Below, piece by piece: positions 1 to 64,000 of a stretch of DNA of 64,000 bases; position 1 is the first letter of the stretch, and each line of letters starts with the position of its first letter. This DNA comes from Serratia ficaria (GTDB lineage: Bacteria > Pseudomonadota > Gammaproteobacteria > Enterobacterales > Enterobacteriaceae), in contig NZ_LT906479.1 in assembly GCF_900187015.1 (NCBI RefSeq), positions 4,650,001 through 4,714,000 on the forward strand, read 5' to 3'. A model generated the notes under the pieces. That model ran no database searches, had not been told where the DNA came from, and was given only the letters and a program-made list of their open reading frames with translations. The translations under genes were made by a program, and so were the position numbers.

Positions 1-1223
1 GTGGTGGAGAACACGAACTTGCCGGAGGTGATGTCCACCTGCCCGCCGCCAAAGTTCGGCGCATACAGGCCGTACTCCACGCTGGCGATGATCTCTTCCG
101 GCGTCGATTTGCCCGCCAGCAGGTAGGTATTGGTCATGCGCGGCATCGGCAGATGCGCGTAAGACTCGCGGCGGCCGTTGCCGGTCGGCGGCACGCCCAT
201 CAGGCGCGCGTTGAGCTTATCCTGCATGTAGCCTTTCAAAATGCCGTTTTCGATCAGCACGTTGTATTGGCCCGGCACGCCTTCGTCGTCGATGGCCAGC
301 GAACCGCGGCGCCCCTGCAGGGTGCCGTCGTCCACCACCGTGCACAGCTCGGAGGCCACCAGCTGACCCATCTGCCCGCTGAACACCGAGGTGCCGCGCC
401 GGTTGAAGTCGCCTTCCAGACCGTGCCCCACCGCCTCATGCAGCAGCACGCCCGGCCAGCCCGCGCCCAGCACCACCGGCATGTTGCCGGCCGGCGCCGC
501 CACGGCGCTCAGGTTGACCAACGCCATGCGCACCGCTTCTTTGGCGTAGGCGTCGGCGCGCACTTCGCCGTCGACGCTTTCCAGAAAATAGTCATAGCCG
601 AAACGGCCGCCGCCGCCGCTGGCGCCGCGTTCGCGCTTGCCGTCCTGCTCCACCAGCACGCTGACGGACAGGCGCACCAGCGGGCGCACGTCCGCCGCCA
701 GCGTGCCGTCGGTGGCCGCGACCAGTATCTGTTCGTAGACGCCGGTGATGCTGGCGCTGACTTCCTGCACCCGTTTATCGGCCTCACGGGCAACCTTGTC
801 AACACGGTGCAGCAGGGCGATTTTCTCTTCGCGCGGCAGGCTCTGCAGCGGGTCGAGCAGCGGGTACAGCGCCTGATGGCTGATTTCGCCCAGGGTATGC
901 GCCCGGCCGTTACCGCTGTCGCGCACGATGCTGCGCGCCGCCTGGGCGCTTTGCTGCAGCGCGTTCAGGGTGATCTGATCGGCATAGGCGAAACCGGTCT
1001 TCTCGCCGCTGACCGCGCGCACCCCAACCCCCTGATCGATATTGTAGGAACCATCCTTGATGATGCCGTCCTCAATCACCCAGGCTTCGTGATAGCTGGA
1101 CTGAAAATAGAGGTCGGCATAATCGAGGCGGCGTTCTGCCAGTTGACCCAACACCCTGTGCAGGTCTTGATGACTCAGCTTATTCGCAGCGAGTAACTGC
1201 TCACTGACAAACGTCAGGCTCAT
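1..1223 (-). CDS. tldD: metalloprotease subunit TldD (3' end cut by window)
   Basis: TldD pairs with TldE (PmbA) in a cytosolic metalloprotease that trims unfolded peptides, for example in microcin B17 maturation and CcdA turnover. About 407 residues from the N-terminus are present. The E. coli protein has about 481, so roughly the last 70 residues, including the C-terminal cysteine reported as a metal ligand, lie outside the window. The zinc-binding HEAVGH motif (HExxxH) is visible at bases 430-450, near residue 262. The N-terminus [11 protein letters not shown] fits the family start. The gene follows the nitrilase-like gene by 7 bases, so both are probably cotranscribed with yhdP. Recognition is from family resemblance and conserved gene order. 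Confidence 0.97.
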
Positions 1224-1230
1224 AATTTTT

Positions 1231-2091
1231 TCACTCTTCATTGGAGGATATCGGGTCAGACGGCGCAATCAGCGACGTCTGGAATCTGTTGTGCCGCAGC
1301 ACCGGCATCTGCTCGCGGACGGTCTGCAGGCCGGCGCTGTCCACGCGCACCTTCAGCGCCGCCACCGCGTCGGCGTTTTCGGCCAGCACCTTGCCCCAGC
1401 CGTCGACGGCCAGCGTATGGCCCCAGGTGCGGCGCGTCGGCCCATGGCGGCCCACCTGCGCCGGCGCCAGGATCATGCACTGGTTTTCAATCGCTCTGGC
1501 GCGCAGCAAGATCTCCCAGTGCGCCTCGCCGGTGACCCGGGTAAAGGCCGCCGGCACCGATATCAGCTCGGCGCCCTGCGCCCGCAGCGCCTGGAACAGC
1601 GCCGGGAAACGCAGATCGTAGCATATCGTCATGCCCAACCGCCCGACCGGCGTGTCCACCACCGTCAGGTGTTGCCCGTGCTGATAAGTGTCCGACTCGC
1701 GGTAATGGCCGTGGCTGTCGCGAATGTCCACATCGAACATATGCAGCTTGTCGTAGCGCGCGCGGATCTCGCCCCGATCGTCGAACAGCAGGCTGCTGGT
1801 GGTGATCAGCGCCGGATTTTCCCGGCTGACCAACGGCATCGAACCGACCAGCAGCCACACGCCATAGCGGCGCGCCATCTCGCGCACCGCGTTCTGCAGC
1901 GGGCCGTCGCCCTGAGTTTCCGCGTGTTCGCGGTAAGCGGCGGAGTTGGCGAACAGCAGCGCGTTCTCCGGCGTCATGACCAGTTTTACCCCGGCATTGA
2001 GCTGCTTGATCTGCTGTTCAATCTGGGCCAGGTTATCGCGCACCCGATCGCCGCTGCACAGCTGTAACAACGCAACGTTAGCATTTCTCAT
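1231..2091 (-). CDS. carbon-nitrogen hydrolase, probable deaminated glutathione amidase (Nit1 type)
   Basis: This 286-residue nitrilase-superfamily protein has the full Glu-Lys-Cys catalytic triad: E42 in TPENALL, K115 in YDKLHMF and C157 in TICYDLRFP. The family hydrolyses C-N bonds of amides. The Nit1 branch repairs deaminated glutathione, a side product of transaminases, and I infer that role here from motif style and length only. The ATG overlaps the yhdP stop codon by four bases (ATGA), so translation is probably coupled to yhdP, and tldD starts 7 bases downstream. As far as I recall, E. coli K-12 has no gene between yhdP and tldD, while Yersinia and Serratia carry this extra one. Other omega-amidase-like substrates cannot be excluded. 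Confidence 0.88.
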
Positions 2092-5000
2092 GACGCCTTA
2101 TCCTCCTTTGGCTTACGCAGGACCTCGTTGATCTTCGGCTGGTCCAGATCGCCGCTGATATGGTAACGAATCAGCGAAATCTTGTTCCACAGCGGCCCCA
2201 GCACCTGCGAGGCGGCAAACACCGCCGCGCCGACGATCGGGTTGATGACAAACGCCGTGGCCACGCCGACGGTGGCCGAAATTTCCGGCGCCACCACCGC
2301 TTCCATGTCGATCCGCCGGCGCGCCAGATCGATCTGGCCGCTCATGGCGATATCCGCCGCCAATCCGTCAACCAACAGGTTATCGGTATGCATTATGCCA
2401 TCTTTCAGCCATGCGGTGCTGCGGATGGAGTCAAAGTAAAAGCCTTTGCCGAAGGTATCGCTGAAATCAAACTGCAGCTTGCGCAGCAAGGCGTCGAAAC
2501 TCACCAGCCGCAGCAACTGCCCGGCGCGGCCGCCGCCGATGCTGTCGATCTCGCCTTTGCCCATTTTCACCTGCAGCGCGCCGCTGAGGCTGTTGATCTG
2601 CGGCTGCCACGGCGCGCCGCGCCAGTACAGATCGAAGTCCACATCATAAGGCGCGCCCTTCAGCGGCGTGGTGATGCCGAAGAAGGCGGCGGTTTCGTCA
2701 ATCTTGCCGCCCAGCAGCTTGCCTTTCAGCGAGCTGCGCTCCTCCTGCGCGTTCTGCTTCCACAGGCCGCTGGCGGTCATGCGCCCCTTGCCGGTGTCGA
2801 TCAGGCCATGTTCCAGCGTCAGGGTATCGCCCTTGTTGGCCAGATCGGCCTCGACCTTGCCGAGGTTTTGCCCCAGCACCCAGCATGACCGGCAGCGCAG
2901 CATCAGCGAAGGCCAGTCGCGGAAAGAGACCTTGTCCGCCGGCCCCTGCGGGCTGGCCGCCGCCGGCGCGCTCTTGCCGTCGGCGAACTGCGGATTGTAA
3001 TAGAGATAGTTGATATCGGCGCGCCACGGGCCGCGGTCCGCCACCCGCAGGCTGCCGTCCACTTCATCGCCCTTGGCGCTCACCCGCGTGCCGCCGAGCT
3101 GCTTTTCGGCCGACAGCTTCAGATTATGCCAGGCCTGGCCGCCCAACAGCAGCTGCGGCGTGTTCAGCGCCACGGTGGTCGGGAAGCTGAAGCCGCCCAC
3201 CTGGCCGGAACCGCCGCCCTGCTTCAACGCCGGCGCCAGCAGCGCCAGCCACTTCTCGCCGTCCAGCGGCGGCAGATTGAGGGTCAGCGACTGGCTGGCC
3301 GGCAGCGGCGGCGTGCCGTTGCCGGCGGTTTGCCATGCGGCGCGCGCCAGCGTCACCTGCTTTTTGGCAAACAGCCATTCACTGTTGAAATGATTTTGCT
3401 TGCCTGCGTTGCCGGTCAGCATGAAACCGTTCAGGCCGCCTTTGACCTTGACGCTCAGCGGCAGCGCTTCACCGGCCGGTTTATCCAGCGGTGGTGGTAA
3501 GTGACTGCTCACTTTCTTTAGGTCCGCATCGACGCCGATATCATAACTGGCCGAGCCCTGATGCGGCAGCACGATGGCGACCTGGCTCTGCCAGGGGGCG
3601 CTGCCGCCGAGCTGGTCGGCCACGGCCTGCGGCAGACCGGGGAATTTGGCCGGCTGCCAGTCGGCTTTCAGGCCCACGTTGACCTTGTAGTCGCGCTCGC
3701 CTTCCTGAGTATTGAAGTTCACCGCGATCGGCTGCCCGAACCAGTTGCCCGACAGGGTATCGCTCTGCAGATTGCCGTTGTCGAAGCGGAACTTGCCGTT
3801 CAGCTTCTGCAGCTCGCTGCCGATCGGTTTAACCAACAGTGAGTTGTTGTTCAACGCCACTTCACCGGTGGCGCGCACCTGCTCGCCGTTCAGGGGGATA
3901 TCGAGATGTAAGCGCCCACTGACATCGCCGCCGATCTGCAGCTCGTCCAGCGCCGCGCCGAGCGAATCATGCAGCGGCGTCTGTTTGAAGTAGTCGTGAA
4001 CCTCGGAACCGGCGCCCGCCACCTCGGCGTCTATCAGCAGCCGCTCCTTCAGGTAGTCCGGGATCGCCGCGCTGACGTTTTTGCCGTCGACCTTGCCCAG
4101 CCGGGTCTGCGGCGCATGCATCCACAGCCCTTCGTTGGCGAAGTCGAGGTCGATCGCCAGGTCGGTCAGCGCCGGCCAGCCCGGCTGGAACTGGAAGGTC
4201 GCATGGCGCAGTGGAACGAACACCTCAAACTGGCCCTCTTTTTTGCGGTACGGGAAATGCTTTGGATCGCCGGAGTAGATCAACGTGGCGTTATCCACCT
4301 GGCCGCCCTGAATGGCGCCGCTGAGGTAGTCCACCAGGTGTTTGCCCATCAGCGGTTCCGGGAAGTAGCGCCAGGCTTGCGCGCCGTCATACAGGCGGAT
4401 GCCCGCCAGGATGCTCAGCCAGGGGTCGCCCTTGGCCGGCTGACGGTAGCTGAAGTCGCCGTTGACCCACAGCGATTTGGCCTTGACATCCAGCCCCTTG
4501 CTCGCCAGTTCCCAGCCCTGGTCGTTATAACGCCAGCTCAGCGCGCCGCGCGCGCTGCTGACTTCCAGCGGCGCACGGAACATATCGCCATAGGGCAGCG
4601 TGCTGCCGTCGAGGCCCAGCGTCAGCCGGCCATCCTCCACCCCGCCGCTCAGCGCGCCGGAAAAGCGATCGACGCCCGGCAGCAACTGCCAGCGCTGCCA
4701 GCTGACATCTTGCCACAGGGCCTGGAAGCGGGTCTTTTCCGGCTGTTTCAGCGGGATGTCCAGCGCCAGCGCCTCGAGTTTCCCCTGCGGCTGCAGATCG
4801 TTCCAGCGCTCCAGCAGCGCCGGGCTGAGGAACGAGAAGGTCGGCAGCAGCGCAGACAGACGTTCGAGCTGAATATCCGTGGCGCGCACCCGCAGCTCTT
4901 CATTCTGGCCCGGCCCCATAAATTCGGTGTTTTCCGGCAGCCACAGCGCCGAGAGCATGCCCTGCGGCCAGGCTTGCCCATCGGTGCTCAACCGCAGCTG

Positions 5001-5900
5001 CGGCACGTCTATTTGCCAGCCGGTCCCCTGCCGCCGCGCCGACAGCGCCAGGTTATCCACGTCCAGCCGATGCTGCGCGGCCCCTTCGCCCCAGTTGGCC
5101 GCGCCCTGCTTCAACAGCGCATGGCCGCCGGCTATCTCGCCGTTTTGCACCTGCAGCCAGGCCGCCAGGCTGAAGTCGGCGCTTTCCAGCCCGGTATTGG
5201 CGCGCAGCCAGCGGGTGAACCAGGGTTTCATGTCGATGTTGTCGGCCTGCAGATAGACCGTGCCGGTATCCAATAGCCCCCGGTTATCGCGCAGATCCAT
5301 GCGCAGCTGCACCACGCCGTGCTGGCCGTTCAGCGTCGACAGCCCGAGCTGCCCTTCGGCGCGGTGGCGATCGCGGCGGTTAAGCCAGGTCAGCTGCGGG
5401 ATTTCAAATTCGGCGCGCGCGCCGGCGGGCGTCAGGAACGAGATGCGGCTGTCGCGCAGGTCGAAATGATCCAGCTGGCGCAGCAGCAGGTCGCTGATCC
5501 TGCCCGGCTCAATGGCGCTGCCCTGGTGGTCGTCACCGCCGAGCGTAGCGTTCAGATCGAGTTGGAATTGGTAAAAGGTGAGATCGCGAAACTGCCAACG
5601 CCAGTGCAGCAGCGATTGCCACACGTCCAGCGCCAGCGTCACGCGTTCGATATGCAGATTGCTCTTCGGCAGCGCGGCGCGCACGTTGCGCATTTCAAGC
5701 CGCGGGCCGAAGGTTTCCCAACTGCCCTGCATGAAATCGACCTGAACGGGCACGCCGGAGAGGCTTTCCGCCTTCGCCAGCAGCTGGGGGCGGTAATCGT
5801 TCAGTTTAGGCAGCACCAGGCGCAGCCCGCTGATCAGCAACGCCACAATAACTATCAGAGTGGCGCCTGTTGCTAACAGGATCCCAGGCAGTCGCCTCAC
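2088..5900 (-). CDS. yhdP: AsmA-like inner-membrane protein YhdP (lipid transport)
   Basis: YhdP is one of the large AsmA-like proteins (TamB, YhdP, YdbH) that bridge the periplasm and move phospholipid from the inner to the outer membrane. The N-terminus has one membrane anchor (about residues 5-27, rich in L, I and V) followed by a very long beta-rich region. The last 300 residues hold the AsmA-type C-terminal domain. I choose the GTG at 5900 (VRRLPGILLATG), which aligns with the E. coli start and has AAGGAGAA just upstream. A start 30 bases further up would add ten residues with no family support. The length of 1270 residues is normal. It follows rng by 89 bases and overlaps the nitrilase-like gene by four. 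Confidence 0.96.
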   Translation of the reverse strand: MRRLPGILLATGATLIVIVALLISGLRLVLPKLNDYRPQLLAKAESLSGVPVQVDFMQGSWETFGPRLEMRNVRAALPKSNLHIERVTLALDVWQSLLHWRWQFRDLTFYQFQLDLNATLGGDDHQGSAIEPGRISDLLLRQLDHFDLRDSRISFLTPAGARAEFEIPQLTWLNRRDRHRAEGQLGLSTLNGQHGVVQLRMDLRDNRGLLDTGTVYLQADNIDMKPWFTRWLRANTGLESADFSLAAWLQVQNGEIAGGHALLKQGAANWGEGAAQHRLDVDNLALSARRQGTGWQIDVPQLRLSTDGQAWPQGMLSALWLPENTEFMGPGQNEELRVRATDIQLERLSALLPTFSFLSPALLERWNDLQPQGKLEALALDIPLKQPEKTRFQALWQDVSWQRWQLLPGVDRFSGALSGGVEDGRLTLGLDGSTLPYGDMFRAPLEVSSARGALSWRYNDQGWELASKGLDVKAKSLWVNGDFSYRQPAKGDPWLSILAGIRLYDGAQAWRYFPEPLMGKHLVDYLSGAIQGGQVDNATLIYSGDPKHFPYRKKEGQFEVFVPLRHATFQFQPGWPALTDLAIDLDFANEGLWMHAPQTRLGKVDGKNVSAAIPDYLKERLLIDAEVAGAGSEVHDYFKQTPLHDSLGAALDELQIGGDVSGRLHLDIPLNGEQVRATGEVALNNNSLLVKPIGSELQKLNGKFRFDNGNLQSDTLSGNWFGQPIAVNFNTQEGERDYKVNVGLKADWQPAKFPGLPQAVADQLGGSAPWQSQVAIVLPHQGSASYDIGVDADLKKVSSHLPPPLDKPAGEALPLSVKVKGGLNGFMLTGNAGKQNHFNSEWLFAKKQVTLARAAWQTAGNGTPPLPASQSLTLNLPPLDGEKWLALLAPALKQGGGSGQVGGFSFPTTVALNTPQLLLGGQAWHNLKLSAEKQLGGTRVSAKGDEVDGSLRVADRGPWRADINYLYYNPQFADGKSAPAAASPQGPADKVSFRDWPSLMLRCRSCWVLGQNLGKVEADLANKGDTLTLEHGLIDTGKGRMTASGLWKQNAQEERSSLKGKLLGGKIDETAAFFGITTPLKGAPYDVDFDLYWRGAPWQPQINSLSGALQVKMGKGEIDSIGGGRAGQLLRLVSFDALLRKLQFDFSDTFGKGFYFDSIRSTAWLKDGIMHTDNLLVDGLAADIAMSGQIDLARRRIDMEAVVAPEISATVGVATAFVINPIVGAAVFAASQVLGPLWNKISLIRYHISGDLDQPKINEVLRKPKEDKAS

Positions 5901-5989
5901 GCAGTTCTCCTTGCTTCCGCTGCCTGGCAACGGGAATATCTATGCACTGACGGGCCCGGTACGCCGGACCCTTACCGATGTCGGACGGG

Positions 5990-7459
5990 TTACATCATGA
6001 CGACGTCGAACTGCTCCTGGCTGTACAAGGGTTCGATCTGCACCTTCACCTGTTTGCCCACGAAGATCTCCACTTCCGCCAGCGCATGCGACTCTTCGCT
6101 CTTCAGCGCTTCGCCGACCGCCGCCGAGGCGTACACCAGGAAACGATCGGAATCGTAGGCATGATGCACGCGCACGATTTCGCGCAGGATTTCGTAGCAC
6201 ACGGTTTCCACCGTTTTCACGGTGCCGCGTCCATTGCAGGTAGGACAATCGCGGCACAGCACATGTTCAATGCTTTCCCGCGTCCGTTTACGCGTCATTT
6301 CCACTAAGCCTAGCTGAGAGAAGCCGTTGATCGTGGTTTTTACCCGATCTTTACTCAGCGCCTGCTCCAGCGAGTGCAGCACCCGGCGGCGATGCTCCTC
6401 GTTATTCATATCGATAAAGTCGATGATGATAATGCCGCCCAGGTTGCGCAGCCGCAGCTGGCGGGCGATGGCCTGGGTCGCCTCGATATTGGTGTTGAAA
6501 ATGGTTTCGTCGAGGTTGCGGTGGCCGACGAAGGCGCCGGTATTGATATCGACGGTGGTCATCGCTTCGGTTTGATCGATGATCAGGTAACCGCCGGATT
6601 TCAGCTCCACCTTGCGCTCCAGCGCACGCTGGATCTCGTTTTCCACGTCGTAAAGATCGAAAATCGGCTGGCTGCCGGTGTACAGCTCCAGCTTGCTGGT
6701 GATGTCCGGAATGTATTCGCCGGTGAACTCCACCAACAGATCGTGGGTCAGCCGCGAATCGACGCGGATGCGATCCAGCGCCGCGCCGGCGAAGTCGCGC
6801 AGGATGCGCTGCGCCAGCGCCAGCTCGCCATACAGCTTATATTTGGTTTGGTTGCGTTTTTTACGCTCCATCACCTTGGTCCACAGGCGCTTGAGGAAGG
6901 CGGCGTCCTGCGCCAGCTCTTCTTCGCCGATGCCTTCCGCCGCGGTGCGGATGATGAACCCGCCCAGTTCGTCGCAGTAAGCGGCGACGGTGTTCTTCAG
7001 GCGCTCGCGCTCGGCTTCGCTTTCAATGCGCTGCGATACCCCGACGTGCGCCGCGCCCGGCATAAACACCAGGTAACGCGAAGGCAGGGTGATGTCGGTG
7101 GTCAGGCGCGCGCCCTTGGTGCCGAGCGGATCCTTCACCACCTGCACCATCAGGTCCTGCCCCTGGCGCACCAGTTCGGCGATGTCGCGCACGTGGAAGT
7201 TCTTTTGCTCATCGCCGGCCACGCATTCGGTATGCGGCATGATGTCGGAGGCATGCAGGAAGGCGGCCTTGTCCAGGCCGATATCGACGAACGCCGCCTG
7301 CATGCCCGGCAAGACGCGGCTGACGCGCCCCTTGTATATATTGCCGACGATGCCGCGTTTGGATTCGCGTTCGATATGGATCTCTTGCAGGATGCCGCCG
7401 TCGATATAGGCAACCCGCGTTTCAGACGGTGTGATATTAACCAGTAGCTCAGCTGTCAT
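5990..7459 (-). CDS. rng: ribonuclease G
   Basis: RNase G is the short paralogue of RNase E. It is an endonuclease that matures the 5' end of 16S rRNA and degrades some mRNAs. The 489-residue length equals the family norm. The sequence shows the N-terminal S1 RNA-binding region (GNIYKGRVSRVLPGMQAAFVDIG), the DNase-I-like catalytic part with the metal-binding aspartates in TVDINTGAF and IIIDFIDM, and the zinc-link CPTCNGRG toward the C-terminus. It lacks the long degradosome scaffold of RNase E. The start MTAELLVNITPSETR matches E. coli. The maf gene ends 38 bases upstream and yhdP starts 89 bases downstream, so a common operon from mreB onward is likely. Confidence 0.98.
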   Translation of the reverse strand: MTAELLVNITPSETRVAYIDGGILQEIHIERESKRGIVGNIYKGRVSRVLPGMQAAFVDIGLDKAAFLHASDIMPHTECVAGDEQKNFHVRDIAELVRQGQDLMVQVVKDPLGTKGARLTTDITLPSRYLVFMPGAAHVGVSQRIESEAERERLKNTVAAYCDELGGFIIRTAAEGIGEEELAQDAAFLKRLWTKVMERKKRNQTKYKLYGELALAQRILRDFAGAALDRIRVDSRLTHDLLVEFTGEYIPDITSKLELYTGSQPIFDLYDVENEIQRALERKVELKSGGYLIIDQTEAMTTVDINTGAFVGHRNLDETIFNTNIEATQAIARQLRLRNLGGIIIIDFIDMNNEEHRRRVLHSLEQALSKDRVKTTINGFSQLGLVEMTRKRTRESIEHVLCRDCPTCNGRGTVKTVETVCYEILREIVRVHHAYDSDRFLVYASAAVGEALKSEESHALAEVEIFVGKQVKVQIEPLYSQEQFDVVMM

Positions 7460-7497
7460 GCCTTCTCCTCAGAGCCGGTCGATAATGGCAGCGCCCA

Positions 7498-8088
7498 TCA
7501 ACCGGTTCTTACATCACGTAATGCGACAAAATTACTGAGCAGCTCATGTGTTTCGACCAGCGGCAGGCCCATCACCGCGTGATAACTCCCGGTTATCGTT
7601 CTGACGAAACAACCACCCTTTCCTTGAATTCCGTAGGCGCCCGCTTTATCCATCGGCTCGCCCGTTGCAATATAGTCGCGAATGTCCCGTTGGGACAGGT
7701 TGCGGAACGTCACGTCGGTCACCACCAGCTGGCACAGCACGTCATGGCGATCGGCGATCGCCACCGCGGTCATCACCTGATGCTGCCTGCCCGACAGCAT
7801 CGCCAGCATTTCCGCCGCATGCGCTTCATCGCGCGGCTTCTCCAGCACCCGCCCGTTGAGCACCACGATGGTATCGGCGCCCAGCACCGGCCGTTCCTGC
7901 GGCGCCAGCGCGACGCCCGCTTTGGCCTTGTCCTGCGCCAGGCGGCGCACGTAGGCTTCGGCGGCTTCGCCCTCTTGGCGCTGCTCTTCGGTATGCGTCA
8001 GCAAAATGTCAAACGACGCGCCCAGCAGGGTCAACAGTTCGCGTCGACGCGGAGAGCCGGAGGCCAGATAAAGCGCAGTCGAATTCAT
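7498..8088 (-). CDS. yhdE: Maf-family nucleoside triphosphate pyrophosphatase YhdE
   Basis: YhdE hydrolyses dTTP, UTP and modified pyrimidine nucleotides to monophosphates, a house-cleaning function linked to septation control. The 196 residues contain the Maf signature [12 protein letters not shown] at the N-terminus, the [11 protein letters not shown] segment and the [12 protein letters not shown] segment with conserved polar active-site residues. The ATG at 8088 gives the family N-terminus. It lies 10 bases after mreD, so it is probably read together with the mre genes. Other Maf paralogues such as YceF differ in substrate (m7GTP), but the neighbourhood mreD-yhdE-rng identifies this one. 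Confidence 0.95.
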
Positions 8089-8098
8089 TGATATACCC

Positions 8099-8587
8099 TT
8101 ACTGTACGGCGAACTGACGGCGAATCTTGCGCATCAGCAGGAACAACCACGGCCACAGAATGCCGTTTACCACACTACTCCAGAACACCTCCGGGCGGAA
8201 AGAGACGTTGATCACTAAAAACTCAGCCCAGAACACCACCACGTCCATCGCCAGCGACAGCAGCACCACGATCAGCGCCTGTTGCCACAGCGCCATATTG
8301 CGGAACAGCTGGAATTTGAACGCCACCAGATAGGCGATGATGCCCAGCCCCAGCGCGCGCACGCCGAGCGTGGAGCCGAGGATCAGGTCCATGATCAGCC
8401 CGAGCACGAAGCCGGTGCCGACGTTGACGCGGTGCGGCAGCGCCATCACCCAGTAAATCAGGATCAGCGCCAGCCAGGAGGGGCGGAACATGTAGATCTG
8501 TTCCGGCCACGGCATGATCTGCAGCACCAGCGCGACCAGGAATGACAGCCAGATGATCCAGCGCCCGTGGCTGCGGTAGCGATTCAT
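8099..8587 (-). CDS. mreD: rod shape-determining protein MreD
   Basis: MreD is an inner-membrane subunit of the elongasome that works with MreC, MreB, RodZ and the RodA-PBP2 peptidoglycan synthase. The 162-residue length is that of E. coli MreD. Several hydrophobic spans are visible ([72 protein letters not shown]), consistent with five or six membrane helices. Its ATG overlaps the mreC stop by four bases (ATGA), so translation is coupled to mreC. Confidence 0.97.
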
Positions 8588-9597
8588 TGGGCGACTCCCG
8601 CAGTCGGCTGGGCCGGCGCGGCGGCCTGCGGCGATACGGCGCCGGTCGCCGGCGCCGGCAATGGCAGCTGCGGCCCTACGGCGTCGGCCGGCGGCAGCAC
8701 CTGCGGCATCATCTGCATCAGGCGCTCATTGGCCACCCGATGCACTTCGTCCGGCGGCAGCGGCATATCGCCGTTGCGGTCCGCGCCCCACAGCAACAGC
8801 AGATAGCGCAGGCGTTGCAGCCCGGCGGTCGGCCGCGCCTGGATCACGGTATAAGCGCGCTGGTTGTCCACCTTGACCGAAGACACCACCGCCACCGGAT
8901 AACCCTCCGGGAAGCGGCCGCCCAGGCCGGAGGTGACCAGCACGTCGCCCACGCGGATATCGGTGTTGTTCGGCAGATGCTCGAGCTGCAAATCGTCGGC
9001 GCAGCCGCTGCCCGCGGCGATCACCCGGATATCGTTGCGCAGCACCTGGATCGGCAGCGCGTGCGAGGCGTCGCAAATCAGCAGCACCCGGCTGGTGACC
9101 TTGGCCACCGCCACCACCTGGCCGACCACGCCCTTGTCGCTGATCACCGGCTGGCCTTCGTACACGCCGTTGTCCGAGCCTTTGTCGATCACCACCTGAT
9201 CGCTGTAGGGATCGGAGCCGGTGGAGATCACCTGGGTGACCATCTTGTGCTCATCCTGGCGCAGCGGCGAGCCGAGCAGTTCGCGCAGGCGGGCGTTTTC
9301 CTGCTTGAATTGGCCAAGAAGAAGGACATCGCTGTTTTTCAGCAGCAGTTCCTGCCGCAGAGCGCGGTTTTCCAGCTCCAGCTGTTGGCGGGTGGCCAGC
9401 GTATCCGACACGCTGTCCAAAACTTTACGCGGCCCATTGGCCAAAAAATAGAAAGGACTGACGGCGGTGTCCATGTAGTTGCGTATCTTCACGAACGTAC
9501 CGAGCCGGCTGTCGGCAACGATCAGGCCAATGGCCGCGATCACCGCCAAAAAAAGTCGCAGTTGCAGGGAAGGCCCCCTGCTAAAAATCGGCTTCAT
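8584..9597 (-). CDS. mreC: rod shape-determining protein MreC
   Basis: MreC is a bitopic protein whose periplasmic part activates PBP2 in the elongasome. The 337 residues show an N-terminal membrane helix ([16 protein letters not shown]), a coiled-coil stretch (residues about 65-110, [18 protein letters not shown]) and the beta-barrel core ([26 protein letters not shown]). The C-terminal tail of about 60 residues is rich in Pro and Ala and of low complexity, as in other enterics. The gene sits 94 bases after mreB and overlaps mreD. Confidence 0.97.
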
Positions 9598-9691
9598 AAA
9601 TTATGCGAGTTCCTCGACAACAGAAAGAGGAACCGTACCCGATTCTCGCTTTGCGCATTCATCCGATACGATTCCTCCTTCCAGGGGCTGA

Positions 9692-11149
<1,458 letters not shown>

Positions 11150-13081
11150 TTAAACACGATAACGACGTGAATATTTTTTACGCCCGAGGTCTATCGGCTC
11201 CGGCGGTGCGAAAAAGTCGCCCTGTCCGCCGCGGATCCCGCGTTCTTTCAGCGTCTGCCATTCGTTGCGCGTGCGCACGCTGGCGGCGAACACCTGCGCG
11301 CTGGTGCCTTCGCAGGCGCCGGCCAGGCTCTGAACGAACAGCTGATTCTCGTCCCGCTTGTCGATACTCCGCACCAACCCCGGATGGAGCTTGACGATCT
11401 CCACCTGCAGCGATTTGATATAGGACGTACTGACCACGGTTAAACCCGCCTGGGAAACGGCAAGACGACAGCCCAGTCCTGACAGCAATCTCAGCACCGG
11501 GCGCAAACGGTCGATATGTTGACACACATCTGCCTCTGCAAGTTCAATCAGAATTCGCCGCCGATGACTTTTTTCGCACTGCAGCAGCGTATCGCGCAGC
11601 CAGCGCTGGAAAGTGCGCTGCAATAATGAATCCACGCACAGCGTAAACGCCAGCGTCTCTGCGGGCCACAGCGTCAGCAAAGGCAGGATCCGGCTGACTT
11701 TCTGGCGGTCGTAACTCTCCGCCAGCCCAAGCTGCTGCACCAGCGGCATATATTCCGAAGGCAGCAACTCCTGAGTGCCATCATAAATGCGGCTCATGAT
11801 TTCGCGGTGATGAACCTCCCCCTCCACGGTGACCGCCGGTTTCTGATACAGCCGCGGGCCGCCGCGCGCCAACACCTGTTCCAGCAAGGTGCGCCACTTG
11901 ACGCTGCCGCGCCCCTTTTCCGGCACCTGGCTGTCGTAAACATACCAGCCGTTTTCCCCCTGCAAGGAAGCGTGGCGCGTCGCCTGCTCCGCATGGTCGA
12001 TCACCTGTTCGGTGGTCTGGCCGCTGCGGTACGCCACGATGCCGATGTGCAGGAAGGCGTCGCGGTCGATCAGCGCGGTGGAGGGCAGCGCATCGATGGC
12101 GTGAACCAGCTGCGCGGCGATGCCGTCCGCCTCCTTCAGGGTGCGATGCGGCAGCAGCACGGTGAAGTCGCTGTGGAAATAGCGCGCCAGCAGCGCCGCC
12201 GGGTAGCGCATCACAAAGGTGGAAAGCAGGTTGACCAGCGAATACATCAGCTCCTGCACCGCCGCGCTGCCGTGGGTATCGCGCAGGGTGTCGAAATCGG
12301 GCAGCCGCACCATCATCACGATGCCGTGCGAGCCTTCTTCTTCCAACTGGGTGGTCAATTGGTTATCGAAGAACAATCGATTGTTCAGGCCGGTTTTGGC
12401 GTCCTGGGCGGCGAAGGCGCGGATCAGCGTATCGACCCGGCTGCGCTCTTCGCGCGCTTCCGCCAGGTCCGCCAGCAGGCGATCGAGCGCGCCGCTGACG
12501 TTGGCCGGCCATTCGCGCACGTCGCCCTGCATGACGTTTTCGCGCTCGCCGTTGAGAATGCGCCGCGCGCGGCGCTCCAGGCGATCTTCGCCGTCGGCCT
12601 GTTCGCGCAGCCAGCGCAGGCTGAACAGCAGGATCACCACCATCACGATGATCGACAGCGTTACGGCGGCGGTGGAACGCAAGGTGCGCATGTCGCCGGC
12701 GAAGGGGTCAAGATAGGTGATGTTAAGGACGCTGCCCGGGTGTTGCAGCATCGGCCGCGACACCTGGCGATAGCCGTTCAGCGCGTCCCAGGGCACCTTC
12801 GCCGTCGGCAGCTTATAGCTGAGAACATTGCTTTGGCCGCTGTCCACGCTGACCGCCACGATGCCGAGCGGGCGCATCACCAGCGGCAGCCACTGCTCCT
12901 GCTCCTGCGGCGGCTCGCGCAGCATCGCCTGATCGAGCGACGCCACCAGCGAATCGAAGCGGCGATCCAACCGCTCCTGAGTGACATGGAAGAAGCTGTA
13001 TGAGCACCCCATCAGCATCAAAAACATCGCCAACGCCACCAGCAGGGTGATCAATGCAGAGAGTTTGGTGGTAAATCGCAT
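11150..13081 (-). CDS. csrD: RNase E specificity factor CsrD (degenerate GGDEF-EAL protein)
   Basis: CsrD targets the small RNAs CsrB and CsrC for RNase E cleavage and does not make or break cyclic di-GMP. The 643-residue product has two membrane helices (about residues 8-28 and 130-155), a HAMP-like linker, a GGDEF-like domain whose signature is HSDF, and an EAL-like domain whose signature is EIM. E. coli CsrD is likewise degenerate (HRSDF and ELM). I choose the ATG at 13081 (MRFTTKLSAL), aligning with E. coli, over a TTG 27 codons upstream. It stands between mreB and the divergent acuI as in other enterics. Confidence 0.94.
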   Translation of the reverse strand: MRFTTKLSALITLLVALAMFLMLMGCSYSFFHVTQERLDRRFDSLVASLDQAMLREPPQEQEQWLPLVMRPLGIVAVSVDSGQSNVLSYKLPTAKVPWDALNGYRQVSRPMLQHPGSVLNITYLDPFAGDMRTLRSTAAVTLSIIVMVVILLFSLRWLREQADGEDRLERRARRILNGERENVMQGDVREWPANVSGALDRLLADLAEAREERSRVDTLIRAFAAQDAKTGLNNRLFFDNQLTTQLEEEGSHGIVMMVRLPDFDTLRDTHGSAAVQELMYSLVNLLSTFVMRYPAALLARYFHSDFTVLLPHRTLKEADGIAAQLVHAIDALPSTALIDRDAFLHIGIVAYRSGQTTEQVIDHAEQATRHASLQGENGWYVYDSQVPEKGRGSVKWRTLLEQVLARGGPRLYQKPAVTVEGEVHHREIMSRIYDGTQELLPSEYMPLVQQLGLAESYDRQKVSRILPLLTLWPAETLAFTLCVDSLLQRTFQRWLRDTLLQCEKSHRRRILIELAEADVCQHIDRLRPVLRLLSGLGCRLAVSQAGLTVVSTSYIKSLQVEIVKLHPGLVRSIDKRDENQLFVQSLAGACEGTSAQVFAASVRTRNEWQTLKERGIRGGQGDFFAPPEPIDLGRKKYSRRYRV

Positions 13082-13370
13082 CCCTGTGCCTTGTCCGCTA
13101 TGGTTAAGTAACTGTTCACCCTTTGATGAATAAAGGCCCCGAACCTGCTCAAATGAACGCAACGCAATGCCCTGATTTTTATTTGAAACGGCGGTTATTT
13201 CTCAGGCCCGTCGCCGGCAAGTGCAGAACAAGCTAACAAGCATTGCCGATGAAGAAAACCTGAAAGCATCATTTTTGTCCTTAATCAGGGCCCGGCTTGC
13301 TTATTATGCATATAGTCAAATAAATCTGATTCGGCCATTTATAGCAAAATGCAAAGAGAGGAAGAGTGAC

Positions 13371-14348
13371 ATGCGTGCACTGTTATTGGAACAACAAGAC
13401 GATCAAACTCTGGCTCATATAAAGGATATCGGCAGCGAGCAGCTGCCCGACGGCGACGTCACCGTCGACGTCAACTGGTCCAGCCTTAACTACAAGGATG
13501 CGTTGGCGATCACCGGCAAGGGAAAAATCGTCCGCAACTTCCCGATGGTGCCGGGCATCGACTTCGCCGGCACCGTGCGCCACAGCCGGGACGATCGCTT
13601 CAAAGAGGGCCAAAGCGTGGTGCTGACCGGCTGGGGCGTGGGCGAACACCACTGGGGCGGCCTGGCCGAACAGGCGCGGGTATCCGGCGAATGGCTGGTG
13701 CCGCTGCCGAACGGCCTGGATGAGCGCAAGGCGATGATCATCGGCACCGCCGGGTTTACCGCCATGCTGTGCGTGATGGCGCTGGAAGAAGGCGGCGTGC
13801 ATCCGGACGACGGCGATATCCTGGTGACCGGCGCCAGCGGCGGCGTAGGCAGCACGGCGATCGCGCTGCTGGCGGCGCTGGGCTACCGGGTGACCGCCAT
13901 CAGCGGCCGCGACAGCAACACCGACTACCTGAAAGCGCTCGGCGCCAAAGAGGTGATGTCGCGCGACGGCTACATCGAAACGCCGCGCCCGCTGGAGAAG
14001 CAGCTGTGGGCCGGCGCGGTGGATACCGTCGGCGACAAACTGCTGGCGCGGGTGCTGGCGCAGATGAACTACAACGGCACCGTCGCCGCCTGCGGCCTGG
14101 CCGGCGGTTATCAGCTGCCCACCACCGTGATGCCGTTTATCCTGCGCAACGTGCGCCTGCAGGGCGTGGACTCGGTGCATACGCCGCTGCACCGCCGCCA
14201 GACCGCCTGGGAACGCCTGGCCGGCATCCTGCCGGACAGCTTCTATCAGCAAGCCACCCATGAAATCGCGCTGGAACAGGCGCCGGCCACCGCCGCCGCG
14301 CTGCTGAACAACCAGGTCACCGGCCGCACCCTGGTGAAAATCCGCTGA
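13371..14348 (+). CDS. acuI: NADPH-dependent acrylyl-CoA reductase AcuI (YhdH)
   Basis: AcuI is a medium-chain zinc-independent reductase that converts acryloyl-CoA to propionyl-CoA with NADPH and so removes a toxic intermediate. The 325-residue protein has the GroES-like N-terminal part and a Rossmann domain with the loop VTGASGGVGSTAIALL. The start MRALLLEQQ is preceded by AGAGAGGAAGAG and matches the E. coli protein. Upstream in-frame codons back to 13221 give a sequence without family resemblance. It is divergent from csrD with a 289-base shared upstream region. Confidence 0.95.
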   Translation: MRALLLEQQDDQTLAHIKDIGSEQLPDGDVTVDVNWSSLNYKDALAITGKGKIVRNFPMVPGIDFAGTVRHSRDDRFKEGQSVVLTGWGVGEHHWGGLAEQARVSGEWLVPLPNGLDERKAMIIGTAGFTAMLCVMALEEGGVHPDDGDILVTGASGGVGSTAIALLAALGYRVTAISGRDSNTDYLKALGAKEVMSRDGYIETPRPLEKQLWAGAVDTVGDKLLARVLAQMNYNGTVAACGLAGGYQLPTTVMPFILRNVRLQGVDSVHTPLHRRQTAWERLAGILPDSFYQQATHEIALEQAPATAAALLNNQVTGRTLVKIR

Positions 14349-14354
14349 TGCCCG

Positions 14355-14372
14355 CCCCCCGGCGACGGGGGG
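14355..14372 (+). terminator. GC hairpin after acuI
   Basis: Six C, a six-base loop and six G form a strong stem 7 bases after the acuI stop. There is no T run, so intrinsic termination is doubtful. It may act as an RNA 3' end stabiliser. Confidence 0.3.
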
Positions 14373-14472
14373 ACACGGCCCCGCTCTGCGAAATTTCATA
14401 TTTTCCCGCCGCCTCTCGCATCCGGCCCGCTTTCGCGCCATGCTTACAGGATAAATCGCGGAGAAAATGACC

Positions 14473-15474
14473 ATGAATAAATCCCCCAAATTGACCGAAG
14501 CCGATGTCACGCCGGAAAGCGTGTTTCATCAGCGGCGCAAAGTGCTGCAGGCGCTGGGCATTACCGCCGCGTCGCTGGCCCTGCCCGTCAACGCCCGGGC
14601 GGACCTGTTGTCATGGTTCAAAGGCAACGACCGCCCCAAGGCGCCGCCGGGCAAGGCGCTGGAATTCAGCCGGCCTGCGGCCTGGCAGGCTCCGCTGGCG
14701 CTGACGCCGGAGGACAAGGTGGCCGGTTACAACAACTTCTACGAGTTCGGCCTCGACAAGGCCGATCCGGCCGCCAACGCCGGCGGGCTGAAGACCGAAG
14801 GCTGGAAGGTGCGCATCGACGGCGAGGTGGCCAAACCCATCACCCTGGACATCGACGATTTAATGCGGCGTTTTCCGCTGGAACAGCGCATCTACCGCAT
14901 GCGCTGCGTCGAGGCCTGGTCGATGGTGGTGCCCTGGATCGGCTTTGAGCTGGGCAAGCTGATCAGGCTGGCCGAGCCGAACGGCAACGCCCGCTACGTC
15001 GCCTTCCAGACGCTGTACGATCCGGAGCAGATGCCGGGCCAGAAGGACCGCTTCATCGGCGGCGGCCTGAAATATCCCTATGTCGAAGGGCTGCGGCTGG
15101 ACGAAGCGATGCACCCGCTGGCGCTGCTGACCGTCGGGGTCTACGGCAAAACCCTGCCGCCGCAGAACGGCGCGCCGCTGCGGCTGATCGCGCCGTGGAA
15201 ATACGGTTTCAAGGGCATCAAGTCGATCGTACACATCCGCCTGGTGCGCGATCAACCGCCCACCACCTGGAACCAATCGGCGCCGAACGAGTACGGTTTT
15301 TACGCCAACGTGAATCCGCACGTCGATCACCCGCGCTGGTCGCAGGCCAGCGAGCGGTTTATCGGCTCCGGCGGCATTCTGGACGTCAAACGTCAGCCGA
15401 CGCTGCTGTTCAACGGCTATGCCGAACAGGTGGCCTCGCTGTATCGCGGCATGGACCTGCGGGAGAATTTTTAA
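14473..15474 (+). CDS. msrP: periplasmic protein-methionine-sulfoxide reductase catalytic subunit MsrP
   Basis: MsrP (YedY) is a molybdopterin enzyme that repairs oxidised methionine in periplasmic proteins, with electrons from MsrQ. The N-terminus has a twin-arginine signal ([11 protein letters not shown], arginines 21-22) with a likely cut after ARA near residue 43. The molybdenum ligand is C145 in YRMRCVEAW. The body is closely similar to E. coli YedY through to the C-terminal DLRENF. Two ATGs are possible, at 14467 and 14473. I choose the second because it lies 8 bases after GGAGA and gives the same distance to ESDVT-like residues as in E. coli. msrQ follows directly after the stop. Confidence 0.96.
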
Positions 15475-16074
15475 GTGCGCTTGACCCCGACCCACATCAC
15501 CTGGCTGAAGGCCGCGATTTACCTGGCGGCGTTGCTGCCGTTTCTCTGGCTGGTGCTGGCGGTCGATCAGGGCTGGCTCAGCGCCGATCCGGCCAAGGAT
15601 ATCCAGCATTTTACCGGCAGGATGACGCTGAAGCTGCTGTTGGCCACCCTGGCTATCGCCCCGTTGGCGCGCTATGCCCGCCAGCCGCTGCTGATCCGCT
15701 GCCGCCGGTTGCTCGGGCTGTGGTGCTTTGCCTGGGGAACCTTGCATCTGATAAGCTACTCCACGCTGGAGCTGGGCCTGAGCAATATCGGCCTGCTGGG
15801 GCGCGAACTGGTCACCCGGCCTTATCTGACGCTGGGCATCGTCAGCTGGTGTATCCTGCTGGCGCTGGCCGCCACGTCAACGCGCTGGGCGATGCGCAAA
15901 ATGGGCGCCAAATGGCAGACATGGCATAACTTCGTCTATCTGGCGGCGATCCTCGCGCCGATCCACTATCTGTGGTCGGTAAAGACCTTTTCGCCGCAGC
16001 CTTTCATCTACGCGCTGCTGGCGGTGGCGCTGCTGGCGCTGCGCTACAAGAAATTCCGCGGCTGGTGGCGGTAA
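15475..16074 (+). CDS. msrQ: heme-binding membrane subunit MsrQ
   Basis: MsrQ (YedZ) is the inner-membrane b-type heme protein that passes electrons from quinones or flavin reductase to MsrP. The GTG start abuts the msrP stop codon, so translation is coupled. The 199 residues hold about six hydrophobic helices with conserved histidines, including those in [18 protein letters not shown] and APIHYLW, that can bind heme. Length and neighbour fit the family. It is the last gene of the two-gene operon; a 286-base gap follows. Confidence 0.95.
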
Positions 16075-16360
16075 ACCTCGCCACGGCGCGCGTTATTGAC
16101 GGTAACAATCGCGCGCCGCAGGCGGGAACTTTTCTGTGTTCTACCCCTCATATTCCAGTAACGGTTTCCCCCGCCCATCGATTTGGGGTTGAATATCTTC
16201 GCTGATAAGACCAGTATTTAGCTGCGAATTGCTACGATATCGTTATAATGCCCGACCTTGTTACCGTTCTCAGGGTGAATTTGCCCCTTAACAGGTGACA
16301 AATCGGTGACATCGGGTTATTTTCTACGATGATGGTTTTATTGCCGGAGATACCAGCACA

Positions 16361-16813
16361 ATGGCGGATAAGTTTCACATTTTGCTTCTGAACGGCCCCA
16401 ATCTGAATCTGCTGGGGACGCGTGAGCCGGAGAAGTACGGCAGCACGACGCTGACAGAGATTGTTAACGGATTGGAAAACCAGGCGTCCGCACTGGATAT
16501 TACCCTGAGCCATCTGCAGTCCAACGCCGAGCACCGGCTGATCGATCGCATTCATCAGGCGCGCGGCAACACGGACTTCATTCTGATCAACCCGGCGGCG
16601 TTCACGCACACCAGCGTGGCGCTGCGCGATGCGTTGTTGGCGGTGCAGATCCCGTTTATCGAGATCCACCTGTCCAACGTGCACGCCCGCGAGCCTTTCC
16701 GCCATCACTCTTACCTCTCGGACGTAGCGGTAGGCGTGATCTGCGGCCTCGGCGCGGATGGCTACACATTTGCTTTGCAGGCAGCGGTTAACCGTCTGTC
16801 AAAAACCCACTAA
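16361..16813 (+). CDS. aroQ: type II 3-dehydroquinate dehydratase
   Basis: AroQ dehydrates 3-dehydroquinate to 3-dehydroshikimate in the shikimate pathway. It is a small dodecameric enzyme unrelated to AroD. The 150 residues show [18 protein letters not shown] with the active-site tyrosine, and the [19 protein letters not shown] segment with catalytic histidine and substrate-binding residues. A possible -10 hexamer, TATAAT, lies at 16244-16249, but I see no good -35. accB starts 32 bases downstream, so accBC may be read partly from here. Confidence 0.96.
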
Positions 16814-16845
16814 TAGCTACACAAAAAGAGTACGGAATCACACTC

Positions 16846-17313
16846 ATGGATATTCGTAAAATCAAGAAACTGATCGAACTGGTTGAAGAATCAGGCATTT
16901 CTGAACTGGAAATCTCTGAAGGCGAAGAGTCGGTTCGCATCAGCCGTGCCGCACCGGCGCAGGCTTACCCAATGATGCAGCAGGCCTACGCCATGCCGGC
17001 ACCACAGCAGCCAGCCCTGGCCACCGCAGTCGCCAGCGCGCCTGCGGCGGAAGCCCCAGCGGCGCCTGCGGCCATGAGTGGCCACGTTGTTCGTTCCCCA
17101 ATGGTAGGCACCTTCTACCGCACGCCAAGCCCGGATGCGAAAGCCTTCGTGGAAGTTGGCCAGAAAGTGAACGCCGGCGACACTCTGTGCATCGTTGAAG
17201 CAATGAAAATGATGAACCAGATCGAAGCGGACAAATCCGGCGTTGTTAAAGCCATTCTGGTGGAAAACGGCCAGCCGGTTGAATATGACGAGCCACTGGT
17301 CGTCATCGAATAA
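16846..17313 (+). CDS. accB: acetyl-CoA carboxylase biotin carboxyl carrier protein
   Basis: AccB carries biotin between the biotin carboxylase AccC and the carboxyltransferase AccAD in the first step of fatty-acid synthesis. The 155-residue chain has an N-terminal dimerisation part ([16 protein letters not shown]), a flexible Pro/Ala linker (about residues 45-75) and a biotinyl domain with the EAMKM motif, where K121 is biotinylated. In E. coli AccB represses its own operon, so the same may hold here. accC starts 11 bases after the stop. Confidence 0.98.
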
Positions 17314-17324
17314 CGAGGCGCCCC

Positions 17325-18674
17325 ATGCTTGATAAAATTGTTATCGCCAACCGCGGCGAGATCGCGCTTCGCATTTTGCGTGCCTGTAAAGAATTGGGCA
17401 TCAAGACCGTTGCGGTCCACTCTATGGCCGATCGCGATCTGAAACACGTACTGCTGGCCGACGAGACCGTGTGCATCGGTCCGGCGCCATCGGTAAAAAG
17501 CTACCTGAACATCCCGGCCATCATCTCCGCGGCGGAAATCACCGGCGCAGTGGCGATCCACCCGGGTTACGGCTTCCTGTCCGAGAACGCCGACTTCGCC
17601 GAGCAGGTTGAACGCTCCGGCTTTATCTTCATCGGCCCGCGCGCCGAAACCATCCGCCTGATGGGCGACAAGGTTTCCGCGATCAACGCCATGAAGAAAG
17701 CCGGCGTACCTTGCGTGCCCGGCTCCGACGGCCCGCTGACCGACGACATGGATAAAAACCGTGCCTTCGCCAAGCGCATCGGCTACCCGGTGATCATCAA
17801 GGCGTCCGGCGGCGGCGGCGGCCGCGGCATGCGCGTCGTGCGCAGCGACAAAGACCTCGAACAGTCCATCAACATGACGAAAGCGGAAGCCAAAGCGGCT
17901 TTCAACAACGACATGGTTTACATGGAAAAATACCTGGAAAACCCGCGCCATATCGAAATTCAGGTATTGGCCGACGGCCAGGGCAACGCCATCTATCTGG
18001 CCGAGCGCGACTGCTCCATGCAGCGTCGCCACCAGAAAGTGGTCGAAGAGGCGCCGGCACCGGGCATCACCAGCGAAATGCGCCGTTACATCGGTGAACG
18101 CTGTTCGAAAGCCTGTGTGGAAATCGGCTACCGCGGCGCAGGCACCTTCGAGTTCCTGTATGAAAACGGCGAGTTCTATTTCATCGAAATGAACACCCGT
18201 ATTCAGGTTGAACACCCGGTTACCGAAATGATCACCGGCGTGGATCTGATCAAAGAGCAGCTGCGCATCGCTGCCGGTCAGCCGTTGTCGATCAAACAGG
18301 AAGAGGTGAAGATCCACGGCCACGCGGTGGAATGCCGCATCAACGCCGAAGATCCGAATACCTTCCTGCCGAGCCCGGGCAAGATCACCCGCTTCCACGC
18401 GCCAGGCGGTTTCGGCGTGCGTTGGGAATCTCATATTTACGCCGGTTATACCGTACCGCCGTACTATGACTCCATGATCGGCAAACTGATCACCTTCGGC
18501 GAAAACCGCGACGTGGCGATTGCCCGCATGAAGAACGCCCTGGCTGAGCTGATCATCGACGGCATCAAAACCAACGTTGAACTGCAGCAGAAGATCATGA
18601 ACGACGAAAACTTCCAGCACGGTGGCACCAACATCCACTATCTGGAGAAGAAGTTGGGTCTGCAGGAAACCTAA
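17325..18674 (+). CDS. accC: acetyl-CoA carboxylase biotin carboxylase subunit
   Basis: AccC carboxylates biotin on AccB with ATP and bicarbonate. The 449 residues match the E. coli length. The N-terminal domain starts [18 protein letters not shown], the ATP-grasp glycine loop is [14 protein letters not shown] (about residues 159-172), and the catalytic part includes [17 protein letters not shown]. Codon use is that of a highly expressed gene, with strong C-ending codons. A clear intrinsic terminator follows at 18701. Confidence 0.98.
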
Positions 18675-18700
18675 GGCGGGCTGCGCGCATTGCCTGACGG

Positions 18701-18730
18701 AAGGCCGGTTAATCACCGGCCTTTTTCTTT
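18701..18730 (+). terminator. intrinsic terminator after accC
   Basis: The stem AAGGCCGGT / ACCGGCCTT has a five-base loop (TAATC) and is followed by a T-rich tail. It lies 26 bases after the accC stop and separates accBC from yhdT-panF. Confidence 0.9.
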
Positions 18731-18775
18731 ACTGCTTTGGGTCACTCAAGGGATGATCAAATCCATATATAGTTG

Positions 18776-18902
18776 TATACCCAAAATAATTGGAGTTGCA
18801 TCAAGGCGGCAAGGGAGCGCATCCCGATGAGCTTACTGGAGTAAGTGATTCGGGTAAGTGAGCGCAGCCAACACAGAGGCAGCTTCAAGTATGACGGGTA
18901 TA
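18776..18902. repeat. palindromic intergenic repeat, YPAL/ERIC-like
   Basis: This 127-base element begins TATACCC and ends GGGTATA. Its two arms are imperfect inverted copies: TATACCC-AAAATAATTGGAGTTGC at one end and, read from the other strand, TATACCC-GTCATACTTGAAGCTGC. It contains the internal inverted pair GAGCTTACTGGAGTAAG. I know similar sequences as dispersed repeats between genes in Yersinia and Serratia. The name YPAL-like is from memory. It ends three bases before the GGAG ribosome site of yhdT, so as RNA it would fold just ahead of that gene. Confidence 0.7.
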
Positions 18903-18914
18903 TTGGAGAAACGG

Positions 18915-19157
18915 ATGGACACACGTTTTATTCAAGCCCACCGCGAAGCGCGCTGGGCGCTGGGCCTGACGCTGCTTTACCTGCTGGCCTGGTCGCTGGC
19001 GGCCTATCTGCCGGACAGCGCATCCGGCGTCACCGGCCTGCCGCACTGGTTCGAAATGGCCTGCCTGCTGGTGCCGCTGCTGTTTATCGGCCTGTGCTGG
19101 CTGATGGTGCGCGGCGTGTTCCGCGACATTTCGCTGGAGGACGGCGATGCAAACTGA
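18915..19157 (+). CDS. yhdT: YhdT family membrane protein
   Basis: This 80-residue inner-membrane protein of unknown function is conserved directly upstream of panF in enterics. It has two hydrophobic helices (about residues 12-30 and 45-65). The start MDTRFIQAHREARWALG aligns with E. coli YhdT, and GGAG lies 7 bases upstream. Its last 11 bases overlap the panF start, which suggests coupling and a role near the pantothenate transporter, though none is proven. The upstream repeat nearly touches the ribosome site. Confidence 0.92.
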   Translation: MDTRFIQAHREARWALGLTLLYLLAWSLAAYLPDSASGVTGLPHWFEMACLLVPLLFIGLCWLMVRGVFRDISLEDGDAN

Positions 19158-20592
19158 AGTGATCCTCCCGCTGATCGCCTACCTGCTGCTGGTGTTCGGC
19201 CTGTCGGCCTACGCCTACAGCCGCCGCCAAAGCGGCAACTTTCTCAGCGAATACTTCCTCGGCAACCGTTCGATGGGCGGCTTTGTGCTGGCGATGACCC
19301 TGACCGCCACCTATATCAGCGCCAGCTCGTTTATCGGCGGCCCCGGCGCCGCCTACAAATACGGCCTGGGCTGGGTGCTGCTGGCGATGATCCAGCTGCC
19401 GGCGGTGTGGCTGTCGCTCGGCGTACTGGGCAAGAAGTTCGCCATTCTGGCGCGGCGCTATAACGCCATCACCCTCAACGACATGCTGTACGGCCGCTAC
19501 CGGAGCCGCCTGCTGGTATGGCTGGCCAGCCTCAGCCTGCTGGTGGCGTTCCTCGGCGCCATGACGGTGCAGTTTATCGGCGGCGCCCGCCTGCTGGAAA
19601 CCGCCGCCGGCATCCCCTACGACACCGGCCTGCTGATTTTCGGCATCAGCATCGCGCTCTACACCGCCTTCGGCGGCTTCCGCGCCAGCGTGCTGAACGA
19701 CGCCATGCAGGGCCTGGTGATGCTGGTCGGCACCCTATTGCTGCTGGTGGCGGTGATCCACGCCGCCGGCGGGTTGCACAGCGCGGTGGACAAGCTGCAG
19801 CAGATCGACCCGGCGCTGGTGTCGCCGCAGGGCGGCGACCAGATCCTCAGCCTGCCGTTTATGGCCTCGTTCTGGATCCTGGTGTGCTTCGGGGTGATCG
19901 GCCTGCCGCACACCGCGGTGCGCTGCATCTCCTATAAAGACAGCAAGGCGGTGCACCGCGGCATCATCCTCGGCACCGCGGTGGTGGCGGTGCTGATGTT
20001 CGGCATGCACCTGGCCGGCGCGCTGGGCCGCGCGGTGCTGCCGGACCTGAAGATCCCCGATCAGGTGATCCCGACGCTGATGGTCACCGTGCTGCCGCCT
20101 TACGCCGCCGGCATCTTCCTGGCGGCGCCGATGGCGGCGATCATGTCGACCATCAACGCGCAGCTGCTGCAATCTTCGGCGACCATCATCAAGGATCTGT
20201 TCCTGGGCGTACGGCCGCAGCACATGCAAAACGAGCGGATGATCAAGCGCTTCTCCAGCCTGACCACCCTGATCCTCGGCCTGCTGGTGCTGCTGGCGGC
20301 CTGGCGGCCGCCGGAAATGATCATCTGGCTGAACCTGCTGGCCTTCGGCGGGCTGGAGGCGGTATTCCTGTGGCCGCTGGTGCTGGGGCTGTATTGGGAA
20401 CGCGCCAACGCGCAGGGAGCGCTTAGCTCAATGGTGTCGGGTGCGGTATGCTATACGCTATTGGCCAGCTTCAGCCTGCAGCCGGCGGGATTGCACCCTA
20501 TCGTGCCTTCGCTGCTGCTCAGCCTGCTGGCGTTTTATATCGGTAACGTCGTCGGCGAAAAACGCCGCATGACGTCATCATTACCCTCTTGA
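19147..20592 (+). CDS. panF: sodium/pantothenate symporter
   Basis: PanF imports pantothenate with sodium, feeding coenzyme A synthesis. The 481 residues form about 13 membrane helices of the SSS family (for example [20 protein letters not shown] and [20 protein letters not shown]). The E. coli protein has 483 residues. It begins inside yhdT and ends 11 bases before prmA. Confidence 0.96.
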
Positions 20593-20603
20593 AGAGAATT
20601 GCT

Positions 20604-21485
20604 ATGCCTTGGATCCAACTTAAACTGAACGCCACCGGCAGCCAGGCGGAAGACCTGAGCGACGCGCTGGTGGAAAGCGGCGCGGTGTCGGTGACCTTTC
20701 AGGACACCCACGATAACCCGGTGTTCGAACCGCTGCCGGGCGAAACCCTGCTGTGGGGCGACACCGATGTGATCGGCCTGTACGACGCCGAAACCGACAT
20801 GGCCGGGGTGGTGGCGATGCTGGAACAGCACCCGCTGCTGGGCGCCGGTTTCCGCCACAAGATTGAACAGCTGGAAGACAAGGACTGGGAGCGCGAGTGG
20901 ATGGACAACTTCCACCCGATGCGCTTCGGCGAGCGCCTGTGGATCTGCCCGAGCTGGCGCGACGTGCCCGATCCGCAGGCGGTCAACGTGATGCTCGATC
21001 CGGGCCTGGCGTTCGGCACCGGTACCCACCCGACCACCGCGCTCTGCCTGCAGTGGCTGGACGGCCTCGACCTGGCCGGCAAAACCGTCATCGACTTCGG
21101 CTGCGGCTCCGGCATCCTGGCGATAGCCGCGCTGAAGCTCGGCGCCGCGCGCGCTATCGGCATCGACATCGATCCCCAGGCCATTCAGGCCAGCCGCGAC
21201 AACGCGCAGCGTAACGGCGTTTCAGAGCGTCTGGAGCTGTATCTGCCGCAGGACCAGCCGGCGGAACTGCTGGCGGACGTGGTGGTGGCCAATATCCTGG
21301 CCGGCCCGCTGCGCGAGCTGGCGCCGCTGATCGGCTGCCTGCCGAAATCCGGCGGCCATTTGGGCCTGTCCGGCGTGCTGGCCAGCCAGGCGGCGAGCGT
21401 GGCGGAAGCCTACGAAGACAAGTTTGTGCTCGATCCGGTCGCCGAACGCGAAGAATGGTGCCGCATCACCGGCCGCCGCAAGTAA
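20604..21485 (+). CDS. prmA: ribosomal protein L11 methyltransferase
   Basis: PrmA trimethylates ribosomal protein L11 using S-adenosylmethionine. The 293-residue length equals E. coli PrmA. The N-terminal substrate-recognition domain is followed by a Rossmann methyltransferase domain with motif [21 protein letters not shown] near residue 155-175, and NILAGPL as the post-motif. Start [12 protein letters not shown] is used; codons upstream are in frame but not family-like. An intrinsic terminator follows. Confidence 0.97.
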
Positions 21486-21506
21486 TCCGCGCGGCGCGGC
21501 AGCGGG

Positions 21507-21542
21507 AAATCCATCGGTCAGGCCGGCCGGTGGATTTTTTTT
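21507..21542 (+). terminator. intrinsic terminator after prmA
   Basis: The imperfect stem AAATCCATCGG / CCGGTGGATTT is followed by a run of eight T. It lies 21 bases after the prmA stop. Confidence 0.85.
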
Positions 21543-21802
21543 GCCGCGCAGGCGAAACAAAATTTTATGCAACTTTTTACCCTCCAGCGACGGATTGCCC
21601 TGACAAAAGGCCGACAATCCAGGCTATCAGGGTAAAAATGACCATCGAATACAGATAATATCCTGCGCAACGGCGAATATTTTAGCGCGCATAAAATAAG
21701 CACTTTTCGTCAACTTATTGTTAAATATATATAATATTTTTATGGGTCTCCGCAAAGCGCATTTTTCTTGTGCGATTACGGTCAATTGGTCAAAGTTTGG
21801 CC

Positions 21803-21840
21803 TTTCATCTCAACGCAAAAATGCGTAATATACGCGCCCT
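21803..21840 (+). promoter_or_regulatory. fis-type promoter of dusB-fis
   Basis: The -35 hexamer TTTCAT (21803-21808) and -10 hexamer TAATAT (21826-21831) are 17 bases apart and followed by a GC-rich discriminator (CGCGCCC). This matches my memory of the E. coli fis promoter, which is controlled by ppGpp, DksA and Fis itself. The 384-base gap between prmA and dusB also has a strongly A/T-rich stretch (21660-21750) that could bind Fis or IHF. No gene is seen in that gap. Confidence 0.75.
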
Positions 21841-21869
21841 TGCGGACACAGTATGGTTACTCTTTGTCT

Positions 21870-22835
21870 ATGCGCATTGGACACCACCAGCTTACTAATT
21901 GCCTGATTGCGGCCCCGATGGCCGGTATTACAGATCGCCCGTTCAGAACCTTATGTCATGCAATGGGTGCTGGGATGGCTGTATCCGAAATGCTCTCCTC
22001 CAACCCGGAGGTGTGGCGAACGGATAAGTCGCGTCTGCGTATGGTGCATAGCGATGAACCCGGGATCCGTTCCGTGCAGATTGCCGGATGCGATCCGGAT
22101 GATATGGCCGCCGCGGCGCGCATTAACGTGGCCAGCGGCGCACAGATCATCGACATCAATATGGGTTGCCCGGCCAAGAAAGTGAACCGGAAGCTTGCAG
22201 GGTCTGCGCTGTTGCAGCACCCGGATCTGGTTAAACAGATCCTCCACGCGGTGGTTAACGCGGTGGATGTGCCGGTAACGCTTAAGATCCGCACCGGCTG
22301 GGCGCCGGAACACCGTAACTGTGTAGAGATTGCCCAACTGGCCGAAGACTGTGGTATACAGGCCCTGACTATTCATGGCCGAACCCGCGCCTGCCTGTTC
22401 AACGGCGACGCGGAGTACGACAGCATTCGGGCAGTTAAGCAGAATGTTTCCATTCCGATTATCGCGAATGGCGACATTACTGACCCGCATAAAGCCAGAG
22501 CAGTGCTCGACTACACCGGGGCCGATGCCCTGATGATAGGCCGCGCTGCTCAGGGGAGACCCTGGATCTTCCGGGAAATCCAGCATTATCTGGACACTGG
22601 GGAGCTGCTGCCACCGATGCCGCTTGGCGAAGTGAAGCGCTTGTTGATAGGGCATATTCGGGAATTGCACGGCTTTTACGGCCAAGGCAAGGGATTCCGA
22701 ATTGCACGTAAGCACGTGTCCTGGTATCTCCAGGAGCACGCCCCGAATGACCAGTTTCGGCGCACATTCAACGCCATAGAGGATGCCAGCGAACAGCTGG
22801 AGGCGTTGGAGGCATATTTCGAAAATCTTGCGTAA
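21870..22835 (+). CDS. dusB: tRNA-dihydrouridine synthase B
   Basis: DusB reduces uridine to dihydrouridine at position 17 of tRNA, with FMN and NADPH. The 321 residues, starting [10 protein letters not shown], match the E. coli length. The N-terminal FMN barrel has [15 protein letters not shown], and the catalytic cysteine is C100 in [12 protein letters not shown]. An in-frame extension back to 21768 overlaps the promoter and is rejected. fis follows 21 bases after the stop and is cotranscribed, with low translation of dusB expected. Confidence 0.97.
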
Positions 22836-22856
22836 CAAAAAAGAGCTGACAGAACT

Positions 22857-23153
22857 ATGTTCGAACAACGCGTAAATTCTGACGTACTGACCGTTTCTAC
22901 CGTAAACTCACAGGATCAGGTGACCCAAAAGCCTCTGCGTGACTCGGTTAAACAAGCACTGAAGAACTATTTTGCTCAACTGAACGGTCAGGACGTGAAT
23001 GACCTGTATGAGCTGGTACTGGCTGAAGTTGAACAGCCACTGTTGGACATGGTGATGCAATACACCCGTGGCAACCAGACCCGTGCAGCCCTGATGATGG
23101 GCATCAACCGCGGTACGCTGCGTAAGAAATTGAAAAAATACGGCATGAACTGA
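22857..23153 (+). CDS. fis: DNA-binding protein Fis
   Basis: Fis is a nucleoid protein that bends DNA, activates rRNA promoters and aids inversion and phage recombination. The 98-residue sequence appears identical or nearly so to E. coli Fis, with the C-terminal helix-turn-helix [25 protein letters not shown]. It is the second gene of the dusB-fis operon and has a strong terminator. Confidence 0.99.
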
Positions 23154-23174
23154 TACTAGTCAGTCAACGTGTTG

Positions 23175-23216
23175 AAAAGGCGCTTTATCTCATTTGATAA
23201 GCGCCTTTTTCTTTTT
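23175..23216 (+). terminator. intrinsic terminator after fis
   Basis: The stem AAAAGGCGCTTTATC / GATAAGCGCCTTTTT has a six-base loop and is followed by more T. It begins 22 bases after the fis stop. Confidence 0.9.
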
Positions 23217-23230
23217 GCGGACGGCGGCCG

Positions 23231-23254
23231 AAAAAAAGGCCGGAAGCCCGGCCC
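23231..23254 (-). terminator. intrinsic terminator of the small periplasmic gene
   Basis: Read on the minus strand, GGCCGGG-CTT-CCGGCC is followed by seven T. It lies 27 bases after the stop of the 109-residue gene. Confidence 0.8.
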
Positions 23255-23280
23255 TCTTGATATGGTATGGCGTTAACGCA

Positions 23281-23610
23281 TTACTCGCTAACCTTGTTCT
23301 TGAGGCTTTCCGCCCCCTGCTTGGTTTTGTCCCAGGCTTTCTCGGTGCCTTGCTTGGTGCTGTGCCAGGCCTTTTGCGAGCCTTCGGTCACCTTGCTGCC
23401 TGCGGTGTCGCTTTTACCTTCCGCGGCATGCTTGGCCTTGAGCTTCAGCTCCTCGCCCTGATCCTGCGTCTGGTGCAGTTTTTCTTTGGCGGTATCTGCG
23501 CCCTTGTGCGCCTCAGCGACGACTTCGTTGCCGGCCTGGGCGGCGGTGGTTGCGGCAAACGCCGGCGCGGCCAGCAGCAGGGCGGACAGGGCAAAAATCG
23601 CTTTCTTCAT
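23281..23610 (-). CDS. small periplasmic amphipathic-repeat protein
   Basis: The 109-residue product begins with a clear Sec signal peptide (MKKAIFALSALLLAAPAFA, cut near residue 19). The mature part is very rich in K, A, E, T and Q with no predicted hydrophobic core. Repeats such as AWHSTKQGTEKAWDKTKQGAESLKNK resemble the 11-residue pattern of LEA-like or apolipoprotein-like stress proteins. I do not recognise a named family. A ribosome site GAGGGAAT precedes the ATG. It is convergent with fis. A role in envelope stress or desiccation is only a guess. Confidence 0.82.
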   Translation of the reverse strand: MKKAIFALSALLLAAPAFAATTAAQAGNEVVAEAHKGADTAKEKLHQTQDQGEELKLKAKHAAEGKSDTAGSKVTEGSQKAWHSTKQGTEKAWDKTKQGAESLKNKVSE

Positions 23611-24091
23611 AATTCCCTCTTTTTGTCAGATACATGCTATTGAGCATGAAACAAGATGGCATAAGTTTCCCATTGCGCGATTTAAGAATAGGCCTAAAAC
23701 GCCAAAGCGCGATACAAAACTTGCTTGTTTGTCTAAAACCCACGCCTTTATGCTGGTCAGGTTCGCGCCTCGCCGCCATCCCGCCCCGCCGACCAGACGG
23801 CGCCACTCTTCCCCCCGGCAAGATGCGAATGAGAATATTCGTATGCCCCTCTTCCGCCGGACCCCGTATTCTGTGATAGAATAGACATTCCGAGAGCCGC
23901 CTTCGCTGGCCAACAGCTATCCCTCCGAAGCCTGATATCAGCGCAAACCGCCCTTCGAATGTAAAGATTTGGTCAATTACGGAATCTGACTAAACCATAG
24001 TCGTACCCGGGTGTCTGAGTAGTTGTATCGCTATCGAGTGGATCCTTTATGCGTTACAGGTTGCTACCCCCTAATGCATAAATGAGTTTAT
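23611..24091. other. intergenic region before lpxP
   Basis: These 481 bases lie between two divergent genes. The part 23640-23890 has open frames on both strands, but none has a good ribosome site or family-like sequence. No clear promoter pair is visible. LpxP in E. coli is cold-induced, so a cold-responsive leader could lie just upstream of 24092, but I cannot show it. Confidence 0.4.
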
Positions 24092-25012
24092 ATGAAGCGT
24101 CCGCAAAAATTTCAATCGGCCCTGCTGCACCCCCGCTACTGGTTGACCTGGTTCGGCCTGGCCTTTCTGTTTTTACTGGTCCAACTCCCCTATCCGCTGT
24201 TGCATCGCCTCGGCGTATGGATGGGCCGCACCTCTATGCGCTTTCTGAAGCGCCGGGTTTCCATCACGCGCCGCAACCTGGAACTGTGTTTCCCGGATAT
24301 GGATGAAGCGCAGCGCGAGCGCAAAGTGGTGGGCAACTTCGAATCGCTGGGCATGGGCCTGCTGGAAACCGGCATGGCCTGGTTCTGGTCGGATAAACGC
24401 GTCAAGCGCTGGTTCAACGTGACCGGCATCAACCACCTGAAAATGGCGCAGCAAAACCAGCGCGGTGTGCTGGTGATTGGCGTGCACTTCATGTCGCTGG
24501 AGCTGGGCGGCCGGGCCATGGGCCTGTGCCAGCCGATGATGGCGATGTATCGCCCGCACAACAACAAGGCGATGGAATGGGCGCAGACCAAAGGGCGCAT
24601 GCGTTCCAACAAGGCGATGCTCGATCGCAAGGATCTGCGCGGCATGGTGCATGCGCTGAAGCGCGGTGAAGCGGTATGGTTCGCCCCGGATCAGGATTAC
24701 GGCCCGCGCGGCAGCGTGTTCGCCCCGCTGTTCGCCGTGGATGAAGCCGCCACCACCAGCGGCACCTTTATGCTGGCGCGCATGGCCAAGCCGGCGCTGG
24801 TGCCGGTGGTGCTGATCCGCCGCGAAAAAGGCCGCGGTTACGATCTGCTGATCCAGCCGGCGCTGGAAGATTACCCGATCGCCGATGAGCTGGCCGCCGC
24901 CGCCTACATGAACAAGGTGGTGGAGAAAGAGATCATGCGCGCGCCGGAGCAGTACATGTGGTTGCATCGCCGCTTCAAAACCCGGCCGGTCGGCGCCCCT
25001 TCGCTGTACTGA
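24092..25012 (+). CDS. lpxP: lipid A biosynthesis palmitoleoyltransferase (LpxP/LpxL family)
   Basis: Late acyltransferases of this family add a secondary acyl chain to Kdo2-lipid IVA; LpxP adds palmitoleate in the cold. The 306 residues show one N-terminal membrane helix, the conserved [13 protein letters not shown], and the HX4E catalytic motif H132-E137 in [11 protein letters not shown]. The string [15 protein letters not shown] is closer to E. coli LpxP than to LpxL, which is why I choose this name. LpxL remains an alternative. The ribosome site is weak. The start gives the same distance to LHPRYW as in the E. coli proteins. A terminator follows. Confidence 0.88.
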
Positions 25013-25026
25013 CCCCTGCATTTTCG

Positions 25027-25051
25027 AGCCCGGCCAACGCCGGGCTTTTTT
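25027..25051 (+). terminator. intrinsic terminator after lpxP
   Basis: The stem AGCCCGGC / GCCGGGCT with loop CAAC is followed by six T, 14 bases after the stop. Confidence 0.9.
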
Positions 25052-25130
25052 GTGCGCCGCGTTTAAAAAATCTGCGGATCGCTCCTTCGCTTTGCTGTAA
25101 CCTCCCGTTTTACCCGCACAGGAAAAGGAA

Positions 25131-25829
25131 ATGATGAAAGATCAAGTCCGCATTGCGCTGGTCGGTGACTACAAACCGCAGGCCATCGCCCATCAGGCCA
25201 TCCCCGTGGCCTTGCAACTGACCGCCGCCCATCTCGACATCGACATTCAATTCCACTGGCTGCCCACAGAAACCCTCACCTCGCCGTCGGCACTGCAAGG
25301 CTACGACGCCATCTGGGTGGTGCCCGGCAGCCCGTATAACCATGATGCCGGCGCCTTTATGGCGATCCGCCATGCGCGCGAGCAGCGGGTGCCGTTTCTC
25401 GGCTCCTGCGGCGGGTTCCAGTATGCGGTGGTCGAATACGCCCGCAACGTGATGGGCTGGCACGACGCCGGCCATGCGGAAACCGACAGCGGCGGCCGGC
25501 TGGTGATTGCGCCCTTGAGCTGCTCGCTGGTGGAGAAATCCGGCGGCGTCCTTTTCCAGCCGAACACCCGCGCCGCCCGCGCCTACGGGCGCCTGGACAC
25601 GGTCGAAGGCTATCATTGCAACTTCGGCGTCAACCCGGAGTTTGTCGCCGATTTGCAGCGTTACCCGCTGATCGTCAGCGCTCACGATCTCGAGGGCGAG
25701 GTGCGCGCCGTCGAGCTGCCGGATCACCCTTTCTACGTCGCCACGCTGTTCCAGTCGGAGCGCGCCGCGCTGCGCAATGCGCTGTCGCCGCTGGTGGTCG
25801 AGCTGATCCGCACCGCCGCCAGTCGCTAA
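25131..25829 (+). CDS. CTP-synthase C-terminal-related class I glutamine amidotransferase-like protein
   Basis: This 232-residue stand-alone protein resembles the glutaminase half of CTP synthase, with the nucleophile elbow LGSCGGFQYAVVEYARNV, C93 being the likely nucleophile. In true amidotransferases the general base lies in FHPE. Here the aligned string reads LFQSE, so the histidine is replaced by glutamine. I recall a family annotated as CTP synthase C-terminal region-related (seleno)protein with the same layout and no known reaction. No synthetase partner is adjacent. It sits between lpxP and the peptide synthetase and is convergent with the latter, sharing a terminator. Function unknown. 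Confidence 0.8.
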   Translation: MMKDQVRIALVGDYKPQAIAHQAIPVALQLTAAHLDIDIQFHWLPTETLTSPSALQGYDAIWVVPGSPYNHDAGAFMAIRHAREQRVPFLGSCGGFQYAVVEYARNVMGWHDAGHAETDSGGRLVIAPLSCSLVEKSGGVLFQPNTRAARAYGRLDTVEGYHCNFGVNPEFVADLQRYPLIVSAHDLEGEVRAVELPDHPFYVATLFQSERAALRNALSPLVVELIRTAASR

Positions 25830-25830
25830 A

Positions 25831-25855
25831 AAAAAGCCCTCGAACGAGGGCTTTT
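25831..25855. terminator. bidirectional intrinsic terminator
   Basis: The perfect stem AAAAAGCCCTCG / CGAGGGCTTTTT ends in T on both strands. It serves the amidotransferase-like gene (plus) and the peptide synthetase (minus), each ending within 20 bases. Confidence 0.92.
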
Positions 25856-25874
25856 TCATCCTGCCGGCGCCGGG

Positions 25875-43730
<17,856 letters not shown>

Positions 43731-44327
43731 AATATTCTCTAGCACGTCTTCATTAAGTTAATGAAAATAACCGCCCGGTTTTAGGCAAAGCCTGGCCGCC
43801 CGACAGGTTAAGTCAGAATAAAAAACATGAGAAAGTTGGGTCGCCCCCCAACTAAGAAATGACGTAATAGCTAATCTTGAGAACCCCCTGCCTGCCTCGT
43901 TTTCCTGAGGAATGAAGTATAGGAGAGGATATTTTTTTTGGCGAAAGGTGCTGCGAGCAATAAATGACCGTTTTGTTTCCCCGATATTACCTGGAGATGA
44001 CTTTCCGGCGCATTATCCATGACAATATAATCATTGCATTCGGATTTATACTATTTGATATTATTTACCACAGTTAATGTGCAGAAAATTTAACGATGAG
44101 AATTTCTTTATATCAATAAGTTGCGCTTTATGATTAGCGCGGTAATTATTTATATTTAAATAAGCGCGACTGGACGAGAAATGCGCAGAAGAGTTTAACG
44201 CCGTTTTATCTATCGCATTTTGTTCTAATGATGGACAAAATCGTGCTGAAAAGTTTTTTCGCTTTTTCTCGCCAACGGCGGTCGGCACCGTTCCCATTGG
44301 CGAAATTTCATGCAACCGCGCCCGGCG
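43731..44327. other. upstream region of the synthetase gene
   Basis: This 597-base gap is A/T-rich compared with both flanks. On the minus strand a -10-like TATACT lies at 43916-43921 without a good -35. An inverted repeat AGTTGGG-tcgccc-CCCAACT lies at 43834-43853 and a second imperfect one, CCTGGCCGCCCGACAGG, at 43791-43807. Both would sit in the 5' leader if the -10 is real. I see no gene. Confidence 0.5.
43834..43853 (-). promoter_or_regulatory. inverted repeat in the synthetase leader
   Basis: Two seven-base arms, AGTTGGG and CCCAACT, flank six bases, about 104 bases before the start codon. It could be a protein-binding site or a leader hairpin. Confidence 0.35.
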
Positions 44328-45017
44328 TTACCACATCCATTGGCCAATCAGCGGCGCGGCGATCACCGTGATGATCCCCGCCAGCATCATCACCAGGCTG
44401 GAAACCACCCCTTCCTGCTGCCCGAGCTCATAGGCCTTCGCGGTACCGGCGCCGTGGGACGAGGCCCCCAACCCGGCCCCCTTCGCCAGACGGCTGCGCA
44501 CCGCCAGCCGCAGGAACAGCATATCCCCCACCGCCATGCCGAACACCCCGGTGATCACCACGAACAGCGCCACCAGATCCGGCTGTCCGCCCATCTGTTT
44601 GGCGGCCTCCAGCGCAAAGGGCGTGGTGATCGAACGCACCGCCAGGCTGCGCTGCACCTCTTCCGGCAGCGTCAGCAGCCGCGCCAGCCACACCGAGCTG
44701 TGCACCGCCACCAGCACCGCCGTCACGACGCCGGCGGTCAGCGACAGCCAGTGGCGGCGAATAATATGCAGGTTTTCGTATACCGGCACCGCAAAAGCGA
44801 TGGTCGCCGGCCCCAATAGCCACAGCAGCCAATGGGTTTCGCCGATGTAGTCCCGATAGGAGATGTGGGTCACCACCAGCAGCAGCACCAGGATCATCGG
44901 CGTCAGCACCAGCGGCATCAGCAGCAGGGTGCGGCGGCGGCGATAGAGCCGCTTGTTGGCGAAGTACAGCGCCAGCGTCGCCAGGAAACAGGCCAGGCTG
45001 AGGATAAAGTCATTCAT
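44328..45017 (-). CDS. CidB/LrgB family membrane protein
   Basis: LrgB/CidB proteins form a membrane pair with LrgA/CidA and are linked to autolysis control and, in some bacteria, to pyruvate or other small-acid transport. The 229 residues hold several hydrophobic helices and family-like strings (VRSITTPFALEAAKQMGG, LGASSHGAGTAKAYELG). It overlaps the CidA-like gene by eight bases. E. coli YohK (about 231 residues) is the nearest known relative in length. Whether it acts with the adjacent synthetase is unknown. Confidence 0.92.
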   Translation of the reverse strand: MNDFILSLACFLATLALYFANKRLYRRRRTLLLMPLVLTPMILVLLLVVTHISYRDYIGETHWLLWLLGPATIAFAVPVYENLHIIRRHWLSLTAGVVTAVLVAVHSSVWLARLLTLPEEVQRSLAVRSITTPFALEAAKQMGGQPDLVALFVVITGVFGMAVGDMLFLRLAVRSRLAKGAGLGASSHGAGTAKAYELGQQEGVVSSLVMMLAGIITVIAAPLIGQWMW

Positions 45018-45432
45018 GGCGCTGTTTCCGCCGCTGCAGCCACACTTCCAGCCGGTAGACCCGATCCACCACCAGTCCGGTGGCGCCCAGCGTCAGCGTG
45101 GTACTGATCCCAATCACCAGAAAAATCTTCCAGCCCTCGACCATCAGCAGCTGGGCATAGTTGACCACCGCCACCACCGCCGGCACGAAAAACAACAGCA
45201 TTTCGGCCAGCAGCCAGCGCGAACCGGCCTTGACCCAGTTCAGCGGCAGAATGCGCAACAGGATCAGCGCCAGCAGCATCAGCATGCCGACAATATTGGC
45301 GGGCAGCGGCAGGTGAAATTGTTGAACCAGACGGTCGGCAATCAGGAACAGCACCGCATACAAAGCAACCTGGATCGGCACCTGCAGGCGGGTCAGCAGG
45401 GATGGCGCGACACGGCGTAACGCCAGTGACAT
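45010..45432 (-). CDS. CidA/LrgA family holin-like protein
   Basis: This 140-residue protein has four predicted helices and the family string LPLPANIVGMLMLLALILL, and is resembled by E. coli YohJ. CidA/LrgA proteins are described as holin-like. The start MSLALRRVAPSLL is the first ATG and lies 139 bases from the divergent LysR gene. It forms a translationally overlapping pair with the LrgB-like gene. Confidence 0.92.
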   Translation of the reverse strand: MSLALRRVAPSLLTRLQVPIQVALYAVLFLIADRLVQQFHLPLPANIVGMLMLLALILLRILPLNWVKAGSRWLLAEMLLFFVPAVVAVVNYAQLLMVEGWKIFLVIGISTTLTLGATGLVVDRVYRLEVWLQRRKQRHE

Positions 45433-45571
45433 GGAAGATAACCTCGAGCAAATAATTTACGGCTTACAGTATACGCAGCCGGGTAACCCTGCCTGAAATG
45501 AATTAAAATTATCGGCATCATGCCGTCAGGGAATAGTTTCCCGCCGGTATCGCCCTGAGGAGAACCCCAAC

Positions 45572-46459
45572 GTGGACGTTCGCACCCTGCGCTACTTCGT
45601 CGAAGTGGTGCGCCAGCAAAGCTTTACCCGCGCGGCGGAGAAACTGTTCGTCACCCAGCCGACCATCAGCAAGATGCTGCGCCATCTGGAGGAAGAGCTG
45701 GAATGCACGCTGCTGATCCGCGAAGGACGCAAGCTGCACCTGACCGACAGCGGTCAGGCGGTGTACCAGCGCGGGCTGGCGATCCTCGACGAGTTCCGCC
45801 AGCTGGAGGCCGAGCTGGAAGACATCAGCTCGGTGAAAAAAGGCGTGCTGCGGCTGGGCATTCCGCCGATGGTCGGCCGCCAGATAGCCGATCTGATCCG
45901 CCGCTTCCGCCAGACCTACCCCGGCATCGAACTGAAAATTTCCGAGCTGGGCGGGCTGTCGGTCGAGCAGGCGGTGATGTCCGGCGAGCTGGATTTGGCG
46001 ATGACCGTGCTGCCCGTCGATTCGGATCAGCCGCTGACCTTTCTGCCGCTGCTGGGGCACCCGATGTGCGTGGTGGCGCCGCGCACGCCGCACTGGCTCA
46101 ACCGCACCGGCATCGATATCGCCGAGCTGGCCCACTGGCCGATCCTGATTTACAACGAGGATTTCGCGCTGTACAAAATGCTGATGAAGGCTTTTCGCCA
46201 GGCCGGTTTTGAACCGCAGATCGCGGTGCGCAGCGGGCAGTGGGATTTTCTCGCCTCGATGGTGCAGGCCGGGGTCGGCATCGCCACCCTGCCGGAGCCG
46301 GTGTGCCAGTGGCTGGACAAGGAAAGCCTGATTTGGCTGCCGCTGGAGCCGCGCATGGAGTGGAAGGTCGGGCTGATCTGGCGCCAGGGCAGCTACCTTT
46401 CGCACAGCGCACAGGCCTGGATCGCCTGCTGCCGCGACTACTGGCCGCCGGTGAAATAA
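45572..46459 (+). CDS. LysR family regulator, probable regulator of the CidA/LrgB pair
   Basis: The 295-residue protein has the LysR N-terminal helix-turn-helix (RTLRYFVEVVRQQSFTRAAEKLFVTQPTISKMLRHLEEEL) and a periplasmic-binding-like effector domain. The GTG start has GAGGAGAA eight bases upstream. It is divergent from the cidA-like gene, and LysR regulators in this position usually control the neighbouring operon (compare CidR). The effector is unknown; acetate-type signals are known for CidR, but I cannot infer it here. Confidence 0.9.
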   Translation: MDVRTLRYFVEVVRQQSFTRAAEKLFVTQPTISKMLRHLEEELECTLLIREGRKLHLTDSGQAVYQRGLAILDEFRQLEAELEDISSVKKGVLRLGIPPMVGRQIADLIRRFRQTYPGIELKISELGGLSVEQAVMSGELDLAMTVLPVDSDQPLTFLPLLGHPMCVVAPRTPHWLNRTGIDIAELAHWPILIYNEDFALYKMLMKAFRQAGFEPQIAVRSGQWDFLASMVQAGVGIATLPEPVCQWLDKESLIWLPLEPRMEWKVGLIWRQGSYLSHSAQAWIACCRDYWPPVK

Positions 46460-46460
46460 T

Positions 46461-46482
46461 CGGGGCCGCGTCTGCGGCCCCG
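46461..46482. terminator. GC hairpin between convergent genes
   Basis: The perfect stem CGGGGCCGC / GCGGCCCCG with loop GTCT sits between the LysR gene and the antiporter gene. T runs are short on both sides, so efficiency is uncertain. Confidence 0.6.
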
Positions 46483-46489
46483 TGTTTCA

Positions 46490-48139
46490 TTACCCTTCGC
46501 GTTCTATCAGCAACGCTTCCAGCAGGTCGAGATCGTGCAGCAGCTTCTGCAGCGTCTCGTTGCTGATTTTCTGCGTGGCGCGCAGGTGATACAGCTCGCC
46601 GCGTTCGGCGCGCAGCGCCGTCAGGCGGAAACGCCGCTCGAGGTTTTCCAGCGCCAGCGCATTCTCGATATCGTCCTTGGAGGTGATGCGCCGCCGCAGC
46701 GTGCCCACCACCCGGGAACTGATCTCTTTCAGCACCTGCGGATCGAGGTTTTCCTCGGTGTCGGCGGCCAGGCGCTCTTCCATCTTGTTCACGCTCTCGA
46801 TCGCCACTTCGGCGGCCATGGCGATCGCCATGCGCTCTTCGCTCTTGCTGGCGCTCTTGTCCGCCACCTGTACCCCGCGCAGCAACAGCGGCAGCGCCAG
46901 CACGCCGACGATCAGCGACAGCAGTATCACCCCGGCGGCGATAAACACCAGCTGATAACGCGCCGGGAAGGCGCTGCCGTCGCTCAGCAGCAGCGGTATC
47001 GACAGCACGCCGGCCAGGGTAATCGCCCCGCGCACCCCGGCGAAAGAGGCGACCCACAGTTCGCGGGTGCTGTAATCGCCAAACTGCAGCGGACGCTTTT
47101 TCATAAAGCGCTTGCTGGCGTTTTTCATCAGCCACAGCCAGGTGAAACGCAGCACCAGCAACGCGGCGTAGATGGTCGCCACGTCGGCGAACAGGTACCA
47201 GGTCTGGATGGTCGGGTCCAGCTCGGCCTGCAGGATTGACGTCTCCAGAATGCCCGGCAGCTGCAGCCCCAACATGATGAACACCATGCCGTTGAACACA
47301 AACTCCAGCATCGCCCAGACGCTGTTGGCGCGCAGGCGCATCGCCAGCGGCGCGTTGCGGATCACGCCGGACTGGCTGATGGTCATGCCCGCGGCCACCG
47401 CCGCCAGGATGCCCGAGACGCCGATATGTTCGGCGATCAGATACGAGGCGAACGGCAGCAGCAGCAGGAAGACAATCTGGGTGGCCGGGTCGTCACCGCT
47501 CCAGCGGCTCATCACCCGCAGCGATTTACTGTAGAGCCAGGTAACCGCCACGCCGGCCAACAGGCCGCCGATCGCCACCTTGAGGAATTCGAGGGTGGCG
47601 CCGCCGACGGTGAACACCATGGTGCCCATCGCCACCGCGATGGCGAACTTCAACGACACCAGGCCGGACGCGTCGTTCATCAGCGCCTCGCCCTCGAGCA
47701 CGCCCATGATCTGCTTGGGAATGCGCCCTTTGCCTACGATGCCGGACAGCGCCACGGCGTCGGTCGGCGACAGCACCGCCGCCAGCGCAAAGGCCGCCAC
47801 CAGCGGAATGCCCGGCACCATGGCGTAAATCAGGTAGCCGACGCCGACGACGGTGATCAACACCAGCACCAGCGCCAGGCCGAGAATTTCTCGCCCATGG
47901 TGCAAAAACTCGCGCGTCGGCGTTTTCCAGCCGTCGGCGAACAGCAGCGGCGGTATGAACAGCACCAGGAACAGTTCGGGATCAAAGTCGACGTGCAGCC
48001 CGAAATGCGGCCAGGCCAACAGCGCCCCGATGGCGATTTGCATTAACGGCAGCGGCACCTGGAACGGCAACATGCGTGTCACCACCCCGGACAGGGAGAC
48101 CACCAGGATCAAAATGAGGATTGTAAAAAAGATTTCCAT
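46490..48139 (-). CDS. yjcE: Na+/H+ antiporter, CPA1 family (YjcE-like)
   Basis: The 549-residue length equals E. coli YjcE. It has about 12 membrane helices, including the CPA1 signatures FIPPLLFADGW, AAVLSPTDAVALSGIV and GEALMNDASGLVSLKFA, with the acidic ND pair for ion binding. A cytosolic tail of about 130 residues rich in charged coiled-coil sequence follows. It exports sodium for protons in pH and salt balance. It is next to ghxP (yjcD), the same neighbours as in E. coli. Confidence 0.93.
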   Translation of the reverse strand: MEIFFTILILILVVSLSGVVTRMLPFQVPLPLMQIAIGALLAWPHFGLHVDFDPELFLVLFIPPLLFADGWKTPTREFLHHGREILGLALVLVLITVVGVGYLIYAMVPGIPLVAAFALAAVLSPTDAVALSGIVGKGRIPKQIMGVLEGEALMNDASGLVSLKFAIAVAMGTMVFTVGGATLEFLKVAIGGLLAGVAVTWLYSKSLRVMSRWSGDDPATQIVFLLLLPFASYLIAEHIGVSGILAAVAAGMTISQSGVIRNAPLAMRLRANSVWAMLEFVFNGMVFIMLGLQLPGILETSILQAELDPTIQTWYLFADVATIYAALLVLRFTWLWLMKNASKRFMKKRPLQFGDYSTRELWVASFAGVRGAITLAGVLSIPLLLSDGSAFPARYQLVFIAAGVILLSLIVGVLALPLLLRGVQVADKSASKSEERMAIAMAAEVAIESVNKMEERLAADTEENLDPQVLKEISSRVVGTLRRRITSKDDIENALALENLERRFRLTALRAERGELYHLRATQKISNETLQKLLHDLDLLEALLIEREG

Positions 48140-48289
48140 GCTTTCCTTAGACTCTCGGGTTCAGACTGCATCTCTGAGTATGCACCGAATAGTAGATCAC
48201 TTTTTTTACGGCGGTTAAAGCTTGTTGTGCCTTTCAAAACGCCACGCAGAACAGAAGGAGACTTATCCGAAGGGGAACGGCGGGGCGAG

Positions 48290-48317
48290 CTTCCCCCGCC
48301 CGCGCGGGCAGGGGAAG
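48290..48317 (-). terminator. hairpin after ghxP
   Basis: A long stem (CTTCCCC-CGCCC / GGGC-A-GGGGAAG) lies about 12 bases after the ghxP stop. It lacks a T run on the minus strand. Confidence 0.4.
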
Positions 48318-48328
48318 AGAACGCGCGA

Positions 48329-49690
48329 TTAGATGGCCCAGCCGCCGGCGTAAAACGCCACCAGAGCCAGTGCGATCAGCACGGTGCCGATATTCAGCTT
48401 GCGCCATTCGCCGGAGAAGATGCGGCCGATAACCAGCGAGCTGAAGCCCAGCATGATGCCGGTGACGATGTTGCAGGTCAGCACGATAAACACCGCGCAC
48501 AGCAGGCCGGCCATGGCGTCGACGAAGTCGTTGAAGTCCAGCTTGGTGACGTTGCTCAGCATCAGCAGGCCGACGTACATCAGCGCCGGCGCGGTAGCGT
48601 AGACCGGCACCAGGTAGGCCAGCGGCGACAGGAACAGGATCAACAGGAACAGCAGGCCGACCACGGTGGCGGTCAGGCCGGTCTTGCCGCCCGCGGCGGT
48701 GCCGGCGGCGGATTCGATGTACACCGCGGCGGGCGCGGCGCCCACCAGGCCGGAAAAGACGCTGCTCAGGGAGTCTGAGGTCAGCGCCTTGCCGCCGTTG
48801 ATGATCTGGCCGTCTTTATCCAGCAGGTTGGCCTGGCCGGCCACCGCGCGGATGGTGCCGGTGGCGTCAAAGACCGCGGTCATCACCAGCGCCAGCACGC
48901 TCGGCAAGACCACCGGCTGCAGCGCGCCCATGATGTCCAGGCTGAAAATCAACGAGTTGCCGTTGGCGTCCGCCAGGCTTGGCATGGCGAACAGCCCCTG
49001 GTATTTCACCGCCGGATCGAAGATCAGGCCAATCACCGAAATGGCGATGATCACCAACAGGATGCCGCCCGGCACCCGCAGCTTCTCCAGGCCGAAAATC
49101 ACCGCCAGCCCGAGCAGCGTCATCACCACCGGGAAGGAGGTAAAGGCGCCCAGCGCCACCGGCAGGCCGTCCAGCGGGTTCTTCACCACCAGGCCGACGC
49201 CGTTGGCGGCGATCAACAGCAGGAACAGGCCGATGCCGATGCCGGTGCCGTGCGCCACGCCCATCGGCAGGTTACGCAGGATCCAGGCGCGGATGCCGGT
49301 GACCGAAATGACGGTGAACAGCACGCCCATCAGGAATACCGCGCCCAGCGCCACCGGAATGCTGATGTGCTGGCCCAGCACCAGGCTGAAGGCGGTGAAG
49401 GCGGTCAGTGAGATAGCGCAGCCGATGGCCATCGGCAGGTTGGCCCACAGCCCCATCAGCAGCGACCCCAACCCGGCCACCAGGCAGGTGGAGACGAACA
49501 CCGCCGCCGGCGGGAACCCCGCCTTGCCCAGCATGCTCGGCACCACGATCACCGAGTAAACCATCGCCAGGAAGGTGGTCAGCCCCGCCACCACCTCCTG
49601 ACGCACGGTGCTGCCGCGCGCGGAAATATTAAAGTAGCCATCAAGCCCGCCTTTTGGTTTTACGGCGTTATTCGCTTGAGAATTCGACAT
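48329..49690 (-). CDS. ghxP: guanine/hypoxanthine permease GhxP
   Basis: GhxP (YjcD) is an NCS2-family proton symporter for guanine and hypoxanthine. The 453 residues are very close to the E. coli protein, for example [44 protein letters not shown] and [21 protein letters not shown]. The ATG at 49690 follows AGGGGA; an in-frame start eight codons upstream is less likely. Two PurR-like operators lie 141-211 bases upstream of the start, so repression by PurR when purines are plentiful is expected. Confidence 0.95.
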
Positions 49691-49830
49691 ATGTTGCTGT
49701 CCCCTGTGTTTCATTATCGGCCCGTTGCAACAGGCCTGTAATCCCGCCCGCGCCTGGTCGCCACGGAATCGTTTCCGTCACGTTCGCTTCCCTGCCCTTC
49801 AGCGGCGCGGCCAACCGGCGGCGCGCAAAA

Positions 49831-49846
49831 AGGCAAACGTTTAACT
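49831..49846 (-). promoter_or_regulatory. PurR-like operator 1 upstream of ghxP
   Basis: AGGCAAACGTTTAACT matches the PurR consensus ACGCAAACGTTTNCGT at the central CAAACGTTT core. The 350-base gap between ghxP and the VOC gene otherwise has no gene. Confidence 0.65.
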
Positions 49847-49885
49847 CGCAGCGCGTGATGCGGGTGATTTATGGTGGTTTATTCA

Positions 49886-49901
49886 AGGCAAACGATTATC
49901 C
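49886..49901 (-). promoter_or_regulatory. PurR-like operator 2 upstream of ghxP
   Basis: AGGCAAACGATTATCC shows the GCAAACGATT core found in natural PurR sites. It lies 55 bases (start to start) from operator 1, close to whole helical turns. Confidence 0.55.
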
Positions 49902-50015
49902 GGCCTTCTCTACCGTCGAATCAACTAAAGATCGCGGCAAAGTATGCAGAAAGGCGCCGGGATCAATCATTATCGAAAAAGCGGGGTTTGTCACATAGGT
50001 AAATCCGATGGGAAC

Positions 50016-50033
50016 GCCCCCGCGGCCGGGGGC
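50016..50033 (-). terminator. GC hairpin after the VOC gene
   Basis: GCCCCC-gcggcc-GGGGGC lies 8 bases beyond the stop codon. No T run is present. Confidence 0.3.
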
Positions 50034-50040
50034 GGCCGGG

Positions 50041-50448
50041 TTACTGCGCCTGCGGGGCGTTTTCATCCATATACATCAGCTCCCAGATGTGACCGTCCGG
50101 ATCCTGGAAGCCGTGGCCATACATGAAACCGTAATCCTGCGGCTGGTTGTAGGTGTTGCCGCCGGCGGCGATCGCCTTGCGCACCAGCTCGTCCACCGCC
50201 GCTCTGCTGGGCTGCGACAGGCAGACCAATACCTCGGTGGCCTTTCTGGCGTCGCCGATCGGGTTCGGCGTGAACATTTTGAACTTGTCGTGGGTTAGCA
50301 GCATCACGTAAATGCTGTCGCTGACCACCATGCAAGCGGCGGTGTCGTCGGTAAACTGCGCGTTAAAGCCGAAGCCCAGCCGGCTAAAAAATGCCATGGA
50401 CGCGGGCAGATCGCCAACCGGCAGGTTCACAAAAATTTGCGTAGCCAT
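50041..50448 (-). CDS. VOC-family protein (glyoxalase-like)
   Basis: The 135-residue protein shows paired beta-alpha-beta VOC modules and the C-terminal GHGFQDPDGHIWELMYM with the metal-ligand glutamate. Families of this type include lactoylglutathione lyase-like and antibiotic-binding proteins. The substrate is unknown. It stands alone on the minus strand, 47 bases downstream of the GST gene, and may be part of that operon. Confidence 0.88.
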   Translation of the reverse strand: MATQIFVNLPVGDLPASMAFFSRLGFGFNAQFTDDTAACMVVSDSIYVMLLTHDKFKMFTPNPIGDARKATEVLVCLSQPSRAAVDELVRKAIAAGGNTYNQPQDYGFMYGHGFQDPDGHIWELMYMDENAPQAQ

Positions 50449-50495
50449 GGGCTACCTCCAATGAAGGGTGACCTCATCGAGTATAGCCCATCGCG

Positions 50496-51164
50496 CTAGC
50501 TCAGCAGCGCGTACGGACCGCCCTGCTCCAGCGCCCGCTGGTAAGCGGGACGGGCATGAATGCGCTGCAGGTAGCCGCGCAGCTTCGGGCAATCGTCCAG
50601 CGCGCCGCGCGCCGCCATCGCCTCCAGCGGAAAGCTCATCTGAATATCCGCCGCGCTGAATTCGTTGCCGACAAACCAGGTGCCTTTATTCAGGTGCTGC
50701 TCGAGGTATTCGCAATGCGGCGCAATCTGCTTGTCGAGGTACTCGCGCTGCACGCCCTTGCCGATCGCGCCGGCCACCGGCCGCAGCAGCCAGGGGATCG
50801 GCGGCTGGCCCAGCCGGCTGAACACCAGCTTCATCACCAGCAGCGGCATCAGCGAACCTTCGGCGTAGTGCAGCCAGTAGCGGTATTGCTGACGAGCGTG
50901 GTAGTCGGTGGGGATGAACAGCCCCTGCGCATCATAGGCTTCCTGCAGGTACTCGATGATGGCGCCGGACTCCGCCAGCGTCAGATCGCCGTCGACGATC
51001 ACCGGCGATTTGCCCAGCGGATGGATGTTTTTCAGCGCCAGCGGCGCCAGCATGGTTTGCGGATCGCGCTGATAGCGCTGTACCTGGTAAGGCACCCCCA
51101 GCTCTTCCAAAAACCACAGGATGCGCTGCGAACGCGAGTTATTCAGATGATGAACGATGATCAT
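50496..51164 (-). CDS. glutathione S-transferase family protein
   Basis: The 222-residue protein has an N-terminal thioredoxin-like domain (MIIVHHLNNSRSQRILWFLEELGVPYQ) with the SRSQR residues that typically hold glutathione, the cis-proline region LGKSPVIVDGD with the ES pair in LAESGAIIEYL, and a helical C-terminal domain. The ATG overlaps the upstream lipocalin-like stop by four bases. In-frame codons upstream to 51374 are part of that other gene. Likely a detoxification or peroxide-reducing enzyme; exact substrate unknown. Confidence 0.92.
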   Translation of the reverse strand: MIIVHHLNNSRSQRILWFLEELGVPYQVQRYQRDPQTMLAPLALKNIHPLGKSPVIVDGDLTLAESGAIIEYLQEAYDAQGLFIPTDYHARQQYRYWLHYAEGSLMPLLVMKLVFSRLGQPPIPWLLRPVAGAIGKGVQREYLDKQIAPHCEYLEQHLNKGTWFVGNEFSAADIQMSFPLEAMAARGALDDCPKLRGYLQRIHARPAYQRALEQGGPYALLS

Positions 51165-51604
51165 GAAGAGGTCCCTAGCCGTTGCCACACCAGCTCGCCA
51201 ACCTGCACGCCGTTGCCGATTTGCAGCGGCACGGTGCGCAGCATAAGCCGATCGCCGATGAAACTGTAGAAGCGCACCTGTCGGCTGCCGATCCAGTTGG
51301 GGAACGAGCTGCCCTCGACCTGATGCACCACCCGCTGGTCGCTCTCGTCCACCTGATAGCGGCCAAAATAACAAATCATATTGATAAAGGCGGCGTGGAT
51401 TTCCCGTTCGCTGCCCAGCGCCAAATCGTCGGCGGCGAAGCGCGGCCGGGTGGCGCTATACAGCTGCGCCGCCATGGTGCCGTTGGCCTCGTAGTTGATG
51501 CGGCCCAGCACCTGCTCGCCCAAGGGGTAATTTATCCTGCCGTCTTCGCCTTTAAACACGGAAGACACCAGCGACCAGCTGCCGATAAACGCGTTGATTG
51601 ACAT
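51161..51604 (-). CDS. lipocalin-like domain protein
   Basis: This 147-residue protein matches my memory of the lipocalin-like domain family (INAFIGSWSLVSSVFKGEDGRINYPLGEQVLGRINYEANGTMAAQ). It has no signal peptide. The stop overlaps the GST start (ATGA), so both are made together. Such pairs may bind and conjugate a hydrophobic compound, but that is inference. Confidence 0.85.
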   Translation of the reverse strand: MSINAFIGSWSLVSSVFKGEDGRINYPLGEQVLGRINYEANGTMAAQLYSATRPRFAADDLALGSEREIHAAFINMICYFGRYQVDESDQRVVHQVEGSSFPNWIGSRQVRFYSFIGDRLMLRTVPLQIGNGVQVGELVWQRLGTSS

Positions 51605-51801
51605 CAGGCTTCCTCCTGCAGGGGGTGTTGTTTAAAGGGTAGCGGCGATTTTTGCACCACGCCAGCCGCACAAATATCAGTCAATTTATTTGATCGATAT
51701 ACTCAAAACTCTCCGATTTTTTCTTTAGGCATCGGCAACTATCATTTAATACATCGAGAGACAACGGACTCTCACCGAATAAATACCCTGAGGAACGAAT
51801 C

Positions 51802-52062
51802 ATGAAAAACATCAAAATTTTTGCTACCGCCCTGCTGCTGACCACCGCGTCTTTCGCCAGCGTCGCCGCGGACACCCCAGCCAGCCTGCCTGCCGCCGGC
51901 GCCCAGAAAATCGGCGTGATCTCCGTTAGCGGCGCCGCCAACCTGAGCGCGCTGGAAAATGAACTGGCCGGCAAGGCCGCCGCTTCCGGCGCCAACGCCT
52001 ACCGCATCGTCGCCGCCGGCGGCCAGAACAAACTGTACGGCACCGCAGAAATCTTCAACTGA
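51802..52062 (+). CDS. YdgH/BhsA/McbA-like small periplasmic protein (DUF1471)
   Basis: The 86 residues begin with a signal peptide (MKNIKIFATALLLTTASFASVAA) followed by a single YdgH/BhsA-like domain (KIGVISVSGAANLSALENELAGKAAASGANAYRIVAAGGQNKLYGTAEIFN). Relatives such as BhsA and McbA are stress-induced envelope proteins affecting biofilm and permeability. GAGGAACGAATC precedes the ATG. A shared terminator follows. Confidence 0.93.
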   Translation: MKNIKIFATALLLTTASFASVAADTPASLPAAGAQKIGVISVSGAANLSALENELAGKAAASGANAYRIVAAGGQNKLYGTAEIFN

Positions 52063-52091
52063 TCGTCAACCAGCCAGTTGACGGAAGAAAG

Positions 52092-52112
52092 AAGCCCCGC
52101 CAGGGGCTTTTC
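52092..52112. terminator. intrinsic terminator between the BhsA-like and LysR genes
   Basis: AAGCCCC-gcca-GGGGCTT is followed by TTTC on the plus strand. It separates two convergent genes. Confidence 0.75.
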
Positions 52113-52117
52113 TCGTT

Positions 52118-53035
52118 TCAGCGGGCGTCGAAACGCGTCGCCAGCCGCTGCAGGCGAAACTGTTCGGTGATGTAATCGACAAACGCCCGGGTTTTGGTCG
52201 GCAGGAATTTGGTGGTGGGGAAATAGAGGTATACGCTGCCGCGATCGACATACCAGCCCGGCAACACCCGCACCAATCGGCCGCTCTCCAGGTAAGGCAG
52301 CGCGTTCGGCATGCCGATCAGCGCGATGCCCAGCCCCATTTCCGCCGCCCGCGCCGCCGCGTCCGGCTCGTTCACCGTCATCTTCATCGCCATCGCCGGC
52401 GCCCGCTGTTCGTTTTGCGCGTTGCGCAGCGGCAGGTTGCGCACGCGGCCGGTTTGCGGCGAACGGATGAAAATGCCCGCATGCTCCGCCAGCTGTTCCG
52501 GCTGCTGCAGCGGCGGTCGGTTGCGCAGATACTGCGCCGAAGCCACCAGCACCCCGTGGGCCGGCGCCAGTTCGCGCGCGATCATGCCCTGCGCCAGCTC
52601 GATGCCGCCGCCTATTGCCGCGTCGAAATGATCGCCAATCAGATCCACCTGGCGATTGTCGAAATGCCAGTCGGGGACGATCGCCGGGTAGCGCGCCAAA
52701 AAATCCGGCAGCATCGGCAACACGAAATGCAGGCCGAAAGCGGTGCCCATGCTGATCTTCAGCGTGCCGGCCGCCACGCCGCCGCCGCTGCTCAGCCCTT
52801 TCAGCGCGCACTGGATGGTCTGCAATCCCCCGCTCACCTCCTGCAAAAAGCGCTCGCCGGCCTCGGTGAGGATCAGCTTACGGGTGTTGCGTTGAAACAG
52901 CCGCACGCCAACCAGCGTCTCCAGCTTGGTGACATTCTTGCCCACCGCCGCCGGGCTGATGCCCAGCTTGCGGCCGGCGGCGGAGAAGCTGCCGTTTTCC
53001 GCGCTGCTGACGAAGCATTCCAGATGACCCAGCAT
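52118..53035 (-). CDS. LysR family regulator, divergent from an SDR gene
   Basis: A 305-residue LysR-type regulator with the N-terminal helix-turn-helix (LECFVSSAENGSFSAAGRKLGISPAAVGKNVTKLETLVG) and an effector domain. It begins MLGHLECF; upstream codons up to 53145 are not family-like. It is divergent from the SDR gene at 53164 with 128 bases between, so it probably controls it. Effector unknown. Confidence 0.93.
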   Translation of the reverse strand: MLGHLECFVSSAENGSFSAAGRKLGISPAAVGKNVTKLETLVGVRLFQRNTRKLILTEAGERFLQEVSGGLQTIQCALKGLSSGGGVAAGTLKISMGTAFGLHFVLPMLPDFLARYPAIVPDWHFDNRQVDLIGDHFDAAIGGGIELAQGMIARELAPAHGVLVASAQYLRNRPPLQQPEQLAEHAGIFIRSPQTGRVRNLPLRNAQNEQRAPAMAMKMTVNEPDAAARAAEMGLGIALIGMPNALPYLESGRLVRVLPGWYVDRGSVYLYFPTTKFLPTKTRAFVDYITEQFRLQRLATRFDAR

Positions 53036-53163
53036 GTTTTCTTCCCCTGATTTAAAACCTTTGGTTTAAGCTGATTATAGCTCTTTACGGCTAGTGGCCT
53101 GCGGCCGTTTCTCCGATACTGGTTCGGTAGATTTTTTAACCTCATCCACTCTGGAGAAACATC

Positions 53164-53913
53164 ATGTCAGCAACGCTTCCTCTGCAGGGCAAAGTCGCAT
53201 TCGTTCAGGGCGGCTCACGCGGCATCGGCGCCGCCATCGTCAAACGGCTGGCGCGCGAAGGCGCCGCCGTCGCCTTTACCTACGCCGCCTCTGCCGATCG
53301 GGCCAACGCGCTGGCGAGCGAAATCACCGCCGCCGGCGGTAAAGCGCTCGCCATCAAGGCCGACAGCGCCGATGCGGCGGCGCTACAACAGGCGGTGCGT
53401 CAGGCGGTAAACAGCGTCGGCAAGCTGGATATTCTGGTGAATAACGCCGGGGTGTTCACGCTGGGCGGCACCGAGGAACTGGCGCTGGCGGATCTGGACC
53501 GCATGCTGGCGGTTAACGTGCGCAGCGTGTTCGTCGCCAGCCAGGAAGCGGCGCGCCATATGAACGACGGCGGCCGCATCATCCACATCGGCAGCACCAA
53601 CGCCGAGCGCGTGCCCTTTGGCGGCGCGGCGGTGTATGCGATGAGCAAGTCGGCGCTGGTCGGCCTGACCAAGGGCATGGCGCGCGATCTCGGCCCGCGC
53701 GGCATCACCGTCAACAACGTGCAGCCCGGCCCGGTGGATACCGAGATGAACCCGGACGAAGGCGATTTTGCCGAACAGCTGAAACAGCTGATGGCCATCG
53801 GCCGCTACGGCAAAGACGAGGAAATCGCCAGCTTCGTCGCCTACCTGGCGGGACCGCAGGCGGGCTACATCACCGGCGCCAGCCTGAGCATCGACGGCGG
53901 CTTCTCGGCGTGA
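53164..53913 (+). CDS. SDR family oxidoreductase
   Basis: The 249-residue classical short-chain dehydrogenase has the cofactor loop QGGSRGIGAA, NNAGV, the catalytic Ser in IGSTN and the YAMSK pair, and a C-terminal SIDGGFSA. The GGSRGIG loop and PGPVDTEMNP string recall E. coli BdcA, but BdcA identity is not certain. The Arg-rich context of the loop suggests NADP(H). It has GGAGAAACATC before the ATG and a terminator. Confidence 0.93.
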   Translation: MSATLPLQGKVAFVQGGSRGIGAAIVKRLAREGAAVAFTYAASADRANALASEITAAGGKALAIKADSADAAALQQAVRQAVNSVGKLDILVNNAGVFTLGGTEELALADLDRMLAVNVRSVFVASQEAARHMNDGGRIIHIGSTNAERVPFGGAAVYAMSKSALVGLTKGMARDLGPRGITVNNVQPGPVDTEMNPDEGDFAEQLKQLMAIGRYGKDEEIASFVAYLAGPQAGYITGASLSIDGGFSA

Positions 53914-53931
53914 CCGGTCTGCAGTGCAAAC

Positions 53932-53952
53932 AGCCCCGCAAGGGGCTTTTTT
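53932..53952. terminator. intrinsic terminator after the SDR gene
   Basis: AGCCCC-gcaa-GGGGCT is followed by six T. The Rrf2 gene ends 10 bases further on the other strand. Confidence 0.85.
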
Positions 53953-53961
53953 AGCGGCGGA

Positions 53962-54432
53962 TTACGCGTTGGCGCCGTCGAGGCAGGCCGCCGTATCGGC
54001 ATCCGGCCCTGCCGGGAAGTGGCGATCGAACCTATCCTTCAGGTCTGCCAGGCTGATGTCGGCAAAGCGCGCCAGCAGCGCCCGTTCGGCCTCATCCAGC
54101 ACGTTGCCCAGCGCCTGATTCACCGCCGCCTCGACCGCGCACTCCGGGTGCTCCTCCCCGTCGCCGATGGCGAACAGCTGCTTAACGCCCACCGCGCGAT
54201 AGATATCCAGCAGGCTGATATTCCGCAGATCGCCGGCGATGCGCCAGCCGCCGTGGTGGCCTTTCTCCGACGTAACGAAACCGGCGTCGCGCAGGCCGGC
54301 CAGGGTGCGCCTGACTACGGCGCTGTTGGTGCCCAGCATCGCGGCGATCTGTTCCGAGGTATAGACCCCCTCGTGGCGCGCCATATGCAGCAATACGTGC
54401 AGCATGCGCGAAAGCTTGTTGTCCTGACGCAT
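53962..54432 (-). CDS. Rrf2 family transcriptional regulator
   Basis: The 156-residue protein has an Rrf2 winged helix (LSRMLHVLLHMARHEGVYTSEQIAAMLGTNSAVVRRTLAGLRDAGFVTSEKGHHGGWRIA). Only one Cys (HPEC) is present in the region where IscR or NsrR bind a cluster with three, so it is probably not an iron-sulfur sensor. YwnA-type thiol or ligand sensing is possible. It lies 155 bases from the divergent DUF1360 gene and probably regulates that pair. Confidence 0.92.
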   Translation of the reverse strand: MRQDNKLSRMLHVLLHMARHEGVYTSEQIAAMLGTNSAVVRRTLAGLRDAGFVTSEKGHHGGWRIAGDLRNISLLDIYRAVGVKQLFAIGDGEEHPECAVEAAVNQALGNVLDEAERALLARFADISLADLKDRFDRHFPAGPDADTAACLDGANA

Positions 54433-54587
54433 TCCCCTTCCTTCTTCCAGGTATAATCACGTATCTTACAATGATACAAGAGATTGACAACGGCGAATAT
54501 CACGTGCTTTTATAAGTTACATGAGAGAACCGGCGCTGTCTTGCGCGCTGAAAACGCATGCACCATGACTTATATAAGGAATAAACG

Positions 54588-54998
54588 ATGACATCCGCAC
54601 TGGCTTCAGATCTCTCGGTATGCCTGATGATCGCGCTGGCGTCGGCCAGCATTTCCATGACGCTGACCCAAACCGAACTCTTCGCGGCGCTGCGGGCCTG
54701 GGCGGCGCGCAAAAACGCCCTGCTGGGCCATCTGTTCAAATGCTTTTACTGCATGAGCCACTGGGTGGTGATAGCCGGGATGCTGGTTTACCGCCCCGCG
54801 TTGCTGCACAGCGGCATCGGCCCGGTCGACTGGGTGATGACCGCCTTTATCGTGCTCACCGTCACCACCTTCATTAACGGCCTGCTGTTTAAAGCGTTTC
54901 AGGCGGCCGTTCGCACTCATGTGATGAAGCACGAGGCGCAGCAGATGTTGAACCCGCATGAGTCGCGACGAGGCGCACATGAACCAGAACACCAATGA
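54588..54998 (+). CDS. DUF1360 membrane protein
   Basis: A 136-residue protein with three hydrophobic helices (LMIALASASISMTL, HWVVIAGMLVYRPALL, TAFIVLTVTTFINGLLF) and the family motif FKCFYCMSHW (CxxC). Function is unknown for the family. It is the first of two overlapping genes; the methyltransferase ATG lies inside its last codons. Confidence 0.88.
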   Translation: MTSALASDLSVCLMIALASASISMTLTQTELFAALRAWAARKNALLGHLFKCFYCMSHWVVIAGMLVYRPALLHSGIGPVDWVMTAFIVLTVTTFINGLLFKAFQAAVRTHVMKHEAQQMLNPHESRRGAHEPEHQ

Positions 54999-55674
54999 CA
55001 TTTTCAACGGCGAGTTTTCCCGCCAGTATGACGCCGGCAACGCGCGCTTCAGTGCGATTAGCGACAATCTTCACTTTTTGATTGCGCTGCTGCTGAAGGA
55101 TTTGCCCGCCGATGCGCACATCCTGTGCATCGGCGTGGGAACCGGCACCGAGATCGTCCATTTGGCCGGGCTGTACCCGGGCTGGCGTTTCACCGGCGTC
55201 GATCCCTCCGCCGATATGCTGCAGGTGTGCGCCAGTAAGCTGCGACGGGCGGGGATTGGCGATCGCTGCGCGTTGGCGGCGGGCTATCTGCAGGATCTGC
55301 CGGGCACGGCCGATTACGACGCCGCGCTGTGCCTGCTGGTAACCCACTTTATTCTTGATGGCGAACGCGGCGGCCTGTATCGCCAGACGGCGGCGCGGTT
55401 AAAACCCGCAGGCCGCATGGTGGTCGCCGAAATCGCCGGCGATATGGCGGCGGCGGATTTCGACCAGCACCTGGCCAGCTGGGCCGCCATGCAGGCTCTC
55501 GCCGGCCAAACTCCGCGCACGGCGGACGAGCTCAGGACCCAGCTGCAGCAGCGCTTGCTGCTGTTGCCGCCGGCGCACACCGAGCGGCTGATCGCCGAGG
55601 CCGGTTTCTCTGCGCCGCAGCGCTTCTTCCAGTCGTTGCTGATCCATGCCTGGGCGGCTCGCAAACCGGCATAA
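54979..55674 (+). CDS. class I SAM-dependent methyltransferase
   Basis: The 231 residues show methyltransferase motif I ILCIGVGTGTEIVHLAGLYPG and motif II FTGVDPSADML, with the post-motif DYDAALCLLVTHFI. The substrate is unknown. I prefer the ATG at 54979, which has GAGG seven bases upstream, over one at 54958; both lie inside the DUF1360 gene, so the two are coupled. A terminator follows, the last clearly chromosomal element before the A/T-rich region. Confidence 0.9.
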   Translation: MNQNTNDIFNGEFSRQYDAGNARFSAISDNLHFLIALLLKDLPADAHILCIGVGTGTEIVHLAGLYPGWRFTGVDPSADMLQVCASKLRRAGIGDRCALAAGYLQDLPGTADYDAALCLLVTHFILDGERGGLYRQTAARLKPAGRMVVAEIAGDMAAADFDQHLASWAAMQALAGQTPRTADELRTQLQQRLLLLPPAHTERLIAEAGFSAPQRFFQSLLIHAWAARKPA

Positions 55675-55678
55675 AAAA

Positions 55679-55697
55679 ACCCCGCCTGAGCGGGGTC
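55679..55697 (+). terminator. intrinsic terminator after the methyltransferase gene
   Basis: ACCCCGC-ctga-GCGGGGT lies 5 bases after the stop, preceded by seven A and followed by TCTTC. It may work in both directions. Confidence 0.75.
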
Positions 55698-56304
55698 TTC
55701 GCGATATTTTCCAGGCGAACCTTAGAACGGCAGTTCGCATAAAATAGAAAACAAATCATTCAATCTATTGAAAATATTGTTTTTTACCATAAGTATAAAC
55801 AAAACCGTTAAGCTAAGACAAATATTGTCAACTTTCTGGGCAGGTACTGTGGGAATATTAGTCGCCAAGCGTAAAGATAAAATCTTGACACTTTTAGCGA
55901 CAGCACCTGACCAACTCAGGCGGCTTCCAACGCCCAAAATCAAAAAGGAGGGTATTGGAAGGCAGGTTGTTTCCACCAAACATTGGACAACATTTAGCAA
56001 GATCTAGGCGAAATAAAATCCATGTTCCGCTCTTGCCATCAACTCTATGTCAAACCTTATTATTTGTGAGCAACATGGCAGCGAATTAGCTGCCATACAA
56101 TTTAGTAGTTTTCAAATGAATACTTTTGCATACTTTGAAATATTACCGGCACAGCTCCCGTCTCATACTAAGGTTTGGAATAGAGTTACCCCAAATTACG
56201 CGCAATTACCTGCCTTATGCGTAATTACGCATGTCGTGCGTAACTCGGCTATCCGCAGCTCACTCTCAAAGCCACATTCAAAATTAATCTGCTGAAACCA
56301 ATTA
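55698..56304. other. A/T-rich end region of the recombinase island
   Basis: These 607 bases lack a convincing gene. Base composition changes from GC-rich to A/T-rich at about 55740. No tRNA is seen. Open frames at 55768-56007 and 56047-56295 have no ribosome site and no recognisable family. The region contains the palindrome cluster at 56183-56246. One end of the element is likely here. Confidence 0.5.
56183..56246. repeat. palindrome and inverted-repeat cluster, candidate recombination end
   Basis: GAGTTAC at 56183-56189 and GTAACTC at 56240-56246 form outer inverted arms. Between them is a perfect 16-base palindrome ATGCGTAATTACGCAT (56217-56232), and extra copies of TTACGC/GCGTAA at 56196, 56229 and 56238. 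Such packed short repeats fit a recombinase or regulator binding site. It lies just downstream of the last island gene. Confidence 0.55.
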
Positions 56305-58179
56305 TTATTTTCTACTCAGCATCCTCAAGATATCGAGGGCTTTTGAGCAGGTGTAGTATAAATAGGGCTCCAGGATACAAAGCCTTTCAAGCATCACTTC
56401 TATTCTCTCAATAGTGTCCTCGCCGATTGGAAGATATGCCAACTCCGTACACCATTGCCCTATATATTCCGCCCAGCCCTCTTTATCCTCAAAGGCCGCT
56501 CCTGCCACGAGACCTATTGCCAGATAGTTTTCGGGCTCAGAATTCACATCAATATAGTCCCTATACAGCCGACTTAAGATCGTCACCGATGCAGCAAGTT
56601 TTTTACTTCTGGTCATACAGGCAACCTGAGCCAGCCCGTTTAACACCTGGTAGACAGAATCCTTGTCATTAACTGCTGCTAATTTGTGCTGTGCGCTTTC
56701 GAGAAGTAAAACTACACGCTCCAAATATTCATCATCAATTTTCCAGAAGGGTGTTGAATTCATCAAAACCCTGAAGGACTCGAATGAAGCCTCGCTGTTA
56801 ATATGCTTAGCAAGCAAATTCGAGATTTCATCCGGTACAACTGCTGGCGTAGAGTTACCCTCCAATGGCCCAGGTAAGAATGAGTGCATATTTAATCGCA
56901 AACCAGGTATAAGCTCCTTTTTTAGGTACTCAACAACGTCACACTGATTGGCCTCTTGGCATACGTTATTTACCCGTCCATACAACTCATTAATGAACTG
57001 TCCTGCGGTTAAGTACATTGGCAGCCATCTTGGCTCTTCTATCAGATCGATAACACTTTGACAGAAAAAGTAAAGCCCCCTTTGTTGAGTAGCCCACTGC
57101 TCTACTTTGTCAAAAGCAACGCCCTCGTCCAGCCCCACCTTGACAATTAACGCTGACTGGGAAAATGCAGCAAGGCGCCTGTAGAATGGTGGTTTCCCCT
57201 TGAATATCTGCAATCGCGCCAGTTCTCCATCAACAAAAACTGCCATTGAGCAAAATATCCGAAGATTATCTAACGTTTTTTCAGAAGATATGCTTTCAAA
57301 CAGCTTTTTAATAATTTCGGCTGATGAATCCTTGAATTTCAGTATGCCTACTTCAAGGCATGATATTAAAAGTATCGGATGACAGGTTTCGATTGCTTGG
57401 TTTGCTATTGCATGATACTGAGCCTCATCAACAAGACCATTGGAAACAATTACTGATATAGACTTATGGAAGCAGATCAAGAGATCATTAACGCCCACTT
57501 TATTTTCTATTCGGTTGTCAAAATACTGTTTTAGCTCGACCTTACAGTACTCATAAATATTTTTACTCCCGCAATATTTCCCCACAAGCCTTTCGTAATA
57601 GCGAATATTATCGGGAACTAGGGTAGAAATTTTATTTAGCGACCCTTGAAACTCCTGCCTCAATAAGGCCTCAATGTGACTTGGTGACCGCTCCAAATCA
57701 AGTAATAAATCTGATACGTCATCATCACTGATCGTTGGCACCGAAAGCACAGCCCCCCAACGTTCCAACTCATCTTTCGAAAGCGACCTATCTTTCGCTT
57801 CTGTTTCAAATAGGCTAAACCTCTTGTCCGCATCATTACAAAGCGGCCAAAAACTGTGATTAAGTAATCGCTCGCCTCCCCTGCTTAAAGAAAATGCAGG
57901 ACGTTCACCTGGATGATGGCGTAGAGACCAAGAGTTGCCATTAACATCCTCCAAATAAAATTCTTCCTCGGTATTTTTAAAAGCACTGCGGATAGCCTTA
58001 AAGAGAGCGCTTCTGGAAAAGGCTATATCTTTATAACCAAAACTAACGGTGGCATCAGTCGCAAGACCGATCTCTTCCGACAACGTAGAATCAGATAATA
58101 ATTCCGTCCTGACCAAGCTGGGGAATAAATTGATAATATGGGAGGCCATATAAGCTCGCATCGAATCATAGTTAGCCAT
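56305..58179 (-). CDS. large helical protein, partner of the PIN-domain protein
   Basis: I do not recognise this 624-residue protein. It is almost entirely alpha-helical by composition, without signal peptide or membrane helices. The residues after about 200 look like an extended helical solenoid (HPILLISCLEVGILKF, VFVDGELARLQIF). No nuclease or NTPase motif is evident. Its ATG lies inside the end of the upstream 1360-residue gene (ATGGCTAA, eight-base overlap) with GAGGAAGAG just before it, so the two are tightly coupled and probably act together. Composition is A/T-rich relative to the chromosome. It is the last gene of the island operon. Confidence 0.8.
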   Translation of the reverse strand: MANYDSMRAYMASHIINLFPSLVRTELLSDSTLSEEIGLATDATVSFGYKDIAFSRSALFKAIRSAFKNTEEEFYLEDVNGNSWSLRHHPGERPAFSLSRGGERLLNHSFWPLCNDADKRFSLFETEAKDRSLSKDELERWGAVLSVPTISDDDVSDLLLDLERSPSHIEALLRQEFQGSLNKISTLVPDNIRYYERLVGKYCGSKNIYEYCKVELKQYFDNRIENKVGVNDLLICFHKSISVIVSNGLVDEAQYHAIANQAIETCHPILLISCLEVGILKFKDSSAEIIKKLFESISSEKTLDNLRIFCSMAVFVDGELARLQIFKGKPPFYRRLAAFSQSALIVKVGLDEGVAFDKVEQWATQQRGLYFFCQSVIDLIEEPRWLPMYLTAGQFINELYGRVNNVCQEANQCDVVEYLKKELIPGLRLNMHSFLPGPLEGNSTPAVVPDEISNLLAKHINSEASFESFRVLMNSTPFWKIDDEYLERVVLLLESAQHKLAAVNDKDSVYQVLNGLAQVACMTRSKKLAASVTILSRLYRDYIDVNSEPENYLAIGLVAGAAFEDKEGWAEYIGQWCTELAYLPIGEDTIERIEVMLERLCILEPYLYYTCSKALDILRMLSRK

Positions 58180-61100
58180 TCAGCTCTTCCTCCAACATTG
58201 ATTGCTTAGAAATGCTTTTAACCTGTTGCTTCATAGAGTCAATCACTTTTTTAAAACTCCAGGGGTCGATATCCCTCAGCGGCCCCAGAACAAACTCATC
58301 TAACCATGCTTTGTAGCCTTCCTTTTGCTCATTAGATAAAGACTCCGGTGCGATCAACATGGAATTCACCTTTAAAACCTCACCCATATAGGCCATCCCT
58401 CCATCGCCCCTTATTTGGTGGGCCTGAGCCCACTCCCGATAGCCCATCAGCTCATAAAGCCAGCAGGATCTCGCACGGCTCAGTTCAAGTGGGATATCAG
58501 CCGACCACTGAGCCATTATGGTTTCTGCAATCATTTTCATTGTTTCGTGTAGCCACTGCGCATCTCGCGGGAGCTGAACCAGACCACTAATCCTGATCAA
58601 AAGCAGATTTTCTCTTATCAGTCTTAGCTGTTTAGTTGGTTTAAACTCGCCATTTGAAATGACCGAGTGATTTAGATGATATTCAAGCTCTTCAGCAGAA
58701 ATGCCTACAAACTCAAACCCAAATTCCCGAAGTGATGTTCTGGCATCAAGCTTCTGTTCTTGAGAAATAATCCCTTTATGGTGTAGAGTCTCAATAAAAT
58801 CTAATGATGTATAAATAGGTGCGGTTCTTCCATCAAATGTAATATTTTGATACTTGTTCATAAATCGATCATCGATCAAGGCTGTATCGCATATTTTAAG
58901 TGCCTCAAAAAGTTCCTCTGTTGGCCTAGCATAATTATTCTTAGACGAAGCTACTTGCTCTCGATTTAGCGGCATTTCAGCAAGGAGTACTTTCCCAGAC
59001 ATGAGCCCATTAGATAATATTTTCCTTATATTTTCTATTTTCGAATCTGCCTGTTCGATGATTGAATCGTAGTTTACCAACGATCTATACCTATCACGCT
59101 CCCCCTTAAATACATACAAGTCGAATCCGGCATCACTGAGCTTGTCGAGCATTTCAACTGTCATCAAATAGGTAATTGACAGTGAATCAAGATACAATCT
59201 TGCACCACTTGCTACTTCAATATCTGTAGGCCACTCTTTCTCGTGTTGGCGCAGGTAGTTTAAGGCTTTAACACACTGAGCTTCCGTTATTACAGCCAGA
59301 CTTTCGAGTTTTTTAATTAATTGCGTACATGAAATCAGACTGTGGTGAAATGAAGAAAGGTCTGCTTCCACCTCCCTGAAGGAGCCACCTACCTTATACA
59401 CAGGGTTGGAGCACACCACCAGTGCCTGCAACTCATTTTTAGGACTAGCGTGTGCCTCCTCAAGCATATAAGCAAGTTCATCACCTACATCCAGGACCAA
59501 CCCCGGATTGTTGATCGTTTTAGGATGAAAAACGGAAATTCTGCCGTTAGATACCATTCGCTCAAAATATTTTGCCTTTTCGATCTGGCTCGGTTGGTGA
59601 AAAGCAACTTTTTGCTTTTCTTCAAACAACCAGCGCATGAACGAGTGAGGGATAACAATGCTCTCGAAGCAATCTAATAAATAATGTAGCACCCCTATAT
59701 TTTCCATAACCATGGCACTGGAGGCATCGATGGCAATCGTCTTACCAACAATAATCTGCACAGGTCTTGTCCCAGAAAATATTGGGACCAAATTTTTCCG
59801 ACGTATATCTTTCGCGCTTTTGTTTTCCTGAGGCTGGACTAGGTAAAAGTCAGACATAGTCCTGTTTAATATCTCCGCCACTGTAAAAATGGGCGAATCA
59901 CCATCATAATAGGCCTTATAAACTCTTTCATTTCTCTCCCTAGCCTCGGACATCATCTCTTTTAAGTCGTCAAATGAAGCCCTATGCAATGGGCCATTAT
60001 CATTGGAAAGAGCCATCGCCTTATTGAGCCATGCGGATGCTTCTTGATTGTTCTCCCAGCCCATCATGGTCGCCGTAAGGTATGATGCCGCTAACACCTT
60101 AGGGTCTTCAGTGTTTTTTCCAGTACAGTACTCTACTATTTGCCTTGCCCGACCGGGTAAAACCGCCTTCGCCAACTGGGCAGCATGCAAAAGATCATCA
60201 ACCTTCAATTCCTCCCGGCTATTCCAACTATCCTCTACAAAAACGCTAAGAGATTCCCAGTTACCACCGAATATGGCCAAATTGATTTCAAGTGCTTTAA
60301 GATCAGTCAGTTGTGATTTAGATTGCCTCAACAACGCAATCTGTTGTTGAGCGCCGCTTAGGTCGCCTTTTCTAAATAAAGACCAAGCCCAGTGAGCCTG
60401 CAACCCCTCACTTATCTTGACGAGATCCATCCTATCTGACAGAAATTGATGAAGCTCAGAAAATTTCCCAAGCGAAGAGGCGGCATTACAGACTCTGATA
60501 GCATCAGATTCCTGGCCAGTGCGATCAAAGAGCTCCTTACAATATGAGTAGTATCTATCCCCAACGTTTTCTCTTTCCAGTAAATTAACCAAATGAGAAA
60601 GATCATTGGTAGCTTTACTTTGTTGATATTGGCTTATAGCTAATGCAACTGGATCTTCCCCCTTGGCCGACTCAATAATATTTTGCAGATTCCTTACTTC
60701 AGCATCAGGCGCACCAGATCCCTCTATCTTTTTTAGGAGCAGTTCTGCATCATCAACCAATCCTGAACGCGCCAATGCCTCTATTTCAAACATGCTAATG
60801 GCAATGGGATTAACCGCTCTCTCCATTTGAACTCTGTGGCGAACGATATACTCCACTACTGCCGAGACTGGTTTTTTTGTTTGTGCCAATACAAACCTGG
60901 CTAAACCAAGAATTGGATCATTATAATAGCTTAGTGCCGTTTGCCTATTTACTTCCTTTTCAATGGACTCAAAATCAATATCAATTCCAAACGCGAATGC
61001 CAGTGGCAAATACTCAAGAGTTTTTTGAGTGTAACTAACGAAGTAGCTCTGAAGTTGAGCCTTTGCCTGCTCATGTGTTTCACTGTTTCTAAGCTCTAAC

Positions 61101-62254
61101 CACAGCCCATAGTTATCCGCCATATTCGCGACATCTTCAGCACCAAGACGCCTCGCCAGTTCAGAACAAACTTTAAACAGATCAACAGCGCGATTTCTAA
61201 GCACTATAGAGTCAGAATCATCTGCCAGCGGAAATCGCTCTGCCGCTAATGGAACAGAATTCATTACGATTTTGCGAAGTTCAGTGGCCTTAATTGCATT
61301 TACCAAAAATGTGAATGCAGAAATCTGAGCCAGCGCTGGAGACATAGACAAGGACTCATCGCCTATCGCCTGCACAAAACCTAATGCCTTTTCCCATCGA
61401 TGTTCTGACAGCAATGCAGAAACTAAAACGACTTTTCCATCGTTATCTAAGTCCTGAACACTTAAACCTGAACCGTCAAGCCAGTCAAAAGCAGCTTCGT
61501 TTCCCTCCACTGTTTTTGTAATCATGAAGAAGGCGGCATAATTGGATGGGCTACTTGTCTTAAGCAAACCAGACGCCGCATCTACATTGTTCGATCCAAT
61601 AGCATCAAAAAAGGCCTGTGCTATTACCGCCTCCTCCGTTTGGCACAGTTTTTTAGAACTTGATAACCAGCTTTTCGCCTGCTCAACTCTTTCCCCCATG
61701 CACACGTACCTTGCCAGTAGCGCTAGTGCCCTAGCTTTTGCTTGAGGGGTACCACCGGACAGCTCTCCATCAATAATGCTTTCTGCTAAAGCAGTCGCTT
61801 TTTCTTCCTTAGGAAAAGATCCAAAAAAACGTAATAAGGTAATTTCGTGAGAAAGTTTTTCTATTTTCTCGTCTTGAAGATGCTGAGCATTAAATCCTGC
61901 ACTCTTCATACGTTTTGTTATTTCATGGGCTACTTGTGATGGGAGTTCGGTTAATTGATTGGGTAGCTCATTATTTTTCTTTAGCCACACATCAAGAAAA
62001 TAAACAAGAACACTTAAAATTATAAGGGAGGCTCCCAGAGGGTAATTTGGCTGCGCAAGAGGAAACTGATAACCGGGGAAAAAATTCTGGTGGACTAACA
62101 CCCAGTTGGCAATATCAATCCATATAGGGACACTAAGCGACGCTAAACCTACAGTCATTGACGGCCAAATAATATACTTCGCTAATGAGGGCTTCCAATG
62201 TGTCTTCAGAAAATCTAACACATCACGGATTGCTTCATTTAGATCAAATTTCAT
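58172..62254 (-). CDS. membrane-anchored helical-repeat protein with PIN-like nuclease domain
   Basis: This 1360-residue protein has two N-terminal membrane helices (about residues 25-52 and 72-92). A long TPR-like helical region follows (about 130-790; for example VEQAKSWLSSSKKL and AWSLFRKGDLSGAQQQIALL). At about 838-1140 is a PIN-like nuclease domain: first Asp at about 843 in IAIDASSAMVM, an acidic ELAYMLEEA segment and the late acidic LIDDRFMNKY near 1129. This resembles the TPR-PIN proteins predicted for bacterial conflict systems, an inference from memory. PIN domains usually cut RNA. The start ATG overlaps the upstream stop by one base (TAATG) with GGGAGAG before it. Confidence 0.82.
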   Translation of the reverse strand: MKFDLNEAIRDVLDFLKTHWKPSLAKYIIWPSMTVGLASLSVPIWIDIANWVLVHQNFFPGYQFPLAQPNYPLGASLIILSVLVYFLDVWLKKNNELPNQLTELPSQVAHEITKRMKSAGFNAQHLQDEKIEKLSHEITLLRFFGSFPKEEKATALAESIIDGELSGGTPQAKARALALLARYVCMGERVEQAKSWLSSSKKLCQTEEAVIAQAFFDAIGSNNVDAASGLLKTSSPSNYAAFFMITKTVEGNEAAFDWLDGSGLSVQDLDNDGKVVLVSALLSEHRWEKALGFVQAIGDESLSMSPALAQISAFTFLVNAIKATELRKIVMNSVPLAAERFPLADDSDSIVLRNRAVDLFKVCSELARRLGAEDVANMADNYGLWLELRNSETHEQAKAQLQSYFVSYTQKTLEYLPLAFAFGIDIDFESIEKEVNRQTALSYYNDPILGLARFVLAQTKKPVSAVVEYIVRHRVQMERAVNPIAISMFEIEALARSGLVDDAELLLKKIEGSGAPDAEVRNLQNIIESAKGEDPVALAISQYQQSKATNDLSHLVNLLERENVGDRYYSYCKELFDRTGQESDAIRVCNAASSLGKFSELHQFLSDRMDLVKISEGLQAHWAWSLFRKGDLSGAQQQIALLRQSKSQLTDLKALEINLAIFGGNWESLSVFVEDSWNSREELKVDDLLHAAQLAKAVLPGRARQIVEYCTGKNTEDPKVLAASYLTATMMGWENNQEASAWLNKAMALSNDNGPLHRASFDDLKEMMSEARERNERVYKAYYDGDSPIFTVAEILNRTMSDFYLVQPQENKSAKDIRRKNLVPIFSGTRPVQIIVGKTIAIDASSAMVMENIGVLHYLLDCFESIVIPHSFMRWLFEEKQKVAFHQPSQIEKAKYFERMVSNGRISVFHPKTINNPGLVLDVGDELAYMLEEAHASPKNELQALVVCSNPVYKVGGSFREVEADLSSFHHSLISCTQLIKKLESLAVITEAQCVKALNYLRQHEKEWPTDIEVASGARLYLDSLSITYLMTVEMLDKLSDAGFDLYVFKGERDRYRSLVNYDSIIEQADSKIENIRKILSNGLMSGKVLLAEMPLNREQVASSKNNYARPTEELFEALKICDTALIDDRFMNKYQNITFDGRTAPIYTSLDFIETLHHKGIISQEQKLDARTSLREFGFEFVGISAEELEYHLNHSVISNGEFKPTKQLRLIRENLLLIRISGLVQLPRDAQWLHETMKMIAETIMAQWSADIPLELSRARSCWLYELMGYREWAQAHQIRGDGGMAYMGEVLKVNSMLIAPESLSNEQKEGYKAWLDEFVLGPLRDIDPWSFKKVIDSMKQQVKSISKQSMLEEELNG

Positions 62255-62730
62255 TAAACTCTCCCTAAAGGTGGAATTTCTTTGTCAAACGGCCGGAGGA
62301 TTTGCGCAGTTTCAGTATTAGAAGGCAGCTCAGCTCCTTCTAGCGGGGCTTTATCAACATTAGTCATTTGTATGCCTTTCTGCCGTACGTGGAAGGCGAT
62401 TTGCTGCCAGCGGCGCAGCCATTGAGCTTCTTTTCGCTTGTAGGCCTCCAACTCAGCCTTGAGGCGATCTACCTCCACCTGAAGCACCTCAGCCTCTTTA
62501 GCGGCTTGCTCTTTGGTTTTCACCAAACCGCCCGACAGTGCTCGTTTAGCGTTATCATAAGCGGCTTTGATCTCGGATTTAGCCTGGAGCGACTGGCGAC
62601 TAAAGCCAAAGCGCTCTTCTAGCACCACCCAGGTAAGTTTTGACCCAAGCTCGCCCAGTGCCCAGCGATCCAAATCGGCAACGATTGTATTGATATCACT
62701 GTCGGACATTCGTCTGAAGCGCTTAACCAT
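62254..62730 (-). CDS. small HTH/coiled-coil protein of the recombinase module (GmtX-like)
   Basis: The 158-residue protein has a probable helix-turn-helix (TWVVLEERFGFSRQSLQAKSEIKAAYD) followed by a coiled coil (EVLQVEVDRLKAELEAYKRKEAQWLRRWQ). Small proteins of this shape accompany tyrosine recombinases in Tn554-type transposons and in gamma-mobile-trio elements (GmtX). The name is an inference from position, length and layout, not a search. It overlaps the recombinase stop by eight bases (ATGGTTAA) and touches the PIN gene start (TAATG). Confidence 0.7.
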   Translation of the reverse strand: MVKRFRRMSDSDINTIVADLDRWALGELGSKLTWVVLEERFGFSRQSLQAKSEIKAAYDNAKRALSGGLVKTKEQAAKEAEVLQVEVDRLKAELEAYKRKEAQWLRRWQQIAFHVRQKGIQMTNVDKAPLEGAELPSNTETAQILRPFDKEIPPLGRV

Positions 62731-64000
62731 GCTCTACCTCGTTTAGATATTCTTCGGGATCAAAGTGCTCAACCCCGTTGTCGGCCAGTTGGGCAGCCAG
62801 TGTTTTAAGTTTTTTATCGTTGTGTGCCAGCCAGTCCGCACTCTTTTTCGGCTTGGCACTATCCAACTGCTTTTCAGCATTTTTTCGCGCCAGCGCAGTA
62901 AGGGCATACTGGCGCTTCTGCTCGTCCAGACGACCCTTATCATCCTTAGCCCACACGTAGTCTTTGCAGTCCGCCGAACATTGCAAATGCCGCTCGCAGG
63001 GTGTTTGAGAAAAGTTGTGAATGCAGATACCCGTACCAACATCATGCACCGCCTGAATTCGCGCTTTCAGAATGGCATCCTGGACTGCTACCGGAGCTAC
63101 TTTGATTTGCTCAGCTAACTGGCCTCCAACCAAGCCTTTTTTGATGTCTTCACGGAGCATCAGTGCTCGTTTTTCGCGGGATGTATGCTGATAGGCTTTG
63201 GTATCCCTTGGGTTGGTTCGGCCAAACCATTCGGTTTGCAGCAAATCACTTAACCCGCCCTCATCAAGCAGGGTATTAAGCGTGTGACGGAAATGGTGAC
63301 TGGTAAAATCCACCTCAATACTGCTAGATGCGTATTCGGCGGCAAGCGCAGGGAAATAGCGAAGAAAGGTAGTAAACATGGACTGGCTACAGCTTGTAGC
63401 CAGCCAATGAGCGTAGCTCCCACTAGAAAGTCCCAGCGGACGAATGAATAAAAGATCTTTTAGATAATATTCTTTACCAAACTGATCGATATGAAGTGGT
63501 CGTAGTGATTTTTCAGAAAAATCTCGAAAGCAATAGGCCCTGACCCCCTCTTTGTTTGTGTAACAAATTGGGTTATTTGGCATTTTTCCTTTCTTGGTGA
63601 CACGACCATAGTCCTGCCAAACAAGCCCTTCCTTCCTGATCCACCCAGTAGAACCAATCACAGTGTGACTTACCCCTATACTTAGCAAGTCATCGATGTA
63701 TAGCTTCTTGTGCTCTGGAATTTTATACAGAAAACGAAGGTCAGGTCCTTTAGTACGATGCATTTCTTCTGCTGTTATTCTCGCCACAGCTGTTGCCTCA
63801 AGTGCTTCACCAAGCACATCTCGAACGATTGGCACAACCTCTGATGGCAAATAGAGATTTCTTATAGGCGTAAATAGATCACCACGGCTTGCCTTCCTAG
63901 GGAAGTATTGTATGAAGACATTTTGCTCATCATCCAATTTAATTTCTTGAAGTGGAAGCAATGAAATTTCACTAAAGCGGCGACCTGTGCAAGCAAGCAG
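62723..64000 (-). CDS. tyrosine recombinase/integrase, 5' end outside window (GmtZ-like)
   Basis: The frame is open from the window edge, so the true start lies beyond 64000. The first visible codons give TGRRFSE, the box I arginine motif of tyrosine recombinases. Box II is SHHFRHTLN (HxxR), and the likely nucleophile is the tyrosine of AYQHTS. A C-terminal cysteine/histidine cluster (ICIHNFSQTPCERHLQCSADCKDYVW) may bind zinc, as seen in some multi-protein recombinase systems. 426 codons are present. Together with the coupled 158-residue gene this suggests a two- or three-protein integrase module, such as the gamma-mobile-trio or Tn554 type, whose first member would be outside the window. Confidence 0.85.
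   Translation of the reverse strand: MLACTGRRFSEISLLPLQEIKLDDEQNVFIQYFPRKASRGDLFTPIRNLYLPSEVVPIVRDVLGEALEATAVARITAEEMHRTKGPDLRFLYKIPEHKKLYIDDLLSIGVSHTVIGSTGWIRKEGLVWQDYGRVTKKGKMPNNPICYTNKEGVRAYCFRDFSEKSLRPLHIDQFGKEYYLKDLLFIRPLGLSSGSYAHWLATSCSQSMFTTFLRYFPALAAEYASSSIEVDFTSHHFRHTLNTLLDEGGLSDLLQTEWFGRTNPRDTKAYQHTSREKRALMLREDIKKGLVGGQLAEQIKVAPVAVQDAILKARIQAVHDVGTGICIHNFSQTPCERHLQCSADCKDYVWAKDDKGRLDEQKRQYALTALARKNAEKQLDSAKPKKSADWLAHNDKKLKTLAAQLADNGVEHFDPEEYLNEVEHG

What the first reader, a model, noticed from the sequence alone, without database searches (positions are those of the whole stretch)
56305..64000. Recombinase island carrying a two-gene candidate anti-phage system
Four overlapping genes on one strand link an active-looking tyrosine recombinase and its small partner to a membrane-anchored TPR/PIN protein and a large helical partner. 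Defence genes carried by gamma-mobile-trio elements have been reported (the GAPS series). I recall a two-protein member with a PIN nuclease but cannot check it. The cargo is cotranscribed with the recombinase, which is itself notable.
Basis: partly seen in the sequence, partly recalled or inferred. Interest (0 to 1): 0.88.

Follow-up and report, generated by a model that had tools for sequence, protein, structure and literature searches.

The report
Mobile defence-gene island inserted at ssb
The genes belong to a 12-kb mobile island that sits, in two letter-for-letter identical copies, at the end of the single-strand-binding-protein gene of both the chromosome and a resident conjugative element, and it carries a predicted two-gene anti-virus system whose function is not yet shown.

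Summary
The four genes are part of an 11,983-bp element (window 55729 to 67711) with three tyrosine recombinases, a small GinD-like protein and two cargo genes, overlapping on one strand. It is a GInt (ginABCD island, Bardaji 2017), not a gamma-mobile-trio element: GinA scores 31.8 bits against the GmtY cut-off of 340. A second, 100% identical copy lies on a PFGI-1-type conjugative element of the same genome. Both copies sit at the 3' end of an ssb gene; empty sites exist in relatives. Another cargo shows the same picture in E. coli isolate 68: 19,368 identical bp at the chromosomal ssb and at an IncF-plasmid ssb. Of 12 plasmid hits opened (of 67), 11 lie at the plasmid's ssb. The cargo is a two-gene form of the predicted TPR/GreAB-C/PIN conflict system (Kaur 2021); fused relatives exist. 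Anti-phage function is inferred, not shown. Most interesting: SSB-tip codons are one target shared by chromosomes and by vehicles that move between cells.

The parts
56305..58179 (-). Cargo gene 2: 624-aa protein with permuted GreAB-C domain (residues 48-99) and helical solenoid
   Evidence: ORF; PF24388 62.6 bits, cut-off 27; AlphaFold2 mean pLDDT 89.4
58172..62254 (-). Cargo gene 1: 1360-aa protein; hydrophobic N-terminal segments, HTH_upst_double_PIN (761-830), PIN-TPR-GreABC (1021-1137)
   Evidence: ORF; PF24407 74.4 bits, PF20698 61.9 bits; hydropathy; D843, E879, D1023, D1128, D1129, D1152 kept in 30 or 31 of 31 rows
62254..62730 (-). ginD, 158-aa small partner (DUF6262/TnpC-like, weak)
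   Evidence: PF19776 E 0.013, under cut-off; identity to seven GinD-position proteins 94, 84, 72, 50, 38, 24 and 24%
62723..64000 (-). ginC, tyrosine recombinase; continues outside the window to equivalent position 64750 (675 aa in all)
   Evidence: PF00589 27.6 bits on the full protein, cut-off 27.1
55729..56304 (-). 576-bp 3' tail of the element, GC 0.394; ends in the right-end motif TTTATGNGAACTNCC
   Evidence: identity break between the two copies; length and GC; motif at 0-1 mismatch in 14 of 24 gin or cargo loci scanned, some of which stop short of the right end or are repeat records of one element
55725..55730 (-). attR core CCGTTC, also found at attL in the ssb stop region outside the window
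54958..55674 (+). host ORF flanking the far end (methyltransferase-like by reading only); not part of the element

Best explanation
An 11,983-bp GInt (genomic island with three integrases). Its ginABCD operon inserts the element at the last codons of ssb (GAY GAY AT. CCN TTY, encoding the SSB tip DDIPF). The element supplies the final Phe codon, a stop and a conserved terminator-like hairpin, so the chromosomal SSB protein stays intact. Because ICEs, IncF and IncC plasmids, P1-like phage-plasmids and P4-like satellites carry their own ssb, one target specificity gives both a safe home and rides between cells. Shown by sequence: precise insertion at two ssb genes, identical copies, empty sites, the same pattern in other genomes. 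Inferred: that the copies arose by transposition inside this lineage, and that the vehicles actually transfer it. Cargo (inferred): a split TPR/GreAB-C/PIN device. The GreAB-C-like protein senses or docks on RNA polymerase engaged on phage DNA; the PIN domains of its partner then cut RNA; the N-terminal membrane segment sits in the slot where relatives carry other domains and may be an anchor or a membrane-damaging effector. Outcome: abortive infection.
For: Identical copies and sites. GInt anatomy and ssb preference in print: PMC5385486, text parts 1-3 of 6 read. Empty chromosomal site in G275; ICE ssb without the element in G279 (DNA) and G292 (protein end). ICE genes: ParA-type ATPase, DnaB, ssb, PilL2, TraD, TraC, TraU. 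Isolate 68: 19,368 identical bp in chromosome and plasmid ssb. Plasmids: ssb directly upstream in 11 of 12 opened ginA-bearing records, of 67 records hit. E. coli: chromosomal ssb/element junction in 56 of 5426 genomes. Satellite-like ssb in strain ES2; P1-like ssb in one IMG/VR contig. Hairpin in 15 of 15 left ends aligned. Cargo: Pfam; PIN gene directly upstream of the GreAB-C gene in 10 of 10 loci; 4 of 120 PIN homologues fused to the GreAB-C protein, and one more fused frame in G042; N-terminal domains vary. Of 12 other gin elements whose cargo I saw at least in part, 7 carry restriction or named defence genes.
Against: No excision, transposition or transfer was observed; identical copies could also come from separate arrivals, and near-identical cargo proteins circulate (99% in Providencia manganoxydans; P0125, P0126). 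One opened plasmid (K. pneumoniae ps01) has a truncated ginA at another gene, which also ends DDIPF; G326 has one copy at a gene ending DEMPF: the target is a DNA motif, not ssb as such. Of the 7 plasmids with a full-length GinA of at least 40% identity, MOB-suite types 3 as conjugative, 1 as mobilizable and 3 as non-mobilizable. The ICE edges were not mapped and the one TraI_2 relaxase found lies at 466592, beyond the 440 kb that I viewed (that family also rings in 3 of 14 control genomes). Insertion changes the ICE SSB: it removes a 15-residue extension. PIN and GreAB-C were not recovered by fold search. TPRs are below cut-off. Of the 12 other gin elements 2 carry polysaccharide genes and 3 unclear genes. 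I saw no phage test of this cargo.
Confidence: 0.8

Rival explanations
1. The two copies are independent arrivals: the chromosome and the ICE each acquired the same circulating element, with no movement inside this cell line.
For: GInts are exchanged between species; near-identical cargo proteins exist elsewhere (P0001 99%; P0122 to P0126 99-100%; their contexts were not seen and some may be this strain).
Against: Zero differences in 11,983 bp and, with another cargo, in 19,368 bp. The four other loci with the same gin-cargo layout are only 79-80% identical in GinC and 70-84% in the cargo proteins. G326, a draft, shows four copies identical over 11,020 bp.
Confidence: 0.18
2. The cargo is a toxin-antitoxin-like or addiction module that mainly secures the element, with phage defence as a side effect or absent.
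For: GInts often carry addiction modules according to Bardaji et al.; the PIN fold is common in toxins (recalled).
Against: Both proteins are large and one has an RNA-polymerase-type domain; elsewhere the pair lies near GmrSD, KAP or helicase genes or near a TniB gene; 4 of 120 relatives are single fused proteins.
Confidence: 0.2
3. It is a gamma-mobile-trio island with a GAPS system.
For: GinA has a partial GmtY match (31.8 bits); homologues of the cargo occur in Vibrio parahaemolyticus, the model host of that work (recalled).
Against: GmtY cut-off of 340 bits missed and no other Gmt model listed. Whether the cargo equals a GAPS system could not be tested.
Confidence: 0.1

Closest known systems
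GInt, ginABCD genomic islands (Bardaji et al. 2017, PMC5385486; text parts 1-3 of 6 and passages seen)
   Same: Three tyrosine recombinases plus GinD in one operon, cargo starting at the ginD stop, short 3' end, imperfect repeats, preference for the end of ssb, interchangeable cargo
   Different: Two identical copies, one on an ICE; ssb of vehicles as target; conserved terminator-like hairpin at the left end; GinC keeps an Arg at box I, which the paper says GinC lacks. I saw no mention of vehicle ssb genes or of such a hairpin in the parts read
TPR / GreA/B-C / PIN conflict system (Kaur et al. 2021, PMC8195603; abstract and passages seen)
   Same: GreAB-C and PIN domains; variable N-terminal domain in the wider family
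   Different: There a single, mostly standalone protein; here two overlapping genes, a permuted GreAB-C in the second, a double-PIN region and an N-terminal membrane segment
Strand-biased circularizing integrative elements (PMC10214605; passages seen) and Tn554 (named there)
   Same: Several tyrosine recombinases plus a small protein, target-specific, 6-bp footprint
   Different: That paper separates SE and GInt proteins into distinct clusters; I made no comparison of my own
Gamma-mobile-trio islands (recalled; only NCBIfam models tested)
   Same: Recombinase-led island with defence cargo
   Different: GmtY score far under cut-off, no other Gmt model listed
Tn7 (recalled)
   Same: A chromosomal safe site plus conjugative vehicles as targets
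   Different: Tn7 uses two target selectors; here one target sequence serves for both

Membership tests
GInt | Operon of three tyrosine recombinases plus small GinD at one end | tested here: met
   GinB and GinD are under Pfam cut-offs taken singly
GInt | Cargo begins at the ginD stop, then a short AT-rich 3' end | tested here: met
   1-nt overlap ginD/cargo, 576-bp tail of GC 0.394; listed E. coli matches end at the ginD stop
GInt | Site-specific insertion with imperfect flanking repeats | tested here: met
   CCNTTC at both ends of both copies, sites without the element in relatives; shorter than the 10-17 nt given in the paper
GInt | Excision as a circle, dependent on all four gin genes | not testable with these tools
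   needs PCR and mutants
Gamma-mobile-trio | GmtY protein at the NCBIfam equivalog cut-off (GmtZ and GmtX: no model listed, presence of models not checked) | tested here: not met
   NF040693 31.8 bits against 340
TPR/GreA/B-C/PIN system | GreAB-C domain | tested here: met
   PF24388 (permuted form) 62.6 bits, cut-off 27
TPR/GreA/B-C/PIN system | PIN domain of the associated type | tested here: met
   PF20698 61.9 bits, cut-off 27.8
TPR/GreA/B-C/PIN system | TPR repeats | tested here: inconclusive
   TPR_19 E 0.047, under cut-off; region not modelled
TPR/GreA/B-C/PIN system | One polypeptide, order effector-TPR-GreAB-C-PIN | tested here: not met
   two genes, PIN before GreAB-C; fused PIN-GreAB-C proteins in 4 of 120 homologues
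GAPS systems | Homology to published GAPS proteins | not testable with these tools
   no sequences or original paper found
PFGI-1-type ICE (vehicle of copy B) | Coupling protein, TraC ATPase, TraU, PilL2 | tested here: met
   TIGR03754, TIGR03744, TIGR03756/PF06834, TIGR03748 over cut-off
PFGI-1-type ICE (vehicle of copy B) | Relaxase and defined ends | tested here: inconclusive
   one TraI_2 match in the genome at 466592, outside the viewed stretch; ends not mapped

The most novel reading that the evidence does not exclude
The codons for the conserved acidic tip of SSB act as a near-universal attachment site. GInts of this kind copy themselves between the chromosomal ssb and the ssb genes of whatever vehicle is in the cell (ICE, IncF or IncC plasmid, P1-like phage-plasmid, P4-like satellite), so that a non-conjugative element with one target specificity gains both a neutral home and general transport, and defence cargo is spread by riding the very elements that need SSB for single-strand transfer.
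Probability: 0.7. Interest if true: 0.72.

Novelty: new variant of a known kind. Interest (0 to 1): 0.62.

Why it matters
In print, transposition of a complete GInt had not been demonstrated and GInts are called putatively non-mobilizable (PMC10214605, passages); transfer attempts failed (PMC5385486). Here natural genomes hold identical full-length copies at chromosome and vehicle, which names a likely vehicle and makes the question directly testable in laboratory E. coli with an F plasmid. It also offers a reason why unrelated GInts converge on ssb. The cargo is a clean two-gene unit in which a predicted RNA-polymerase-type sensor and a PIN nuclease can be separated and tested.

Tried and rejected

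Direction of movement between the two copies could not be decided. Both ends of copy A carry G and both ends of copy B carry T at the variable core base, while the nearest sites without the element carry T (G275) and G (G279): opposite in each case, so the core base tells nothing. G326's contigs stop at the element's edge and could not be used either.

Host: not named by any search; resemblance of its SSB to Serratia is recalled only.
Full report
What is there. The four genes of the finding exist as described and form the distal part of a larger unit. The window is part of a 5.21-Mb single-contig genome of 100% estimated completeness. Read past 64000, the recombinase is 675 aa and is preceded by two more tyrosine recombinases (527 and 393 aa) and then by ssb and a uvrA-like ORF (uvrA by reading). 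All six element genes point the same way and overlap by 4, 26, 8, 1 and 8 nt. GC of the element is 0.436 against 0.55-0.72 in the 2-kb blocks of the window before 56001.

Boundaries from a second copy. The same DNA occurs a second time in the genome. The identical block is 11,983 bp: window 55729-67711 and genome 383551-395533, 0.88 Mb apart across the contig's ends if it is circular. Copy A ends in the chromosomal ssb. Copy B ends in a different ssb (85% identical to the first over part of its DNA) within a PFGI-1-type conjugative element: ParA-type ATPase, DnaB, a topB-like gene (by reading), ssb, PilL2, TIGR03759, TraD (1097 bits, cut-off 648), TraC (1415 bits, cut-off 521), TraU, TIGR03755. 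A TraI_2 relaxase lies at 466592, beyond what I viewed; the ends of the ICE were not mapped. Two proteins of the public collection come from contigs of exactly 11,983 bp (P0121, P0124), which is what collapsed identical copies would give in a short-read assembly; I did not see those contigs.

Precise insertion. The relative G275 has GATATTCCTTTC|TAAGGTTCGCCTGG, the sequence on the two sides of copy A save for the core base. For copy B, G279 has GACATACCGTTC|CTTGGGTTTGGTTATGG where copy B's flanks read GACATACCTTTC and CTTGGGTTTGGTTACGG: the same but for the core base and one more. G292's ICE SSB ends with the same 15 extra residues. A gin, PIN or GreAB-C match beside the chromosomal ssb occurs in 0 of 29 genus relatives, within about 1.5 kb. 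In copy A the SSB protein end is unchanged and only the stop codon differs from G275. In copy B the insertion removes a 15-residue extension (LGFGYGIAKSAIYAL) and leaves the canonical DDDIPF end. The element brings Phe-stop and, about 85 nt on, a hairpin followed by T-rich DNA (GCCCT...AGGGC) that is present in 15 of 15 left ends aligned, with a C-G/T-A alternation at its inner pair and an A-T in place of G-C in the window's copy.

What kind of element. This is the anatomy of a GInt (PMC5385486, text parts 1-3 of 6 and passages): three recombinases plus GinD, cargo at the ginD stop, preference for the end of ssb. NCBIfam gives 31.8 bits for GmtY against a cut-off of 340, and 256.7 bits for GinB against NF041502 (site-specific integrase, cut-off 350). 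GinA keeps R208, R326, Y366; GinB R215, R355, H378, Y387; GinC R258, H485, R488, W508, Y520 across 9, 8 and 14 aligned proteins. That these are active-site positions is motif recall. Published accounts say that GinC lacks the first arginine or the catalytic tyrosine; in this family both seem present.

The same gin module with other cargo. GInts of this clade are rare: GinA at E 1e-30 in 3 of 394 genomes of the order, this one included. In 5426 complete E. coli genomes a related gin operon is found at 59 places in 57 genomes, 57 on chromosomes and 2 on plasmids, one of the latter a 9% fragment; the chromosomal ssb/element junction is intact in 56 genomes. With the window's element as query, 57 records match, and the 20 listed matches end at the ginD stop (query 505-1746): cargo starts there and is swapped. 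I saw at least part of the cargo of 12 other gin elements (the four found through this cargo left out). Seven carry restriction or named defence genes: type I restriction with a PsyrT-like RecQ and DprA; type I restriction with a Ppl-like protein; type I restriction with DUF262 proteins; type I restriction behind an IS1-broken gin operon, seen in two plasmids and counted once; HerA-SIR2; an Mrr-like helicase in G326; Avs4 in a distant gin element (record annotation). Two carry polysaccharide genes. Three are unclear: a 1922-aa ATPase with a weak nuclease match, a stretch with a cytosine methyltransferase, one cut hypothetical gene.

Vehicles. GinA has 67 matching records among 72,556 plasmids. 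I opened 12 of them. In 11 the gin operon starts at the 3' end of the plasmid's own ssb (in one a group II intron lies between). The 7 records with a full-length GinA of 40% identity or more are all among these 11: three with IncF-type replicons, two IncC, one IncY that looks P1-like by its neighbours, one untyped; MOB-suite conjugative, 1 mobilizable, 3 non-mobilizable. The twelfth record (K. pneumoniae ps01, truncated ginA) sits at another gene that also ends DDIPF. 55 records were not opened; most are about 25% identical. Two further records opened through GinC have lost ginA to IS1. An IMG/VR contig shows gin genes at an ssb with P1-like neighbours, and E. coli ES2 has a copy at an ssb, annotated as having an internal stop, of what reads as a P4-like satellite next to tRNA-Pro (its second copy was not opened). 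No match in the phage collection.

Identical copies elsewhere. E. coli isolate 68 has a 19,368-bp identical block at its chromosomal ssb and at the ssb of its IncF plasmid P3. Draft genome G326 has four copies identical over 11,020 bp: one at ssb, one at a gene ending DEMPF, two at contig edges, so sites of these two are unknown and the assembler may have evened out differences. Thus three genomes with three different cargos hold more than one identical copy. I take this as recent movement inside the lineage; copy-out, or excision from a sister chromosome and re-insertion, cannot be told apart here, and separate arrivals are not excluded.

The cargo pair. Gene 1 has PF24407 and PF20698, gene 2 PF24388, all well over cut-off; the names tie them to the TPR/GreAB-C/PIN conflict system predicted by Kaur et al. 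2021 (PMC8195603, abstract and passages). That paper describes one polypeptide and proposes that GreA/B-C engages RNA polymerase on viral DNA and that PIN cuts the transcript. Here the device is split. PIN and GreAB-C genes are neighbours in 10 of 10 loci found with gene 2, in Gamma- and Betaproteobacteria, a Desulfopila and a contig binned as Roizmanbacteria. Of these 10, four have ssb and ginABCD in front; five show no ginABCD related to ours in the 2.9-5.9 kb upstream (one of them keeps two short GinD-like pieces); one contig is too short to tell. Neighbours of those five include GmrSD, KAP, helicase and TniB genes. Among the 120 listed PIN homologues (of 124 found) 4 are single proteins with PIN first and GreAB-C last, one 60% identical to gene 2. 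N-termini vary: a hydrophobic stretch in 93 of 120, in others lipase-like PF05057, PF14280, HNH-named proteins. Conserved acidic residues lie at D843 and E879 and at D1023, E1074 (28 of 31), D1128, D1129, D1152 in two regions whose predicted strand/helix order resembles PIN domains; fold searches did not confirm it. The GreAB-C protein is patchy: 2 of 274 genomes of the class sample, one of them this genome.

Judgement. GInt membership about 0.95. Shared-target shuttling between chromosome and vehicles about 0.7-0.8. Anti-phage role of the cargo about 0.6, its RNA-polymerase/RNA-cutting mechanism about 0.4. New in what I could search: the vehicle ssb genes as landing sites and the natural double insertions; the kind of element and the domain set are known.

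Noticed in passing
window genome 413085-415841 (locus L070:13085-15841): The ICE region that holds copy B carries a HerA-type ATPase (DUF87) beside a gene that reads as SIR2-like, perhaps a Sir2-HerA defence pair; a plasmid GInt (L056) carries a HerA-SIR2 pair too.
   Followed up: partly
L072, L073, L079: ICE-borne SSB proteins without the element have extra residues after the DDDIPF tip (LGFGYGIAKSAIYAL or LVRRFAL); in copy B insertion removes them.
   Followed up: partly
G326, loci L081-L084: Four identical copies of another GInt of this family in one draft genome, one at a gene ending FKDEMPF.
   Followed up: partly
L057 (K. pneumoniae plasmid ps01): Truncated ginA at the 3' end of a 326-aa hypothetical gene ending WGDDIPF, so the target motif is not limited to ssb.
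   Followed up: partly
window 26001-42000: GC rises to 0.67-0.72 against 0.55-0.65 in the blocks before and after.
   Followed up: no
L086 (G284), L080 (G298): ssb of other genus members is followed by different sequences with a TGTAAAG motif like that of distant gin elements, perhaps other islands at the same site.
   Followed up: no
left ends of gin elements, alignment A4: TGTAAA-like motifs recur three times, about 75 nt apart, one inside the hairpin loop; possible recombinase-binding arms.
   Followed up: no
E. coli gin operons, hits H67-H74, H117, H120, H123: Several are interrupted by IS3-type or IS100 elements, so some chromosomal copies may be inactive.
   Followed up: no
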